Assembly: GCA_903851195.1 (NCBI GenBank)
Contig: CAINNJ010000020.1
Coordinates: 1 to 64,000, forward strand
DNA: 64,000 bases
Reading direction: 5' to 3'
Source: an uncultured Acidobacteriia bacterium
Lineage (GTDB): Bacteria > Acidobacteriota > Terriglobia > Bryobacterales > Bryobacteraceae
Below, piece after piece: positions 1 to 64,000 of this stretch (the first letter of the stretch is position 1; each line of letters opens with the position of its first letter). The notes beneath the pieces were generated by a model that was given only the letters and a program-made list of their open reading frames with translations, had not been told where the DNA came from and did not search any database. The position numbers and the translations under genes were made by a program.

Positions 1-414
1 AGAGCCATCGAAAACAACGTCCTCGCCCTCGGCCACTCCACGCCCGACGCCGACGTCATCGCCGAAAACACCCAAATCCACGCCGCCTTTACCCAGGCCC
101 GCACCTTCTGGCGCAACCCCGAAAAATTCGCCCTCCTCTCCATCTATGAACAGCGCATCTCCCGCAAAATCCAGCGCAACGAAGCCCGCCTTTACTCCCT
201 CCAGGCCGAACGCAAAGCCGCCCTCGAACAGGCCCTCGAAGAAGCCCGCCTCCTCGCCGAACTGGCCGAATCCCAATCCGAACCCTACGAAGTCGCCCTC
301 CCGAATGGCTTCGCATTTTCGCTCGCCGAATTCGTCCAAAAACTCGACCGCCACCGCCGCCTCCACCGCGCCAAACGCCCCCTCGCTCCCCAACCCCTTC
401 GAAAAGCCGCCTGA
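1..414 (+). CDS. C-terminal part of an uncharacterised protein (5' end outside window)
   Basis: An open frame runs from the first base to a TGA at 412-414 and encodes 137 residues with no start in the window, so this is the 3' end of a longer gene. The middle of the fragment (LLSIYEQRISRKIQRNE followed by a Glu/Ala/Leu-rich stretch) is predicted to be helical and probably coiled. It resembles the C-terminal helix of a widespread acidobacterial and planctomycete family of uncharacterised proteins, but this is recalled resemblance only. The forward-strand codons end mostly in C, like those of the next gene. MutS2 starts 39 bp downstream. Function unknown. Confidence 0.5.
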   Translation, partial: RAIENNVLALGHSTPDADVIAENTQIHAAFTQARTFWRNPEKFALLSIYEQRISRKIQRNEARLYSLQAERKAALEQALEEARLLAELAESQSEPYEVALPNGFAFSLAEFVQKLDRHRRLHRAKRPLAPQPLRKAA

Positions 415-453
415 TAACCGGCATGGCCGCCCGCCAAATGGGAAAATAGCAAC

Positions 454-2862
454 GTGAACTTCACCAGCTCAGACGCCCTCGAATGGGAGCAGGTCCGGGC
501 TCTCGTCCGGCGTTACCTCGCCACCGCCGCAGGTGACACCCTGCTGGACGCCGTCCAGCCCTCCATCGACCGCCCCGCCATCGAACTCGCCCTCGCCGAA
601 GCCGGCGAAGGCATGGCCTACCTGCGCGCCGCGGCCGCCCCCCAAACCGCCGGACAGGGCGCCGCCATCCGCCTCAACCTCAACGGCGTCCCCAACGTCA
701 CCATCGCTGTCCAGAAACTCCGCATCGAAGGCGCCAACCTCGACCCCCGCGAAATCTTCGACCTCATCGCCTTCCTCGACCGCGCCGCCGACGCCCGCTC
801 CTTCCTCACCGCTGCCACCGAGCGTTTCCCGCTCCTCGCCGCCCGCGCCCGCGGCATCGGCGACTTCCGCGACCTCCTCCGCACTATCGAAGGCAAAATC
901 CAGGCCGACGGCACCGTTCTCGACCACGCCAGCCCCCACCTCAACCGCCTCCGCCGCGAAATCGAGAAACAGAAGAAGTCCATTCACGACTCCCTCGAAC
1001 GCTTCCTCCGCGCCAACCGCAACGAAGGCGTCCTCCAGGAAGAGTACGTCACCATCCGCAACGAACGCTTCGTCGTCCCCGTCATCGCCGGCCAGCGCCG
1101 CAAACTCCCCGGCGTCATCCACGGAGCCAGTTCCACCGGCCAGACCCTCTTCCTGGAGCCGATGGAAACCATCGACCTCAACAACGAACTCGTCCGCCTC
1201 CAGGAAGAGGAAATGCGCGAGGTCTTCCGCATCCTCCGCGAACTCACCGAACGCCTCCGCGCCTTCGCCGGGCCTATCCGCGACGCGTCCCAAATCATTG
1301 CCGCGCTCGACCTCATCTTCGCCAAAGCGCGCTTCGGCAACGACTTCAACTGCTGCATCCCCACCTTCGGCGACCGCCTCCACGTGAAGGACGCCCGCCA
1401 CCCCCTGCTCATGGACGTCCTGCGCCGCAGCCGTCGCACCGTCGTCTCCTTCACCCTCACGCTCGACCGCGAATGCCGCACCCTGCTCATCAGCGGCCCC
1501 AACACCGGCGGCAAAACCGTCACGCTGAAGACCGTCGGGCTCATCGCGCTTATGGCCCAGGCCGCGCTCCCCGTCCCCTGCGCGGGCGCCGAACTCCCGC
1601 TCTTCGAACAGATCCTGGCCGATATCGGCGACAACCAGTCCATCGAACAGAACCTCAGCACCTTCTCCGCCCACGTCTCCCGCCTCCGCGAGATGGCCCT
1701 CGACGTCACCCCCGATTCCCTCGTCCTCCTCGACGAAATCGGCTCCGCCACGGACCCCGAAGAAGGCGGTGCCCTGGGCGTCGCCCTCGTCGACCACTTC
1801 CGCGCCGCCGGAGCCTTCACCCTCGCCTCCACCCACCTCACCGCCCTCAAGATCTACGGCGCCAACACGAAGACCGTTCTGAACGCCTCCATGGGCTTCG
1901 ACGAGGCCACGCTCGACCCCACCTACCAGCTTCAGGTCGGACTCCCCGGCAAATCGGCGGGCCTCGACATCGCCGCCCGCCTCGGTATGCCGGAGGACAT
2001 CCTCAAACGCGCCCGCGCCTCCCTCAGCACCCAGGAAATCGAGCTCACCACCCTGATCGCCGACCTCCATAAACGCCTCGAGGAAGTCACTCAACAGAAA
2101 GCCCACTTCGAACGCGAACGCCTCAGCCTCGCCGCCCGCGAACGCCAGATCAATCTCGACGCCGACCGTCAGCTCACCGCCAAACTGCGCGATCTCGAAG
2201 CCCGCTTCGACGACATGCAGCGCCGCTGGCAGGAACGCGCCGACGAGACCGTCGCGAAGATCTCCGAAACCGCCGACCGCCGCAAATCCGTCGATCAGGC
2301 CCAGCGCCAGGCCTCCAAACTCACCCGCGAAATGCGCGAAGATTGGGAGACCTCCATCGTCCCCGTCCAGGCCCCTGCCGACGCTCCCCGCAAGCTCAAA
2401 ATCGAGGAAGGCGTGCGCGTCCGCGTCAAAGGCCTGCGCGACCTCGCCCGCGTCCGGCGCGTCCTCGGGAACGATCGCCTCGAAGTCGAAGCCGGCTTCA
2501 TGAAGCTCCAGATCGCCGCCGCGGATGTCGAAGAAGTCTTCGCCGAACTGCCCGACGGCGCACCCGGCAAACTCCCCAGGAACGTGCGCTTTCAGCCCGG
2601 CCCCGAACTGAGCCCCTCCGTCCAGGAGCTCAACATCATCGGTGAACGTGCCGATGAGGCCATGGACCGCCTCGAGCGCTTCCTCGACGCCGCCGTCATG
2701 GCCACCGCCGCCCGCGTTCGCATCGTCCATGGCCACGGCATGGGCATTCTGAAACGCGCCGTGCAGGACCTGCTGAAGAAGAACCCGCACGTCGAGAAAT
2801 ACTATCCGGCTTCGCAATTTGAAGGGGGTGCCGGAGCCACGATTGTAGAGTTGAAAGAGTGA
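454..2862 (+). CDS. mutS2: MutS2-family ATPase with C-terminal Smr domain
   Basis: This is an 802-residue MutS2 protein starting at GTG, close to the usual family length. A MutS core and long clamp helices precede the ABC-type ATPase, with Walker A GPNTGGKT at residues 348-355 and Walker B LVLLDEIGSATDP near residue 425. A long coiled coil follows (about 530-640), then a C-terminal Smr domain (about 725-802) with HGHGMG. MutS2 acts on branched DNA to limit recombination, or on collided ribosomes, depending on species. The Smr domain here has LNIIG where many members have an LDLRG or LDLHG motif, while the HGxG element is kept. The stop overlaps the start of the following ABC ATPase by 4 bp, suggesting translational coupling. 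Confidence 0.93.
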   Translation: MNFTSSDALEWEQVRALVRRYLATAAGDTLLDAVQPSIDRPAIELALAEAGEGMAYLRAAAAPQTAGQGAAIRLNLNGVPNVTIAVQKLRIEGANLDPREIFDLIAFLDRAADARSFLTAATERFPLLAARARGIGDFRDLLRTIEGKIQADGTVLDHASPHLNRLRREIEKQKKSIHDSLERFLRANRNEGVLQEEYVTIRNERFVVPVIAGQRRKLPGVIHGASSTGQTLFLEPMETIDLNNELVRLQEEEMREVFRILRELTERLRAFAGPIRDASQIIAALDLIFAKARFGNDFNCCIPTFGDRLHVKDARHPLLMDVLRRSRRTVVSFTLTLDRECRTLLISGPNTGGKTVTLKTVGLIALMAQAALPVPCAGAELPLFEQILADIGDNQSIEQNLSTFSAHVSRLREMALDVTPDSLVLLDEIGSATDPEEGGALGVALVDHFRAAGAFTLASTHLTALKIYGANTKTVLNASMGFDEATLDPTYQLQVGLPGKSAGLDIAARLGMPEDILKRARASLSTQEIELTTLIADLHKRLEEVTQQKAHFERERLSLAARERQINLDADRQLTAKLRDLEARFDDMQRRWQERADETVAKISETADRRKSVDQAQRQASKLTREMREDWETSIVPVQAPADAPRKLKIEEGVRVRVKGLRDLARVRRVLGNDRLEVEAGFMKLQIAAADVEEVFAELPDGAPGKLPRNVRFQPGPELSPSVQELNIIGERADEAMDRLERFLDAAVMATAARVRIVHGHGMGILKRAVQDLLKKNPHVEKYYPASQFEGGAGATIVELKE

Positions 2863-3602
2863 TTTCCTGCCATAACCTGACGCGGCGATTCGACGCATTC
2901 ACCGCCGTCGACGGTATCTCGTTCGAGCTCCCCACCGGCTCCATCTGCGCCTTCATGGGACCGAACGGCGCCGGCAAATCCACCACCGTGAACATGCTCA
3001 CGGGCTTGCTGTCCCCCACCTCCGGGGATGCCACCGTGGCGGGCCTGAGCATCACCACCGGCGGCCTCGAACTAAAGCGGAAGATAGGCGTTCTGCCCGC
3101 CAATCTCGGCCTCTTCGACGACCTCACCGTGGAAGAGCACCTGCTCCTCACCGGTGACGTCTACGGCCTCGACAAAGCGGACACCCGCGAGCGCGCCGCA
3201 CAACTGCTGCGCGTGCTCGACCTCGAACACGGACGCCACATCTTCGCCAGCCGTTGTTCGAGCGGCATGCGCAAGAAGACCGCGCTCGCCATGGCGCTGA
3301 TCTACAACCCGCCCGTGCTCTTCCTCGATGAGCCCTTCGAAGCCATCGACCCCATGACCTCCCGCACCATCGGCGACCTCCTCATGAAGCTCGCCTCCCG
3401 CGGCACCACAGTCTTCCTCACCTCGCACATTCTCTCTACAATCGAACGCATCGCCACCCACTTCATGGTCATCCGCGGCGGACGCATCGTCTGGAACTGC
3501 ACCGCCGACGAACTCACGCGCTCTCTCGAAGAGGTCTACTTCGAACTGATCGGTTACCCGGTAGTCGAAGATCTGGCGTGGTTAGGAACTTCGGCCCGGT
3601 GA
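2859..3602 (+). CDS. ABC transporter ATP-binding protein
   Basis: This 247-residue ABC ATPase starts at a GTG that overlaps the MutS2 stop (GTGA). It has Walker A GPNGAGKST at about residues 34-42, a signature-like SSGMRKKTALAMAL with the expected Ser-Ser-Gly, and Walker B PVLFLDEPFEAID. The short domain followed by a beta-rich tail fits the ATPase of an ABC-2-type exporter. The next gene overlaps it and encodes a multi-pass membrane protein, so the two probably form one transporter. The substrate cannot be told from the sequence. Confidence 0.9.
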   Translation: MISCHNLTRRFDAFTAVDGISFELPTGSICAFMGPNGAGKSTTVNMLTGLLSPTSGDATVAGLSITTGGLELKRKIGVLPANLGLFDDLTVEEHLLLTGDVYGLDKADTRERAAQLLRVLDLEHGRHIFASRCSSGMRKKTALAMALIYNPPVLFLDEPFEAIDPMTSRTIGDLLMKLASRGTTVFLTSHILSTIERIATHFMVIRGGRIVWNCTADELTRSLEEVYFELIGYPVVEDLAWLGTSAR

Positions 3603-4567
3603 TCGCACCCATCCTGAAGGCACTCGCGACCGCGGCCAAACGCGAGCGCAAGTCCTTCGGCTCCTTCGCCACCAACAACCTCTTCCTCGCCGCCCTCGCG
3701 CTTCCCGGCGCCGGCGCCTTCGTCTTCCTCCTCGGCGCCCTCATCATCCTCTTCCCCCTGAGCGCGGACCCCCTCCGCAAGATCCCCGCCGACCGCCTCC
3801 CCCTCTGGCCCCTCTCGAAATCCGACCTCCGCAAACTGCGGATGCTCACGCCCTGGCTCAACCCGCTGACCTGGGCGCTCCTCGCCCTCACGCTTTGGAC
3901 CTTCCGCCACAACGAGAGCCTCGGAATCCTCGGCCTGCTCCTCTGCTTCTTCGCCATCGGCTTCTTCGCGCCCTCCTTCGGCGGAGGCGAGCCGTTCTGG
4001 CTGCGATGGCTTCCGGCCGGCCTCGTCGGCAAGAGCATCCGCGAGATGCTGCTGACACTCGACGTCTACGTCGCTCTGTTGCTGAGCCTCGCCTGCATGG
4101 CGTACCGTGTCACCATGCCGGCCTTACCGGCCGAAGCCATGATGGCGATGACGCTGCTCGTCGTCCTCGCCATCTCCAGCTACGCCCAGTGCCTGTTCGG
4201 TCTCGAATCGTCGGGCGGCCTCACGCGCTACCAGTTGCTGCCCCTGCCCGGCTGGCGCATCCTTGCCGCCAAGGACGTCGCGTACCTGTCGGTAGCCGTG
4301 ATCCTGACCCTGCCTCTGGCGCCTCTCGCCGGACTCGCCGGAGCGCTCACCGCCCTCACCTTCGGCCACGCCCCGTCCGTCGAAGAGCGCCGCGAGCAGA
4401 CCCGCTGGCGCTTCTCGAGCGGCGTTTCCATCCCGAAAGGCATCCTCCAGACCATCGCGATCGCAGGCGCCTGCGTTACCGCCTACCGCATCAGTCTGCT
4501 GATCCTGATCCCCTGCGCGCTCGCCTGCGCCGGCACCACCTGGTGGTACGGAAGGAAGTTGTGCTAA
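3599..4567 (+). CDS. Multi-pass membrane protein, probable ABC-transporter permease
   Basis: The protein of about 322 residues has several hydrophobic segments (for example near residues 40-60, 115-145, 170-190, 215-260 and 295-315). It directly follows and overlaps the ABC ATPase, so it is probably the membrane partner. I chose the GTG at 3599 because it gives a GTGA overlap with the upstream stop; an in-frame GTG at 3578 would add seven residues. No recognised permease motif is visible, and assignment rests on hydrophobicity and gene order. Its stop overlaps that of the convergent M20 peptidase gene by 4 bp. Confidence 0.75.
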   Translation: MIAPILKALATAAKRERKSFGSFATNNLFLAALALPGAGAFVFLLGALIILFPLSADPLRKIPADRLPLWPLSKSDLRKLRMLTPWLNPLTWALLALTLWTFRHNESLGILGLLLCFFAIGFFAPSFGGGEPFWLRWLPAGLVGKSIREMLLTLDVYVALLLSLACMAYRVTMPALPAEAMMAMTLLVVLAISSYAQCLFGLESSGGLTRYQLLPLPGWRILAAKDVAYLSVAVILTLPLAPLAGLAGALTALTFGHAPSVEERREQTRWRFSSGVSIPKGILQTIAIAGACVTAYRISLLILIPCALACAGTTWWYGRKLC

Positions 4568-5937
4568 GCCTTGGCGTACTCTTCGAAGAAGTGCGCCAGC
4601 GTCCGGATGCCATCGAAGTAGTTCCGGATGTTGTACTTCTCGTTCGGCGAGTGCAGCCCGTCGTCCGGCAGTCCGAAGCCCATCAGGATCGTCGGAATTC
4701 CCAGGTGGTTCGCGAAGTCGCCGACAATCGGAATCGACCCGCCCGAGCGCGTGAACACCGTCGGCGCCCCGAACACGTCGCTGAACGCTTTCGCCGCCAC
4801 GCGGATCGCCGGGTGGTCCGGATTCACCATCAGTCCCGGGCCCGCGCTGAGCACCCGAACCTCGAACACAAGGCCCTTCGGCGCATTGGCCTCCACGAAC
4901 TCCTTCACGGCCGCGATGATCGTCTCGGGCTGCTGCTTCGGCACCAGCCGGATGCTCACCTTCGCCACGGCCTTCGCGGGAATCACCGTCTTCGCGCCCG
5001 CGCCCGTGAAGCCGCCCGCAATCCCGTGGACCTCGAACGTCGGCCTCGCCCACGTCCGCTCGAACACCGAGTAGCCCGGCTCACCTGTCAGCGACGTCGA
5101 ACCGACCTCCGTCGCCAGATACTCCGCCTCGTCGAACGGCAGGTGCGTCCAGCTCTCCTTCTCTTCGGCCGACGGCGCTTCCACGTCGTCGTAAATCCCG
5201 GGGATCAGGATGTGCCCGTCCGCGTCCTTCGCCTTCGAGAGCAGTTCCACCAGCCCGAAAACCGCGTTCGGCGCCGCCCCGCCATAGAGCCCCGAGTGCA
5301 GATCGCGCGCCGGCCCTCTCGCCTCGATCTCCATGTACACCAGACCGCGCAGCCCGATGTTCAGTGTCGGCATGCCCGGCGCGTACATCTCCGTATCGGA
5401 CACCAGCGCCACGTCAGCCCTGAGCTTCTCCGGGTTCTTCGCCACATACTCGGCGACCGACACGCCGCCCACTTCCTCTTCGCCTTCGAGCAGAAACTTC
5501 AGGTTGACCGGAGGCTTGCCCTGCACCGCCCGCAGCGCCTCGATCGCCTTGATGTGCGAATACATTTGCCCCTTGTCGTCCGCCGAGCCGCGCGCATAGA
5601 GGTTCCCGTTGCGCTCCGCGGGCTCGAACGGCGGCGTTTCCCACAGTTCCAGAGGATCGGGCGGCTGCACGTCGAAGTGGCCGTAGCAGAGCACCGTCGG
5701 CTTGTCCGGCGCGTGCAGCCAGTCGGCGTACACCAGCGGATGCCGTTCCGTCTCGATAATCTCCACGTTCTCCATTCCCGCGCCGCGGAGTTTATCCGCG
5801 ACGTACTCCGCGGCACGGTGCGTGTCCCCGTTGTGCTCGGGAAGAGTCGATATGCTCGGGATGCGGAGCAGCTCTTTCAGTTCCTCCAGAAAGCGCGCTT
5901 CATTCTCACTGACGTAGCGGTCGATAGATGCAGACAT
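4564..5937 (-). CDS. M20-family metallodipeptidase
   Basis: This 457-residue zinc dipeptidase belongs to the M20 (ArgE/DapE/carnosinase-like) family and probably acts in the cytoplasm, as no signal peptide is seen. The metal-site motifs are clear: CYGHFDVQPP (His87, Asp89), ARGSADDKGQM, the catalytic LLEGEEEVGG pair of glutamates, and a C-terminal HSPNEKY. The ATG at 5937 was chosen because MSASIDRYV starts the family-like N-terminus; the frame is open for 19 more codons upstream. It is divergent from the DUF4143 ATPase gene, and the intervening palindrome (5995-6029) could affect both promoters. Confidence 0.92.
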   Translation of the reverse strand: MSASIDRYVSENEARFLEELKELLRIPSISTLPEHNGDTHRAAEYVADKLRGAGMENVEIIETERHPLVYADWLHAPDKPTVLCYGHFDVQPPDPLELWETPPFEPAERNGNLYARGSADDKGQMYSHIKAIEALRAVQGKPPVNLKFLLEGEEEVGGVSVAEYVAKNPEKLRADVALVSDTEMYAPGMPTLNIGLRGLVYMEIEARGPARDLHSGLYGGAAPNAVFGLVELLSKAKDADGHILIPGIYDDVEAPSAEEKESWTHLPFDEAEYLATEVGSTSLTGEPGYSVFERTWARPTFEVHGIAGGFTGAGAKTVIPAKAVAKVSIRLVPKQQPETIIAAVKEFVEANAPKGLVFEVRVLSAGPGLMVNPDHPAIRVAAKAFSDVFGAPTVFTRSGGSIPIVGDFANHLGIPTILMGFGLPDDGLHSPNEKYNIRNYFDGIRTLAHFFEEYAKA

Positions 5938-5994
5938 GGGCTTCGATCCCAGAGTATCGCGCCCGGAACGGCCGTGCCGCGGCCGATATCTCAT

Positions 5995-6029
5995 TTGAGA
6001 AATTTAAAGTCGTACTTTAAACTTCTCAA
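5995..6029. promoter_or_regulatory. AT-rich palindrome directly upstream of the DUF4143 ATPase
   Basis: Two 16-base arms match at 15 of 16 positions: the left arm TTGAGAAATTTAAAGT (5995-6010), a 3-base centre cgt, and the right arm ending one base before the ATG at 6031. Such AT-rich sequence stands out in this GC-rich chromosome. It occupies the position where a ribosome-binding site would be, and no Shine-Dalgarno sequence is visible. It shares the core TTTAAAGT-N3-ACTTTAAA with the palindrome at the end of the same gene. It may be an operator or an RNA hairpin; its function is inferred. Confidence 0.7.
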
Positions 6030-6030
6030 T

Positions 6031-7209
6031 ATGAACTTCATTGCCCGATCCATCAGCGCCACCGTCATTCAGGCCGCCAGAAACTTTCCGGCGGTGGTAG
6101 TGACAGGGCCGCGCCGGGCCGGCAAGACGACGGTGCTGCGCCGCGCCTTTCCCAAAGCGCGCTATGTGCTTCTCGAGGATCCCGATGTCCGGAACCGCGC
6201 GAAGGCCGATCCCCGCGGCCTGCTCGACGAGAACGAGCCGCCGGTCCTCTTCGACGAGATCCAGAACGTGCCGGAGCTGTTCGGCTATATCAGAACGCGC
6301 ATCGACCAGCGGCCGCGGGAGACCGGCCGCTGGCTGTTCACGGGCTCGCAGGAGGCGCCCCTGATGCAGGGCGTGAGCGAGTCCATGGCGGGCCGCGCGG
6401 CCATCCTGCAGATGCTTCCCCTCAGCCTCGCGGAGACTCCGAAAGCAACCCTGCTCCTCGGAGGTTTCCCGGAGGTTCTGGCCCGGCCCGCGAACCGCGC
6501 GCTGTGGTTCAGTTCCTATGTCCAGACTTACCTCGAGCGCGACGTTCGAGCTGTCGCCAACGTCAAAGACCTCGGAACGTTTCGCCGTTTTCTGGCGCTG
6601 GTCGCCAGCCGCCACGGAAGCGCGCTGAACCGAACGGATCTCGCGTCGCCCCTCGGCGTCTCCGTTCCCACCGTGAGCCAGTGGATCCACATCCTGGAGG
6701 TCACGGGACAGATCATTCTGGTGCCGCCGTATTTCGATAACTTCGGCAAGCGGCTGACGAAATCCCCCAAACTCTATATCGGCGATTCCGGCCTTGCGTG
6801 TTATCTGCTTGGCATTACTTCTCAGGCGGAGCTTGAGCGGTCGCCTTTTCTCGGCGCGATCTTCGAAGGTTTCGTGGCCACCGAGATCATCAAGAGCCAG
6901 GTGAATCGGGGACAAAGGAGAGAGCTTTACTTCTTCCGGGATCAGCAGGGTCTGGAGGTCGATTTTCTCTTCCCCGGACCCAAGGGAAATCTCTGGCTCG
7001 TCGAGTGCAAAGCTTCCCGGACGGTGGAGCCCCGCATGGCCGCTCCGATGGTTGCCCTGCGAAATTCCATGGCCCATCGGACCCGGCCCAGGCTTACAGT
7101 TGTTCACCGGGCGTCGAGAACCTCCGCGCCCGGAAACGCTGTCCTGCCGGGCGCGGAAGCGCTCGATATCGCCGCTTTCTCGACCGCCCTTTACGGAGGA
7201 AGGGTTTGA
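6031..7209 (+). CDS. AAA+ ATPase with DUF4143 and nuclease-like C-terminus
   Basis: This 392-residue protein is of the AAA-14/DUF4143 type. The N-terminal P-loop is GPRRAGKT (residues 26-33), with Walker B PPVLFDEIQN near residue 70 and a sensor-like FTGSQEAPLM. A winged-helix-like stretch (SPLGVSVPTVSQWIHILE) is followed by a C-terminal LEVDFLFPG and LVECKAS, which resembles a PD-(D/E)xK nuclease core. These proteins are common, mobile and poorly understood. The ATG at 6031 fits the family N-terminus, although the same frame is open far upstream through antisense sequence. The gene stands alone, bracketed exactly by two related palindromes, the second of which includes its stop codon. Confidence 0.88.
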   Translation: MNFIARSISATVIQAARNFPAVVVTGPRRAGKTTVLRRAFPKARYVLLEDPDVRNRAKADPRGLLDENEPPVLFDEIQNVPELFGYIRTRIDQRPRETGRWLFTGSQEAPLMQGVSESMAGRAAILQMLPLSLAETPKATLLLGGFPEVLARPANRALWFSSYVQTYLERDVRAVANVKDLGTFRRFLALVASRHGSALNRTDLASPLGVSVPTVSQWIHILEVTGQIILVPPYFDNFGKRLTKSPKLYIGDSGLACYLLGITSQAELERSPFLGAIFEGFVATEIIKSQVNRGQRRELYFFRDQQGLEVDFLFPGPKGNLWLVECKASRTVEPRMAAPMVALRNSMAHRTRPRLTVVHRASRTSAPGNAVLPGAEALDIAAFSTALYGGRV

Positions 7210-7242
7210 GTTTTTTAAAGTTGAACTTTAAAAAACTCAAAC
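7204..7242. terminator. Perfect 39-base palindrome spanning the DUF4143 gene stop
   Basis: The arms GTTTGAGTTTTTTAAAGTT (7204-7222) and its exact reverse complement (7224-7242) flank a single base. The left arm contains the TGA stop (7207-7209). The core TTTAAAGT-N3-ACTTTAAA (7214-7232) repeats that of the palindrome upstream of the gene (6003-6021). It could terminate transcription for either direction, since it lies between convergent genes, or be a protein-binding site or mobile-unit end. Confidence 0.65.
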
Positions 7243-7255
7243 GCACCCGGAGCCT

Positions 7256-8449
7256 TCAGAAGAGCAGAACGGCCATCCGGCCGTCGGTCTGCAGGGCATC
7301 GCCGGTCGCGTTTTCAATAGTCGCGGGAACGTCCGGCCGCTCCACCAGAGCCACCGATTTCACCAAACCCGTGAAGAGCAGATCGGCCACTACCTTGGCG
7401 CGCTCCCGGTCGATCCGTCCATCGACTTTGTGAATGAAGGTGCGGTCGCGTTCGGAAAAATCGATGCCCGTATCGTGCGTCGACGAGCAGACCCAGACAG
7501 GCTTCCCGGCGAACGTGTCGGGCCTGCGAAAGATCCGCAGGTGATGGCGCTGCGCGAAGGTGTTATTGCCCTTCTGCATCGCCATCTCCGGAGGCTGGTT
7601 ATCCAGCAGCAGCACCGACATGGGGCCTTCTTTGTAGCCGCGGTCTTCGATGATGGCTCTGGCGGTCTCCATCTTCGAAGTGGCGCTCAGCTTCGCGGCG
7701 GACGACCAGCCGGCTTTCTCAAACGCGGCGCGCAGTTCTTCTTCCGTTCCGATGAACATGATATTCGTCATGTCGGAGGGTTTGGGTGGCTTCGCGGCCA
7801 CCGTGCGGAACGGTTGCCGGTTCACCAGATCGGCCAGAGACGCCTCATTCGGAAAGGGCTGCAGCCGCGCCTCGGGACCGGTCGTCGATCCCGTCCAGTT
7901 CAGTGCAGCGGTAAGCTTCAGGGTCAGCTCGACCCCGGCGTCGTAATCGATATTGGCGTTCACGTCCCCGATTTTCAGCGTCTGCTTCGCGCCCTGCAGA
8001 ATGGTGGCGAGAGCGGAAAACTTCTCGTTTGTTTCCAGCTTCGCGATGCCCTGGTTCAGCCGCGATCCGTAAGCCTGCGAAGGGTCGATACCCGTAATGA
8101 CGCCCTTGTCGTCGAGGGCTTCGCGCGCGTTCTCCAGCCCGCTCACGGTGGCCGCGACGGGCACTTTTACTTTGCCGTCCGAGATCTCCGAAAAAACGAG
8201 CTGCAGTTGCGCGCGATCCGTCCCGGTCGCTGCTTTCGCCAGTTTGACGGAGCCCGACAAAACCGGTCCGGCCGGCAGGACCACCTTGTCGTTCAGAACC
8301 ACCGGCGCAATCACGGTCGCGTGGAAGGTTTGCGGCGTGGTCACTTCGCTCGACACTTTATCGTTCAGGCGAATACTGATCTCCGTGCCGGCCGGAATCT
8401 GCGCGGCGAACGCAGGCGCGATCAGAACTGCCAGGAACGCGAACTTCAT
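7256..8449 (-). CDS. Secreted protein with LssY C-terminal-like domain
   Basis: This 397-residue protein has a signal peptide (MKFAFLAVLIAPAFAAQ), so it is probably exported. Residues about 20-190 are a beta-rich region beginning IPAGTEISIRLNDKV, as in secreted acidobacterial proteins. Residues about 225-375 match my recollection of the LssY_C domain, with IMFIGTEEELRAAFEKAGW, then NTFAQRHHLRIFR and VWVCSSTHDTGI. LssY_C occurs in membrane phosphatase proteins; here it is fused to a soluble exported module instead. The role is unknown. The start overlaps the stop of the upstream gene by 4 bp, so both are likely translated from one mRNA. Confidence 0.75.
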   Translation of the reverse strand: MKFAFLAVLIAPAFAAQIPAGTEISIRLNDKVSSEVTTPQTFHATVIAPVVLNDKVVLPAGPVLSGSVKLAKAATGTDRAQLQLVFSEISDGKVKVPVAATVSGLENAREALDDKGVITGIDPSQAYGSRLNQGIAKLETNEKFSALATILQGAKQTLKIGDVNANIDYDAGVELTLKLTAALNWTGSTTGPEARLQPFPNEASLADLVNRQPFRTVAAKPPKPSDMTNIMFIGTEEELRAAFEKAGWSSAAKLSATSKMETARAIIEDRGYKEGPMSVLLLDNQPPEMAMQKGNNTFAQRHHLRIFRRPDTFAGKPVWVCSSTHDTGIDFSERDRTFIHKVDGRIDRERAKVVADLLFTGLVKSVALVERPDVPATIENATGDALQTDGRMAVLLF

Positions 8450-8934
8450 TTGGCCTTCATTTCCGCCACGGGACCCGTTATGTCTTCGATACGGAGCACG
8501 ATATCTTTGCGCTTCTGCACGGCGTCCTCCGGAACGTCGAAACGAATCCCCACCATGCGGTCGACCACCTGATGGCCGGCCACGGATTCCCGCGCTTTGA
8601 GAGGCGGATTGTACTGCTCGCCGATATCCGGATAGTTACGGAAGAAGTTCGCCAGATCCGCGCCGGCGATCAGGCTGCCGTTCACCGAGGCGCCGTCCGC
8701 GGTGTCGAGACTGGCTTCGACGTTGCGGACCACCATCGCGATGTCGGCGTCGTTCTTCAGGCTGAAGTCGAGGATCACGATCATCTCGTTTTCGTCGACC
8801 TTCCGGGCGCGCACCTTGCCGATTTTGCCGGTCGGTTCAAGATGATTGCCCTTGGTGCCGGCGAAGCCCTGCCAGATCAGCAGTCCAATGACGGCAATCG
8901 CCACGCCGAACGCAACCAGGAAGGGCTTACTCAT
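8446..8934 (-). CDS. Membrane-anchored protein of unknown function
   Basis: This 162-residue protein has one N-terminal membrane segment (about residues 5-25, LVAFGVAIAVIGLLIW) and a soluble remainder rich in beta strands, probably outside the membrane. The region MIVILDFSLKNDADIAMVVRNVEASL looks like a late-embryogenesis-type or FxLYD-like fold that compares modified and unmodified backbone, but I cannot assign a family. It overlaps the LssY_C-like gene (ATGA), suggesting that the two proteins work together at the cell envelope. It is divergent from the ACT-domain gene with only 45 bp between them. Confidence 0.65.
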   Translation of the reverse strand: MSKPFLVAFGVAIAVIGLLIWQGFAGTKGNHLEPTGKIGKVRARKVDENEMIVILDFSLKNDADIAMVVRNVEASLDTADGASVNGSLIAGADLANFFRNYPDIGEQYNPPLKARESVAGHQVVDRMVGIRFDVPEDAVQKRKDIVLRIEDITGPVAEMKAK

Positions 8935-8979
8935 ATCTCGCCATGATTGCGATGATAACTCCAGACCAGTTCACTCCTC

Positions 8980-9663
8980 ATGATAACCGCTGAAACCGAC
9001 ACAACGACTCCCGCGGAAAGCCACGGGCTTCTGATCGACGCCGCCGCCGGGCCGGGTATTCTCTACGGCCTGACCGGCGTGATCGCCGAGCACCAGGGCG
9101 ACATCGGAACCTGCTCCATCATCGAAAACACACCGGCGGGCGCGCGGATTTACTTCGAAGTCCGGACGCCGCTGCTCGAACTGATGTTGCAGGATCTGCG
9201 GGCGCTCTCCATTGTGAAGCGGGTGGATCTGGTGAGGAGCATGGAGCAGATCTACGGCAAGCGGATCATCATCATGGGCGGCGGGGCGCAGGTGGGTCAG
9301 GTGGCGATCGGCGCGATTGTGGAAGCGGATCGGCACAACATCCGCGGCGAGCACATCTCGGTCGACACCATTCCGCTGGTGGGGGAACAGCAACTGGCCG
9401 ATGCGGTGCGCGCCGTCCCCCGACTGCCGCGCGCGCGGGCGCTGGTGCTGGCCGGTTCGCTGATGGGAGGCGACATCGAGGCGGCGGTCAGGGAAGTCCG
9501 GCTGACCGGACTGCTGGTGATCAGCCTGAACATGGCGGGCAGCGTGCCGGACGCGGCGGACCTGGTGGTGACGGACCCGGTGCAGGCGGGTGTGATGGCC
9601 GTGATGGCGGTTGCCAACACGGCCAAGTTTACGGTGGAACGGCTGAAGCGCCGGGTGTTTTAG
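8980..9663 (+). CDS. ACT-domain protein of the DUF5612 type
   Basis: This 227-residue cytoplasmic protein has an N-terminal ACT-like regulatory fold (about residues 14-90: GPGILYGLTGVIAEHQGDIG), which in other proteins binds amino acids. The C-terminal part (about 93-220) has IIIMGGGAQVGQVAIGAI and a MAGSVPDAADLVVTDPVQAG segment. The arrangement agrees with the ACT plus DUF5612 proteins found in methanogens and acidobacteria, whose function is not established. Its 3' end overlaps the convergent aminotransferase gene by 4 bp. A link to amino-acid metabolism is inferred from the ACT domain only. Confidence 0.7.
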   Translation: MITAETDTTTPAESHGLLIDAAAGPGILYGLTGVIAEHQGDIGTCSIIENTPAGARIYFEVRTPLLELMLQDLRALSIVKRVDLVRSMEQIYGKRIIIMGGGAQVGQVAIGAIVEADRHNIRGEHISVDTIPLVGEQQLADAVRAVPRLPRARALVLAGSLMGGDIEAAVREVRLTGLLVISLNMAGSVPDAADLVVTDPVQAGVMAVMAVANTAKFTVERLKRRVF

Positions 9664-10844
9664 TCTCTTTTCAGGAACTGGGCGATGGAGCGTGTTGCCT
9701 GGCGGAGACGGTGTTCGTTCTCGACGAAGGCAAAACGCACGTGGCCTTCGCCCATGGGTCCGAAGCCGATGCCCGGCGAGACGGCGACGAGCGCTTTTTC
9801 CATCAGGAGCTTGGAAAATTCGAGCGAGCCCAGATGACGGAAACGCTCGGGCAGGTCTGCCCACAGGAACATGGAGCCTTTGGGCGGTTCGACGGGCCAG
9901 CCGGCGCGGGTGAGACCGTCGACGAGCACATCGCGGCGTCTCTGGTAAGTGGCGCGGATGCGGTCGGTATCCTCATCGCATTCCCGCAGAGCGACGATGG
10001 AAGCGATCTGGATGGGCTGGAACATCCCGTAATCGAGGTAGCTCTTGATGCGGGCGAGCGCGGCGATCATGCGGGCGTTGCCGAGGCAGTAGCCGACGCG
10101 CCAGCCGGGCATGTCGAAACTCTTCGACATGGAATAGATCTCGACGGCCACTTCTTTGGCGCCGGGAACCTGCAGAATGCTGGGCGGCATGTAGCCGTCG
10201 AAGCCGAAATCGGCGTAGGCGAAATCGTGGACGATGAGGGTGCCGTGGTGCCGCGCCAGTTCGACGATTTCGGTTAAGAATGCCAGATCCACGCAGGTGG
10301 TGGTGGGGTTGTGCGGGAAGGAGATCAGCAGCATTTTGGGCGGCTTGGGCGACTCCCGGTACAACTCTTTGAGGCGTTCAAGGAAGGTTTCGGCGTTCGG
10401 CATGGGCAGCATGTGCGCATAGCCTTCGGACATAATGACGCCGTACTGGTGAATCGGGTACGCGGGGTTGGGAGCGGCGACGACGTCGCCGGGTCCGACC
10501 GTGGCGAAGAGCAGATGGGCGAGGGCATCCTTGGCCCCCATGGTGACGATGGCTTCTTTCTCCGGGTCGAGATCGACATCGAACTTGCGTTTGTAGCGCT
10601 TGACGATCTCTTCGCGGAGATGCGGAATGCCGCGCGACATGGAATAGCGATGGTTGCGCGGGTTACGGGCGGCCTCGATGAGTTTGTCCACGACAATCTG
10701 TGGCGTCGCCCCGTCGGGGTTCCCCATTCCGAGGTCAACCACGTCCATCTGAGCTGCGCGTGCCTTTGCCTTCATCTCGTTGATGACGGCAAAAACATAG
10801 GGGGGCAGCTTCTGGATGCGGTAAAACTCGTCGGTTCCTGACAT
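9660..10844 (-). CDS. PLP-dependent class I/II aminotransferase (AlaC/DapL-like)
   Basis: This 394-residue fold-type I aminotransferase carries the PLP lysine in SMSKSFDMPGW (Lys241), the cofactor-ring motif SFPHNPTTT, HDFAYADFGF, and a C-terminal arginine region GEGHVRFAFVEN. The MDVVDLGMGNPDG start and overall pattern fit the alanine (AlaC) or LL-diaminopimelate aminotransferase group; the substrate cannot be fixed by eye. The ATG at 10844 is preceded by a strong TAGGAGGT ribosome-binding site, which settles the start. The frame stays open upstream through the antisense of tRNA-Glu, but that part is not coding. Confidence 0.9.
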   Translation of the reverse strand: MSGTDEFYRIQKLPPYVFAVINEMKAKARAAQMDVVDLGMGNPDGATPQIVVDKLIEAARNPRNHRYSMSRGIPHLREEIVKRYKRKFDVDLDPEKEAIVTMGAKDALAHLLFATVGPGDVVAAPNPAYPIHQYGVIMSEGYAHMLPMPNAETFLERLKELYRESPKPPKMLLISFPHNPTTTCVDLAFLTEIVELARHHGTLIVHDFAYADFGFDGYMPPSILQVPGAKEVAVEIYSMSKSFDMPGWRVGYCLGNARMIAALARIKSYLDYGMFQPIQIASIVALRECDEDTDRIRATYQRRRDVLVDGLTRAGWPVEPPKGSMFLWADLPERFRHLGSLEFSKLLMEKALVAVSPGIGFGPMGEGHVRFAFVENEHRLRQATRSIAQFLKRD

Positions 10845-10955
10845 AATACCTCCTATTTTAGCCGGAGAGGTCCGGCGGACGGTCGAAAGGAGCCCGCGAG
10901 GCAAAATTGGCGCGGACGATGGGGCCGTGGTAAATTGAAATTTCTCCTTCCTCTC

Positions 10956-11031
10956 GTCCCCATCGTCTAGAGGCCCAGGACATCGCCCTTTCACGGCGGT
11001 AACGAGGGTTCGAATCCCTCTGGGGACGCCA
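10956..11031 (+). tRNA. tRNA-Glu (anticodon TTC)
   Basis: The cloverleaf is complete. Acceptor GTCCCCA (10956-10962) does not perfectly pair at its last base but closes with TGGGGAC (11021-11027). The anticodon loop CTTTCAC (10988-10994) gives TTC at 10990-10992, the T-loop GGTTCGAATCC is canonical, and CCA is encoded at 11029-11031. The sequence closely resembles E. coli tRNA-Glu. Confidence 0.97.
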
Positions 11032-11085
11032 ATTCTTTCTTTGGTCTTCAATTCCGGGCCGTTAACGTGAGATAATCAGAGCCTA

Positions 11086-12054
11086 ATGCGTGTTTTCATG
11101 CCGTTCCGGGGAACTCTGGCTGCTTGCCTTTTGACGACTTTGTGGCTATCCGGCGCGTTGGCGCAGGAATCCCATCGACCCCTTCCGTACATCGATCAGA
11201 CAAACCTTCCGCAGCAGCAGATTGGCCGGGAGGATTTGCTGGGGATTACGGTTTACGATTCTCCGGAACTGACCCGGACGGTCCGCGTGAACGCGGACGG
11301 CACGATTCGTCTCCCCATGATGAAATCGGCGATGAAGGTGGCCGGCTTGCTTCCGGGGGAAGTGGAGAACGTGATTGCCGAGCAACTCAAAGCCGAGCAA
11401 CTGCTGGTGGATCCGTTCGTGACGGTGGCGGTTGCGGAGTATCATAGCCGGCCGATCAGTATTAATGGCGCCGTGAAGATGCCGACGATTTTCCAGGCGA
11501 TCGGGACGGTGCGCCTGCTGGATGCGATTGCGAGGGGCGGCGGACTGGCTTCCGACGCGGGCGGAGAGATCATCATCACGCGGCCGAACGGCGACACGGG
11601 CGTGCAATCGACGCAGCGGGTGCCGGTGAAGGCTTTGTACGACGGGTCCGATCCGCAACTGAATGTGCTGCTGACAGGCGGAGAAGAGATCCGGGTACCG
11701 CCCGCGGGCACCGTAGTGGTGTCGGGCAATGTGAAGGAATCGGGCGTCTTTCCGGTGCAGGACACGGGAACCACGACGGTTTTGACAGCCATCGCGCAGG
11801 CGAAGGGATTAGGCGACTTCGTGCCGACTCTCGCTTACATTTACCGACCCGACGATCAGGGAATACGCCATGAAATCGTGGTGGAACTGAAGCAAATCCG
11901 TTCCCGGAAGAAGCCGGATGTCATCCTGCAGCCGAGGGATTTGCTGTACATTCCGAATAATAATGTCGCCAAGAACACCGCCACCGCCATCCAGGTGCTT
12001 ACCGGGCTGAGCGCCTCGACGGTTTCCGCGGTTATTTACGCACAAACCAGGTAA
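11086..12054 (+). CDS. Polysaccharide biosynthesis/export protein (Wza-like, SLBB)
   Basis: This 322-residue periplasmic or outer-membrane protein has a signal peptide ending at LSGALAQ. A Poly_export domain follows (about residues 48-125: DLLGITVYDSPELTRTVRVNADGTIRLP is its hallmark layout), then two SLBB-like regions (about 130-205 and 208-290). Such proteins form or gate the outer-membrane exit for capsule or exopolysaccharide. It begins a forward run with the ADP-heptose genes (20-bp gap), which suggests a shared surface-glycan role. No lipobox cysteine is visible, unlike classical Wza. Confidence 0.85.
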   Translation: MRVFMPFRGTLAACLLTTLWLSGALAQESHRPLPYIDQTNLPQQQIGREDLLGITVYDSPELTRTVRVNADGTIRLPMMKSAMKVAGLLPGEVENVIAEQLKAEQLLVDPFVTVAVAEYHSRPISINGAVKMPTIFQAIGTVRLLDAIARGGGLASDAGGEIIITRPNGDTGVQSTQRVPVKALYDGSDPQLNVLLTGGEEIRVPPAGTVVVSGNVKESGVFPVQDTGTTTVLTAIAQAKGLGDFVPTLAYIYRPDDQGIRHEIVVELKQIRSRKKPDVILQPRDLLYIPNNNVAKNTATAIQVLTGLSASTVSAVIYAQTR

Positions 12055-12074
12055 TCCGCGGATCAGGCACGAAC

Positions 12075-12590
12075 ATGGAAGCCGGCCCGAAGATTTTGGC
12101 TCTGGAAGAACTGCTGGCTCTGCGGGAAGACTGGGCGTTGCAGGGTAAGGTTGTCGTCTGGACGAACGGTTGCTTCGATCTGCTGCATGCCGGACACGCG
12201 CGCAGTTTCCGCGATGCGAAGGCGCTGGGCGACATCCTCATTGTGGGTCTCAACAGCGATGAAAGCGTGCGCCGGCTGAAGGGTCCGCTGCGGCCCGTGG
12301 TTTGCGAAGAGGACCGCGCGGAACTGGTGGCGGCGCTGGGAGCGGTGGATTACGTGACGATCTTCAACGACACGGACCCGGTGCAGGCGATCCGAACGCT
12401 GCGGCCGGACATTCACTGCAAGGGTGAGGATTATGCGGACGGCCGGCGCCCGATACCGGAGCGTGAGGTGGTGCTCGGTTATGGCGGCGAAATCCGGTTT
12501 CTGCCGCTGCGGGAAGGCCGTTCCACGAGCAACCTGATCGCGCGCATTACAGCCGCTTACAGCACCGAACAAGGCCAATGCCGGACCTGA
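12075..12590 (+). CDS. hldE2: D-glycero-beta-D-manno-heptose 1-phosphate adenylyltransferase
   Basis: This 171-residue nucleotidyltransferase of the cytidylyltransferase-like fold has NGCFDLLHAGH at residues 31-41, the nucleotide-binding motif, and the later GRSTSNLI (ISSTxxI-like) motif. It transfers AMP to heptose 1-phosphate, giving ADP-heptose for lipopolysaccharide cores or surface glycans. In E. coli this activity is the C-terminal half of HldE; here it is a separate gene placed before the kinase. It overlaps the kinase gene by 13 bp. Confidence 0.9.
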   Translation: MEAGPKILALEELLALREDWALQGKVVVWTNGCFDLLHAGHARSFRDAKALGDILIVGLNSDESVRRLKGPLRPVVCEEDRAELVAALGAVDYVTIFNDTDPVQAIRTLRPDIHCKGEDYADGRRPIPEREVVLGYGGEIRFLPLREGRSTSNLIARITAAYSTEQGQCRT

Positions 12591-13558
12591 AGCCTTTCGT
12601 GCAGAGGGCGTTGTCCGTGCGGGTGCTGGTGATCGGGGATTGCATGCTGGATGCCTATGTGGCGGGCACGGTATCGCGCATTTCTCCGGAAGCGCCGGTC
12701 CCGGTGGTGGAGGTCTCGCGGCGCCATTACGTGGCGGGCGGGGCGGCCAATGTGGCGGCGAACATCCGGAGCCTGGGGGCAGGCGTGTCGGTGGCCGGTG
12801 TGACGGGCACGGACCGTTCCGGGGCGCGCTTGCGGCAGGAACTGGAAATGCGGGGCATCGGCACGGCGACTCTGGTGGAAGAACCTTCGCGCGTGACCAC
12901 GACGAAGACGCGGGTCACGGCATCCGGGCAGCAGATCGTAAGGTTCGACGACGAAGAAACGTCGGCTTTGCCGGAGGCGGTTCGGGACGAGTTGCGCGCG
13001 CGCTGCGCGGCGGCGTTTGAGAGCTGCGACGTCTGCGTGCTTTCCGATTATGCCAAGGGCGTGCTGGACGCGTCGACGTGCGGGTGGCTGATCGCGGAAG
13101 CGGCGCGGCGGAAACTGCCCGTGGTGGTGGATCCCAAGTCGCGCGATCTGACGCGGTATCGTGGGGCAACCCTGATTACACCGAATCTGAAGGAAGCGAC
13201 CGCCGCCGCCGGAGAAGGCTGCCGGAGTCTGGCGGAGGTGGCGGAGCGGTTGCTTGGGGATATCGCGCCTGCGGCTTTGCTGGTGACGCAGGGCGAAGGC
13301 GGCATGTCTCTGTTTCAGGAGAATCAGCCGGTGTGGCACATGCCCGCACTGGTCAATGAAGTAGCGGATGTGACGGGCGCGGGCGACACTGTCGTCGCGG
13401 CCCTCGCGATTGCGCTGGGAATGAGGCTCAGTTTGTACGAAGCGGCGAAAATCGCCAATATAGCGGCAGGCGTGGCTGTCAGCCATCACGGAACGTGGGC
13501 GGTGAAAGCGGACGAGTTGGTGGCGTACGCGGAAACGGCCGGGGTGACACAGCAATGA
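12578..13558 (+). CDS. hldE1: D-glycero-beta-D-manno-heptose 7-phosphate kinase
   Basis: This 326-residue PfkB-family sugar kinase has the N-terminal GGAANVAANI substrate motif, and the C-terminal DVTGAGDT with the catalytic aspartate near residue 272. It makes heptose 1,7-bisphosphate from the 7-phosphate, the step before GmhB. It is the standalone equivalent of the N-terminal half of E. coli HldE. The gene lies between the adenylyltransferase (13-bp overlap) and gmhB (4-bp overlap), so the operon covers kinase, phosphatase and adenylyltransferase. The isomerase GmhA and epimerase HldD are not in the window. Confidence 0.9.
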   Translation: MPDLKPFVQRALSVRVLVIGDCMLDAYVAGTVSRISPEAPVPVVEVSRRHYVAGGAANVAANIRSLGAGVSVAGVTGTDRSGARLRQELEMRGIGTATLVEEPSRVTTTKTRVTASGQQIVRFDDEETSALPEAVRDELRARCAAAFESCDVCVLSDYAKGVLDASTCGWLIAEAARRKLPVVVDPKSRDLTRYRGATLITPNLKEATAAAGEGCRSLAEVAERLLGDIAPAALLVTQGEGGMSLFQENQPVWHMPALVNEVADVTGAGDTVVAALAIALGMRLSLYEAAKIANIAAGVAVSHHGTWAVKADELVAYAETAGVTQQ

Positions 13559-14094
13559 GCAAGCCGACAGCACTGAAGCGCGCCGTCTTTCTGGACCGCG
13601 ACGGCACGATTATCCGGGACAAAGGGTATTTGAAAGATCCCGCGGGGATTGAACTGGTGCCGGGCGCGGTGGAAACGCTGAAGGCGTTGTGCCGCGAGGG
13701 CTGGAAGCTGATCATCATCAGCAATCAATCCGGCGTGGGCCGCGGGCTGATGACGCTTGACGAGATGAACGCGGTGCAGGCGAAAGTGGTTCGTTTGCTG
13801 CGCGGGCACGGGATCGAGATCACGGCCTCTTACTTATGCACGCACTCGCCGGACGATGAATGCGAATGCCGCAAGCCCGCGATCGGAGCGCTGGAGAAAG
13901 CGTCCAAGGAGCATTCCGTGGACATTTCACAGTCGTGGATGGTGGGCGACCGGGAAAGCGACATTCTGTGCGGCCGGAACGCGGAGTGTTCCACGATCTG
14001 GTTCCGCACGCCGGAGTTCGACGTGGCGCGCGAACTGCCCGACTTCGTGGCGGACAGTTGGGCGGAAGTTTATGAGAAAATCAGCGATGCATGA
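13555..14094 (+). CDS. gmhB: D-glycero-beta-D-manno-heptose 1,7-bisphosphate 7-phosphatase
   Basis: This 179-residue HAD phosphatase has the nucleophile motif FLDRDGTI (Asp14, Asp16), IISNQSGVGRG, and MVGDRESDI. The insertion CTHSPDDECECRKP supplies the Cys/His set that binds zinc in GmhB. It removes the 7-phosphate from heptose bisphosphate between the two neighbouring activities. The ATG at 13555 was chosen because it overlaps the kinase stop as ATGA; the frame is open 20 codons further. The following gene also starts inside its stop. Confidence 0.92.
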   Translation: MSKPTALKRAVFLDRDGTIIRDKGYLKDPAGIELVPGAVETLKALCREGWKLIIISNQSGVGRGLMTLDEMNAVQAKVVRLLRGHGIEITASYLCTHSPDDECECRKPAIGALEKASKEHSVDISQSWMVGDRESDILCGRNAECSTIWFRTPEFDVARELPDFVADSWAEVYEKISDA

Positions 14095-15719
14095 AGCTTG
14101 CTGTCTCTCTGGTACTGTTCGCCGGCTTTGCCTGTGGCCAGCAATTTGACGTACTGATTCAACACGGGCGGATTGCGGACGGAACGGGGAATGCCTCGTT
14201 CCTGGGCGACGTCGCGATTCGGAACGGGAAGATCGTCGCGCTGGGAAATCTGCCGGGCGCGAAGGCGAAGCGCGTGATCGACGCGACGGGCAAGATTGTG
14301 GCGCCCGGTTTTATCGACATCCACAACCATTCCGATTACACACTGCTGGCGGACGGCAATGCGCAGAGCATGATCCGGCAGGGTGTAACGTCGATGATTT
14401 TCGGCGAAGGCGGTTCGGCCGCGCCTGCCGACGGCAAGCAGGGATGGACTGACTTCAAGGGCTACTTCGCGCTGCTGCTGAAGCAGGGGATTGCGACGAA
14501 TATCGGGTCGTATGTGGGGTCGAGCCAGGTCTGGACGCAGGTGCGGGGGGAGAAGGCGGGGCCTCCGACGGCGGCGGAACTGACGCGGATGGAAGCGCTG
14601 GTGCGGCAGGCGATGGAGCAGGGGGCGCTGGGTGTGGCGAGTTCGCTGAGCGGGCCGCCGGGATCGTGGATCGACACCGATACGCTGGTCGCGATGTGTA
14701 AGGCCGCGGCGCCCTATGGCGGGATTTATTCCACGCACATGCGCACGGAGGGGCAGGGCGTTTTCGAATCCGTGGCGGAGGCCATTGCGATCGGGCAGCG
14801 CGCCGGGGTGCCGGTGGATATTATTCATCTCAAGCTGGCGGATAAGAAGCTTTGGGGGCAGATGCCGGAGCTGGTCGCGACGATCCGGCAGGCGCGGGCG
14901 AACGGGCAGGATGTAACGGCGAACGTTTATCCTTATCGGGCGGGGCAGAATAATCTGGCGACGATTATTCCGCCGTGGGCGCATGAGGGCGGGTCGAAGG
15001 CTTTGATTGCGCGGTTGAAGGATCCGGCGTTAAGGACGCGGCTGCGGAATGAGATCGAGAACGGGATTCCGGATCATGCGCCGGGGCAGCCGCCCTAGTA
15101 TGACCATTACACGGCTACGGGTGGCTGGGACGGGATGCTGCTGGTTTCGTTGTCGAATCCGGCTTATAAGAAGTATGAAGGTAAGCGCATGAGTGAGGTG
15201 ATTCAGGGGATTGGGGGCGATCCGCTGGACGCGCTGTTTAAAGTGCTGGAGGAGAATGGCGGGTCGGTGCCGACTGTTTATTTCCATCACGACGAGAAAG
15301 ATATGCAGTATGCGCTGGCGCAGCCGTTTGTGTCGATCGGGTCGGACGGTTCGGCGATTGCGACGGAGGGGCCGACGGCGGAGGGGCATCCGCATCCGCG
15401 GTATTTCGGGACGTTTCCGCGGGTACTGGGGAAGTATGTGCGGGAGGAGAAGGTTTTGCAGGTGGAGGACGCGGTTCGCAAGATGACTTCGGCGAATGCG
15501 GCGAAGCTGCATTTGTGGGATCGCGGGTTATTGCGGCCGGGGATGTGGGCGGATGTTACCGTGTTCGATCCGAAGACGGTGGCGGATAACGCGACTTATG
15601 AGAAGCCGCAGCAGTATCCGGGCGGGGTGGAGTTTGTGATTGTGAACGGGGTGGTGGTGATTGATGGAGGGAAGCATACGGGGGCGCGGCCGGGGGGGAT
15701 TTTGTATGGGAGGGGTTGA
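14091..15719 (+). pseudogene. N-acyl-D-amino-acid deacylase interrupted by an in-frame amber codon
   Basis: Together the two open parts encode a 542-residue secreted amidohydrolase of the D-aminoacylase type. It has a signal peptide (MKLAVSLVLFAGFACGQ), the metal motif DIHNHSDYTLL, RQGVTSMIFGEGGS, and a C-terminal GGVEFVIVNGVVV. A TAG at 15096-15098 stops the frame after APGQPP; the same frame then continues with YDHYTATGGWDGML to 15719. Relatives, as I recall them, have Trp at this place, so one G-to-A change (TGG to TAG) would explain it. Without readthrough the product would be 335 residues and lack the C-terminal third. The start overlaps the gmhB stop by 4 bp. A sequencing error is possible. 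Confidence 0.75.
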
Positions 15720-15795
15720 GGTGAATCCTAATTCCGAGGACCGCGACGGTAATATGGCCCAATTCATCCATTCGTGCTTATGGTAGATTCTATGT

Positions 15796-16266
15796 TTGTC
15801 GATCCGCCTGTTGAACTGGACTTTCAATAAGAGTAGCAAGCCGAGGCAGATTGAGGACCCGGTTTTTGGCAAGCTGAGGCTTGTCGAAGCAAAGAACCCC
15901 TCCGAGTCTTATTGGCGTGGGTGCGGACGCTTTGGTCCCACGGGCAGTGAGGTCTCCTACGAAATTGAATCCGGCCAGGCGGCCCCAAGCGAATCACATC
16001 GCACTTTTTACCGCGATATTGAGGCGCGTTACAGTGAGCTTTTGGGGTTAGTGGCCCCATTGCTGGAGAGTGAGTGTGCTGCCCAAATGGCGGCTTGCGA
16101 TGTCTTCTTCAGCCAACTTAGTTTCCGTCGGGAGACTCTCTGCATACCGGGATCGGAGTCGATGGAATGGAGCCTCGTTTTCTCGTGTGTCCAATGGGAC
16201 GATGCTTTGTTTACGGTGCACGTGAAGGATTGGCAGCCTACCGGGAAGATTTCTGTCATGGACTAA
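15796..16266 (+). CDS. Uncharacterised protein
   Basis: This 156-residue open frame must start at TTG (15796) or a later codon, because no ATG or GTG is available near its 5' end; no clear ribosome-binding site was seen. The part EDPVFGKLRLVEA, SYWRGCGRFGPTGSEV and then FYRDIEARYSELL resembles a small family of uncharacterised proteins I have seen in diverse bacteria, but I cannot name it. No signal peptide or membrane segment is visible. GC content is lower than in neighbouring genes, and it adjoins a ruined toxin-antitoxin pair, so it may have been acquired. Confidence 0.55.
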   Translation: MSIRLLNWTFNKSSKPRQIEDPVFGKLRLVEAKNPSESYWRGCGRFGPTGSEVSYEIESGQAAPSESHRTFYRDIEARYSELLGLVAPLLESECAAQMAACDVFFSQLSFRRETLCIPGSESMEWSLVFSCVQWDDALFTVHVKDWQPTGKISVMD

Positions 16267-16307
16267 GCGACTAAGCCAGACCTCGGAATGCGGAGCGGTC
16301 AAAGGCT

Positions 16308-16706
16308 TCAATCCCAAATGGTCCGGACTGCATACTGGCGGATCAGCGGGTCGGGGGTTGCGAGGATCAGGCTGTGCTCGATGGACTGAGAGATCTGAAT
16401 CCGGTCAAACGGGTCGTTGTGAAGGTGAGGCAGCTTAGCTACCTGCAGCGCGGAAGCTTCGTCGATGGCCAGCGATTCCACCAGTGACTCGGTTCGGAGC
16501 CGGCGCATAAATTCCTGCGGCGGCACCGGCAAGGGGAGCCTGGCCAGGGACCACTTGATCGCAATCTCCCAGGCGGCAGCGGCGCTCGCATACCTCCGGG
16601 TCTCGGGCTTGAGCAGGATCTCTCGGAGGGAGGCTGGAACGCGCGACGGTTCCAGCTGGAGCGAAAGAATCGTGCAGGTATCGGGACTGTTGGCGCGGCA
16701 GGCTTG
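16308..16706 (-). pseudogene. Remnant of a VapC-type PIN-domain toxin
   Basis: Reading the reverse strand, a frame closed upstream by TAA at 16707-16709 encodes a PIN-domain sequence: PDTCTILSL (degraded DTHxFLW), ASLREILLKPETRRYASAAAAWEIAIKWSLARLPL split around the conserved Trp-Glu-Ile-Ala motif, then HNDPFDRIQISQSI and ATPDPLIRQY. The frame has no ATG, GTG or TTG before the middle of the domain (the first is TTG at 16532), and the N-terminal strand with the first catalytic aspartate is damaged. It is therefore an inactive relic of a ribonuclease toxin. The antitoxin relic lies directly upstream in another frame. Confidence 0.7.
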
Positions 16707-16798
16707 TTACGACTACAAAGGACCCGGGTCTCGGCGTTCCCGGCGGCGTCCACGTAATGAGAAAGGTTCATTTTGGCTTCCTGGACGCTGACCTGCAG
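16691..16798 (-). pseudogene. Remnant of a Phd/YefM-type antitoxin
   Basis: On the reverse strand the frame reads LQVSVQEAKMNLSHYVDAAG and then ETRVLCSRNKPAA, which matches the beginning of Phd/YefM antitoxins (sheet, helix, then the RNxKPVA turn). The expected ATG is CTG here, and after NKPAAP the frame runs into sequence that in the next frame encodes the PIN toxin. The C-terminus of the antitoxin and the start of the toxin appear to have been lost in a deletion. It is non-functional as it stands. Confidence 0.6.
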
Positions 16799-17274
16799 CC
16801 TGGCTTGGCTTTATCCGGCGGGGGCCGTATTTGGCGAGGAGACCACGGGCTGTTGGGGAGTGTCGCCAGGTCGCTGGATCTGAAGCGCCCGCGCCAGGAT
16901 CCCGCTGAGGTAGCCTGCGGGCGGCGTATGAGCTGCCCGCGCCTGTGCCTCAGGGGCGGCGGCGCTCTGCTCCGACAGATTCATGGTCGCGTCCATACGT
17001 GCGCTTATGGAAGCCGGATTCCGGGCATCGCGGGAACGACGATGCGGGACATGAAGTCCGGGGACATACGGAATTATCTGTCCGCTTTTTCCGCGAGTTT
17101 CGCTCTACCATGTGAGACGCCCGCGCTTTTTCCGGCCGGTGTCAGAAAACCAGCGTGCTCCAGCGTAATCCGGAATCCGGGGGCCAGAATGCGTAATACT
17201 CAGCCGCTTTTTGCGCAGCCGCTTCCTGTCCGGGTCGCAGTTTTGTCAGGAGCAGGTTGTAAAGGAGACTGTCT
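16799..17274. other. Stretch without a supported gene
   Basis: Open frames cross this 476-bp stretch on both strands, but none has a ribosome-binding site or a recognisable product. A reverse-strand 61-codon frame (16811-16996), rich in Ala, Pro and Gln, is the only conceivable small gene. The last bases hold the AAGGAG ribosome-binding site of the gene at 17275. It may be further debris from the decayed toxin-antitoxin locus. Confidence 0.5.
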
Positions 17275-17880
17275 GTGTCAAAGAATTTTCTCGCCGCGCT
17301 CGCGGCGTGTTTTTCACCGTTCTTAGTCCTGCTTGCTCAGAGCCGGAATCCCGCAACACCTAACCCGGACGCGCACACCCCGCGTGTTCGGCAGTCTTAT
17401 GTCGGCGACAGTCTGGACGTTGTTCCTTTGACGACACTTCAGGCATGGCAGGCCGCCAATCGCGTTGTTTATGTGCAGTCGAAGGGCAGCGAGGTGAAGC
17501 CCGGTCCGGGCGGCAATCTTTTCACCTATACGACTTTTCGCGTTCTCGACGCTTTGAAGGGCGCGGCTGAGAGCGACCTTCAGATGCGGATCTTCGGAGG
17601 CCGGCTCGGGGACGTGAGCGTGAGCAGCCTGGTCGATATCGACTTCACCGCGGGGGATAAGTTCATTCTGTTTCTCGGCGAGAACAACCGGGATGGCTAT
17701 CCGACTATCATTCCCCAGGCGCTCTTTGCCGTGAAGGTTCTCGATGGCGTGGAAGTCGTGGAGCCAAGTCCGACGGGCCTGCAGCTTTATCATGCGCGCG
17801 GCGGCAGGGCTTATTCGGAAGCGGGCGCGCGGCATGTGTCCGGGGCCGACTTTCTGTTCTCACTAAGGAGGGCTAAGTAA
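17275..17880 (+). CDS. Secreted protein of unknown function
   Basis: This 201-residue protein starts at GTG, with an AAGGAG ribosome-binding site about seven bases upstream. It has an N-terminal signal peptide (LAALAACFSPFLVLLAQS). The mature part is beta-rich: VVPLTTLQAWQAANRVVYVQ, FRVLDALKGA, and AGDKFILFLGENNRDGYPTI, a layout seen in exported proteins whose conserved block describes a rate- or redox-independent beta sandwich, but I cannot name the family. It ends two bases before the large metalloprotease-like gene, so it is probably cotranscribed with it and exported with it. Confidence 0.7.
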   Translation: MSKNFLAALAACFSPFLVLLAQSRNPATPNPDAHTPRVRQSYVGDSLDVVPLTTLQAWQAANRVVYVQSKGSEVKPGPGGNLFTYTTFRVLDALKGAAESDLQMRIFGGRLGDVSVSSLVDIDFTAGDKFILFLGENNRDGYPTIIPQALFAVKVLDGVEVVEPSPTGLQLYHARGGRAYSEAGARHVSGADFLFSLRRAK

Positions 17881-17882
17881 TC

Positions 17883-20800
17883 ATGCGGTTTAAGAATTAT
17901 TCCGCGTTCGCGCTTTCCGCGCTTCTGCTGCTCGCCCCGGTTCCCGGCGCGGCCTACCATTTCTTTTATCTGCAGAGCGGGAGCACCTATGTACCGGTAA
18001 AATGGACCAATTTCCCGGTCGATTTCAAGATTGACAGCGGTCCGACCAGCATCAGCGCGGAAATGGCGGCCGCCAGGACTGCCTGGAACAGCATCACCAC
18101 GGCCAAAGACGTTATCGGAAACCTCAGCGCGGCCGGCGTAGACTATACTGCCGCCAATTTCGGCACGGCCTGGGGAAAGGCCGGCGACGGCCAGCAGGAA
18201 GTGGTTCTGGATGAAGACGGAAGCATTATCTCTCTGCTGGGCGGAAAGCCGGGAATGATCAATGGCTTCGGTATGACGTATAAGCGAGTGGCCGGCGGGC
18301 GGGGAGAAATTTACGACGCCTTCCTTTTGCTGAACGGATCGAGGACCAACTTCGACCGGCAGTCCACCGAGGTGCACGAAATGGGGCATATCCAGGGCCT
18401 GGCGCACTCGTCGGTCGGCATGTACAACAGCGCGTCGTTCGGCGGGGAATTCGGTTTGGCTTCGGCGCCGGGAAGCGACGTTCTCGATCCCGTAAACATA
18501 GCGAGCGTGCCGACCATGCATCCGTTTTCGAACAATACGGGCACGACCCGGCAAACGCCGAAGGCGGACGATATCGCGGGTCTTTCCGAACTGTATCCGG
18601 AAGCCACGTTCACGACGAGTCTGGGAAGTATCGGGGGCACCGTGACCCGATGTTCCGACGGGTCGGCCGTTACGGGCGTCAATGTCCGCGTGGTGAGCAC
18701 GTCCAATCCGAATATTCAGCTTAGCCGCTTCTCCGGCTACGACGGAAACACGACCGGGACCTATCTGGTCAACGGCGTCCCCCCGGGCTCGTACCGGGTC
18801 CTGATCGAAGGCATGGGAGCCAACAATTACACGATCGACAGGTTCACGGGGTCCACCGACGGATCCATGCCTTTTGTGCCGGCGAAATTCGAGAACGATT
18901 TTCCGTCGCAATATCAGACGAATACCTGTGGAGGCGATCTTCCGGGCACGGCGACGCCGGTAACGGCTAACGCCGCCAGTTCCACGGGCGCCAGTTTCAG
19001 GACGAGCAGCGTGGATCTGGCGTTTGTGGTGGACAACACCGGCAGTATGTACAACGAAATCGCCGGAGTCAGGACTGCCTTGTCGAACTTTATCAGCACC
19101 ACCAAGGCGTCCACGATGGCATCCGGGAAGCCGTTTCCGACCGTCGCTCTGATTCCGTTCGTCGACACGCCCTGGGTGCAACTGATCAGCAACGATCCGG
19201 CCAAACTGCAGGCCGCCATTGCACTGCAGTCGGCTTCCGGCGGCGGCGACTGCCCGGAACCCTCCAATAATGCGCTGCTGACCGCGGGGCGTCTGCTCAG
19301 GAAGAAGGGCGTGGCGATCCTGTATACCGACGCCGATTCGGACGCCAACGGCCCTGGGCCCGCCGACGTGGATTCTTACTATACTTCGAAAGGGCTTCGG
19401 CTTTCGGTGCTCCTGTCGGGTTCCTGCAGCGGCGTCGCGTCGTTCGACAGAACCGGCGAAATGCCGCGAGCGCTGACAACGGGCGGGAGCAGCGCCAATG
19501 AGGAATACACGGCTCCCGCGCCTCAGGGCGCGCTTTCCTCCATCGCTTCCTTTTCAGACGAGACGAAGTCGAGCGGCGGGATCTTCAATTACAATACGGC
19601 CATCAAGTCCGGATCGCCAACTGGCTATATCAATACGGCGACGAATGTCGCGGTTTCTTCGGTGATTCCGGCAATCGGACTGGTCACTCCGGTGAGCGGC
19701 CCGCGGGGTGCGACTATCAACGTCACCCTGACGGGAGCGAATACCAACTTTACCGGAGCCAGCGTGGTTACCTTCTCGGGCACCGGAATCGTGGTGAACT
19801 CAACCTCAACACTCAGCGCTACTTCCATCGTGGCGAATATCACGATCGACCCGGCGGCGACGGCGGCTTTCCGCGATGTGACGGTGACGACGAATCTGGG
19901 CGGGGGGACCATGGAGAGTGCGACCGGGGCGGGCTCGTTCGAAGTGACCACCGCTCCATCGACGCCTACAGTGACCGGAACCGCGCCTTCTTCGGGCGGC
20001 GAGGGAAGCACACTCGACGTAATCGTGTCGGGAATCGGTACTCATTTTGTGGCCGGAACCTCCACGGCGCGGTTCGGGACCGGAGTGACCGTCAATTCGC
20101 TCACGGTCCTGGGGCCGACATCGGCAAAAGCAAATATCACAATCGATCCGGCTGCGACTGTCGGTTTCCGGTATGTCTCGATTACGACCGGTTCGGAAAC
20201 GGCATCGGACACCGGCACAGGTTCTTTTCTTGTGACGGCGCCATCCACGCCGATTGCGGTTATTTCCGCTTTGGCTCCGCGTTCCGGCAACCAGGGACAG
20301 ACGGTAACGGGACTTGTCATTACGGGCCAGAATACGCATTTCGTGCAGGGCGTCTCCACCCTCATCTTCAGCACGGCGGGGATCACGGTTACGAACCTCA
20401 CGGTGAATTCCGCGACCAGCGCCACGGCAAACCTCAGCATCACGGGCACCGCGGCGCTTGGATTCAGCGACGTCCAGATGGTGACCTCCGGAGAAACGGC
20501 GTCCATTCTGGCAGGGTTTCAGATTCAGGCGACGGGAGGGCCCGGATCCGTTACGGTTACGAACGGTTCTCTGCCGTCCGGAGTTTCCGGAAGCGCTTAC
20601 CCGACGGTATTCATGTCGGCGACGGGCGGTTCCGCTCCGTACGGGTGGAGCGCGACAGGGCTTCCGCCGGGACTGACGATCACGGGCACCGGAACTATCC
20701 AGGGCACTCCAACATCGGCCGGCGTGTATTCGGTGACGGTTTCAGCCACCGACTCCACTTCGTCGACCGGCTCAAAGAGCTATTCGCTCGTGATTTTCGG

Positions 20801-21773
20801 GTCCGGGGCTTTACGGGGCCAGACGATCACGTTCGCGGCGATTCCGAATCATGTGTCCACGGATCTGCCGTTCACGCTTTCCGCTTCGGCTACCTCCGGG
20901 TTGCCTGTCACGTTCTCGGTGATTAACGGACCGGCCACGCTTGCCGGGAATGTCTTGACCCTGACGGGTCTGGGCACCGTAACCGTGCAGGCGACGCAGG
21001 CCGGTTCGAGTTTGTTTGCTCCGGCCGCCACGACGCAGAGTTTCGATGTGACGCTGGGATCCCCGACCATTTCGGCGGTAGTGAATGCCGGATCGCAAAA
21101 GCCGGGGCCGCTCGCTCCCGGCTCTTCGGTGGAGATTAACGGAAATAATCTGGCGTCGGGAAGCGCACTGGGCGACGGCCTGACGACGCAGAAAATGTCC
21201 GGCGCCACGGTCGCGATCAGCACCTCAGACGGGCGCTCGTTCACGGCGAATCTGTCCTGGGTTTCTTTCTCGATGGTCAGTTTCGTTCTTCCCGCTGAGC
21301 TGACGCCTGGCCCGGCGACGTTGACTTTCACCAACGCCACCGGGGCTTCCGCAACGGCGCCGATTATGGTGGTGGCGGTGGGTCCGGCGCTTTACTCAGC
21401 GGACTCCAGCGGCGCCGGAGTGGCGTCGGCAACGGTTTCTTTTGTTGCCCCGGACGGATCGACAACGTCGACGCCGGTTTACGCCTGCCTGTTCAGTTGC
21501 GCTCCTCTTCCGATTCAACTGACGGAATCGGGTCAGACTTATCTGGTTCTTTATGGAACGGGGATACGCGGGCGCAGCGGCCTGCCGGGGGTAAAAGTCA
21601 GTCTCGGAGGGCAACCTGTAAGTGTGGTTTATGCAGGTCCACAGGGGGCTGTGCCTGGTATGGATCAGGTGAATGTCGTGCTGCCGTATTCGCTTTCCGG
21701 GAGCGGCGTTATTAATGTCGAACTTACGGTGGACGGTATTGCCGCCAACATCGTGAAGGTGGCGATCAAGTAG
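17883..21773 (+). CDS. Large secreted protein: matrixin-like protease, vWA, three IPT-like repeats, TIGR03437-like C-terminus
   Basis: This 1,296-residue protein has a signal peptide ending near GAAYHFF. Domains in order are: a zinc-protease region with HEMGHIQGLAH (residues 165-175, the HExxHxxGxxH metzincin motif), a carboxypeptidase-regulatory-like beta domain (about 240-310), a von Willebrand A domain (about 378-540) with the MIDAS-like DNTGS, three repeats of about 90 residues resembling IPT/TIG domains (from about 598, 693 and 791), a putative-Ig (He_PIG) domain near 885-975, another beta domain, and a C-terminal part (about 1060-1296) matching the Solibacter-type domain TIGR03437. It is probably a cell-surface or secreted adhesin-protease. 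This combination is unusual. It is followed by a strong hairpin terminator. Confidence 0.85.
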   Translation: MRFKNYSAFALSALLLLAPVPGAAYHFFYLQSGSTYVPVKWTNFPVDFKIDSGPTSISAEMAAARTAWNSITTAKDVIGNLSAAGVDYTAANFGTAWGKAGDGQQEVVLDEDGSIISLLGGKPGMINGFGMTYKRVAGGRGEIYDAFLLLNGSRTNFDRQSTEVHEMGHIQGLAHSSVGMYNSASFGGEFGLASAPGSDVLDPVNIASVPTMHPFSNNTGTTRQTPKADDIAGLSELYPEATFTTSLGSIGGTVTRCSDGSAVTGVNVRVVSTSNPNIQLSRFSGYDGNTTGTYLVNGVPPGSYRVLIEGMGANNYTIDRFTGSTDGSMPFVPAKFENDFPSQYQTNTCGGDLPGTATPVTANAASSTGASFRTSSVDLAFVVDNTGSMYNEIAGVRTALSNFISTTKASTMASGKPFPTVALIPFVDTPWVQLISNDPAKLQAAIALQSASGGGDCPEPSNNALLTAGRLLRKKGVAILYTDADSDANGPGPADVDSYYTSKGLRLSVLLSGSCSGVASFDRTGEMPRALTTGGSSANEEYTAPAPQGALSSIASFSDETKSSGGIFNYNTAIKSGSPTGYINTATNVAVSSVIPAIGLVTPVSGPRGATINVTLTGANTNFTGASVVTFSGTGIVVNSTSTLSATSIVANITIDPAATAAFRDVTVTTNLGGGTMESATGAGSFEVTTAPSTPTVTGTAPSSGGEGSTLDVIVSGIGTHFVAGTSTARFGTGVTVNSLTVLGPTSAKANITIDPAATVGFRYVSITTGSETASDTGTGSFLVTAPSTPIAVISALAPRSGNQGQTVTGLVITGQNTHFVQGVSTLIFSTAGITVTNLTVNSATSATANLSITGTAALGFSDVQMVTSGETASILAGFQIQATGGPGSVTVTNGSLPSGVSGSAYPTVFMSATGGSAPYGWSATGLPPGLTITGTGTIQGTPTSAGVYSVTVSATDSTSSTGSKSYSLVIFGSGALRGQTITFAAIPNHVSTDLPFTLSASATSGLPVTFSVINGPATLAGNVLTLTGLGTVTVQATQAGSSLFAPAATTQSFDVTLGSPTISAVVNAGSQKPGPLAPGSSVEINGNNLASGSALGDGLTTQKMSGATVAISTSDGRSFTANLSWVSFSMVSFVLPAELTPGPATLTFTNATGASATAPIMVVAVGPALYSADSSGAGVASATVSFVAPDGSTTSTPVYACLFSCAPLPIQLTESGQTYLVLYGTGIRGRSGLPGVKVSLGGQPVSVVYAGPQGAVPGMDQVNVVLPYSLSGSGVINVELTVDGIAANIVKVAIK

Positions 21774-21814
21774 GGGTTTCTGGTTCGGCATATTTAACGA
21801 GCCAGTAGCGCAGA

Positions 21815-21867
21815 ACCCGAACCGGATGTCCCGATCTCGCTTTGAGATCGGACCATCCGGTTCGGGT
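21815..21867. terminator. Long hairpin between convergent genes
   Basis: The stem pairs ACCCGAACCGGATG (21815-21828) with CATCCGGTTCGGGT (21854-21867), and CCGATCTC (21831-21838) with GAGATCGG (21844-21851), leaving a two-base mismatch and a 5-base loop. A TTTT follows at 21870-21873. It lies between the stop of the large secreted protein and the stop of the DUF1501 gene, so it is probably a terminator for the former and perhaps for both. Confidence 0.85.
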
Positions 21868-21898
21868 CGTTTTCGTCAGGTGCCGGCAGGCGGTGCTC

Positions 21899-23308
21899 TT
21901 ACGACATTAACTTATCCACCACCTGACCGGCTACATCGGTAAGCCGGAAGTGGCGGCCCTGGAACTTGAAGGTCAGGCGTTTGTGGTCGATGCCGAGGCA
22001 GCGGAGAATCGTCGCCTGCACGTCGTGAACATGCACAGGGTCCGCGACCACGTTGTAAGAGAAGTCGTCGGTCTCTCCGTAAGTCTGGCCGGGTTTGATG
22101 CCGCCGCCGGCCATCCACGTGGTGAAGCAGCGGGGGTGGTGGTCGCGGCCGTAATTGCCGTCCATCAGTTTGCCCTGGCAGTAGACGGTGCGGCCGAATT
22201 CGCCGCCCCAGATGACTAAGGTGTCGTCGAGCAGACCGCGCTGTTTCAGGTCCGCAATGAGAGCGGCGGAGGGCTGATCGACGCTCTGGCATTGCAGGGC
22301 GAGGTCGCGGGGCAGGTCATTGTGTTGGTCCCAGCCTCGTTTGTAGACCTGAATAAAACGCACACCGCGTTCGGCGAGGCGGCGGGCGAGCAGGCAGTGG
22401 GAGGCGTAGCTGCCGGGCTTGCGGGAGTCCGGGCCGTAGAGGTCGAAGGTGCTTTGCGATTCCTTCGAGAGGTCCATCAGCTCGGGGACCGAGGTTTGCA
22501 TCCGGTAGGCCATTTCATACTGGGCGATGCGGGTTTCGATTTCCGGATCGCCGTAGGTGGCCGCGTTCATCTCGTTGAGTTTGCCGATGCCGTCGAGCAT
22601 GCGGCGGCGGGTGGCTTTGTCGATGCCGGCGGGGTCGGAGAGGTAGAGCACGGGGTCGCCGGAAGCGCGGAAGTTCACGCCCTGGTATTTGGAGGGCAGG
22701 AAGCCGTTGCCCCAGAGGCGGGAGAAGAGGGGCTGGTCGGTATTGATGGCGCTCGACTGCGCGATGAGGACGACGAAGCTGGGCAGGTTCTGATTTTCGC
22801 TGCCGAGTCCATAAGTCACCCAGGAGCCGAAGCTGGGGCGGCCGGGCTGCTGGCTGCCGGTCTGGATGAAGGTAATGGCGGGGTCGTGATTGATGGCTTC
22901 GGTGTTGGTGGTGCGGACGATCGAGATGTCGTCGACGATCTTGCTGGTGTGGGGCAGCAGTTCGCTGAGCCAGGCGCCGGACTGGCCGTGCTGCGCGAAT
23001 TTGAAGATCGATTTGGTGACGGGGAAGGAACTCTGGCCGGACGTCATGCCGGTGATGCGCTGGCCCATGCGGATGGTGGCGGGGAGTTCGGTGCCGTGGA
23101 GTTTGCCGAGGGCGGGTTTGTAGTCGAACAGGTCGAGCTGCGAAGGCGCGCCGGACTGGTGCAGATAGATGACGCGCTTGGCTTTGGGCGGGAAGTGCGG
23201 CAGGCCTTCGAGACCGCCGGTGTCGGCCTGCAGGAGAGACGCCAGCGCCGGGATGCCAATGCCCGCGGCGCCGGTCCGGAAGAAGTGTCGACGAGTCAGG
23301 TTGATCAT
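21899..23308 (-). CDS. DUF1501 family protein, Tat-exported
   Basis: This 469-residue protein starts with a twin-arginine signal ([22 protein letters not shown]), so it is probably exported folded. The body has the DUF1501 features: [29 protein letters not shown], and WGGEFGRT with [16 protein letters not shown] near the C-terminus, a sulfatase-like alkaline-phosphatase fold. Function is unproven, although these proteins nearly always follow a DUF1549/DUF1553 cytochrome-like partner, as here. Its start overlaps the partner's stop by 4 bp (ATGA), which implies a fixed pair. Confidence 0.9.
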
Positions 23309-26300
23309 TGTTTGGTTATCGTTTCGTCGAGATTGAGAAGCATGCTGGCCACGGTGGTCCAGGCGGCGAGTTCGGATTTGTCGAGGGTCGGGTTGACGGG
23401 CGCTTCGCCGTTTTTGAGCAGGGCCTGGGCGCGGTCTTCGTGGCGTTTGTAATCGAGCAGTTCGGCGTTCAGGGTTTCTCGCAGAACGGCGAGTTCGCGG
23501 GGCTGCGGCGCGCGTGCGGTGGCGAGGCGGAAGCCATAGTCAAGACGGGCGGCGGGAGTTTTGCCGCCTTCGAGCAGCATGCGCTCGGCGAGGGAGCGGG
23601 CGGCTTCCACGTAAGTGGTGTCGTTGAGCAGCACGAGGGCCTGCAGCGGTGTGTTGGTGATGGTGCGGCGGGCGGCGCATTTCTCGCGGTCCGGCGCGTC
23701 GAACGTGGTCATCTCGGGCGGGGGCGCGGTGCGTTTCCAGAAGGTGTAAAGGCTACGGCGATGCAGGTCATCGCCGTGGCCCTGCTGGTACGTCTGTGAG
23801 GTGAAGCCGTCGCCATAAGCGATCTCTTCCCAGACGCCTTTCGGCTGGTAGGGATCGACACTGGCGCCGCCCACCTGTTCTTTGAGGAGGCCGCTGAGGT
23901 AGAGTTCGCCATCGCGCACCATTTCGGCGGAGAGGCGGAAGCGGGGGCCGCGGGCGATCAGGCGGTTCTCGGGATCCTTTTCGAGAAGCTCCGGGGTGAC
24001 TCTGGAAGCCTGCCGGTAGGCGGCGGAGGTGACGATGAGGCGCTGCATGGCCTTCACGTCCCAGTTGGTGCCGATGAACTCGGTGGCGAGCCAGTCGAGG
24101 AGTTGCTGGTTGCTGGGCGGGTCGCCCTGGGAGCCGAAGTTTTCGAGAGTTTTGACGATGCCGGTGCCGAAATAATATTGCCAGAAGCGGTTCACGGCGA
24201 CGCGGGCGGTAAGGGGGTTGGCGGGATCGACCAGCCACCTGGCGAGGCCGAGGCGGTTGTCGGGCGCGCCGGTGGGAAGGGGCGGGAGCACGGAGGGGAC
24301 GCCGGGGGTGACCTTCTCGGTCTGGTTGCGGTAGTCGCCGCGGGCGAGGATGAAGGTTTCGCGGGGCTTTTCTTTATTGGACGGCACGACATCCGACGGC
24401 ACGATCTCCGACATGATCATGGTGGTGGGGATTTCCGCGGTCAGTTTCTTTTCGTCTTCGCGGAGAGCTTTGAGTTCGGCCCAGGCGCGCTGGTCGGGGG
24501 CGGGCGCGGCTTTGCTGAGGTAGTAGTCGCGAATCCAGGCCTTCTGGTCTTTGGCGCGTTTGTCGGGAAGGATATTGAGGATGGCCCGGAGCGGTTCCTG
24601 GCCGCCGAGGTAGGCGATCTCGCGAGGATCGAGCGTGCGGTTGTAGATGCGGAGGTCGTCGAGGCGTCCTTTGAAGAAGTTGATTTCGAGGGGGGCGTCG
24701 GGATTGGTTTTTGCGTCGGGCTGCGCGCCGGCGACGGGTTCCGTGCCGACCGGCTTGCCGTTGACGTAGACGGTGAAGGCGCCGGCGCCCGTGTAGTTCA
24801 CGGCGACGTGGTTCATGTTGTCGGGCCAGGGAAGGCGGTCCCTGGTGCGGAACTGTTGCGCGCCGAGCTGGACGTAGAGACGCGGGACGCGCTGCTGCAC
24901 GCCGGAGAGTTCGAAGTCGTCCAGCCAGAGCTGGAATTGGCCCTGGGAGAGGACCGGGTCTTTCAGTTTGCCGTTAACCTTCAGCCAGAAGGCGGCGGAG
25001 AAGGGTTTGTTGTTGTCGAAGGCCGGCACGTGGGAGAAGACGGCCTGGGTTTGACCGTCAAAATCCGCGCCTCGATCAACGGCGGCGTTGGCATAGGTGA
25101 GATCGCCTTTCAGCACGCGGCCGTACTGGTAGTGGCCGGAGGAATCGGTGAGGTTGCCGTCGAATTCATAGTGCGCTTGCAGGCCGTCGCGCGCCATGGT
25201 CTGGAATTTCGCGAATTCGGCTTTTTCCCAGGCGGTCTGTTGGGCGGAGACGGTGTCTTCGGGAAGGGCTTTTTCGTGGGCGGAGATGGCGGCTTTGAGT
25301 TCGGCCTGGCGCGCCTTTTGCTGTTCAGAGGGGAGCTGCAGGAAGGGCTCGGCGTTGCCGTTGCGGCCGTCGAGGCCCTTCTCACTGACGTTGTTGAAGA
25401 AGGCGAAGAAGCGGTAGAAGTCGCGCTGCGGAATGGGATCGTACTTATGATCGTGGCAGCGCGCGCAGCCCATGGTGAGGCCCATCCAGGTGGTGGAGGT
25501 GGCTTCGAGGCGATCGACAACGTACTCGACCAGATACTCCTCGGGAATCGCGCCGCCTTCGAAATTAATCATGTGGTTGCGATTGAAGCCGCTGGCGAGT
25601 TTCTGTTCGAGGGTGGCGTTGGGGAGTAAGTCGCCGGCGATTTGTTCGACGGTGAACTGATCGTACGGCTTGTTTTTATTGAAAGCGTCGATGACCCAGT
25701 CGCGCCAGTGCCACATTTCGCGATGGCTGTCGATGTGGTAGCCGTGCGTGTCGGCATAGCGGGCGAGATCGAGCCACTGCATGGCCATGCGTTCGCCGTA
25801 GCGGGGCGATTGCAGCAGGGTGTCGACGCGCTTTTCGTAAGCGTCGGGAGATTTATCGGCGAGGAAGGCGTTGAGTTCGGCGACGGTGGGAGGCAGGCCG
25901 GTCAGGTCATAAGTGACGCGGCGGAGGAGCGTGGTTTTGTCGGCTTCGGGGGAGTGCTTCAGGCCTTCCTGGTCGAGGCGGGCGAGGACGAAATTATCAA
26001 TGGGATTGCGCGTCCAGTTCGGTTCTTTGGCGGCCGGCGTGGCGGGGCGTTGCGGCGAGATGAAGGCCCAGTGGCTCTGCCATTTGGCCCCTTCGTCGAT
26101 CCATTGTTTCAGCGCGGCGATTTGTTGCGGAGTGAGGGTGCGGCCGGAGGAGACGGGCGGCATCCGATTGGGGCCGGTGGCGCTGATCCGGGCGAAGAGA
26201 TGACTATCGGCGGCTTTACCGGGGACGATTACGCTGTTCGAAAACGCGCCTCCATCGGCGGTGTCGAAGCGGAGGTTCGCCATCCGTTTCGCGGCATCCG

Positions 26301-26415
26301 GACCGTGGCAGGAGAAGCATTTGTCGGAGAGGATGGGGCGGATTTCGCGGTCGAAGTCGATGGCGGCGAAGGCGGAGGCGGACGTGAACAGCAGGGTGAG
26401 AACAGCTTTTCGCAT
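23305..26415 (-). CDS. Planctomycete-type cytochrome protein with DUF1549, LamG-like and DUF1553 domains
   Basis: This 1,036-residue exported protein has a signal peptide ([17 protein letters not shown]) and one haem-binding motif CFSCH (Cys33, Cys36, His37) in a PSCyt1 domain. DUF1549 follows (about 140-350), then a LamG/concanavalin-like beta sandwich (about 410-600), and DUF1553 (about 720-990, with [17 protein letters not shown]). The family is abundant in planctomycetes and Solibacter and is often thought to act on complex polysaccharides or sugars, but no reaction is proven. It is translationally coupled to the DUF1501 gene. Confidence 0.9.
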
Positions 26416-26493
26416 GAGGGGGCCGATGCCTCATTTTAAGCCCGCCGGGCCGGGGGCGGGAAGCCATCGGCCCGGACTTTAGCAGGGGAGTGG

Positions 26494-29400
26494 TTAAAAG
26501 TAGAAACGAACGCCCAGCTGGATGAGCCGGGAGAAGTTTCGCTGCTGGGTGATTTTGCCGAAGTTGCTGCTGCCGAATTGTACGTTGGGGCCCTGGAAGA
26601 GCGGGCTGTTGAAGATGTTCAGGCCTTCGGCGCGGAACTGGCCGGTGACCTTTTCGGTGATCTTCAGGTTCTTGAAGAGCGAGATGTCCCAGTTTTTCTG
26701 GCCGGGCCCGCGGTAGCCGATGGTGCGGGCGAGATCGCCGAAGGTGAAGGCCGGCGCGGTGGAGAAGGCGGCGGCGTTGATGTAGCCATCGAGGCGGCTT
26801 TCCACGCTGCCGGAGGTCGCGGGGCTGACGCCGGTGGCGTTGGGGCGCTGCAGGCTGGCTCCGATGATGGAGTTGTTGTTGGTGTTCTGCGTGATGGCGA
26901 GCGGGAAACCGGTGCGGTACTGAGCGGTGCCGTTGACGCTCCAGCCGCCGACGAGGTAATCGGCGATTTTGTTGCCGACCAGGAAACGCTTGCCCGTGCC
27001 GACCGGTAATTCATAGGTGAAAGAACCGGTCAGGGTGTGGGGCGTGTCGTTAATCGCGTAGGAGTATTCGTTCGCGAGGTTGTAGACGTCCTGCGGGGAA
27101 GAACTGGAATTCACCAGGCTGTTGCCGGCGCCGAAGCTGGAATCCAGATTTTTCGCGTAGGTCCAGGTGGCGAGGAAGTTCAGGCCGCTCGACATCCGCT
27201 TCTGCACTTTGACCACCAGGGAATCGTAGCGGGCGCTGGAGGAACTGGTGCCGATATTCACGCTGCTGAATTCCGAGTAGGGGCGCAGCAACTGAGAGCG
27301 CGTGATGGTGGCGCCGCCGATGACGCCGGTGCCGCCATTTCCGAAATAGGGGTTCGGGACGGCGTTAAACAGGCTGTTGCCGAGTGAGAGATAGTTGGGC
27401 GCCAGCTGATTGATATTGATGTTCGAGCCCGGGGGCAGGTTATGGGAGAGAGAGCCTACATAACCAACCACTAACGCGATCTTATAAGGCAGTTCGCGCT
27501 GGATATCGAAGGAGTACTGGTGAACGATAGGGCTCTTGCGGAACTGATCGAGAACGGTGACGGAACTGCCGATGCTTTGCAGCAGGCCGAGCGTGTTGCC
27601 AACAGGCTGCAGGAAGCCGTTCGGGTAGGGATTGCTCAGGTTGTTAGCGGGAGTGAGTCCGCCGTCATTCGAGGAGACGTAAGAGGTGGACGCCTGGTAG
27701 CCGGGGGCCAGACTGCCGGAGCCGGAATACGGGATCGGCGCGTAGAAGATGCCGTAGCCACCGCGCAGAGTGGTTTTGGAATCGTAAGCGTAAGCGGCGC
27801 CGAAGCGGGGCGCGACCTTCGTCCTGGAGTTATTGCAGCAGGCCGTGGGATTGCCGTTCTGTCCGGCGAAGAGAATGCCGCCGCGCGGAATGACGCCGGT
27901 GACGTTCGCGCCGATGGGGTTGACGACGTTGCGGTCGAAGCCGACGGCGTAGCGGTTGCTGGCTTCGGCGATGCCGGTCTCGAACTCATAACGCACGCCC
28001 ATGTTCAGCGTGAGTTTACTGGTGATGCGGTAATCGTCATGAATGTAGCCGGCGTAGTAGTTGATGTAGGTGTAGAGCTTGGTGGCGACGTCGACGGAAC
28101 CGCCGGAGGGCAGACCGAGCAGAAGACTGGCAACGTCGTTGCCGCTGGAGCTGGGCTTGGTGGGATCGGCGCGGGTGAAGCCGTTGTCGAAGGAGAAGTT
28201 GCCGGAGGCGTTCGAGAGATCGATGAAATCGATGTGGAGCTTGCGGTAGTCGAAGCCGGCTTTCACGCTGTGTTTGCCGAAGTATTTCGCGACCGAGGTA
28301 AGGAAGCTGCGGGAGTAGAAGACTGTCGAATTTTTGCTGTTGTCGCCCAGACTCTCACTGTTCTGCATGTTGATGCCGGGGAAGAAGTGAGACTGCACGG
28401 CGTTGTTGTAAGAAGCGGGCAGACCGAGGGTGGTGAGGTTGATGCCGCCGGACTGTTCCGCCGTGTCGTTCGGAAAGCGATTGAAGCCGTAGCGGACGCT
28501 CACTACGGTGCTGGGATTGGGAACGAAGACGTTATTGAGCTGGAAGGCGTCCACCTTGCGATAGAGCAGGTTCTGGTTGCTGCCGGTGGTGTGGACCAGG
28601 TCGCCGGAGGGTTCGCGCGATTTGTAGTGCAGGTAGGAGGCGTTGACCTTCCACCAGGTGAACATTTCGTGATCGCCCTTGACGGTGAATTCGTCCGCGC
28701 GGTCGGTGAGAGTGTCGGTGCCCTGATAGTTGTTGGTGCCCGCTACGTTGCTTTGGGGAACGGGGAAATACGAGGCGATCGCGAGGCCAGCGGGGTTCAG
28801 GCGTCCGGCGGGAATGATGTTACCGGCGAAGGGTGTGCGGGTGACGGTGCCATCCGCATTCTTGACGGAAGTCAGCGGGTCATAGATGGTGTAGGGGCTC
28901 TTCGAGAAGTCGCCGGTGCGTTCGGCCGTGGTGGGAACGGTATAGCCGTTGGAGAGCGGCGATTTCTGACGGTAGCCTTCCCAGGCGGCCCAGACGAAGG
29001 TCTTGTTCTTGCCGTTGTAGATTTTCGGTATCGTGACGGGTCCGCCCATCGATGCGCCGAAGTTGTAGAAGGGCTGATCGGGGCGCGCCTGGCCGCTGCG
29101 GTTATAGAAGAAGTCGTTGGCGACCCATTCGGTCTGGCGGGTGTAGCCGAAGAGCGAGCCGTGATATTCGTTCGTGCCGGATTTCAGAAATGTATTAAAT
29201 ACGCCGCCGCCCGTGCGGCCCATCTCGGCGTCGTAAGTGTTGGCCTGAAGTTTGACTTCCTGCACGGCTTCGAGCGAGGGGATGATGACGGCGCGGTTGA
29301 CGGAGTCCGTGATGGGCACGCCGTCGATGAGATAGTTATTGCCGCGGATGGGACCGCCGGCGATTGAGATCTGGGAGGAGCCGGACTGATCCTGAAAGCG

Positions 29401-29904
29401 GTTGAAGCGGGGATCGCCAACCTGCACGACGTTCTGCGAGAGTTTCGCGAACATGAAGGGGTTGCGGCCGAGGAGAGGCAGGTCGACCAGCTTCTGGCGA
29501 TCGATTTCCTGTCCGGTGGAGGCGTTGGAGGTTTCGATGAGGGGGACTTCTTCGGTGACCTGAACACTTTCCGTGACGGCTCCGAGTTCCATGTGGATGT
29601 CGACGGTGAGGAACTGCTGGGTTCCGACGACGATGCCTTTGCGCTCGAATTTCTTGAAATTGGAGGCTTCGGCGGCGAGGGTATAAGTTCCGGGATCCAC
29701 GGAGTTGAAGACAAATTCGCCGGAGGAGGTGGTGAGGGCCGACCTGGCAACATTGGTGGCCATGTCAGTGAAGGTAACTTTTGTATTCGCCACCGCGCCC
29801 TGATTGGCGTCGGTCACGATGCCCCGAACGCCTCCCTGATAGGACTGGGCAAAGGCCATCGACGCTGCTAATAAGGTTGAAAAGAGTACAGACAGGATTC
29901 GCAA
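26494..29904 (-). CDS. TonB-dependent outer-membrane receptor, Oar-like
   Basis: This 1,136-residue protein starts at TTG (29904), supported by a GGGAGG ribosome-binding site five bases upstream. After a signal peptide (LFSTLLAASMAFAQ) comes a carboxypeptidase-regulatory-like domain (about 25-105: GIVTDANQGAVANTKVTF). A plug domain follows (about 125-230, with NNYLIDGVPITD), then a beta-barrel of about 900 residues ending in Phe. Such receptors import polymers or large nutrients across the outer membrane with energy from TonB. It lies just upstream of the DUF1549/1553-DUF1501 pair in the same direction, so they may serve one uptake and degradation pathway. Confidence 0.92.
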   Translation of the reverse strand: MRILSVLFSTLLAASMAFAQSYQGGVRGIVTDANQGAVANTKVTFTDMATNVARSALTTSSGEFVFNSVDPGTYTLAAEASNFKKFERKGIVVGTQQFLTVDIHMELGAVTESVQVTEEVPLIETSNASTGQEIDRQKLVDLPLLGRNPFMFAKLSQNVVQVGDPRFNRFQDQSGSSQISIAGGPIRGNNYLIDGVPITDSVNRAVIIPSLEAVQEVKLQANTYDAEMGRTGGGVFNTFLKSGTNEYHGSLFGYTRQTEWVANDFFYNRSGQARPDQPFYNFGASMGGPVTIPKIYNGKNKTFVWAAWEGYRQKSPLSNGYTVPTTAERTGDFSKSPYTIYDPLTSVKNADGTVTRTPFAGNIIPAGRLNPAGLAIASYFPVPQSNVAGTNNYQGTDTLTDRADEFTVKGDHEMFTWWKVNASYLHYKSREPSGDLVHTTGSNQNLLYRKVDAFQLNNVFVPNPSTVVSVRYGFNRFPNDTAEQSGGINLTTLGLPASYNNAVQSHFFPGINMQNSESLGDNSKNSTVFYSRSFLTSVAKYFGKHSVKAGFDYRKLHIDFIDLSNASGNFSFDNGFTRADPTKPSSSGNDVASLLLGLPSGGSVDVATKLYTYINYYAGYIHDDYRITSKLTLNMGVRYEFETGIAEASNRYAVGFDRNVVNPIGANVTGVIPRGGILFAGQNGNPTACCNNSRTKVAPRFGAAYAYDSKTTLRGGYGIFYAPIPYSGSGSLAPGYQASTSYVSSNDGGLTPANNLSNPYPNGFLQPVGNTLGLLQSIGSSVTVLDQFRKSPIVHQYSFDIQRELPYKIALVVGYVGSLSHNLPPGSNININQLAPNYLSLGNSLFNAVPNPYFGNGGTGVIGGATITRSQLLRPYSEFSSVNIGTSSSSARYDSLVVKVQKRMSSGLNFLATWTYAKNLDSSFGAGNSLVNSSSSPQDVYNLANEYSYAINDTPHTLTGSFTYELPVGTGKRFLVGNKIADYLVGGWSVNGTAQYRTGFPLAITQNTNNNSIIGASLQRPNATGVSPATSGSVESRLDGYINAAAFSTAPAFTFGDLARTIGYRGPGQKNWDISLFKNLKITEKVTGQFRAEGLNIFNSPLFQGPNVQFGSSNFGKITQQRNFSRLIQLGVRFYF

Positions 29905-30102
29905 GATTGCCTCCCGGGCGTGAATTTTAGGTTGAAACGGGAGTGCGGCGGGGAACTGCCTCGGGCGTCTACGTGGGAGAAGGACGGCGGCCTTCCGTAC
30001 TGAATGAATCAGAGTATCCGTTTTTGAATGCGTGGGCGAGAAATAGTTTTCTATTGGGTGAATTCAAACTTCCTGCTGCGCGTACTGCGTTAACGTGGGA
30101 GT

Positions 30103-32031
30103 GTGTCTGAACCGAGCCCTGCAAAAGATCCGGCGCCTTCGTTCCTGAAAGACTGGCTTTTGCGGGATGAGACCGTCGATCCGCATAAGGTACATCAGCA
30201 TCCGGCGCATCCCTGGTACATGGTGATCTGGCTTACGGGTGTCGATTATTTTTCGACAATCGGTTATCAGCCCGGAATTGCGCTGCTGGCGGCGGGTGCC
30301 GTTTCGCCCATTGCCACGGCAATTCTGGTGGCGGTGACGTTATTGTGCGCGCTGCCGATTTATGCGCAGGTGGCGGGGCGCTCCTATGCGGGGCTGGGGT
30401 CGATCGCCATGCTGGAGAATATTTTGCCGGGGTGGCCGGGCAAAGTGATGGTGCTCGTGCTGCTGGGCTTCGCGGCCACGGATTTCGTGATTACGATGAC
30501 GCTTTCGGCGTCGGACGCGGCGCAGCATGCCACGCAGAATCCGTACCTGCACTCGGTGCTACACGATGCCAATCTGCCGGTGACGCTGGTGCTGCTGGCG
30601 CTGCTGGCGGCGGTGTTTCTGAAGGGTTTCAAAGAAGCCATCGAACTGGCGGCGGCGGTGTGCGTCCCTTATATTGTTCTGAACGCGGTGGTGATGGGGC
30701 GCGCGCTGTTCGTGGTGTCGACGCATCCGGCGGCGTTTCCTGACTGGCTGGATGCGCTGCGGGCGCAGGGCGACTGGAAGCATCTGGGAATCACGGCGGC
30801 CATTCTTTTTCCGCGACTGGCGCTGGGGCTCAGCGGCTTTGAAACCGGCGTTTCGGTGATGCCGCTGATCAACGGGGATCCGGACGACGCAACGAAGGAG
30901 AAGCCCGAGGGGACGATCCGGAACACGAAGAAGCTGATGCTCACGGCGGCGCTGCTGATGAGCGTGCTGCTGATGGTGTCGAGTTTCGTCTCGGTGCTGC
31001 TGGTGCCGAAATCCGCCTATCAGGAAGGGGGTCCGGCGAGCGGGCGCGTGGTGGCGTGGATGGCGCACGAGTATCTGGGGAATGTGTTCGGGTCCGTGTA
31101 CGACATGTCGACGATTCTGGTGCTGTGGTTCGCGGGGGCGTCGGCGATGGCAGGGCTGCTGCATCTGGTGCCGCGCTATCTGCCGCGGGTGGGACTGGCG
31201 CCGGAGTGGGTGGCTTACGCGCGTCCGCTGGTATTGATGCTGTTCCTTGTCAATGTGGTGGTGACGCTGATCTTCCGGGCCAATGTGGAGGCGCAGGGCG
31301 GCGCGTACGCGACCGGCGTGCTGGTGCTGATGTTCTCGGCGTCCGTTGCGGCATCGCTCTCGCTGTGGAAAGAAGGGCAGCGCGCGATGAGTTTATATTG
31401 CTGGGGCGTGGTACTGGTTTTCGGCTACACCACGGTGGCGAACATCATCGAGCGGCGGGACGGTATCGTGATCGCCAGTATTTTTATTCTGCTGATTCTG
31501 ACGATCAGCGGGGTGAGCCGCTACTGGCGCGCGACGGAACTGCGGGTGGGCGGGCATCACTTCACGGACGCGCAGTCCGAGGCGTTGTGGAAGGAGATGG
31601 CGGAAAAGAAGGTGAACATGGTGCCGGTGCGCAGCCTGGAGAAGGAGATCCGGGACGAGCGCGTGCGCAAGGTGCGGTCCAATTACAACGTCAAGGGCGA
31701 CGTGGCACTGGTGCATCTGGAACTGCTGGATAACCGGAGCGAGTTTCTTTCCCCGCTGCAGATCACGGTGACGAAAGACGGCGAGGAGTATCTGGTGGAG
31801 GCGACGCAGGCGGTGGCGATCGCGAACGGCGTCGCTTATCTGAGTGAGATTCTGCACCCGAGGTCGCTCTATCTGGGGCTGAGCCGGCAGAATCTGATGC
31901 GGCAGTCGTTCCGGTATTTTCTGTTGGGCGAGGGCGAGACGGGGCTGATGGTTTACACGATCCTGCAGCATCACTGGGAGGTGACGCCTTATGAGGACGT
32001 GCGGCCCTGTATCTATTTGATGAGCGATTAG
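30103..32031 (+). CDS. APC-superfamily permease
   Basis: This 642-residue integral membrane protein starts at GTG and has about 12 membrane segments between residues 35 and 470. The first is followed by VDYFSTIGYQPGIALL, an APC-type unwound helix motif. A long hydrophilic C-terminal domain (about 470-642) lies in the cytoplasm, and ends with YEDVRPCIYLMSD. It resembles amino-acid or cation permeases of the APC superfamily; the substrate is unknown. It is divergent from the TonB-dependent receptor with a 198-bp spacer, in which no regulatory site is recognised. Confidence 0.85.
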   Translation: MSEPSPAKDPAPSFLKDWLLRDETVDPHKVHQHPAHPWYMVIWLTGVDYFSTIGYQPGIALLAAGAVSPIATAILVAVTLLCALPIYAQVAGRSYAGLGSIAMLENILPGWPGKVMVLVLLGFAATDFVITMTLSASDAAQHATQNPYLHSVLHDANLPVTLVLLALLAAVFLKGFKEAIELAAAVCVPYIVLNAVVMGRALFVVSTHPAAFPDWLDALRAQGDWKHLGITAAILFPRLALGLSGFETGVSVMPLINGDPDDATKEKPEGTIRNTKKLMLTAALLMSVLLMVSSFVSVLLVPKSAYQEGGPASGRVVAWMAHEYLGNVFGSVYDMSTILVLWFAGASAMAGLLHLVPRYLPRVGLAPEWVAYARPLVLMLFLVNVVVTLIFRANVEAQGGAYATGVLVLMFSASVAASLSLWKEGQRAMSLYCWGVVLVFGYTTVANIIERRDGIVIASIFILLILTISGVSRYWRATELRVGGHHFTDAQSEALWKEMAEKKVNMVPVRSLEKEIRDERVRKVRSNYNVKGDVALVHLELLDNRSEFLSPLQITVTKDGEEYLVEATQAVAIANGVAYLSEILHPRSLYLGLSRQNLMRQSFRYFLLGEGETGLMVYTILQHHWEVTPYEDVRPCIYLMSD

Positions 32032-32057
32032 TAACGGCGGCTGGAAACCCGCGAACG

Positions 32058-32095
32058 GCGCCGGTTATCAACCGGCGCGCAAATTGACAATTTGC
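32058..32095. terminator. Two adjacent perfect hairpins after the APC permease gene
   Basis: GCGCCGGTT (32058-32066) pairs with AACCGGCGC (32070-32078), and GCAAATT (32079-32085) pairs with AATTTGC (32089-32095). Each has a 3-base loop and they abut without a gap. The position 26 bp after the permease stop suggests termination or mRNA protection; there is no clear T-run. Confidence 0.5.
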
Positions 32096-32141
32096 CTTAC
32101 ATTCTCAGCACCGGGCTACAACGTGACCCTACAATGTAACC

Positions 32142-32975
32142 ATGTATCCGGCGTACAATCCCCAGTTGACCGGCGGCCGCGTGCAGTGGCCCGCGTCGGC
32201 GGCGCTTGCGGCGAAGGCCGGGTTTCCGGGCGTGGACGTGGGAATTTCCGACGCCATGAAGGACGGCCTGGAGACGACGCGGAAACTGCTGGCGCAATAC
32301 CGGCTCAAGCCTGCGTCCGTGGGGTTGCCGGTGGAAACGCGGAAGGACGACGCGGCGTTCCGGAAGGATCTGGAAATGCTGCCGGATGCAGCGGCCTTCG
32401 CGGCGGCGATCGGGTGCCCGCGGATGTACACGTATCTTTTATCATCCAGCGAGAAACCGAAGGCCGAGCAGCGGAAGATCATGCTGGACCGGTTTCGCGC
32501 GTGCGCGGACGTGCTGGCGCGGTCGCATGTGCGGCTGGGGCTGGAGTTTCTGGGGCCGCTGCATATCCGGAAGTCGCTGCCGTACGAGTTCATCTGGCGC
32601 ATGGATGAGATGCTCGCGTTCGCGAAGGAGTGCGGGCCGAACTGCGGGCTGCTGCTGGACGTGTGGCACTGGCATCATGCCGGGGCGACGACGGACGATA
32701 TTCTGGCGGCGGGCAAAGACCGGATTGTGCATGTCCATTTCAACGACGCCGCGCGGCAGGCGCCTGAAGAGGTACGCGACAATCAGCGATTGCTGCCGGG
32801 CGAAGGCGTGATCGATCTGAAGGGCTTTCTGCAGGCGCTGAAGAAGATTGGCTATGAGGACGCGCTGTCGGTCGAGGTGTTCGGGCGCGGGTTGAAAGAG
32901 ATGCCGGTGGAAGAAGCGGCGCGGCTCGGGTTCGAGGCGGCCAGCCGGGTGATGAAAGACGCAGGGGTGCTCTAA
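32142..32975 (+). CDS. Sugar phosphate isomerase/epimerase (xylose-isomerase-like TIM barrel)
   Basis: This 277-residue protein has the AP-endonuclease-2/xylose-isomerase-like barrel. Typical points are LGLEFLGPLHIR (metal-binding Glu), CGLLLDVWHWHHAG (Asp and His), DRIVHVHFNDA (His and Asp) and ALSVEVFGRGL (Glu). These proteins isomerise or epimerise sugars or hydroxy-acids in the cytoplasm. It is followed after 5 bp by murQ and is likely in the same transcript, so it may act on an amino-sugar derivative; this is inference. The start at ATG 32142 has no strong ribosome-binding site. Confidence 0.87.
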   Translation: MYPAYNPQLTGGRVQWPASAALAAKAGFPGVDVGISDAMKDGLETTRKLLAQYRLKPASVGLPVETRKDDAAFRKDLEMLPDAAAFAAAIGCPRMYTYLLSSSEKPKAEQRKIMLDRFRACADVLARSHVRLGLEFLGPLHIRKSLPYEFIWRMDEMLAFAKECGPNCGLLLDVWHWHHAGATTDDILAAGKDRIVHVHFNDAARQAPEEVRDNQRLLPGEGVIDLKGFLQALKKIGYEDALSVEVFGRGLKEMPVEEAARLGFEAASRVMKDAGVL

Positions 32976-32980
32976 AGCAG

Positions 32981-33820
32981 ATGCCGGATGCGATTGCGGG
33001 ATTATTGACGGAACAGCCGAATGCGGCTTCGGCGCAGATCGACCGGCTCTCCACGGTGGAGATGCTGCGGGTGATCAACGACGAAGACCGGAAGGTGGCG
33101 GAAGCCGTGACGGCGGAGTTGCCGCAGATTGCACTTGCGGTGGACGGGATTGTGGAGGCGTTTCGCGCGGGCGGGCGGCTGTTTTACATCGGCGCGGGGA
33201 CGAGCGGGCGGTTGGGGGTGCTGGATGCTTCGGAGTGTCCGCCGACGTTCAATGTGCCGCCGGAACTGGTGCAGGGGATTATCGCGGGGGGCGAGGGTGC
33301 GCTGTCGCGGGCGACCGAAACCACGGAGGACGATCCGGCCATCGGGGCGCGGGATCTGCAGGCGAGGGGTTTTGGCGCGGGCGACGTGCTGTGCGGAATC
33401 GCGGCGAGCGGGCGTACGCCTTACGTGCTGGGCGCGGTGGCGGAGGCCAACCGGCTGGGCGCGCTGACCATCGGGATCAGCTGCACGCCGGATTCAGAGC
33501 TGAGCCGCGCGGTGAAGATCGCGATTGCGCCGCTGCCGGGGCCGGAGGTGGTGGCGGGGTCCACGCGGCTGAAGGCGGGGACGGCGACGAAGCTGGTGCT
33601 GAACATGCTGACTACCGGGGCGTTCATCCGGATGGGGTATGTGTGGCGGAATCTGATGGTGAACGTGCAGCCGAAGAACACGAAACTGCTGGACCGGGCG
33701 ACGCGTATTATCGGCAGCGCGACGGGCGCAAGTTATGAAGAGGCCGGCAGGATGCTGGCGGCGGCCAGTAACAACGTGAGAGCGGCCATTGCGGCCTGGG
33801 AACGGGAAGAGAAGAGCTAA
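32981..33820 (+). CDS. murQ: N-acetylmuramic acid 6-phosphate etherase
   Basis: This 279-residue SIS-domain lyase splits MurNAc-6-phosphate into GlcNAc-6-phosphate and D-lactate in cell-wall recycling. Family marks are the N-terminal LLTEQPNAASAQIDRLST, GGRLFYIGAGTSGRLGVLDASECPP (sugar-phosphate binding, split here after LGVLDA), GIAASGRTPYV, and the C-terminal LNMLTTGAFIRMGYVW. The SIS loop Ser and Gly residues are intact. It is placed immediately before murA, so recycling and de novo peptidoglycan precursor synthesis sit side by side. The gene is probably cotranscribed with the isomerase upstream. Confidence 0.95.
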   Translation: MPDAIAGLLTEQPNAASAQIDRLSTVEMLRVINDEDRKVAEAVTAELPQIALAVDGIVEAFRAGGRLFYIGAGTSGRLGVLDASECPPTFNVPPELVQGIIAGGEGALSRATETTEDDPAIGARDLQARGFGAGDVLCGIAASGRTPYVLGAVAEANRLGALTIGISCTPDSELSRAVKIAIAPLPGPEVVAGSTRLKAGTATKLVLNMLTTGAFIRMGYVWRNLMVNVQPKNTKLLDRATRIIGSATGASYEEAGRMLAAASNNVRAAIAAWEREEKS

Positions 33821-33823
33821 CGA

Positions 33824-35080
33824 ATGGACAAGTTTGTCATAACGGGCGGGGCGCCGCTGAACGGTGAGATCGCGACCAGCGGTTCGAAGAATTCGGCGCT
33901 GCCGGCGCTGGCGGCCGCGCTGCTGACCGAAGAGACGGTGGTGCTGCACCGGATCCCGCGGGTGCGCGATATCCGGACGATGGAGCGGCTGCTGGTGGAT
34001 ATCGGCACGGAAATGTCGGTGGACGAAGAGACCGTGACGATGCAGACGGCGCGCATCGTGTCGCCGGAAGCGCCTTATGAACTGGTGAAGACGATGCGGG
34101 CTTCCAGCCTGGTGCTGGGTCCGCTGGTGGCGAGGGCGGGGCGCGCGCGGGTGTCGATGCCGGGAGGCTGCGCCATCGGAGCGCGGCCGATCGATTTCCA
34201 CCTGTCGGGGCTGCGGCATCTGGGCGCGGAGATTTTCCAGGAGCACGGTTATATCGAGGCCGTCGCGCCGAACGGTTTGAAAGGCACGGAGATTGTGTTC
34301 GACCGCATTACCGTAACGGGCACCGAGGACATCCTGATGGCGGCGGTGCTGGCGCAGGGCGAGACCGTCATCATCAATGCGGCGCGCGAACCGGAGGTGG
34401 TGGATCTGGCGGCGCTGCTGACGAAGATGGGCGCGGAGATTCAGGGCGCGGGAACGAGCGTGATCCGCGTGAAGGGCGTGGCGAAACTGGGCGGGGCGAC
34501 GCACGAGATTATCGCGGACCGCATTGAGGCGGGCACGTTTGTGGTGGCGGGAGCGATTACGGGCGGCGATTTGCGGATTACGGGCTGCGTGGCGGAACAT
34601 CTGGGCGCGCTGGTGGCGAAGATGCAGTCGGCCGGGGTGAAGGTGACGACGCCGGACGCGACGACGGTGGAGGTGCAGTCGGGCGGCGCGCTGCATCCGG
34701 CGGACATGATGACGGAGGAGTATCCGGGCTTCGCGACGGATCTGCAGGCGCAGTATATGGCGCTGATGACGCAGGCGGACGGGATTTCGATTATCGAAGA
34801 AACGATTTTCGAAAACCGCTTCATGCATGCCCAGGAACTGATGCGCATGGGGGCGAATATCCGGCTTGACGGGCGGAAGGCGATTGTGGCGGGGCGGAGT
34901 CAGCTGACGGGCGCGGGCGTGATTGCGTCCGACCTGCGGGCGAGCGCGTCGCTGGTGCTGGCGGCGCTGGTGGCGCGGGGTGAAACGGTGATCGACCGGG
35001 TTTATCATATCGACCGCGGGTACGAGAATATCGAGGCGAAGCTGTCCGGCGCGGGCGCGACGATTCAGCGGGTAGAGTAG
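33824..35080 (+). CDS. murA: UDP-N-acetylglucosamine 1-carboxyvinyltransferase
   Basis: This 418-residue enzyme adds enolpyruvate to UDP-GlcNAc in the first committed step of peptidoglycan synthesis. It has the early GSKNSALP with the substrate lysine, the catalytic loop [15 protein letters not shown] with Cys116, and the Arg-rich [13 protein letters not shown]. Because Cys is kept (not Asp), a fosfomycin-sensitive enzyme is expected from family knowledge. The start lies 3 bp after the murQ stop. Length is typical for the family. Confidence 0.97.
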
Positions 35081-35085
35081 AGACG

Positions 35086-35451
35086 ATGCAACATAATCCC
35101 GGATTTCTTGCTTTGGTCGACGACGCGAAGGCGCGCGTCAAAGAGACCGATATTGCCGGTTATAAGAAGATGCTCGACGAGGGGACGCCGCATGTTCTGG
35201 TGGACGTCCGCGAGGATCACGAGTTCGGCGCGGCGCATTTGGCGGGCGCGGTGCACCTGAGCCGCGGGATCATCGAGCGGGACGTCGAGACGAAGTACCC
35301 GGATAAGAGCACGACGCTGGTTTGTTACTGCGGGGGCGGGTTCCGGTCCGCGCTGGTGGCGGACAATCTGCAGCGGATGGGGTATACGAACGCGATTTCG
35401 CTGGATGGCGGGTGGCGGGCGCTGAAGGATTCCGGGCTGCCGCTGGCGTAG
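35086..35451 (+). CDS. Rhodanese-domain sulfurtransferase
   Basis: This 121-residue single rhodanese domain includes HVLVDVREDHEFGAAHLAGAVHLSRG and the active-site loop CYCGGGFRS, whose first or second Cys would carry the persulfide. It probably acts in the cytoplasm in sulfur transfer or cyanide detoxification; the partner is unknown. It begins 5 bp after the murA stop, so it is the last gene of the run. It converges on the amidohydrolase gene with only 10 bp between the stops. Confidence 0.9.
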   Translation: MQHNPGFLALVDDAKARVKETDIAGYKKMLDEGTPHVLVDVREDHEFGAAHLAGAVHLSRGIIERDVETKYPDKSTTLVCYCGGGFRSALVADNLQRMGYTNAISLDGGWRALKDSGLPLA

Positions 35452-35461
35452 GCACGCGGAG

Positions 35462-36667
35462 TTATCGCGCTTTGAAAACCTTGCCGCCCTTCATGACGAA
35501 GACGACGCGGCGCAGGGCGGTGATGTCTTTGAGCGGATCGCCATCCACGGCGATGAGGTCGGCCTGCATGCCCGGAGCGAGCGTGCCGATCTGATCTCCC
35601 ATGTTGAGCGATTCAGCGGAAAGTGAAGTAACCGAAGTGATGGCGGCGAGGGGATTCTGCCCGCCTTTCTGCACGCGATAGATCAGTTCTTCCACGTTGT
35701 GGCCATGGGCGCCGGCAACGGCGTCGGTGCCGAAAATGATCTTCAGGCCGGGCGTCGCCAGCGCCTGTTTGAAGACCTGCAGGGAGACGGGGATGGAGCG
35801 TGACATCGCGGCCATGCCTTCTTCCGTGTAATTGCCGATGTTGAGATAGTTAGCGCGGTGTTCGAGGTAGTTCTGCGCGACGAGACCGATATTGGGATCG
35901 AAGTAAGTTCCTTTAGCCGCGAGGTGCTTCAGGACTTCGGGAGTGATCAGCGTGCCGTGTTCCACGGCGTTGCAGCCGGCGTCGGCAACCTGGGTGATGG
36001 TTTCGGGGCCGTACACATGGACGATGGTGCGCAGGCCCTGGGCTTTAGCTTCTCCGCAGGCCGCTTCGATCTGCTCTTTGCTCAGGGTGGCGCCGCCTCC
36101 GTCGCGAAAGCTCTTCGAGGCGAACATTTTGATCAGATCGGAGCCGTCCGCTTTCATTTTCCTGACGGCTTCGCGGATCTGGTCGGGCGTCATGGCGGGG
36201 TTGCTGATGGCGCGCAGGGAGGTGAGCAGACGCGGGCCGGGAATCACACCGCGGTTGATGGCGGCGCGCGCATCGGCATCGATGGGGTTGCCCACGCTCT
36301 GGACGGTGGTGAAGCCGCCCATGAGGGTGACCCAGGCGTTCTCCAGCGCGTAGCCGAGCGCGGTGGCTTGTGAATCGTCCCGCGGCTGGTAGCGGCCGTC
36401 CGGGCCGAAGTGCCAGGCGATGTGGACGTGGGTGTCGATCATGCCGGGCAGCACGGTGAAGTTGCGGAGATCGTAGGTGACGGTTTTGGTTTGGGAGTCG
36501 GATTTTTCGAGTTTCGAGCCGACGACGGTAAGCGTCGCGTTGCGCTGGACGCCGCCTTTGCCGTCGAGAACCATGCCGGCGCGGATGGTGATGGGCCGGT
36601 TCTGCGCGTACGCCGCGGCGGCGGCGATCAGGAACAGCGTTGTTTGTTGGGTGGATTTAGTGAACAT
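35462..36667 (-). CDS. Secreted amidohydrolase (imidazolonepropionase-like)
   Basis: This 401-residue protein has a signal peptide (LFLIAAAAAYAQ) and is probably periplasmic. Amidohydrolase metal motifs are present: MIDTHVHIAWHF, the candidate carboxylated lysine in DLIKMFASKS, VHVYGPETI, NAVEHGTLI and IIFGTDAVAG. The C-terminal strand LIAVDGDPLKDI is typical. Relatives include imidazolonepropionase-like enzymes and prolidase-like Xaa-Pro hydrolases; the substrate is unclear. It is the first gene after the restriction-modification cassette and in the same direction. Confidence 0.88.
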   Translation of the reverse strand: MFTKSTQQTTLFLIAAAAAYAQNRPITIRAGMVLDGKGGVQRNATLTVVGSKLEKSDSQTKTVTYDLRNFTVLPGMIDTHVHIAWHFGPDGRYQPRDDSQATALGYALENAWVTLMGGFTTVQSVGNPIDADARAAINRGVIPGPRLLTSLRAISNPAMTPDQIREAVRKMKADGSDLIKMFASKSFRDGGGATLSKEQIEAACGEAKAQGLRTIVHVYGPETITQVADAGCNAVEHGTLITPEVLKHLAAKGTYFDPNIGLVAQNYLEHRANYLNIGNYTEEGMAAMSRSIPVSLQVFKQALATPGLKIIFGTDAVAGAHGHNVEELIYRVQKGGQNPLAAITSVTSLSAESLNMGDQIGTLAPGMQADLIAVDGDPLKDITALRRVVFVMKGGKVFKAR

Positions 36668-36725
36668 TCCGGGAGTCCTTGCCTGCTTTCATAACGAACA
36701 TGACACGGCGGACCCCCGCCTTCCA

Positions 36726-37397
36726 TTAATCCTCGTCCTGAACGGCGTCGTCATCTCCAAAGTCTTTGACGGGAAGGCGCGCTTTGTCCTCCCGCGGCAT
36801 GGCCAGGTACCGCTCGACTTCCTTGCGAATGGCGTCGGCATTTTTCGGATTCGGCGGCAGCCCCAGCTTTTCCACGAAATGCCTGCCTGGGTGCAAGGTA
36901 TCCCAGATGGATGTGTATTGATCTTTTCGCCGCTTTCCGGGCGTTTTGATCCCAAATCCTTCCACAATCTTGTTCCAGACAGGCTGGAAGGCGTCGATCA
37001 TGTACGCCTCGCCGAGCGGTATCCAGATATCGTCAACAACAAGATAGCGGAAGTGGAAATCCTCAAGCTTCAGATTGCGGGCGGCCGCTATCGAGTCGGA
37101 ATGGTGTTTGATTCGGTTCGCAATTGCCGCCGATCCCTCCGGATCCCTGATGATTCCGCCCTTGCGGGAACCGCCGGGGACCGCCTTGCCGACATAGATC
37201 GGGCAGGCAAACTTTTCGCCTCTGTTTTGCTCGCTGACTGGAAGATAGGCTTTGAAGGAACCCGTGTAATAAATGGCGTAAATTCCGGCACCCCTGAAAC
37301 GGCCGGGAGGCATGGGATTTACGGGCTGGCTCAGGAGCGCGTCGCGAACGCTGATTCCGAGGTTCTTCTTGTCAAGCGGATTGTATACGGAATCCAA
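36726..37397 (-). CDS. Eco29kI-like restriction endonuclease (GIY-YIG)
   Basis: This protein of about 223 residues resembles the Eco29kI family of type II endonucleases. The nuclease core is of GIY-YIG type: GAGIYAIYYTGSF and PIYVGKAVPG, then a Glu in PLGEAYMIDAFQPVWN and an Asn. The N-terminus (SVYNPLDKKNLGISV) fits the family, which makes the TTG at 37397 the likely start, nine bases after the methyltransferase stop; the next ATG would cut into the domain. Eco29kI cuts CCGCGG, so that site is a reasonable guess here, not shown. The gene is last in a vsr-methyltransferase-endonuclease operon. Confidence 0.85.
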   Translation of the reverse strand: MDSVYNPLDKKNLGISVRDALLSQPVNPMPPGRFRGAGIYAIYYTGSFKAYLPVSEQNRGEKFACPIYVGKAVPGGSRKGGIIRDPEGSAAIANRIKHHSDSIAAARNLKLEDFHFRYLVVDDIWIPLGEAYMIDAFQPVWNKIVEGFGIKTPGKRRKDQYTSIWDTLHPGRHFVEKLGLPPNPKNADAIRKEVERYLAMPREDKARLPVKDFGDDDAVQDED

Positions 37398-37405
37398 CTC
37401 TCCAT

Positions 37406-38608
37406 TTATATCAAAAGTGAGAGCTTTTGCCGGATACCTGAAGCGATTACCTCGCCGAGCATGACCGGCACGGCGTTGCCAAGCTGGCGCATCGATTCCG
37501 TCCAGGATCCATCGAACGCATATTCGTCCGGAAATGTCTGAATGCGGGCGGATTCGCGCACGGTGAAATACCGGACGGCGCCGTCCGGAAGGACGACGGT
37601 ATTCTCGCCGCCGGGGACGCCGTGGTCGCCCGCTTTCAGCACTTTGGCGGGTTCGTCGAGTGGACTTCCGGTGTGTCCGGTGTAACTGCGCGCGCCCGGG
37701 TTGTGCACGTGGTTTGAGATCCCGCTGTTTCCGCATGCCGGATCGGGTAAATCCGCAATTACGTCCCGCACGGTTTTCCATGCCTTTGGGGCGAACAGAT
37801 CCAGGCTTTCTTCGGAAGCAAGGTGCTTCACCCTGGCCGCGAATCGTGACGGCATGGCCGGACGGTTTTTCGTGGAAATCGCGTGCCGTTCCCAATAGTC
37901 GCCGGTGACCCACTGCTCCACCAGCAAAGAATTGAGAGCGTGGGTTTCGTCAGGAAAGTTCCATTCCACTCCGAGATCGGATCGAAACCCTACAAAGAAC
38001 ACGCGCTCGCGCTTTTGGGGAACGCCGTAATTGGCGGCGTTTACCAATCGGGCGACCACGTTGTACTCGAGTCCGCGCCATTTCCCCCTGGTATGGTGCT
38101 GCTCGAGTCTGGCGCGGTGCTCCGGCCAATCCTCATCCGCCTTCCGCACGACCTCGGGGTGACTTAACTGCAGCTGAATGTAATGGAAGTAATTGGCGAA
38201 GGTCTTCCGGGTGAGGCCTTTCACGTTTTCCACCAGGATCGAGCGGGGGCGCAATTCCCTCACGGCTCGCACCATCTCCGGGAACATATCGCGCCGATCC
38301 TCGTGCCCTTTGTGTTTCCCGCCAATAGAGAAGGGCTGGCAAGGCGGTCCTCCAGCCAGGAGATCGACCTCGTCCCGAATCGTTGCGTAATCGAAATCGC
38401 GGACATCGCCGGAGAACAGGCGCCATCCGTTCAGCGGAGCATAACCCCGGGCCTGATTGCTGCGGATGGTGTCACAACAGAACCTGTCTCTCTCCACGAC
38501 AGTGTCATGGTGGAATCCAGCGCTTTCCAGTCCCAGCGCGAGACCGCCCGCCCCTGTAAAAAGCTCAACAGACCTCAGATTCTTTTGCCTCGGATCAGCC
38601 GGCCTCAT
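37406..38608 (-). CDS. DNA cytosine-5 methyltransferase of the restriction-modification cassette
   Basis: This 400-residue m5C methyltransferase begins at ATG 38608, which overlaps the vsr stop (ATGA). The conserved motifs are in order: SVELFTGAGGLALGL (motif I), LAGGPPCQPFSIGGK with the catalytic Cys (IV), ILVENVKGL (VI), QKRERVFFVGF (VIII) and QLGNAVPVMLGEV (X). It would protect the genome from the neighbouring nuclease. The order methyltransferase then endonuclease, with 8 bp between them, suggests that methylation is produced before or with cleavage. The region adjoins ankyrin and amidohydrolase genes of ordinary composition, so it is a compact inserted cassette. Confidence 0.93.
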   Translation of the reverse strand: MRPADPRQKNLRSVELFTGAGGLALGLESAGFHHDTVVERDRFCCDTIRSNQARGYAPLNGWRLFSGDVRDFDYATIRDEVDLLAGGPPCQPFSIGGKHKGHEDRRDMFPEMVRAVRELRPRSILVENVKGLTRKTFANYFHYIQLQLSHPEVVRKADEDWPEHRARLEQHHTRGKWRGLEYNVVARLVNAANYGVPQKRERVFFVGFRSDLGVEWNFPDETHALNSLLVEQWVTGDYWERHAISTKNRPAMPSRFAARVKHLASEESLDLFAPKAWKTVRDVIADLPDPACGNSGISNHVHNPGARSYTGHTGSPLDEPAKVLKAGDHGVPGGENTVVLPDGAVRYFTVRESARIQTFPDEYAFDGSWTESMRQLGNAVPVMLGEVIASGIRQKLSLLI

Positions 38609-39018
38609 GTTTCGTTTTCGAGGAACCTCTTGATCTTTTCGGCGGTTTTGTCGAGATTCTTTAGCTGGCATTCCCAGACAACCAGTACTTTCCAGCCCAG
38701 CCGGCGAAGCACTCTTTGCGTGGCCAAGTCGCGAGCGCGGTTGGTCTCCAGCTTTGGCTTCCAGAAGTCGAGCCGGGATTTTGGCCATCTCGTATTTTTA
38801 CATGTTCCGTGCCGGTGCCAGAAACAGCCATGCACGAAAATGATTTTGCCCCGGGCCGAAAACACCAGATCAGGCCGTCCCGGAAGGTTCCCGGCGTGCA
38901 AACGATAGCGGAAACCCATCCCGTGAACAAGACGGCGAACGGTCATCTCCGGTTTGGTATCCGTGGCGCGGACACGGCTCATACGCTCACTTCGTTGCGC
39001 GGGCGTCAGCGTATCCAA
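38605..39018 (-). CDS. vsr: Very-short-patch repair endonuclease
   Basis: This 137-residue Vsr nicks at T:G mismatches that arise when m5C deaminates, protecting sites made by the methyltransferase next to it. Marks are QRSERMSRVRATDTKPE, GRPDLVFSARGKIIFVHGCFWHRHGTC (with catalytic Asp and zinc-binding His/Cys) and RLGWKVLVVWECQL. The TTG start at 39018 is fixed by a GGAGGTGA ribosome-binding site six bases upstream and an in-frame TGA just before it. The stop overlaps the methyltransferase start. Confidence 0.95.
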   Translation of the reverse strand: MDTLTPAQRSERMSRVRATDTKPEMTVRRLVHGMGFRYRLHAGNLPGRPDLVFSARGKIIFVHGCFWHRHGTCKNTRWPKSRLDFWKPKLETNRARDLATQRVLRRLGWKVLVVWECQLKNLDKTAEKIKRFLENET

Positions 39019-39106
39019 TGCGTCTCACCTCCGGACATTTCACACTCTACAATACGAGGGCCATACAACCATTGACCGAGTCGGGGCGCCGAGTTATGGT
39101 GGGGCT

Positions 39107-40444
39107 GTGGCGGAAACAGAGGAGTTTGTCGGGCTGGCGTGCCTGTGTTATGACGATCCCCATTTTGACCACCGGTCTTTCCAGGCGCGTTCGCGGGAGA
39201 TGCTGGTAGCGCAGCCGGAACTGAGCGGCGCCGATATCTGGGCGGCGGCCGCGGCGGGCGATACGTCGGCTGTCGCGGGGTTTCTTGAAACAGATCCGGC
39301 GAGCGTGAATCGGCCAGGTCCGCATGGCTGGACGCCGCTCTACTGCGCGTGTTATTCGCGCATTCCGGAATCGGCGGGCCGGTCGACTTACGAAGCCGCC
39401 AAACTCCTGCTGGCGCACGGGGCGGACGCGAAGACGTTCACTCTCAAGAACAACGACCCGCCGGGCAGCGAACTGGCGCGGCGTTTTACGGCGCTGACCG
39501 GAACGTTCGGGGGCGGGTCGACGGGACTGGCGAATCAGCCGCCGCATCCGCGATGGCGCGAACTGGCGGAACTGCTGCTCACGCACGGCGCCGATCCGGC
39601 CGACCGCTGGGCGCTGTGGATCAATCCGGCGGCGTCCCTGGAGATTCTGTTGCGGCACGGGCTTGCGTCGGATGTGGCGCTGACGGGGCGGGAGCTTTGC
39701 CGGGCGGCTCGGGAAGACCGCGCGGAGCTGGTGCGTTTGCTGCTTTCTCACGGCGCGGACACGGCGGCGGAGTTTGAGTCGAAGACGCCGTGGCGACACG
39801 CGATGGAGGGCGGCAATCTCGCGATCGCGCGGATGCTGGAAGAAGCCGGTGCTTCGGTCGAAGAGCTGAGCGATGTCAGTCTGCTCCAGTCTCTGGTGCT
39901 GAGCGGCGATGAGACGGGCGCGCGGGCGTTGCTGGAGCGCGTGCCGGATCTGCTGTCGCGGGCTCCGCAATACCTGGTGAACAAGGCTGCGGGCACGGGG
40001 CGTGTCGAGGCGGCGCGGCTGGCCATCGGGCTCGGTTTCGATGCCGATTGTCTGGATGAAGTGGCGCCCCTGCATATCGCCGCGGGCCGGGGCGACGTCG
40101 CGATGGTCCGGTTTCTGTTGTCGAGGGGCGCCTCACCCCGCATTCGCGAACCTTTCTATGACGCCACGCCCGTGGGTTGGGCAGATTTCTTCGATCAGAC
40201 GGCCACGCGCGATCTGCTGCTGGACGAGGGGGCAGTCTGTCTTTTCGACGCCCTGGACTACGACCGGGCGGACCTCATCCCCTCGATTCTGGCGCGGGAT
40301 CCGGCGGCGCTGCAGCGTCCGTTCGCCGAGTGCCTGACCCGTCCCGCGCGTCCGGAGGATGGGGAGACGCCTCTGGCCCGCATGGTGGCGCGGGGGAGAG
40401 ACGACCTGTCGGCGCTGTTGCGACAGCGCGGAGCACAGCTCTGA
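39107..40444 (+). CDS. Ankyrin-repeat protein
   Basis: This protein of about 445 residues has ankyrin repeats across most of its length, for example PHGWTPLYCACYS, AAKLLLAHGADAKTF, ELAELLLTHGADPADRW, ELVRLLLSHGADT, and VAPLHIAAGRGDVAMVRFLLSRGASPRI. Ankyrin repeats mediate protein binding; no catalytic domain or signal peptide is seen, so it is probably cytoplasmic. The GTG at 39107 is my preferred start because upstream codons overlap the vsr start region; the frame itself stays open to 38954. The stop lies in a pair of 24-bp imperfect repeats. Confidence 0.8.
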   Translation: MAETEEFVGLACLCYDDPHFDHRSFQARSREMLVAQPELSGADIWAAAAAGDTSAVAGFLETDPASVNRPGPHGWTPLYCACYSRIPESAGRSTYEAAKLLLAHGADAKTFTLKNNDPPGSELARRFTALTGTFGGGSTGLANQPPHPRWRELAELLLTHGADPADRWALWINPAASLEILLRHGLASDVALTGRELCRAAREDRAELVRLLLSHGADTAAEFESKTPWRHAMEGGNLAIARMLEEAGASVEELSDVSLLQSLVLSGDETGARALLERVPDLLSRAPQYLVNKAAGTGRVEAARLAIGLGFDADCLDEVAPLHIAAGRGDVAMVRFLLSRGASPRIREPFYDATPVGWADFFDQTATRDLLLDEGAVCLFDALDYDRADLIPSILARDPAALQRPFAECLTRPARPEDGETPLARMVARGRDDLSALLRQRGAQL

Positions 40445-40473
40445 TGACGGCGCGGAGCGCAGCTATGATCACG
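40426..40473 (+). repeat. Tandem pair of 24-bp imperfect repeats
   Basis: The units at 40426-40449 and 40450-40473 agree at about 21 of 24 positions; both contain GCGCGGAGC followed by a CAGCT and GAT. The first unit holds the stop codon of the ankyrin gene (40442-40444). This looks like a small duplication that created the spacer before the next gene. Confidence 0.6.
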
Positions 40474-40492
40474 ATATCCTGACAGCAGAGCG

Positions 40493-41686
40493 GTGCCTCT
40501 GAAATTCCCACTTACAATCTCTCTCGCGCTCGCCCTGTCCGCGTGCGGCACCGCGCCGGAGCGCGACCCGGCGATCGGGGAAGCGTACGTGGGCCCGGCG
40601 ACGCTGAATCTGCATAAGGACATCGATCCGAAGTCGCCCGCGGCGGCGGTGGTGCACCACGGGGAGCGGCTGGAGATTGTGGGGCAGCGGCGGCGCTGGT
40701 ACCGGGTCCGGACGCCCAAAGGCGCGGAAGGCTGGACAGACGACCGCCAGTTGCTCGACACCGCGCAGATGAAACGGTTGCGCGCGCTGTCGAACGGCGC
40801 GGCGGATCTTCCGTCGCAGGGCGTGGCAACGTCATTCGACGTGCTCAACGTGCATACGGAGCCGAATCGCCTCTCCGCCAGCTTCATCCAGGTGAAAGTG
40901 GGCGAGAAGTTCGACGTGATTGCGCATCGCGTAATCGCGCGCGGGCCGATGCCGAAACGCCAATTGGTGGCGCCGAAGCCGAAGATCGAAAAGAAGTCGA
41001 AAAAGGTCAAAGCGTCATCCCTGCTGCCGCCACCGCCGCCGCCCGTGCCGCCGTCACCACCGCCGGACTGGGTGGCGCTTTCGAAGGAACGGTCGCTGAT
41101 TCCGGAAGAGAACCTGCCGCCCGCCGCGCGGGACGACTGGACGCTGATTCGGACGCAGAGCGGCCAGAGCGGCTGGGTGCTGACCAGCCGCGTTTATATG
41201 GCGATTCCGGACGAGGTGGCGCAGTATGCGGAAGGCCACCGCATCACGTCATATTTCCCGATCGGCAGCGTCGAAGATAACGGCGAGAAGAAGAATATCT
41301 GGTTGTGGACCACGGCGATGAGCCTGGGCGAGGATCACGATTTCGACGGCTATCGCGTGTTTTCGTGGAATATCCGCCGGCACCGGTATGAGACTGCTTA
41401 TATAAAGCGCCGGGAGCGCGGGTTTTTTCCGGTGCTGGTGAAGCCGGGTGAGTTCTCCGTGTGCCTGGAACGCGAGGACGGCGTGCGCGTGCGCAAGATG
41501 TACACGCTGACCGGGAATTCGGTGCACGCAGCCGGCGAACGGCCCTGCGAGAAGCCTGCGGAGGAGGACGAGGAGGTGCCGGTGGACGACGTGGCGCACA
41601 TCGCGATTCACCCCGCGCCGCCGAAGCCGGGGATGATGGAAAACCTGAAGACTCGCTTGAAAGACCTTTTTAAGAAGCCTCAGTAA
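40493..41686 (+). CDS. SH3-domain lipoprotein
   Basis: This 397-residue protein starts at GTG and has a lipoprotein signal with LALSACG, so Cys18 is probably lipidated. Two bacterial SH3-like regions follow, at about 28-85 (VGPATLNLHKD to GWTDDRQLL) and 110-145, with a third C-terminal part WTLIRTQSGQSGWVLTSRVYM (about 210-240). Between them is a Lys-rich linker and a Pro-rich segment. The C-terminal region ends with a Lys-rich tail. It probably sits in the outer or inner membrane facing the periplasm and binds peptidoglycan or a partner. It converges on the next gene with a 7-bp overlap. Confidence 0.8.
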   Translation: MPLKFPLTISLALALSACGTAPERDPAIGEAYVGPATLNLHKDIDPKSPAAAVVHHGERLEIVGQRRRWYRVRTPKGAEGWTDDRQLLDTAQMKRLRALSNGAADLPSQGVATSFDVLNVHTEPNRLSASFIQVKVGEKFDVIAHRVIARGPMPKRQLVAPKPKIEKKSKKVKASSLLPPPPPPVPPSPPPDWVALSKERSLIPEENLPPAARDDWTLIRTQSGQSGWVLTSRVYMAIPDEVAQYAEGHRITSYFPIGSVEDNGEKKNIWLWTTAMSLGEDHDFDGYRVFSWNIRRHRYETAYIKRRERGFFPVLVKPGEFSVCLEREDGVRVRKMYTLTGNSVHAAGERPCEKPAEEDEEVPVDDVAHIAIHPAPPKPGMMENLKTRLKDLFKKPQ

Positions 41687-43524
41687 ACGAAGCCGGCGCG
41701 CAGCAGCACGACCCCGAAGTCCTGCCCTGCCGGATCTCTGTACGGGTTGGCCACATTCATCTCCACCAAGGTGAAGCCGTTCGGTGTGATCTGGCCGGGG
41801 GCCACAGGGAAGCTGAGCTCATTCATGCCCTCTTTGTCCAAAGGCTGCGTGCCGATCTCTTTGCCGTTCACGAGAACGGAGAGCGTGCGCCCGGGCGTTT
41901 TCGCGACGAAATCCGGCAGCCAGAACTTCGCGGTGAAGCGCGCGGGGGCGGGGTAGAGATCGAACTTGAGCGTGGCGCGGGGGGTGGTCCATCGCGTCGG
42001 ATTGCTGGGGTCGCCTTCGCCAACTCCGGAGACGACGTAGGCGTCGAAGTCGCGGCGGCGCGCGTCCATCTCGCGGCCCACCGCGAAGTCGCGCAGAATG
42101 TGCAGGCGGACGGATTCGGCGTAGTCGCGATTGTCGAGTTCGAGGTAGCCGGAGCCGCTGCTGACGAACACATGGTCGTAGGCGAGCGGCTGTTGCGGAT
42201 CGGGCTGCTGGTCTTTGGGCGCGTCGAGCCGCTGGACGGCGATGGAATCGTCCTGATAAAGCAGGCGGACGGTGAAGAGCAGGTCGTAGGCGGGCTTCGG
42301 AAACGCGTCGCTGACGAAGAGCAGTTTCGATTGCGGGGGCAGCTTCGGGTAGTCGCGGCGAAGCTGTTCGGCGAGGCGGCGCTCGGGCGAGTATTCGGGA
42401 TCGAAAGGGGCGGGCCAGTTGCGCTGGTGGAACCAGGCGACGGCGAGCGTAATCAGGGCGAAGGCGGCGAAGTCGCGGGCTTTGTGAGGCAGGGGAATGC
42501 GGCCGATCAGAAGGCCCAGGGCCGCGGCGAAGTAAAGTCCCAGGCCGAGATCCGGCACGTAGAGCACGTAGCCGGGACGGTTGGCGATGAGCGCGACCGG
42601 CGTGATGGTGACCACAAAGAAACCCAGTCCGAAGATCATTTCGCGGTTGCGCAGAACGATGGCCGCGGCGGTGAGCAGCACGAGGAAGAGGGCGCAGGTC
42701 GGGATGGTGAAGGTCACGTGGTGGTACGTGAGCAGGCTGAGGTAGTCGGCGACGCGCGTGAGCCAAAGCGTGATGCTGGCGTGCGGGCGGTAAGCGGGGG
42801 TGGTGGCGAGTTCGGGGGTGTGCCGGACACGCAGCAGGACGAACACGAGAGAAAGGACGGCGAGGGTGGCAAAGAGCGGCGCGACGTCACGAAGCCAGGC
42901 GCGAATGGCCCGCTGACGACGGACTTCCGGGAAGTGGAAGATCAGTTCGTACAGGCCCAGCAGCACGGGCAGCGCGACGCCGCTTTCCTTCGAACCCATG
43001 GAGAGAATGCAGAGCAGGCCGATGCCGAGTTGCGCGGGCAGGGAGAGGCGGAAGCGCCAGTCGCGCCGGGCATAGAGGGTGAGCCCGAGGACGGTGAAGA
43101 GGAACCAGAGGCGGTCGTAGATGGTGCCGGCGCTGATGTAGAGGTCCTGAAACGTGCCGTGGACCAGGGTGAGCGAGAGCGCGATCAGAGCCACGGCGGC
43201 GCTGGCCGAGATGGCGCGGAACCAGCGCCAGGCAAGCACGGCATTGACGACCAGCAGCAGCCAACTGAACACGTAGAGCGGTTCGGGATGGAAACCGAAG
43301 GCGGCGTAAAACAGGCGGTAAACCGCGCCGCCGGCGGGCCGGTAGACGGGCATCCAGAAGAAGAGTTGCGCTTTGGCCAGGGTCCACGGGTTGAGCTTCC
43401 AGGCGCCGTACATGTTCATCATGTCGTCGCCCGAGTAGTACTGGGTGAGGCCGCGCCAGGTGAACCAGGTCAGAATCGCAAGCAGAGCGGCGAGAGATAG
43501 CCGCTCGGTCCGGGAGACCTTCAC
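41680..43524 (-). CDS. Multi-pass membrane protein with a C-terminal soluble domain
   Basis: This 614-residue protein has about ten membrane segments in its first 350 residues. Early is TQYYSGDDMMNMYG, with a pair of acidic residues after the first helix, as in GT-C-type glycosyltransferases. The C-terminal 230 residues are soluble with WLPDFVAKTPG and a beta-rich end. It could be a membrane glycosyltransferase or a related protein; no assignment is firm. Its start overlaps the stop of the hydantoinase gene by 4 bp, though a functional link is not obvious. Confidence 0.6.
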   Translation of the reverse strand: MKVSRTERLSLAALLAILTWFTWRGLTQYYSGDDMMNMYGAWKLNPWTLAKAQLFFWMPVYRPAGGAVYRLFYAAFGFHPEPLYVFSWLLLVVNAVLAWRWFRAISASAAVALIALSLTLVHGTFQDLYISAGTIYDRLWFLFTVLGLTLYARRDWRFRLSLPAQLGIGLLCILSMGSKESGVALPVLLGLYELIFHFPEVRRQRAIRAWLRDVAPLFATLAVLSLVFVLLRVRHTPELATTPAYRPHASITLWLTRVADYLSLLTYHHVTFTIPTCALFLVLLTAAAIVLRNREMIFGLGFFVVTITPVALIANRPGYVLYVPDLGLGLYFAAALGLLIGRIPLPHKARDFAAFALITLAVAWFHQRNWPAPFDPEYSPERRLAEQLRRDYPKLPPQSKLLFVSDAFPKPAYDLLFTVRLLYQDDSIAVQRLDAPKDQQPDPQQPLAYDHVFVSSGSGYLELDNRDYAESVRLHILRDFAVGREMDARRRDFDAYVVSGVGEGDPSNPTRWTTPRATLKFDLYPAPARFTAKFWLPDFVAKTPGRTLSVLVNGKEIGTQPLDKEGMNELSFPVAPGQITPNGFTLVEMNVANPYRDPAGQDFGVVLLRAGFVY

Positions 43525-45110
43525 GCGTTTTCCGTCGGTTTGGCGCCCCAGCCGCCGCCACCGGGAGATTCGATGCGAAGGGTTTCGTGGCGTTTGATGG
43601 CGAGGCGGACTTTGGCGGGCACCTCGCGCGAAACGCCGTCGGTGAGCACCTGATTGACGCCGGGCGCGCCGGGTTCCCCGCCCTGCAGTCCCCAGGGGCC
43701 GCGCTGGCGCCGGTCGGAGAGGATGGTGACGTCGGCGTCTTCCAGAAATTCGAGTTCGCGGACGATGCCGTCGCCGCCGGGGTGCGCGCCGGCGCCACCG
43801 GAGCCGCCGCGAATCCGGTAGGAGCGAACGATCAGAGGATACTGGTGCTCGAACGCCTCCGTGGGCGTGTTCCAGCTGTTGGTCATGTGGGTGTGGGTGG
43901 CGGAGCGGCCGGGGGCGTCAGCCGACGCGCCCATGCCGCCCGCGATGGTCTCGTAGTAGGCGAATGGTCGGTTGCGGAGCGTGTCCCAGCCGCCGAAACT
44001 CAGGTTGTTCATGGTGCCGGAACTGGCGGCGGGAATGCGCTCCGGCACGGCTTTGGCCAGCGCGCCGAGAATGGCGTCCGTGATGCGCTGCGAGGTTTCC
44101 ACGTTGCCGGCGGCCATGGCGGCGGGCAGGCCGGCATTCACGACGGAACGCTCCGGCGCGTGGATGTGGATGGGGCGCAGCAGCCCGGCATTGTAGGGGA
44201 CATCGGCGCGAATCAGGCAGCGGAAGCAGTACATGGCCGCGGAGACGGCGATGGCGTAATTGGCGTTGACGGAGCCAGCGGTCTGCGGACTGGAACCGGT
44301 GAAATCCACCTCGGCATGGTCGCCCCGGAGGCGAAGGGTGACGGCGATGCGGACGGGGTCTTCGGTGATGCCGTCGTTGTCCAGAAAGTCTTCGAAGGAG
44401 TACTCGCCGGCGGGCAGGGCGCGGAGCATCTCGCGCGTCATGCGCTCGGTGTAGTCGAGCAGGCGGGCGGCGCTGCGTTTCACGCGTGGCAGACCGTAGC
44501 GGCGGGTGATTTCGCGCAGCCGTTCCTCGCCCCGCCGACCTGCCATCACCTGGGCGAGCAGATCGCCTTCGCGCTCCTCCGGCGTGCGGACATTGGCAAG
44601 GATCAGGCCCATGACATCCGGCACGACTTCGCCGCCCCGGAAGAGCAGCACCGGGGGAATGCGGAGGCCTTCCTGGTAGATCTCGCGGGCCAGAGGCATG
44701 GAGCCGGGGCTCATGCCGCCGACATCGGCGTGGTGGGCGCGGCTGGCAACGTAGAAGTCCGCGCGGGCGGTTTTGGAGCCGAGAAAAACACCGGAGACGG
44801 CGGTGATGTCCGGCAGATGGGTGCCGCCGCGGAAGGGGTCGTTCACGATGGCGACGTCGCCGGGGCGGAGATCGAAGGCGTCCAGGGCGTGCCGGACGGA
44901 GAGCGGCATGGCGCCCAGATGGACCGGCATGTGGTCGCCCATGGCGAGCGTCTCACCGGCAGCGTCATAGATGGCGCACGAGTAGTCGCGGCGCTCTTTG
45001 ATGTTGGCGCTGAAGGCGGTTTTGCGCAGCACCGTGCCCATCTCTTCGGCGATAGAGACGAAGAGGTTGCGGAAGACTTCCAGATCGACGGCGAGGCTGG
45101 CTGCGGACAT
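43521..45110 (-). CDS. Hydantoinase B/oxoprolinase-family protein
   Basis: This 529-residue protein matches HyuB of N-methylhydantoinase and the related oxoprolinase and acetone-carboxylase subunits. Recognisable stretches are FVSIAEEMGTVLRKTAFSANIKERRDYSCA (split at the family border), DVAIVNDPFRGGTHLPDI, SRAHHADVGGMSPGSMP and GGSGGAGAHPGGDGIVRELEF. It would hydrolyse a cyclic amide with ATP with a HyuA partner, but no hyuA gene lies next to it. It starts 16 bp after the stop of the BNR-repeat gene and is followed by the membrane protein with a 4-bp overlap. Confidence 0.9.
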   Translation of the reverse strand: MSAASLAVDLEVFRNLFVSIAEEMGTVLRKTAFSANIKERRDYSCAIYDAAGETLAMGDHMPVHLGAMPLSVRHALDAFDLRPGDVAIVNDPFRGGTHLPDITAVSGVFLGSKTARADFYVASRAHHADVGGMSPGSMPLAREIYQEGLRIPPVLLFRGGEVVPDVMGLILANVRTPEEREGDLLAQVMAGRRGEERLREITRRYGLPRVKRSAARLLDYTERMTREMLRALPAGEYSFEDFLDNDGITEDPVRIAVTLRLRGDHAEVDFTGSSPQTAGSVNANYAIAVSAAMYCFRCLIRADVPYNAGLLRPIHIHAPERSVVNAGLPAAMAAGNVETSQRITDAILGALAKAVPERIPAASSGTMNNLSFGGWDTLRNRPFAYYETIAGGMGASADAPGRSATHTHMTNSWNTPTEAFEHQYPLIVRSYRIRGGSGGAGAHPGGDGIVRELEFLEDADVTILSDRRQRGPWGLQGGEPGAPGVNQVLTDGVSREVPAKVRLAIKRHETLRIESPGGGGWGAKPTENA

Positions 45111-45126
45111 TACTCGGGGATGACTT

Positions 45127-46131
45127 TCATTGGGGAATGACCTTCGGGGCGGGTTTCGGCGCGGGAGATTTAGCGGCGGGTTTGGCCGGCGTTTTGCCGA
45201 CCTGGCGAGTGGTGGTTTTCGGATCGCCGCCGAGGTGCAGTTCTTCCACGTAGTCTTTGTCCTCTTTCGGATCGGGGTCGTCGGTCAGAGTCTGCGGCGG
45301 AGGCTCTTTGGCTTCGGGAGCTTTGAGTTTGCAGGTGGCGACCTCGATCAGGAAGGAGGCCACGGGCTCCCATTTTTCCCCGAGGCGCTTTTCGATCTGG
45401 TAAGCCTTGCCTCCGGCGCCCGCGCGGAGGCGGAAATCCGGATTGTCGAAGGCGGCGGGGGCGCGTTTGATTTTCGGGGCCTCGGCGGTGGTGCTGCGAA
45501 TCATCCAGCTTTCGCCGCCCGTTTCGGACTCGTAATCGAGATAACGTCCGCTGGGGGCGCGTTTGCCGGCGTCCACGATGAGTTCGCCATGCTGCGCGGA
45601 ATCGAACCAGAAGCGCTGCAGGGAGCCGGGTCCGCCGTCTTCGGTGACGGCGCGCTGCCGCCAGGTGGCGCCGCCATCGGTGGTGACCAGAAAGAAGGGA
45701 TCGCGGGGGAGCGGGTACTGCGTTTCGCCGCCGGCCCAGCCGTGATCCAGATCGTAGAATTCGAGTTGTTCGAGGGCTGCGCCATGCACGCGGGGGGTGG
45801 GCTCTTTCCAGGTGGCGCCGCTGTCGTCGGAACTGAGCAGGATGGAAGAGAGTGTGGCGGAGGTGGAGTGCAGGTTGCCGGCGAGGAAGATTTTCTTTCC
45901 CGCTATGGCGAGGTTGGAGAGCTCCAGATAGATGGAGCAGGGCTCGTCTTCGGTGCAAAGCAGGCCGACGGACTGCAGTTCGTCTTCCGCGCAGGTGAAG
46001 GGGAGCAGGAGGGGCTCTCCGGAGTTGCGGAGAACGGCGGTTTTCGGCGTTTTTTCAATGGCAGGCGGTTCCTGCGCCAGGGCCAGGCAGGACAGCAAGA
46101 AAGCCAGCGAGATCGCGATGCGGAGTGGCAT
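45127..46131 (-). CDS. Secreted BNR/Asp-box-repeat protein
   Basis: This protein of about 334 residues begins at ATG 46131 with a signal peptide (IAISLAFLLSCLALAQ); six more codons are open upstream. It contains Asp-box turns SSDDSGATWKEP, TTDGGATWRQ and ETGGESWMI, which mark sialidase-like or photosystem-assembly-like beta propellers. The C-terminus is a Pro/Lys-rich tail (KPAAKSPAPKPAPK) that may cross or bind the wall. No catalytic Arg triad of a sialidase was seen. The function is unknown. The upstream neighbour cysK is separated by a pair of GC-rich hairpins. Confidence 0.75.
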   Translation of the reverse strand: MPLRIAISLAFLLSCLALAQEPPAIEKTPKTAVLRNSGEPLLLPFTCAEDELQSVGLLCTEDEPCSIYLELSNLAIAGKKIFLAGNLHSTSATLSSILLSSDDSGATWKEPTPRVHGAALEQLEFYDLDHGWAGGETQYPLPRDPFFLVTTDGGATWRQRAVTEDGGPGSLQRFWFDSAQHGELIVDAGKRAPSGRYLDYESETGGESWMIRSTTAEAPKIKRAPAAFDNPDFRLRAGAGGKAYQIEKRLGEKWEPVASFLIEVATCKLKAPEAKEPPPQTLTDDPDPKEDKDYVEELHLGGDPKTTTRQVGKTPAKPAAKSPAPKPAPKVIPQ

Positions 46132-46195
46132 AGACACCTGCAACTGCAATTCTACTTCGTTCGTGATTTTTGGATGTGCTGACGAGAAAGAAAGG

Positions 46196-46297
46196 GGTGC
46201 GGGCGCATCTTTAGGGTGAAAGGGGTGATTGCGCCCGCTTGTCGTAACGGGGATTTGAACGTAAGGGCGCGGGCGTATCCGGCAACGTTACGCCCGC
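46196..46297. repeat. Duplicated GC-rich hairpin unit downstream of cysK
   Basis: Two hairpins have nearly identical 9-bp stems. GCGGGCGCA (46199-46207) pairs with TGCGCCCGC (46230-46238), and GCGGGCGTA (46269-46277) pairs with TACGCCCGC (46289-46297). The bases just outside are also alike (GGGTGC and GGGCGC before, ATC after the first arm). This resembles REP or BIME elements and may also stop transcription from cysK; a T-rich stretch lies between the cysK stop and the nearer hairpin. Confidence 0.65.
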
Positions 46298-46311
46298 CAA
46301 TTAAAAAAAGA

Positions 46312-47268
46312 TCAGGCCTCGAACATGCCTTCGAAGAGGACGCTGCTGAGGTAGCGCTCACCTGAATCGGGCAGAACCACAACGATGGTTTTGCCGCGGA
46401 ATTCCTCCTGTTTCGCGATCCGGACGGCGGCGGCTGTGGCGGCTCCGCAGGAGATGCCGGCCAGGATGCCTTCTTCGCGCGCCAGGCGGCGGGCCATTTC
46501 GATGGATTCCTCGTTGGTCACCTGTTCGACACGGTCCACGATGCTGAGGTCGAGATTGCGAGGCACGAAGCCCGCGCCGATACCCTGGATTTTGTGAGGA
46601 CCGGGTTTCGGTGTCGCCCCCGACAACGTCTGCGTGATCACCGGGCTGGCCGTCGGTTCCACCGCAACGGAGGTGATCTTCTTCCCTTTTTCGTTTTTGA
46701 TGTAGCGGGAAACGCCGGTGATGGTGCCGCCCGTGCCGACGCCGGACACTAAGACGTCGATCTCACCGTCGGTGTCGTTCCAGATCTCGGGTCCGGTGGT
46801 CTTTTCGTGGATGTCGGGATTGGCCGGGTTCTCGAACTGCTGCAGGAGCACGAAGCGGTCCGGGTCCGACTGGACGATTTCCTGTGCTTTGGCGATGGCG
46901 CCGCCCATGCCACGGGAGCCTTCAGTCAGTTCGAGGCGGGCTCCAAAAGCGAGCAGGACTTTGCGGCGCTCGAGAGACATGGTTTCCGGCATGGAGAGCG
47001 TCACGCGGTAGCCGCGGGCGGCGGCGACGAAGGCGAGCGCGATGCCTGTGTTGCCGCTGGTGGGCTCGATGAGCTCTTTGCCGGGTTTCAGGATGCCGCG
47101 CTTTTCCGCATCCCAAATCATGGATGCGCCGATGCGGCATTTCACGGAATAGGCCGGGTTGCGGCCTTCGATTTTGGCCAGCAGCGTGACAGGGGCTCCG
47201 TCAATCACGCGGTTCAGTTTGACCAGCGGGGTACGGCCGATGCTAAACGAATTGTCTTGGTAGTACAT
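46312..47268 (-). CDS. cysK: Cysteine synthase A
   Basis: This 318-residue PLP enzyme makes cysteine from O-acetylserine and sulfide. The PLP lysine is Lys43 in [11 protein letters not shown], as in E. coli CysK. Other marks are [12 protein letters not shown] (substrate loop), [14 protein letters not shown] (phosphate binding) and [10 protein letters not shown]. Its start directly follows the stop of an Rrf2-family regulator (TGA then ATG), so the two genes are translated from one mRNA. In Bacillus the Rrf2 regulator CymR uses CysK as its co-repressor, which gives this arrangement a likely meaning. Confidence 0.95.
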
Positions 47269-47694
47269 TCAGATCTCCCAGTTCGGTACAAAGCGGCTGT
47301 GTTTTTCCGCCCACTCGCGCACGAGTTGGGCGAAGGTGGCGTTGTCGAGAACGGTGTCGATGGATTTGTCGACGCGTTCCCAAAGATCGGACAGAGGGGT
47401 TTCGGCCTGACGGCGCTGGCGCGATCGCTCTTCCTGGCGGCCTTCGACGAAGCGCAGGACTTCGCCGACGGTAATGGATTCGGGACGGCGGGCCAGAAGA
47501 TAGCCGCCTTCGGCGCCACGTCTCGATTCGACGAAGCCGCCCTGTTTGAGGCTGGCCAGAATTAATTCCAGAAATTTCTGGGGAATCTGCTGGCGGCGGG
47601 CGATTTCGGCGATTTTCACGGGATCGGAACCGGATTGCGAGGCAAGGTCGAAGATCGCCTGGAGAGCGTACTCTCCTTTTACGGAGACGTTCAT
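47269..47694 (-). CDS. Rrf2-family transcriptional regulator (CymR-like)
   Basis: This 141-residue winged-helix regulator begins MNVSVKGEYALQAIFDLA, the classical Rrf2 start. The recognition region is PQKFLELILASLKQGGFVESRRGAEGGYLL, divided by the wing. It has no cysteines in the region where IscR carries its iron-sulfur ligands, so it is more like CymR or a cluster-free member. It lies immediately before cysK, as expected for a regulator of cysteine synthesis. Candidate operators upstream of 47694 were not resolved. Confidence 0.9.
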   Translation of the reverse strand: MNVSVKGEYALQAIFDLASQSGSDPVKIAEIARRQQIPQKFLELILASLKQGGFVESRRGAEGGYLLARRPESITVGEVLRFVEGRQEERSRQRRQAETPLSDLWERVDKSIDTVLDNATFAQLVREWAEKHSRFVPNWEI

Positions 47695-47823
47695 CCGACG
47701 AAATACCTCAATTCCCCATGCACAACTAGAGATTAAAGGAAACGAAGAGGGCCGTCAAGGAGGAGCGGAACTACAGGGGATTTGGAGCAGGAGGGAGGGG
47801 ACAGAGCGGGCGGGTGAAGCGGT

Positions 47824-47857
47824 GGGCTGACCGTCCGGCGGACCGGACAGTCAGCCC
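47824..47857. terminator. GC-rich hairpin after a small exported-peptide gene
   Basis: GGGCTGAC (47824-47831) and GTCCGG (47833-47838) pair with CCGGAC (47843-47848) and GTCAGCCC (47850-47857), with one C/A mismatch and a 4-base loop. It lies 7 bp beyond the stop of the gene at 47865. No long T-run follows on the reverse strand, so it may act with a protein factor or protect the mRNA end. Confidence 0.55.
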
Positions 47858-47864
47858 GGAAAAA

Positions 47865-48008
47865 CTACATCTTTTTGTCTTCGGTGGTCTTCTTGCCCTT
47901 TTTCTTGCCCTTCTTTTCGGTCTTCTTGTCGTCCATCTTGTCCTGGGCGAAGGAGACGGTGCCGAGAACGAGGCCGAAGCCGATTGCGAGTGCGAGGATC
48001 TTTTTCAT
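47865..48008 (-). CDS. Small Lys-rich exported peptide (47 residues)
   Basis: This short gene has ATG at 48008 and TAG at 47865-47867. The peptide begins MKKILALAIGFGLVLG, a complete signal sequence ending near SFAQ, so about 25 residues remain after cleavage. These are almost all Lys, Asp, Glu, Gly and Thr (DKKTEKKGKKKGKKTTE), giving a strongly basic mature product. It may bind cell-wall polymers or nucleic acids, or be a small secreted peptide of unknown use. A ribosome-binding-like AAGGAAAT lies about nine bases upstream. The hairpin downstream supports an independent transcript. Confidence 0.7.
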   Translation of the reverse strand: MKKILALAIGFGLVLGTVSFAQDKMDDKKTEKKGKKKGKKTTEDKKM

Positions 48009-48374
48009 TGTGTTGATTTCCTTTGTTTAGATTCCGACGAAATGCGTCTGGGTGAATCATATCCAACCCAACATGAACCGGACCTTAAGCTGTGATTAAA
48101 TTCAGTTCATCTGTTGGCACCCCTGCCCTGCGTGATTGTTTTCAATAGTTTATCGGAACATTAAGGAGCGCAAATGTTGCGGAAAGGGGTTGAAACCGGA
48201 GGAAAACGCCCGGTCGGGGGGAGGGAATTCTGAAACCGCAGAGGTTCCGCGGCGATTTGCCGGGGCAAGCGGGCCGCGCGGAGCCGGGGGGATTTGGCAG
48301 TAACGCGTATGTTAGCCAGTTCCTTCAATAACTTAGACGATTCCCCGGACCGCTTCATGGTAGCTGTGAATCGC

Positions 48375-48587
48375 ATGAAGAAGTCCGAACTCATCAAACA
48401 GGTGGCCGCCCTGCGGGGAGTTGAGCCCGGCGCAGTGGCCGATCAGGTGGATCAGGTGGTGAACGAGATCCTGCGCACACTGCGGCGCGGGCAGCCGGCG
48501 CACCTGCCCGGTCTGGGCACGATTCGACCGGAGAAGGGCAACCCGGGGAGGCGGTGGGTATTCCGCCCGGAGAGCCATGAGCGCTGA
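48375..48587 (+). CDS. Small HU/IHF-like DNA-binding protein
   Basis: This product of about 70 residues begins MKKSELIKQVAALRGVE and continues VVNEILRTLRRGQPAHLPGLGTIRPEKG, which matches the helical dimer part and first strand of HU/IHF proteins. The long DNA-binding arms are missing, since the sequence ends soon after RRWVFRP. An upstream ATG at 48357 would add six residues. It would bind or bend DNA, perhaps as a partner of the next gene's HU-like N-terminus. The last 11 bases overlap the start of the TIR gene, so the two are translationally linked. Confidence 0.7.
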   Translation: MKKSELIKQVAALRGVEPGAVADQVDQVVNEILRTLRRGQPAHLPGLGTIRPEKGNPGRRWVFRPESHER

Positions 48588-49118
48588 AGAGCTGGCGATC
48601 TTGATTTGCCGCTCGCTGCGGGACGCGCCGGCTGTCGAGATCGACGGGCTGGGGGTGTTCCGGCGCGACGACGCGGGACAGATCACCTTTCACGAGGGCA
48701 CGCGCCCCCGGGTGTTCATCGCCTACGCGGCCGAGGATGGCGCGGCGGCTGAGCGGTTGTATACCGATCTGGAGGCGCTCGGCTTTGCGCCGTGGCTCGA
48801 TCGCCGGAAACTGCTGCCCGGACAGAACTGGCCGCGGCGCATCCAGGATGCAATTGAAGACGCGGACTTCTTCGTGGCGTGCTTTTCCCGGAACTCGGCG
48901 GGCAAACGAGGCGGGTTTCAGGCGGAGGTGCGGCAGGCGCTGGAGTGCGCGAGCCGGGTGCCGCTGGACGACGTCTATCTGATTCCGGTCCGGCTGGATC
49001 CCTGCCGCGTACCGGCGCGGATCACACGGGAGACGCAGTGCCTGGACCTCTTCCCCGACTGGGCGGCCGGCATCGGGCGGCTTCGGGAGATCATCGGCAG
49101 GCGGAGCGGGCAGCTGGT

Positions 49119-49122
<4 letters not shown>
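48577..49122 (+). CDS. HU-like N-terminus fused to a TIR domain
   Basis: This 181-residue protein has a TIR domain from residue 45: PRVFIAYAAEDG, FAPWLDRRKLLPGQNW, ADFFVACFSRNSAGKRGGFQAEVRQAL, and later VYLIPVRLDPC. Glu117 in FQAEVRQAL is the likely catalytic glutamate of a NAD-consuming TIR. The first 40 residues (ELAILICRSLRDAPAVEIDGLGVFRRDDAG) read like the helix and strand part of an HU protein, similar to the gene just upstream. Bacterial TIR domains often kill or signal in phage defence by using NAD. Here the TIR may be tied to DNA through an HU-type dimer with its neighbour; this is inference. Its 3' end overlaps the convergent ABC ATPase gene by 4 bp. Confidence 0.82.
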
Positions 49123-49797
<675 letters not shown>

Positions 49798-49805
<8 letters not shown>

Positions 49806-50883
49806 ACGCGAGGGCCTCGATCGGATCCTGCCGCACGGCCATCATGCCGGGATACAGGGCGCCCAGCAGCGACGCGCCCATGGCGATGCCGCCCGCGATG
49901 GGCCACCACGAGTACACAATCGCCTGTGGCATGAACGCCTGGATGGCGAGACGCGATGCATAGCTCAGCAGGATGCCGAGAACGGTGCCGCCCAGGCCAA
50001 GGCAGAAGGCCTCCGCGAGAATAATCCCCATCACGAAGGCTTTGGTGGCGCCCAGAGATTTCAGGATGCCGATCTCGCGCGTCCGCTGCAGCACGGCCAT
50101 ATACATCGACAGCGAAACCACCGCGAAGCCGATCAGCACGGCCAGACCGATAATCACGTTGATAAACGTCTTCAGCACCGGGATGTTGTCCACCGAGAGC
50201 AGCGACTGCAGTTCTTCCATCGAATAGATCGGATAATTGTCGAATTTGGCTTTCAGCGCGGCGACCACGGCCGTGGTGTTGGCGGGATCGTCGAGCTTCA
50301 CGAAGACCTGGCTGACGTGCCCGGAGGCGCCCACCATCTCCTGCAGGGTCTTGATCGGCACGAACATATGGCCGAGCTTGCCGGGCTGCACGATACCGGC
50401 GATGTGCCAGTCCTTATTCGAAAGATTGATGGTGCCGCCGGCCCGCAGGTGGTGCTGCGCGGCATACCAGGAGTCGAGAACGATGTCGTCGGGCCCCTGC
50501 AGGCCGTGGCCCTGATCGTAGACGAAGCCGCCGCTCATCTTGTCGAAGGCCGCCGGGTCGATGCCGTTGAGCGCTTCGAGAAAGCCGCTGGTGGGATTCA
50601 CCACGGTGCCCATGGCCTGCACGACATGCGGCTGGGTGAGCAGAACGTCGATGATTTTCGCGGGCATGGTGACCGCGCTGAACGTGATGGCGTTCGCGCT
50701 GGGCGGTTTGACCAGGATATCGGCGCCCACGCCGCCGGAACGTTTCCGCGAATCTTCGAAGAAGCCGATGCTCAGGCCGATGATGGTGAGAATCAGAGTA
50801 ACGGGAACCGCGATCAGCAGAATACTCAGCAGCGTGCGGACCGGGCGGTGCCGCACATTTTCCAGAACCAGTTTGAAAATCAA
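49798..50883 (-). CDS. ABC transporter permease (FtsX/MacB family)
   Basis: This 361-residue permease has four membrane segments, one near the N-terminus (about 18-42) and three in the C-terminal part (about 240-345), with a large periplasmic domain between, as in MacB/LolC/FtsX proteins. The end motif YPGMMAVRQDPIEALAYE is typical of the family. It lies between the lipoprotein gene (4-bp overlap) and the ATPase gene (8-bp overlap), so all three probably form one system. Confidence 0.9.
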
Positions 50884-51800
50884 TGCGCTTCCTTCGGGGC
50901 TCCGACAACCTGCAACTGCGCGCCTTCGGGCTGCTTCAGGGTGAACTGCTCGTCGGTCATGACCTTATTCATTTTCATGTCCATCACGTCCATGACCACT
51001 CCGTAAGCGTCCTTGGGCCGGTTGATGTCGATATGGGCGGGAAAGAGCACGCCGCTGAACGGCTGCCATTTGGAGTAGCGGGTGTCGCTGACGATGGCGC
51101 CTTCATCGTCGAAGACCATCTGGCGGACGATGCTGAGATCGAGCCGGTCGAACCAGACGCTCCGCGAGACGATCTGGCGAATCTGACCGTCCGGATTTTT
51201 GCGCAGGAAAACGAGGATATAGAGGGCGTTATCTTCGTCGGTCTGGTCCATCAGCGCCGGAGCTTCCGTGTTGCCGTCGGCGGGGCGGATCAGCATGGAT
51301 GAGAAGAAGGTTTCCGGGCGAAGGTTTTCGATTTTATTTTTCGAGACGGTGGGTGCGTCGTTGGCGCCCTGGATAAAGAGGTTTTTGGAATTCAGGAAAA
51401 AGCGGAAATCGTTGCCGTTCGACACCATGTCGAAAGCCGGCGTGCGGATGACCGGGGTTTGTCCCTGAATGCGGATTTCGGCGGGTTTCCGAAACAGCAC
51501 GAAGGCGCGGAGGTCTTTGATTTCCGTGATGCGGCCCTGGTAAACGCTGCCGGAGGACGGCGTGAGGTCGACGGTCGCCTGAAAGGAATTGATAGCGCTG
51601 TAGAGGCGCGAGATGCGGTCGTTCAGCTGGTCGCGGTTGGCGACGAGGAGAGTCTGCGCCGCGAGGGCCGTTTTGCCGTGACGGACGATGGTGCGCGTCG
51701 TCTTGAAGAGCGCGCTGGGATTACACGAGCTCGACAGGGAGGCAGATATGAGTGCAAGAGCCACCGGGACATGCCGGTGCGGGTTCCGCATCGCTTTCAT
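50880..51800 (-). CDS. LolA-like outer-membrane lipoprotein (DUF4292-type)
   Basis: This 306-residue protein has a lipoprotein signal (VALALISASLSSSC), so the Cys would be lipidated. The body is a beta-rich LolA/LppX-like fold: YSAINSFQATVDLT, GRITEIKDLRAFVLFRKPAEIRIQGQTP (divided by the first strands), FLNSKNLFIQG and WFDRLDLSIVRQMVFDDEGAIVSDTRY. It may carry lipids or lipoproteins together with the ABC pair downstream. ATG 51800 is the first of two close starts; the frame stays open beyond into the antisense of tRNA-Ala, which is not coding. Confidence 0.8.
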   Translation of the reverse strand: MKAMRNPHRHVPVALALISASLSSSCNPSALFKTTRTIVRHGKTALAAQTLLVANRDQLNDRISRLYSAINSFQATVDLTPSSGSVYQGRITEIKDLRAFVLFRKPAEIRIQGQTPVIRTPAFDMVSNGNDFRFFLNSKNLFIQGANDAPTVSKNKIENLRPETFFSSMLIRPADGNTEAPALMDQTDEDNALYILVFLRKNPDGQIRQIVSRSVWFDRLDLSIVRQMVFDDEGAIVSDTRYSKWQPFSGVLFPAHIDINRPKDAYGVVMDVMDMKMNKVMTDEQFTLKQPEGAQLQVVGAPKEAH

Positions 51801-51902
51801 TGTAGGATGCAAGTGTCGGCTTGCAGGGTTCGGAGGAATCGCGAATGGGGCGATTCCAACCGCAAGGGTCGGTGGTGTATGATGGGAACACCTTCTGTTA
51901 GT

Positions 51903-51978
51903 GGGCCTGTGGCGCAGTTGGGAGCGCGCTTCCATGGCATGGAAGAGGTCAAGGGTTCGAATCCCTTCAGGTCCACCA
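51903..51978 (+). tRNA. tRNA-Ala (anticodon GGC)
   Basis: The acceptor GGGCCTG (51903-51909) pairs with CAGGTCC (51968-51974), and CCA is encoded at 51976-51978. The anticodon stem CTTCC/GGAAG encloses ATGGCAT, giving GGC at 51936-51938. The 3' half of the gene is the attachment site of the island that follows; the integration keeps the gene complete. Confidence 0.96.
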
Positions 51979-51984
51979 AAAATT
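51934..51984 (+). repeat. attL: 51-bp direct repeat in the tRNA-Ala 3' half
   Basis: The segment from the anticodon loop through the CCA and six more bases is repeated exactly at 59373-59423. It is the left attachment site of an integrated element. Bases differ immediately outside both copies (CC before this copy, TTC after it). Confidence 0.93.
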
Positions 51985-52028
51985 TTCATAGACTTACCGC
52001 CGTTCGCCTTCCCCAAACCACCTTCACC

Positions 52029-52046
52029 GGAGTCCAACTGGAGTCC
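52029..52046 (+). repeat. Left pair of GGAGTCC repeats, possible integrase arm sites
   Basis: GGAGTCC occurs at 52029-52035 and 52040-52046, 11 bases apart, about one helical turn, and 45 bp inside attL. The same heptamer and a one-base variant recur in a cluster near attR. Tyrosine integrases bind such arm sites in many phages and islands. The role is inferred. The rest of 51985-52392 holds no gene that I can support. Confidence 0.5.
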
Positions 52047-52212
52047 ACGCCTGCTTTCCGCCCCTGGAGCCTTGGGCACCCACCAAGTATTTGCTCCTGC
52101 CCATAGTTACGTGAATGGATTGTGTGAGATACGCGAAATGGGCAATAGGCATCGTGCTTTCGCTTGTTGTGCGCCGGAGACGACAACAATTGCATTTCCA
52201 AATAAGGCCCAA

Positions 52213-52248
52213 CTGCCCATCCTGCCCATCCTGCCCATCCTGCCCACC
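52213..52248 (+). repeat. Tandem 9-bp repeat, four units
   Basis: CTGCCCATC is repeated three times (52213-52239) and followed by the variant CTGCCCACC (52240-52248). It lies in non-coding DNA at the left end of the island, between the arm-like repeats and the helicase remnant. It is a likely polymerase-slippage site. Confidence 0.85.
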
Positions 52249-52392
52249 CCGCCCAAACCTTCTTCAGACCGATCATTTAACGGTTGACCACTGACTCGGG
52301 AACCTGATATTCCGGTTGTGTAAGCTCACGCACGAGCGACGGGACGCTCGTTAATCCCCCTCCCTCCACTTCGACGTCCGAGGTGTTCCCAA

Positions 52393-52947
52393 ATGGATAA
52401 AAACCAGATTCCCTTTTACGGAGCCGACGGCAGGTCGCTCGGCTTTCGCACCCTCGACACTGCTGAGCGCCTCGTGGCCTCAGGCTTTGAAGCTTCCTAT
52501 GGGCGGAAGAAGGTCCTTCGGGCCATCTGGCTGAACGAGGAAGACGGTGGCAACCCCGTCGAGACGCACGCCCCAACGGGCACTCGGTACAGCTTCATCC
52601 AGATCCTTGAGCGTGGTCGCTGCTATGCGCTCCGGCGGTGGTCGCGCCGGATCGCGCCGGAGTTCCACAGCCGCGTGCAGTTTCCGCTGGCGGTCGCGCT
52701 TGCGCGCGGATCGACGGCGCTGGAGCAGATCCCTCGGGTGATCGTCGGCACGATTCATTCAGTCAAAGGCGGCCAGGCAGACGTGGTGTTCCTCTTTCCC
52801 GACCTGAGTGCTGCTGGCGACGCCGCGTACCGGAGTCACGGGCTGCGAAGGGATTCGGTAGTCCGGCAGTTCTACGTCGGCACGACGCGCGCCCGGCACA
52901 CGCTGTATATCTGCCAGAAAGAATGCTCCATGGCGGTAGAAATTTGA
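52393..52947 (+). pseudogene. Chimeric remnant: unknown N-terminus joined to the C-terminal motifs of a UvrD-like helicase
   Basis: The 184-codon frame starts with about 85 residues (MDKNQIPFYGADGRSLGFRT and GTRYSFIQIL) that resemble small acidobacterial proteins of unknown role. From about residue 95 it becomes the end of a UvrD/Rep-type helicase: VIVGTIHSVKGGQADVVFLF (motif V region) and VVRQFYVGTTRARHTLYICQ (motif VI). The Walker motifs and all earlier helicase parts are missing, so it cannot unwind DNA. It looks like a recombination joint between two gene pieces, left at the island edge. The frame is intact, and an unrelated new function cannot be excluded. Confidence 0.7.
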
Positions 52948-52976
52948 TCGTAAACGATTGAATTTATGGTACTTGC

Positions 52977-54227
52977 ATGATGCTTTCGAGTGACGCTAAC
53001 ATTCAGTCGCTAACCGGAGGGTTACGACTCAAAGTGCGCGTTCAACACCCTGACATTCACGAGCGGACGGATCGCAAAGGATCGTACTGGTTCTTCCGGT
53101 ATTGGGACGACGTGGTGCTGCCTGGCGGTAAGGAAAAGGCTGTTCGGAGGTTTCAGACCATCGGCCCGAGCAAGGGCGACAATCGGCTATCGAAGAAGCA
53201 GGCGGAAGTCGAGCGGGACAAATTCCTCGCGAAGATCAACAAGCCAACCGTTCAGGACAAGATCGGCGACGGGTTGATCCTGTTCAGCAAGATGGTTGAG
53301 AAATACAAAACGACGCACGTCGAGGCTCAGGTCGCCGGGCGATTCCTGCTGGCAAAGCCGACCCGCCTGAAGTACGCGATCCACCTGGACCAGAGAATCG
53401 TTCCCCAATGGGGTGAGTATCGCCTCTGCGAGATCCGGCCCGACGAAGTGCAGCAGTGGCTCCACAGGACGTGCGACTCCTTGCACATGATGAATGACCT
53501 GCGCGGGATCATGTCCGGCATCTTTACGAAGGCGGATGAATGGGGATACTGGGCGGAAGGGCGGCGCAACCCGATGTCGAGGGTGAAGATCGGGGAGAAG
53601 TGGAGTGTCCGACCGGAGCGAATTCTGACGGAGGAGGAAACGGTCAAAGTCCTGGCCCGGCTCCGCGATCCCAATCTGCTAATCGTCGAAACCGCCATCG
53701 CGACCGGCGCGCGGATCTCCGAAATCCTCGGCCTTCAGTGGCGGCACGTCGATCTCAAGAACGGCATCCTCCAGATCGCTCAGCGAAACTGGCGCGGCGA
53801 CATCGACGATCCGAAGTCGAAGACCAGCAGACGGCTGCTCACCCTCGGATATCTGGTCGAGCGCTACCGGGCCCAGGCAGCCGCGGACAAGGCCGGAGCG
53901 GAGGCGTGGGTCTTCACGCGGACGGACGATAGCGGTTTGCCCCTCTGGGATTCCGGCGTGAGGCAGGCGTTGAAGCGTGCGGCCGCAGCCGAGGGATGCG
54001 ATTTCGAAGGCCTGGGGCCGCACTCCTTCCGGCGCGCGAACATTACCTGGAGGCAGGAAGTCGGCGGTTCGAGCATTGAGGCTTCGAAGATCGCTGGCCA
54101 CAGCACGGTTCGCGTGACGGAGGAGTACACGAAGACCCAGTTGACCAGGCAGGACGAACTTACGCGCCTGATTCAGGAACGACTGGCGAGCGCGGGCGAG
54201 AAGCAGCCGACCACGGTCGTGCAATAG
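52977..54227 (+). CDS. Tyrosine recombinase/integrase of the island
   Basis: This 416-residue tyrosine recombinase has an N-terminal arm-binding-like region (about 15-100), a SAM-like core-binding domain (about 105-215) and a catalytic domain. The active-site set is complete: Arg246 in ATGARISEILGLQWRH, His349 and Arg352 in HSFRRANIT, His375 in GHST, and Tyr384 in EEYTKTQ. It lies about 1 kb from attL in tRNA-Ala and is presumably responsible for integrating the island there. It is complete, so the island may still excise. Confidence 0.95.
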   Translation: MMLSSDANIQSLTGGLRLKVRVQHPDIHERTDRKGSYWFFRYWDDVVLPGGKEKAVRRFQTIGPSKGDNRLSKKQAEVERDKFLAKINKPTVQDKIGDGLILFSKMVEKYKTTHVEAQVAGRFLLAKPTRLKYAIHLDQRIVPQWGEYRLCEIRPDEVQQWLHRTCDSLHMMNDLRGIMSGIFTKADEWGYWAEGRRNPMSRVKIGEKWSVRPERILTEEETVKVLARLRDPNLLIVETAIATGARISEILGLQWRHVDLKNGILQIAQRNWRGDIDDPKSKTSRRLLTLGYLVERYRAQAAADKAGAEAWVFTRTDDSGLPLWDSGVRQALKRAAAAEGCDFEGLGPHSFRRANITWRQEVGGSSIEASKIAGHSTVRVTEEYTKTQLTRQDELTRLIQERLASAGEKQPTTVVQ

Positions 54228-54356
54228 ACCGAGCCGTGGGGTCGTGGTACGAAATCCCAAACGGATATCAGAATGCCGATGCGACAACCCGAGGCGTGAC
54301 AACGCTGCGAGCGCGCTCGGTCAAGCTTGTAGCCGTTCCGGGTTTAACATCTTCTT

Positions 54357-55871
54357 GTGGATCAATCATCGTCAATAGCCTGCCCAAGCTGTCGAGCGTT
54401 GAATCGCGAATCCGCCAGGTTCTGCACGAACTGCCGTACTGCACTGGCCTCTTCGCTGGGGCATTGTCCCCGTGGGCATCCGATGTTCGATACAAAGTAC
54501 TATGCCAGTTGCCCGCAATGCCCACGTCCGCCGCGGCCTGATGCAACCGGTCCTGTTGATCCCCGGAACTCCGAACCGAAAGGACGCCGCCCATCGATTG
54601 TTAAAGTTCCTCTCGCCAAGGAGTTCCGCTTCGTTCACGAACCGTGGTCCCCGTCGGGCGATAGCGCATTCGTGGGCCGTGATCGGGATCTGAGCACGTT
54701 CGCGGAACGGCTGCGTTATTCCGCAGGCGGGGCTTTCTTGATTACTGGATACAGGGGCGTCGGGAAGACCTCCTTCGTAAAGAGATCAATCGAAACACTC
54801 CGCGAGAACGTCACGGTGCTCGACCTCCATCTGACCCTTGCGAAGCCTTTTACGCCAGCTCAGTTGATGCATTACATTATTCGTGGATTGTACGAACAGC
54901 TTTCGGAACGCGGTCTATTCGACCGAATCGACACGGAAGCGCGCTCCCGGCTTACGTTGGCATACTACCGTACATCTGCCAACCTTGCTCGCAAAACGAC
55001 CGACAAATGGGAGAACTCCATAAGTCTCTCTGACGTGCTCAAGCCGCTTAAGCTGCCCGGAGACATTAAGATCGACACGAAACGAGGTCGCGATATCACA
55101 TTTGAAGTCACCCTCCTCGGATACGACGACCTAGCTGCGGAACGGGATGTTATTGCAGTCTCGCAGTCGATTGCCAAGGGCCTTTACGTCCGGCGCTCGG
55201 GTTTCAGAGGCTTCGTGGACCGTCTTCTTAGCAAGCCGCGCCGCCGCTCGGAGCCCACAAAGATAGTGTTCGTTTTCGACGAGATCGACAAGCTCGATGA
55301 TCGCCCGGCCGAAGTTGGAGGCTCTAAGAGCCAACTAGAGGATCTTCTCTCTTCACTCAAGACGCTCCTTACGACTTCGGGCATCTGCTTCATTTTCATC
55401 GCGGGAAAGGACGTAGAGGAGCGCTGGCTAAAAGACTTGGGCCGTGGCGATAGTATCTACGAAAGTCTTTTTTGCTATCAACGCTACCTGCCTTGCCTGC
55501 TTCACGATAACAACGCAATAATCGACTCGTTACTTCCGCCTGACACACGCCCTTTGGGCGCTCAAAGCAGCTATTCCGACACCATTCTGATGGCGTTTAG
55601 AGACTACCTGGACTTCATGGGCAGGGGAATCCCTCGACGACTGCTGGCCGCGTTTAATCAGTGGGTCCGCTGGGACGACGGCGCGCCTATCCTCCAGTTC
55701 GACCAACAGCAATGCAGACGGCTCCGTTTTTTTTCCAGCCTTCAGTTGACTCTCAAAGAACACTTGATAGCTCTGTTCGGCGATGCCCGCCCGTTTCTTC
55801 CAAGTGCTGGCTATGACACTAACTGGCTAGCAGCCCGTGGTTTTAGTGAATCTTTCCGTCAGAACATGTGA
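54357..55871 (+). CDS. P-loop ATPase with N-terminal double zinc ribbon
   Basis: This 504-residue protein starts at GTG 54357. Residues 9-26 form a zinc ribbon (CPSC ... CTNC), and a second Cys set follows (HCPRGH and CPQC to about residue 57). A linker leads to a P-loop ATPase: FVGRDRDL, Walker A TGYRGVGKTS near 130-138, and Walker B IVFVFDEIDKLDD near 304-312. This is like the ORC/AAA-16 or STAND group. The C-terminal part is helical, with no recognised effector. It ends 30 bp before the transposase gene and may have been shortened by that insertion. As island cargo beside a kinase, it could be a sensor in a defence or regulatory pair; this is inference. Confidence 0.8.
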   Translation: MDQSSSIACPSCRALNRESARFCTNCRTALASSLGHCPRGHPMFDTKYYASCPQCPRPPRPDATGPVDPRNSEPKGRRPSIVKVPLAKEFRFVHEPWSPSGDSAFVGRDRDLSTFAERLRYSAGGAFLITGYRGVGKTSFVKRSIETLRENVTVLDLHLTLAKPFTPAQLMHYIIRGLYEQLSERGLFDRIDTEARSRLTLAYYRTSANLARKTTDKWENSISLSDVLKPLKLPGDIKIDTKRGRDITFEVTLLGYDDLAAERDVIAVSQSIAKGLYVRRSGFRGFVDRLLSKPRRRSEPTKIVFVFDEIDKLDDRPAEVGGSKSQLEDLLSSLKTLLTTSGICFIFIAGKDVEERWLKDLGRGDSIYESLFCYQRYLPCLLHDNNAIIDSLLPPDTRPLGAQSSYSDTILMAFRDYLDFMGRGIPRRLLAAFNQWVRWDDGAPILQFDQQQCRRLRFFSSLQLTLKEHLIALFGDARPFLPSAGYDTNWLAARGFSESFRQNM

Positions 55872-55901
55872 CCTGAGAAATGTTGTGGACGTCTCCTATG
55901 C

Positions 55902-57197
55902 ATGGCGATGGGAACGCGCAAGAGACGGGAGAGGCAGGAGGAACTTTGGATCGTGAGCCGGGATATCGTCCAGTCTCCGGGGAACGTTTTCTACGACCGG
56001 CTCACCGCCATTCTGGACCAGCATCAGTTTGACAGGAAGCTGGAAGCGCTTTGCCGCAAGTTCTACAAGAAGAGCCGGTACGGGAGACCCAGCATGGCTC
56101 CGGGTACGTACTTCCGCGCCTTGCTGATCGGGTATTTCGAGGGGTTGGATTCAGAGCGCGGCATCGCGTGGCGCATCGCCGACTCACTCTCCCTGCGCCG
56201 CTTTCTGGGTTTTGCTCTGGATGAACAGACCCCGGACCACTCGACCCTTTCGCGAACGCGGCGGCTCTACTGGCTGGAGACTCACAAAGCTGTCTTCAAG
56301 TGGGTAATCAGGATACTGACAGCCGAGGGGTTGATTCAGGGCCGTACCATTTCGATCGACGCGACGACGCTGGAAGCCAATGCCGCCATGAAGAGCATCG
56401 TGCGGCGCGACAATGAGCAGACTTATAACGAATACCTGAAAGGTCTGGCGAAGGAAGCGGGCATCGAAAACCCATCGCGGGAGGAACTGGCGCGGATGGA
56501 CCGGAAGCGGAAGAAGAAGGGCTCCAACCAGGAGTGGAAAAGTCCCGTAGATCCGGACGCGCGGATTACCAGAATGAAGGATGGCCGCACGCATCTGGCC
56601 CATAAAGCCGAACACGCCGTTGATTTCTCGAGCGGAGCGTTGCTGGCAATCACGCTGGAGCCCGCCAACGAAGGCGATACGAAAACGGTCCACAAGACAC
56701 TGGCCGAAGCGCAGGCAGTGGCGCGGGAAATCCGTCCAGCCGGGGTGGAGGAACTGGTCGCCGACAAGGGCTACCACAGCGGCGAAGTGCTGAAGACCCT
56801 GCACGCCGGGGGTGTCAGGACGTATCTTCCGGAGCCGGCGCGAGGCAAACGGAACTGGAAGGGCAAGGCAGACGAGCAGCAGCGAACATATGAAAACCGG
56901 AGGCGGGTCCGCGGCGCGCGGGGCAGGCGGCTACAGAAAGTCAGAAGCGAACTGACGGAGCGAACTTTCGCTCACATGTATGAGACCGGAGCGATGAGAC
57001 GGGTTCACTTACGAGGGCGAGAGAACATCCTGAAAAGGCTTCTGGTCCACGGAGCCGCGTTTAACTTATCGCTGATTCTGCGGAAACTGCTGGGTGCGGG
57101 TAAGCCGCGAGCGTTCCAAAGCCTTACAGGCCAGCTGTTTACGGCCTTACAAGACGCATGGACGGGGATATTTAAGCCGCAACCGCTATTTTGCTGA
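55902..57197 (+). CDS. IS transposase (DDE type with DUF772-like N-terminus, IS5/IS1182-like)
   Basis: This 431-residue transposase has an N-terminal region FYRALLIGYFEG-like (TYFRALLIGYFEGLDSERG), then RFLGFALDEQTPDHSTLSRTR. The DDE catalytic core begins GRTISIDATTLEANA (first Asp) and continues ELVADKGYHSG (second Asp) and a C-terminal RRGR- and Glu-containing part with HLRGRENILKRLL. It is full length with no stop, so it could be active. Terminal inverted repeats were searched for in the flanks by eye and not found. It sits between the ATPase and kinase genes. Confidence 0.88.
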   Translation: MAMGTRKRRERQEELWIVSRDIVQSPGNVFYDRLTAILDQHQFDRKLEALCRKFYKKSRYGRPSMAPGTYFRALLIGYFEGLDSERGIAWRIADSLSLRRFLGFALDEQTPDHSTLSRTRRLYWLETHKAVFKWVIRILTAEGLIQGRTISIDATTLEANAAMKSIVRRDNEQTYNEYLKGLAKEAGIENPSREELARMDRKRKKKGSNQEWKSPVDPDARITRMKDGRTHLAHKAEHAVDFSSGALLAITLEPANEGDTKTVHKTLAEAQAVAREIRPAGVEELVADKGYHSGEVLKTLHAGGVRTYLPEPARGKRNWKGKADEQQRTYENRRRVRGARGRRLQKVRSELTERTFAHMYETGAMRRVHLRGRENILKRLLVHGAAFNLSLILRKLLGAGKPRAFQSLTGQLFTALQDAWTGIFKPQPLFC

Positions 57198-57368
57198 GCA
57201 GCGATCACTTTACGCCATAAAGTCGCCCCGATCTCTTCACTTCGTCGTCTCGTTCAGGAACGACCCACAAACACGCCTACTGACGCACCGCCCAAAATCG
57301 GGCACTTCTGCCACGGGCTGCTAGGCGTCTGCTACCTTGTCGATTGGATTTTCGAACGAAGTGAACGC

Positions 57369-59030
57369 ATGTTCACTGAAGCAGATCTCGTCGCCGCGTC
57401 AAGACAGCTGAGCCAACGGATCGTTGTGGCTGAAGACATTGCATTTTCTGTCATCGCTTCGACTTTACAGGTTCTTGTGGACAAGGAATTTCTCGAAGTT
57501 GTGGACCGAGAATCGGCGGATCGCGACAATTCCGCAGCGGCTGACGACCGCGGGCGAACGTACCGCGTGGCGAAACGGAGGCTCGGCGAGCTTAGGGGAT
57601 CTCCCGATGACGCCGCAACATTCGACGGCGGGCCGATTGAGAATGACGTCCCCGGCGGTCCCGAAGGGGGAGGGGATCGTCTGCCGCAGGGCTACGAGCT
57701 ACTTGAGTTACTTGGCCACGGCGAGATTACCGAGGTGTGGCGTACTTGGGACGCCAGAGCGGCTCGCTTTGTCGCCGCGAAGCTGTTGCGTTCATCTCAT
57801 AGAAACACGAAGTGGGCTCAGGACACGGTCAGGGCGGAAGCAGATATCCTCTCTCGGCTGGACCATGCCAATATCGTTCCACTCATCGAATTCCTGGCGG
57901 ATAGCCTCTGCATCCTAATGAAGTTTCTGGACGGGGCCACCGTCGGGTGGGTCGTGGAACAGCGCGGGCATGTGCCGGTCGCTTATGCAATAAGAATATG
58001 TGCTGATGTTGCGGAGGCAGTGCGCTATATGCACGACCAGGGCATCGTTCATTTGGACCTTAAGCCAGGGAACGTGCAGATCGATCTCGCCGGTCATGTC
58101 TGGTTACTCGACGTCGGTATCGCCGAACGCATGCGCCACTCTGGACACGACAGATCAAGCTTTCGCGGGCGAGGCACCCAACCCTACATTGCCCCCGAGA
58201 TGGCTCAATCGCGAGGTCCAGTGGACATGCGCGCTGACATTTATTCGTTCGGTGTTTTCGCCTACGTAGTACTGACGGGCAATCTGGACAAAATTGAGGG
58301 GTTGCCAGCCAGTCCTTCGAACGTTGCCCACTGGCTTTTCGAAGGACGAGACGATATCCCTGCGGAATTGCAACGAATCATTTTGCGGTGCGTCGAAGGG
58401 GACCCTGCGATGCGTTTCGAGAATATGAACGAGATCATACGCGCTCTTGAGTCGGTGCCTACCAGCGATTCAGCGAACGACCTGTCGAGTTTAGTGCAGC
58501 ACGCACCGGTGGGTGGAAAGCGCGCAAGAAGAGAGTCCCTGCCCATTACCAAAATAGAATGGGATGACGGTGAGAAAGACCGTGTTTCTGGGTTTGCAAG
58601 AACAACCCCACCCTCCCCGCCGCTCATGTCCACTCCGCACCCGACGCTTCGGCTTCCGACTAGGCATAGCGCACTTCGGCGACCAACTGACCAAACGGGC
58701 TCTGGTCCGCGGGTTGTGTGCGCCAGACTCAAACAGATTCCCGGGAATGGAGAGAATGATTTTGGAGCCGTTGACTTATACGACGGACGAACCACATTTG
58801 GCAGAGCGGAAGACTGTACGGTTCATCTAAGCAGCCCGACGATTTCAAGCTACCAAGCCGCGATTGTGTGTCGGTCTGGGCGAGTGTTCTTCACGGATTT
58901 GAATTCCCAGAACGGTAGCCATGTGAATGGGATGCTTGTCACGGAAGTAGAGCTTCATGACGCCGATACACTCGAAATCGGGCCTTACAAATTTCAGATC
59001 GCAATATCTGGCGACCCTGTCGTTGAGTGA
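57369..59030 (+). CDS. Ser/Thr protein kinase with C-terminal FHA domain
   Basis: This 553-residue protein has a helical N-terminus (about 1-55), a kinase domain (about 105-370) and an FHA domain (about 470-553). The kinase motifs are ELLGHGEITEVW (glycine loop), the lysine of FVAAKLL (Lys138), HLDLKPGN (Asp230 is the catalytic base; His-Leu-Asp instead of His-Arg-Asp), LLDVGIA (DVG instead of DFG, Asp248) and PYIAPEMA. FHA marks are FGRAEDCTVHL, SSYQAAIV and DLNSQNGSHVNG, a phosphothreonine-binding module. No membrane segment is present, so it is cytoplasmic. It probably signals by phosphorylating itself or the neighbouring ATPase. Confidence 0.9.
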   Translation: MFTEADLVAASRQLSQRIVVAEDIAFSVIASTLQVLVDKEFLEVVDRESADRDNSAAADDRGRTYRVAKRRLGELRGSPDDAATFDGGPIENDVPGGPEGGGDRLPQGYELLELLGHGEITEVWRTWDARAARFVAAKLLRSSHRNTKWAQDTVRAEADILSRLDHANIVPLIEFLADSLCILMKFLDGATVGWVVEQRGHVPVAYAIRICADVAEAVRYMHDQGIVHLDLKPGNVQIDLAGHVWLLDVGIAERMRHSGHDRSSFRGRGTQPYIAPEMAQSRGPVDMRADIYSFGVFAYVVLTGNLDKIEGLPASPSNVAHWLFEGRDDIPAELQRIILRCVEGDPAMRFENMNEIIRALESVPTSDSANDLSSLVQHAPVGGKRARRESLPITKIEWDDGEKDRVSGFARTTPPSPPLMSTPHPTLRLPTRHSALRRPTDQTGSGPRVVCARLKQIPGNGENDFGAVDLYDGRTTFGRAEDCTVHLSSPTISSYQAAIVCRSGRVFFTDLNSQNGSHVNGMLVTEVELHDADTLEIGPYKFQIAISGDPVVE

Positions 59031-59242
59031 AGGCTCAGATTAGCATTGAAACGAGAACGGAGGACCGTGGTTTGCATCTTCGGTCCGCACGTCGCATCAG
59101 AATGCTCTGCTCCCCGGAGGCCCAGACCTGGAAGGGCATCGGCCTTATAGGGATATCATTTTGTTGTCGTCTCCGCCAGACAACAAATCAAAATGCCCGG
59201 CAACCGCGCGCGAAGGAGCAAGCGAAGTGCCAATCCAGGCGT

Positions 59243-59307
59243 GGAGTCCCGGAGTCCGAACGGAGTCCAGAGGGTGAAAACGGCGTCCGTGGCGTCCACT
59301 GGCGTCC
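59243..59307 (+). repeat. Cluster of GG(A/C)GTCC repeats near attR, possible integrase arm sites
   Basis: GGAGTCC lies at 59243, 59251 and 59262, and GGCGTCC at 59282, 59291 and 59301, all on the forward strand and spaced 8 to 20 bases. The part at 59291-59307 has the same order as the left cluster (heptamer, then CACT or AACT, then heptamer). The position 66 bp inside attR mirrors the left cluster. The rest of 59031-59372 holds no supported gene. Confidence 0.5.
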
Positions 59308-59372
59308 AAACCGTGCTACGCTAAGCCTTTTGTTTTCAGTGGCGATCTCTGTAAGTGATTGATTTTTCTTAA

Positions 59373-59423
59373 ATGGCATGGAAGAGGTCAAGGGTTCGAA
59401 TCCCTTCAGGTCCACCAAAAATT
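59373..59423 (+). repeat. attR: 51-bp copy of the tRNA-Ala 3' half
   Basis: It is identical to 51934-51984, from the anticodon loop to six bases beyond the CCA. No 5' half of a tRNA accompanies it, so it is not a functional tRNA gene. It marks the right end of the island. Confidence 0.93.
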
Positions 59424-59479
59424 CCTTTTAGACACTTAGTACCAAAAACGGAGCTGGTTCCGCTTTTGACCATCCAGAT

Positions 59480-59878
59480 TCAGTATTTCCCGCTCGGTTG
59501 AATCAGCAGCAGGGGAATCTGCCGAAAGTGTTCGTCCACCGTGAGCAACTGCAGACCGTGCTCCAGTGCGAGAGCGGCAATCCAAACGTCGTTGCGCGGA
59601 ATGGGCCGCCCCTTTTTCCGCAGGTAGACATCGACTTCGGCATATCGCAAGGCGGTCTCGGCCGTCACATTCAGGATTTTCACCGAGGGTCTGCTCAGAA
59701 ATCGCTCCAGCAGGATATTGTTCTCAATCCAGCGAGTCCCGGCCCGGAATCCGCTGTACAACTCACCGAGAACGACTGCCGGCACGGCAACCGCTTCCGA
59801 CCGTCGCAGCACGTCGAGAATTGTTTTGTCGCCACGTTGAAACTGCGAGTAAGCCGACGTGTCGAGCAGAACATTCAT
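59480..59878 (-). CDS. PIN-domain ribonuclease toxin (VapC-like)
   Basis: This 132-residue PIN protein begins MNVLLDTSAYSQFQRGD (first catalytic Asp), with VPAVVLGELYSGF (Glu), DVWIAALALEHGLQLLTVDEHF (two further Asp residues). All acidic residues needed for the metal site are visible, so it should be active. The ATG at 59878 overlaps the antitoxin stop as ATGA; an ATG two codons earlier is also possible. VapC toxins cut RNA and are held in check by the partner antitoxin. The pair lies just outside the right end of the island. Confidence 0.9.
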   Translation of the reverse strand: MNVLLDTSAYSQFQRGDKTILDVLRRSEAVAVPAVVLGELYSGFRAGTRWIENNILLERFLSRPSVKILNVTAETALRYAEVDVYLRKKGRPIPRNDVWIAALALEHGLQLLTVDEHFRQIPLLLIQPSGKY

Positions 59879-60129
59879 TCCCATTCCGGAATTTCCCAGT
59901 CGGCGGGATCGACCTGGCGCATTTTGGCCAGTGCGGCATCGAACTCATCCGCCTGGGCACCGGACCAACTTCCGCAAAGGTCGTCGAAGTCAGAGTTTGT
60001 GGATGGCTTGCGCAGAGACTCTTCTAAAAGCCTCTGAGTTGCCTTGTTGAGGCTGATCCGATCCCGGCGGCTGGTTTCCACGATGGCCCGCTCGACTTCC
60101 GGGGGAAGATTCCTGAGGGAGATGGTCAC
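59875..60129 (-). CDS. Antitoxin of the PIN toxin pair (ribbon-helix-helix-like)
   Basis: This product of about 84 residues starts at GTG 60129. It reads MTISLRNLPPEVERAIVETSRRDRISLNKATQRLLEESL, a pattern of ribbon-helix-helix antitoxins (FitA or similar), which bind their own promoter with the N-terminus and the toxin with the C-terminal tail (EFDAALAKMRQVDPADWEIPEWE, here divided). The frame stays open upstream without a plausible start. It precedes and overlaps the toxin gene, the standard order. Confidence 0.82.
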   Translation of the reverse strand: MTISLRNLPPEVERAIVETSRRDRISLNKATQRLLEESLRKPSTNSDFDDLCGSWSGAQADEFDAALAKMRQVDPADWEIPEWE

Positions 60130-60206
60130 CTCTCCAGGGTAGCAAAAAGTGATGCAGGTTGTGGTAGTCTGTGATGCACGCCCGCGCCAGCAACTCGCGG
60201 AGAACA

Positions 60207-60240
60207 AAAAAGGCGGTCCGCCGAAGCAGACCGCCTTTTT
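60207..60240. terminator. Bidirectional rho-independent terminator
   Basis: AAAAAGGCGGTC (60207-60218) pairs with GACCGCCTTTTT (60229-60240) around a 10-base loop. Read from either strand, a GC stem is followed by a T-run. It lies 23 bp beyond the stop of the TonB-dependent receptor gene, and downstream of it on the reverse strand is the antitoxin gene's promoter region. Confidence 0.93.
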
Positions 60241-60262
60241 CCTTACCCAAAAACAGCCTGTC

Positions 60263-63200
60263 TTAGAAAGAAAGACGAAGCTGGAACTGGACGTGCCGTT
60301 CCGTGCCCACATTGGCGCCGGTCACTTTACCGAAGAGACCGTTACCGTTGATGGCCGGGGACGTGCCGTTCGCGCCGGCCGGGATCTTCGCATCACCAAG
60401 CGAAGCGTCCGGCTGGCTGAACTGCGGGGTGTTCGCGAGGTTGATTGCTTCCGCACGGAACTGCACCTTAAACCGCTCCGTGACCGCGAAGTTCTTGAAC
60501 ACGGAGAAATCCATGGTGCGGGTGGGCGGGCCCGTGTTGCTCTGCAGGCCGAGGTTGCCACCCGTGTAAACGCCGGTTGCCGAGTTCTGGTAAGCGACGG
60601 TGAACGGGGTGGTGTCGAACCACTGGCCATTGGTGCCGGGGCTGCGGCCGCCGGACGGGGCTGCGTTGGGGTTTGCGTTGCCGACGACGCTGGCGAGGCA
60701 CTTGCCCCAGACGCCGACGCACGACGCGCCGTTGATGCTGATCGGCTGGCCGGTGCGCAGGGAGAGGATACCGCTGGTCTGCCAGTTGCCGATGAGGAAA
60801 TCGGTGGCGCGGTTCATGTTCCCGAAGTACTTCTTCCCTTTACCGAACGGAATGTCGTAGTTGAAAGAAGTGGTCAGGTTGTGACGGATGTCCCACGCCG
60901 CGCTGGAGTAGGCGGACGCGAAATTCGTCGGGTCGGGCGTGCCGAAGTTGGCCGCGCCGCTCAGCGGGGTGCCGCTGTTGGCGAGCGCGTGGCTCCAGAC
61001 GTAAGACGTCAGGAACTGCAGGCCGTTCGAGTAGCGCTTTTCCAGCTTGGCGGAAAACGCGGCGTAGTTGCCGTAGCCGAACGTGGAGGTCATGGAGAGG
61101 CCGGTGCCGATGTTGGTGACCGGACCCTGGATGGCGCGGGTGTTTTCGCAGTTGATGCTGGTGTTCGCGGTGCCGAGGTTCGGGCAGGGATCCGAGTTCC
61201 ACAGGATCAGCTGGTGCGCCTGGTGGTTGCCTTCATAGCCGAGGTCGAGTGCCATGTTGCCCGGCAGTTCGCGCTGGAAGACCACATTCCACTTGTGAAC
61301 CAGCGGATTGCGGAAGTCGTTCTGCACGCCGCGGAACGAGAGCGGGGCGGGCAGGGTGAAGACGTTCGACGGGAAGCCGCCGGTCAGACCGGTCGGGAAG
61401 AAGTTGCAACCCGTGCAGTTCGGATCGGAGACGCCGACGAAGTTGCTGACGGAGCCGATGCGGTTCAGCGAAACGGTTTCGTTGAACGGCACGCCTTCAC
61501 CGCGGTTCGGGCTGCCGCCCTGGTTTTCTTCGCCGCCGTAGAAGATGCCGTAGCCGACGCGCAGCACGGTCTTGTCCATGATCTGGTAAGCCAGACCAAA
61601 GCGCGGTCCGATGTCGAGTTTGTCCCACGGAATCAGCGTGCTGGGCACGGTGCCGCGGACGACTTTTACGGTCGGATAGGAGGTTGCGAAGTTCGGGGGC
61701 AAGGCCAGGTCGGAGTTGCGGCCAACCGGGATGTAGAGGGTCTGGGTCTGCAGGTCGAAATTCGCCTGACGGCCGAAACGCTCATCGATCGGGGACCACA
61801 GTTCGTACCGGATGCCGAGGTTCAGGGTCAGCTTCGGAGTGACTTTCCAGTCGTCCTGGGCATAGAAGCCATAGGCGACTTTCTGGGAGGACACGAAGTT
61901 GGTGGTCGAGATGCCGGCGTTGTCAATCTGGCCGAGAAGCGCGGAGGCAACCGCGTCGCCGGTCTGGCTGTTGTTGGCCGGGAAGGAGGTTTCGCTGCCG
62001 CTGTAGCTGATGTTGCCGTGCGGGTCGGGAACCTGGAAGAACGGGAACTTGATCGGCCGGAACTCGCCGCCGAACTTGAAGGCGTGGGAGCCTTTGCTGA
62101 GCGCGACGTTCTGGACGAAATCCCAGACGTTGTTGTATTCCTTGGTCGGGATCCAGTCGTTGGCGCCCGTCTGCTGGTAGCCGCTGATGCTGATCTGCGG
62201 CAGGCCGCCGTTATTCGCGGTCGCGCCGGTCGGGTTGTAGCCGCCGATGCCGAACTGCGAGAACAGGTCGGTGGAGGGATTCGCGCCGAGGCGCGAAGTG
62301 ACCAGGCGGGTAAAGCCGACGCGGGTTTCCGTGATCAGAGACGGGCTCCAGACGCGGCTGTAGCTGATCTGGGCGTTGCGGCTCAGATCGGTTTCCTGCG
62401 CGCCGTTGAAGTCGGCTCCGTCCAGCGGGCCGGGGAACGGCGAACCGCTCGTTTTGCCCGTGTTGGACCAGCTCATGGAACCGAAGATGCTGTCTTTATC
62501 GCTCAGGCGGTAATCGACGCGGCCATCGCCCTGATCGGTCTTCTGCGTACCGGAGGACACATAGTAGAAGTCACGGGCCGGGGTGTTGCCCGTGATGATC
62601 GGCTGGTTCGTCGCCGGATACAAAGAGAGGATCTTCGCGAAAGAGGGATCGAAACGGCTGGCGGGAATGAGGTTGCCGGGGAAAGCCGTCCGCGAAAGCG
62701 GGGTGGTTCCGTTGGCGAGGAAGGTTTCGCTCTTCGGGTCGAAGATCTGGCCTTTGAGAACGCTCGTCTGAACGCCGTTGGCATCCGGGACAGTGACCGT
62801 GGGACCAAGCAGGCTGGAGAAGTCGCCCTTTTTGAAGGCGTCGGTCGGGATGGTGAGGAAGCCGGAGCGGCCGAGACCGCCGACAGCGCCGCCAGCGGTA
62901 GCGATGCGCGTTCCCTGATAGTCGCCGAACATGAACAGTTTGTTCTTAATGATGGGACCGCCGGCGGTGGCGCCGAACTGGTTTTGCGCCAGAGCCGGAC
63001 GCGCCGCGCCCGCCAGGTTGTTGTTCCAGGGGTTGGCGTTGAGATCGCGGTTCTGCAGGATTTCGAACAGGCTGCCGTGCAGCTGGTTGGTGCCCGATTT
63101 CAGATTGACGTTGATCACGCCGCCCGCCGCGCGGCCGTATTCCGCGTTGTAGCCGTTCGTGATGATGTTCATTTCACCGATCGCTTCCACCGAGGGTCCG

Positions 63201-63841
63201 ACGGCGTAAGCAGTCTGGTTCAGGAAGTCGATGGTGTTGATGTTGTTGTCGACGCCGTTGAGCAGGAAGTTGTTCTGCCCGTTAGAACGAACGCCGTTGG
63301 CGGAGAAGCCGCCGTTGTTGCCGTCGCGCGCGCCGGCTTCGGCAGGCACGACACCCGGCACAAGACGCGCCAGGTAAGCAAAGTTGCGCTGGCCGCCGAG
63401 CGGGACATCGGTGAGCGTTTTGCTGTTCAGAGCGCCGCCGACCTGGGTGCTTTCCGTCTGCAACAGAGGCGCCGAGGCGGTGACTTCAACGGTCTGGCCG
63501 ATGTCGCCGACCGTGAGCGCGATGTTGACGCCCGTGCGTTCGCCGGCATTCAGGATGACGTCTTTCTGCGTGGATTTTTTAAAGCCCGGAGCGCTGACCG
63601 TTACGTTGTAGGTGGAGGGTTTCAGAGCGGGGCGGGTGAATTCACCGGAGCCGTTGGTGGTGAGTTCATAGTTCTGACCGGTGGCCTGTTCCGTGATGGT
63701 GACCTTCGCGTTGGCGACAATGGCGCCGGACGAATCGGTAACAGTTCCCGTGATTGTTGCAAGATCGCGTTGCGCAAACACTGCGCACGCACAAAACAGA
63801 GCGAGCAGGGAAATTCTGAGCCCTGCGAAATATCGATGCAT
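60263..63841 (-). CDS. TonB-dependent outer-membrane receptor, Oar-like
   Basis: This 1,192-residue receptor begins at ATG 63841 with a strong AGGGGGA ribosome-binding site. It has a signal peptide (ISLLALFCACAVFAQ), a carboxypeptidase-regulatory-like domain (about 25-105: TITGTVTDSSGAIVANAKVTI), a plug (about 115-230, ending with NNFLLNGVDNN) and a long barrel that ends FQLRLSF. It is a paralogue of the receptor at 26.5-29.9 kb. Codons end mainly in C or G with few rare codons, and the terminator is strong, suggesting higher expression. The 159 bp upstream contain no regulatory site that I can name. Confidence 0.93.
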   Translation of the reverse strand: MHRYFAGLRISLLALFCACAVFAQRDLATITGTVTDSSGAIVANAKVTITEQATGQNYELTTNGSGEFTRPALKPSTYNVTVSAPGFKKSTQKDVILNAGERTGVNIALTVGDIGQTVEVTASAPLLQTESTQVGGALNSKTLTDVPLGGQRNFAYLARLVPGVVPAEAGARDGNNGGFSANGVRSNGQNNFLLNGVDNNINTIDFLNQTAYAVGPSVEAIGEMNIITNGYNAEYGRAAGGVINVNLKSGTNQLHGSLFEILQNRDLNANPWNNNLAGAARPALAQNQFGATAGGPIIKNKLFMFGDYQGTRIATAGGAVGGLGRSGFLTIPTDAFKKGDFSSLLGPTVTVPDANGVQTSVLKGQIFDPKSETFLANGTTPLSRTAFPGNLIPASRFDPSFAKILSLYPATNQPIITGNTPARDFYYVSSGTQKTDQGDGRVDYRLSDKDSIFGSMSWSNTGKTSGSPFPGPLDGADFNGAQETDLSRNAQISYSRVWSPSLITETRVGFTRLVTSRLGANPSTDLFSQFGIGGYNPTGATANNGGLPQISISGYQQTGANDWIPTKEYNNVWDFVQNVALSKGSHAFKFGGEFRPIKFPFFQVPDPHGNISYSGSETSFPANNSQTGDAVASALLGQIDNAGISTTNFVSSQKVAYGFYAQDDWKVTPKLTLNLGIRYELWSPIDERFGRQANFDLQTQTLYIPVGRNSDLALPPNFATSYPTVKVVRGTVPSTLIPWDKLDIGPRFGLAYQIMDKTVLRVGYGIFYGGEENQGGSPNRGEGVPFNETVSLNRIGSVSNFVGVSDPNCTGCNFFPTGLTGGFPSNVFTLPAPLSFRGVQNDFRNPLVHKWNVVFQRELPGNMALDLGYEGNHQAHQLILWNSDPCPNLGTANTSINCENTRAIQGPVTNIGTGLSMTSTFGYGNYAAFSAKLEKRYSNGLQFLTSYVWSHALANSGTPLSGAANFGTPDPTNFASAYSSAAWDIRHNLTTSFNYDIPFGKGKKYFGNMNRATDFLIGNWQTSGILSLRTGQPISINGASCVGVWGKCLASVVGNANPNAAPSGGRSPGTNGQWFDTTPFTVAYQNSATGVYTGGNLGLQSNTGPPTRTMDFSVFKNFAVTERFKVQFRAEAINLANTPQFSQPDASLGDAKIPAGANGTSPAINGNGLFGKVTGANVGTERHVQFQLRLSF

Positions 63842-64000
63842 GGATCCCCCTAATCCCGCCGCGTGGCGAGATGGACTGCATCGGATGCTATCACCAGAAG
63901 GAGTGTGAAAGCAACGGGTTTGGGCCACTTTGGCCAACGCTTTCTTTGTTCGAAAAACTAATAGATTTCTACTATCCGGGGTATGAAATCTGGAAGAGTT

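Follow-up and report, generated by a model that had tools for sequence, protein, structure and literature searches.

A palindrome at the start codon as the probable autoregulatory operator-promoter of a horizontally moving single-gene ATPase-nuclease unit

The question raised by this locus is what two related AT-rich palindromes do at the two ends of one ATPase gene in GC-rich DNA. The window, i.e., the whole stretch of 64,000 nucleotides that was analyzed, contains the following features at this place:

4564..5994, minus strand: left neighbor, M20 peptidase ORF; marker of the empty site in relatives
5995..6029, no strand: 5' palindrome, 35 bp, ending one base 5' of the ATG; candidate operator-promoter
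6031..7209, plus strand: AAA_14-DUF4143 ATPase-nuclease gene, 392 amino acids; matches the PADLOC PDC-S01 models
7204..7242, no strand: 3' palindrome, 39 bp, perfect, taking in the stop codon; second copy of the site
7256..8449, minus strand: right neighbor, LssY_C-domain protein; marks the empty site in relatives

The initial annotation had described a near-perfect 35-base palindrome one base before the ATG, a perfect 39-base palindrome that takes in the stop codon, a common core with a TTGAG outer part, and an AT-richness out of keeping with the surroundings, and each of these points was borne out. The 5' palindrome is of the type TTGAG-N5-TAAAGT-N3-ACTTTA-N5-CTCAA and forms 12 of 13 core stem pairs; the arms of the 3' palindrome (7204-7222 and 7224-7242) are 100% complementary, with the TGA at 7207-7209 lying inside. 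Common to both are TTTAAAGT-N3-ACTTTAAA and the outer TTGAG/CTCAA, and their A+T contents of 74% (5') and 77% (3') stand in DNA of 59-65% G+C. The two palindromes scored 13 (5') and 19 (3'), compared with best scores in 60 single-base shuffles of the window of 14 (once) and then 12 (five times), so the 5' palindrome is rare and the 3' palindrome is far beyond chance. Both fold well as single strands (folding z-scores of -5.9 to -7.2). The core, with up to two mismatches, was present at only these two sites in the 7,722,420 bases scanned of its own genome, and comparison of the 3' palindrome with that of a same-genus ortholog (G009) revealed a compensated T-A to A-T double change that kept the palindrome. 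The sole other palindrome of the window to score at least 13 is a 53-nt near-perfect inverted repeat at 21815-21867.

Pfam analysis of the 392-residue ORF identified two domains only, AAA_14 (1.1e-24) and DUF4143 (1.2e-45), and the best match to the PADLOC PDC-S01 models was at 1.7e-98. By these sequence matches the gene is a member of the AAA_14-DUF4143/PDC-S01 defence-candidate family and possibly a candidate virus-defence gene. The protein is divided as follows:

6085..6435, plus strand: AAA_14 domain; Walker A G26..G31-K32-T33, Walker B D75-E76
6571..6780, plus strand: helix-turn-helix/wing-like region, residues 181-250, candidate DNA reader; putative assignment from AlphaFold2 secondary structure
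6787..7206, plus strand: PD-(D/E)XK-type nuclease domain, residues 253-392; E279, D311, E325-x-K327

In 71 aligned sequences K32, D75, D311, and K327 were present in all 71, and E76, E279, and E325 were each present in 70. The AlphaFold2 model, built with the 71 aligned homologs (pLDDT 94.3, pTM 0.93), can be read as an AAA+ ATPase, a helix-turn-helix/wing-like middle (residues 181-250), and a nuclease-type end. Foldseek matches in the PDB began with the Pyrococcus ATPase 2qen, followed by the Card1 nuclease and then by RuvB and Orc1/Cdc6 among others; AAA+/WH structures are thus present among the matches of the model.

The association of palindrome and gene was assessed in 61 genomes (the genome of the window, G000, and 60 relatives) by a protein search in which a close homolog was defined by E ≤4e-143 and by a scan for the palindrome pattern with one mismatch allowed. 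Close homologs were found in 9 of the 61 genomes and the pattern in 8, all within those nine; in the ninth (G035), the contig ended before the 5' end of the gene was reached. The reversed pattern, used as control, had no match in any of the 61 genomes. The eight genomes contain 15 distinct palindrome sites, of which 14 adjoin the gene and one (G031:C77) is solo. A dispersed REP-like repeat was considered and rejected on the two sites in the own genome and on the location of nearly all sites in the 61 genomes beside the gene. Two further gene-first searches (E ≤1e-140) covered 399 genomes of one order and 396 of the same phylum and showed a patchy distribution, with the gene in 5 and 8 genomes, respectively, centre genomes counted in. 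The 11 further loci that these searches yielded beyond the two known centres, one of which (L296) is the locus also found palindrome-first as L084, all bear the palindrome at the start codon (18-24 of 24 consensus positions). The start-codon palindrome is therefore present in 19 of 19 testable gene-first genes (8 plus 11), the window gene included. No close homolog without the palindrome, the kind of gene that the initial annotation had named as speaking against it, occurs among these 19; only a 5'-truncated copy (G118) has lost the site.

When genome contigs were scanned with the palindrome only, at least 116 loci were obtained, and among those listed 84 have a homolog, four more have a gene fragment, and 32 have no HMM-detected gene; in 74 a strong homolog has the palindrome within 400 bp of one of its ends. 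After the removal of duplicate views from the counts (L001-L003, L064, L069, L103, L127, L135, and L146, which are the same loci as L006-L013), the palindrome stands at the start codon in 70 of the loci listed. Downstream copies are fewer, 14 by the strict criterion and 16 at a looser score among the loci listed, and in eight listed loci, by hand count, the second palindrome lies further upstream instead, 56-178 bp from the first and with no obvious helical phase. The description of the gene as exactly bracketed thus fits the window gene but not the family in general, in which the site at the start codon is the constant element and the 3' palindrome belongs to a minority. Eight acidobacterial loci linked by common flanks (L037, L045, L084, L091, L117, L136, L143, and L149) all kept the downstream palindrome, at distances that vary, and this points to a functional site more than to a scar of insertion, although, having been found palindrome-first, they are not an unbiased count. 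In L115 (222-525) a palindrome is closely followed by only the last part of the gene (residues ∼303-390), perhaps an internal-deletion derivative.

The constant palindrome coincides with a promoter-like region. A scan of 5900-7300 gave two promoter-like sites (0.2 expected), one on each strand of the 5' palindrome:

5995..6023, plus strand: sigma-70-like promoter TTGAGA-17-TAAACT within the 5' palindrome; 9 of 12 consensus matches
6001..6029, minus strand: mirror sigma-70-like promoter TTGAGA-17-TAAATT, directed at the M20 peptidase gene

The same layout recurs among the loci listed, where columns 1-6 and 24-29 of the palindrome read TTGAGW and TAKAAT at 17-bp spacing and 62 of 69 proximal palindromes end 0-2 nt before an in-frame start codon. 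The −10 element of these 69 matched better on the strand of the gene (mean 4.87 of 6) than on the opposite strand (4.13, Wilcoxon p 1e-7), and also better than palindromes located elsewhere did on the better of their two strands (4.38, p 2e-4). The promoter, predicted by its match to the sigma-70 consensus, would place the transcript start at 6030/6031, at or beside the A of the ATG, and the mRNA is probably leaderless. The mirror site at 6001-6029 faces the M20 peptidase gene, and the unit may accordingly affect expression of its neighbor.

This predicted transcript start bears on the suggestion, made in the initial annotation, that the palindromes are paired RNA hairpins, with the 3' copy as terminator or stabilizer and the 5' copy in the leader. 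Both do fold well single-stranded and the 3' copy straddles the stop codon; the 5' palindrome, however, lies upstream of the predicted start, the 3' copy is not followed by a U-run, a terminator scan gave only another stem (1 found, 1.4 expected), and in the eight loci mentioned above both copies are upstream of the gene. Identity with a known RNA family was rejected, as nothing matched in Rfam at the gathering score. We regard RNA hairpins as very improbable here.

Palindromes also occur at other members of the family. Of 36 DUF4143 genes lacking this core upstream, 17 are preceded within 110 bp by a strong palindrome, compared with 28 of 600 control ORFs drawn from 718 with first-ATG starts (Mann-Whitney p 2e-10), and the remaining 19 have no strong palindrome at the start; the 36 include two genes of the window subfamily, L040, whose palindrome is further upstream and which counts among the 17, and the 5'-truncated L255. 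The second DUF4143 gene of the own genome (paralog L004) carries a palindrome, CCTTGCAA...TTGCAAGG, that ends just before its ATG. One genome (G038) has 21 DUF4143 matches, and 4 of the 13 with a locatable start bear strong palindromes, all four different. Several loci contain adjoining DUF4143 genes like small nests (L058, 2746-6812; L098, 1410-4035; and L092), with different palindromes at two of the gene starts in L058.

These other palindromes weigh on the possibility that the site belongs to a host protein, or is a plain strong promoter, rather than being bound by the product of the gene. Its sigma-70-promoter look in genomes of many phyla fits such a role. A host factor would nonetheless be expected to have other sites, whereas this palindrome is nearly private to the gene and other DUF4143 genes bear other palindromes; moreover, a promoter needs neither 13-bp symmetric arms nor a second copy past the stop codon. 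We consider a host site or simple promoter improbable.

The symmetry itself has been kept while the sequence changed. Among the loci listed, 52 palindromes lie away from start codons (second upstream, downstream, or solo), and the search pattern leaves their positions 6-10 free, apart from a Y/R preference at 10/26 in the scored sets. These positions pair in 195 of 260 cells; the expectation was 130 (sd 8.1), the largest value in 5,000 shuffles was 157, and z was 8.1. For the 69 proximal palindromes listed, 221 of 345 cells at these positions pair versus 178.6 expected (z 5.6). In a separate pair count, with shuffles that do not preserve relatedness, 91.3% of cells were paired versus 83.4% in shuffles, and 68 double-changed cells were still paired versus 33.4 (0 of 500 shuffles as high). 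Two of the five pair-count measures were not clearly above the shuffles (double-change pairs, 5 versus 4.9; 12 pair types, a number reached by 25 of 500 shuffles), and every measure fell when the partner arm was slid out of register. The 19 gene-first palindromes have six fixed-pair cells that changed on both sides yet remain paired (0.63 expected), i.e., two in L291 (TGAG/CTCA to TGCA/TGCA), two in L298 (GGTG/CACC), and one G-T pair common to L292 and L293; because the latter two are related, the six cells count as three lineages. Eight other deviating cells in this set are unpaired or changed on one side only. Co-change of the arms could reflect either a symmetric dimer site or a folded DNA hairpin. 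A comparison of two palindromes of one gene (3.80 within a palindrome versus 3.30 between the two, n = 20, p = 0.07) leaned to the hairpin, short of significance.

AT-rich palindromes do arise by chance, and the 32 gene-less sites among the at least 116 palindrome-first loci might suggest chance or relic symmetry without function. Against this stand the position, the co-change, and, strongly, the linkage to the gene, in genomes that bear the labels of 14 phyla. A chance origin was rejected on the two-site privacy, the genome linkage, the arm co-change, and the gene-first test, and a functionless relic is scarcely credible.

Comparison of relatives indicates that palindrome and gene come and go together. 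Seventeen genomes of the genus have a close M20 homolog. In G000 and G009 the gene lies between the M20 and LssY_C genes with both palindromes present; in G011 and G002 the two neighbors adjoin, a few dozen bases apart, with neither gene nor palindrome, consistent with empty sites; the other 13 have neither the gene nor LssY_C in the stretch compared. The initial annotation had proposed a search for empty sites in close relatives, and they were found both here and in Reyranella, where at least 30 loci were available and seven were compared closely. At one intergenic site of Reyranella, G090, G098, and G100 are empty, G133 has the gene, and G118 has a gene copy without palindrome and start; the site holds a solo palindrome in G070 and, in G062, a solo palindrome beside an unrelated 1.6-kb stretch. 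The gain/loss junction in G133 is ∼91 bp upstream of the palindrome. Among Thermus thermophilus plasmids, those of JL-18, SNM6-6, and SNM1-7 carry a distant family member that those of AA2-20, HB8, and HB27 lack; its left junction lies ∼78 bp before the palindrome, so that ends exact to the palindrome are not supported there, and its right junction abuts a CRISPR array. In these megaplasmids (L282, L287, and L288 with the gene, versus L284, L285, and L286 without it) the DUF4143 gene stands by the CRISPR array with a 19-bp palindrome near its ATG.

Copies in unrelated flanks define the unit more sharply. Five pairs of at least 80% identity (L041/L134, L055/L147, L055/L071, L057/L092, and L059/L114) represent four independent sets, since L055, L071, and L147 are one trio that gives two pairs, L055 being cut at its 3' end; two pairs with L087, the same locus as L114, were removed from the profile. 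Over the five, nucleotide identity fell from 88-98% in the palindrome to 84% in the first 5 bases upstream of it, 48% in the 5 bases preceding those, and ∼30% farther out. Boundary sharpness was counted only for such unrelated-flank pairs because five flank-sharing pairs also show low ungapped identity outside the palindrome. In L292/L293 (87.7%), which have no flank protein in common, the unit extends from one base upstream of the palindrome to five bases past the stop codon; across the unrelated-flank pairs its start lies 1-8 bases (once 19-21) upstream of the palindrome and its end 3-5 bases past the stop or, in L059/L114, exactly where the 3' palindrome ends. L057/L092 is a pair from a betaproteobacterium and a Nitrospira, by the labels as submitted. 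Any flank protein in common was found for 43 of 2415 locus pairs, and 27 phylum changes are required on a tree of 69 proteins for which the minimum is 13, with submitters' phylum labels and with paralogy as a caveat. These comparisons support the gain and loss of the gene as one horizontally moving single-gene unit. A phage origin was rejected: a slightly looser pattern matched two viral contigs, neither with the gene, and the phage collection contained distant homologs only, in 12 records. A 1.25-kb stretch of 87% identity between L036 (1534-2786) and L071 (81-1332), with no other long match among the best matches listed, is possibly another horizontally moving gene.

Palindromes without such genes, the other finding that the initial annotation had expected to count against it, do exist. 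Some of the 32 gene-less loci resemble coding sequence or unrelated hairpins; for 19 the search was extended to the genome, and 13 were left out (four fragments, the rest by eye chance hairpins, coding matches, or sites cut at the locus edge). Two of the 19 genomes have a close gene elsewhere, four have a distant paralog only, and 13 have none at E 1e-60, an absence that is not proof because many are metagenome bins. The 17 genomes without a close gene have one palindrome each. Two solo sites could be compared with relatives, L105 (with L244) and the Reyranella site in G070, and both look like remnants after gene loss. L105 had been considered as a pre-insertion site, which was rejected when fuller comparison revealed an apparent remnant of the 5' end of the gene, read as a deletion. 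In two acidobacterial genomes without the close gene, a solo palindrome lies at the matching place between convergent ORFs (L094:5545-5577 and L118:662-694).

The boundaries bring in a further alternative, namely that the palindromes act as structural DNA, hairpin or cruciform, which the product of the gene recognizes as the boundary for cutting and joining the unit; this would make it a new class of single-gene mobile element. Units in unrelated flanks start near the palindrome and end just past the stop or at the 3' palindrome, a folded hairpin accounts for the co-changing arms at variable positions no less well than a dimer site does, the PD-(D/E)XK residues are kept in 70 or 71 of 71 sequences, and the distribution is patchy. 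On the other side, no target-site duplication was seen (the flanks of the own empty site being too diverged), most copies have no 3' palindrome, and the Reyranella and Thermus junctions are ∼91 and ∼78 bp upstream of the palindrome. Neither of the two genomes examined has near-identical copies at more than one place: G000 has one close-subfamily copy only, and in G038 no alignment longer than 300 bp exceeded 69% identity among the 21 DUF4143 matches, giving no sign of recent copying; the single site in each of the 17 solo genomes points the same way. The earlier idea of a mobile single-gene unit thus holds for horizontal presence and absence, empty sites, and sharp units in unrelated flanks; transposon-like ends recognized by the product of the gene are its less probable part. 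We view a structural boundary as a possible but doubtful function of the palindromes.

The reading that we favor, and hold to be probable, is that the 5' palindrome is an autoregulatory operator-promoter on a horizontally moving single-gene ATPase-nuclease unit. That a palindrome at the start codon travels with the gene between distant bacteria suggests that it is probably the self-control of the gene. The unit would consist of one promoter, one leaderless ORF (AAA+ ATPase, winged-helix-like region, and PD-(D/E)XK nuclease of the PDC-S01 family), and a palindromic site to which the product of the gene itself most likely binds. The palindrome overlies the −35/−10 elements at the start codon, and a symmetric protein assembly on it would thus shut off or tune expression. 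The second palindrome, 3' here and upstream in some relatives, may be an auxiliary site that strengthens repression, e.g., by looping. Since each subfamily has a different palindrome, several units could coexist in a genome without cross-talk. Weighing against this reading are the fit of the arm pairing to a folded hairpin, the absence of a helical phase between paired upstream sites, the solo palindromes of 17 of 19 genomes that lack the close gene, and the 19 of 36 other DUF4143 genes with no strong palindrome at the start. Among the earlier suggestions an autoregulatory operator pair is thus the best supported, by the promoter overlap, the private site, and the palindromes of other DUF4143 genes, but binding by the product is only inferred.

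The family is prominent in surveys of defence. In the available part of one survey, PDC-S01 is the fourth most common defence across prokaryotes, and validation is pending for most such candidates (PMC12988326), which places the family among the commonest prokaryotic defence candidates. A Thermus AAA_14/DUF4143 gene had 6.6-fold more RNA in plasmid-bearing cells, only with TtAgo present, and the authors, in the portion of the paper available, tie this rise to TtAgo (PMC4406477); that gene is outside the subfamily of the window gene, as far as tested. The accessible text of two further papers merely counts the family (PMC13356809 and PMC10782964). No palindromes at AAA_14-DUF4143 genes were found in the literature searched, which left out most subscription papers and all preprints and was silent on the control and movement of the family. 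The start-codon palindrome with its promoter-like region, together with the other palindromes at other DUF4143 genes, is real and general, and apparently unreported in that literature. From it follow predictions of the binding site in each subfamily and of the transcript start, a way to test self-regulation, and a sequence tag with which family members and empty sites can be found without protein annotation. Were the palindrome to serve as a structural boundary as well, the family would amount to a new single-gene mobile unit and not an ordinary defence gene. A tentative extension, which we rate as rather unlikely, is that PDC-S01 is a new class of minimal mobile unit, a leaderless gene with promoter, operator, and structural boundary in one palindrome, each subfamily having its own so that one cell could house many units, that would be read as hairpin or cruciform by the AAA+/winged-helix/nuclease product of the gene.

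Among described systems the closest is PDC-S01 itself, the single-gene phage-defence candidate of PADLOC, which is the same protein family, an AAA+ ATPase fused to a PD-(D/E)XK nuclease; the available part of its published account has no word on palindromes, promoter layout, or unit boundaries. The first structural matches, the Pyrococcus abyssi Walker-type ATPase PABY2304 (2qen) and the Card1 nuclease, have 10-16% identity and modest TM-scores, and we know of no palindrome data for either. Insertion sequences and transposons resemble the unit in leaving empty sites in relatives; a repeat at both ends is found only here and in a minority of loci. REP/RAYT and IS200/IS605 elements have a single gene beside conserved palindromes, and solo palindromes occur, as they do here; unlike them, the window unit has no transposase domain (no Y1) by Pfam, and its palindromes are not dispersed through the genome. 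Integron gene cassettes are likewise single-gene units with a folded-palindrome site (attC), whereas the constant palindrome of the window unit is 5' and promoter-like and AAA_14 and DUF4143 are the only domains that its protein matched. Autoregulated selfish or defence modules of the toxin-antitoxin type are compact and horizontally moving, with a private palindromic operator over the promoter, and the window unit is like them in its private palindromic promoter site, its compactness, and its horizontal movement. No toxin-antitoxin gene pair was found at this locus, where the neighbors encode the M20 peptidase and the LssY_C protein on the opposite strand, and the neighbors vary from copy to copy. 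The unit differs from these modules in having one gene, in encoding an AAA+/nuclease protein rather than a small antitoxin repressor, and in a start codon that abuts the site.
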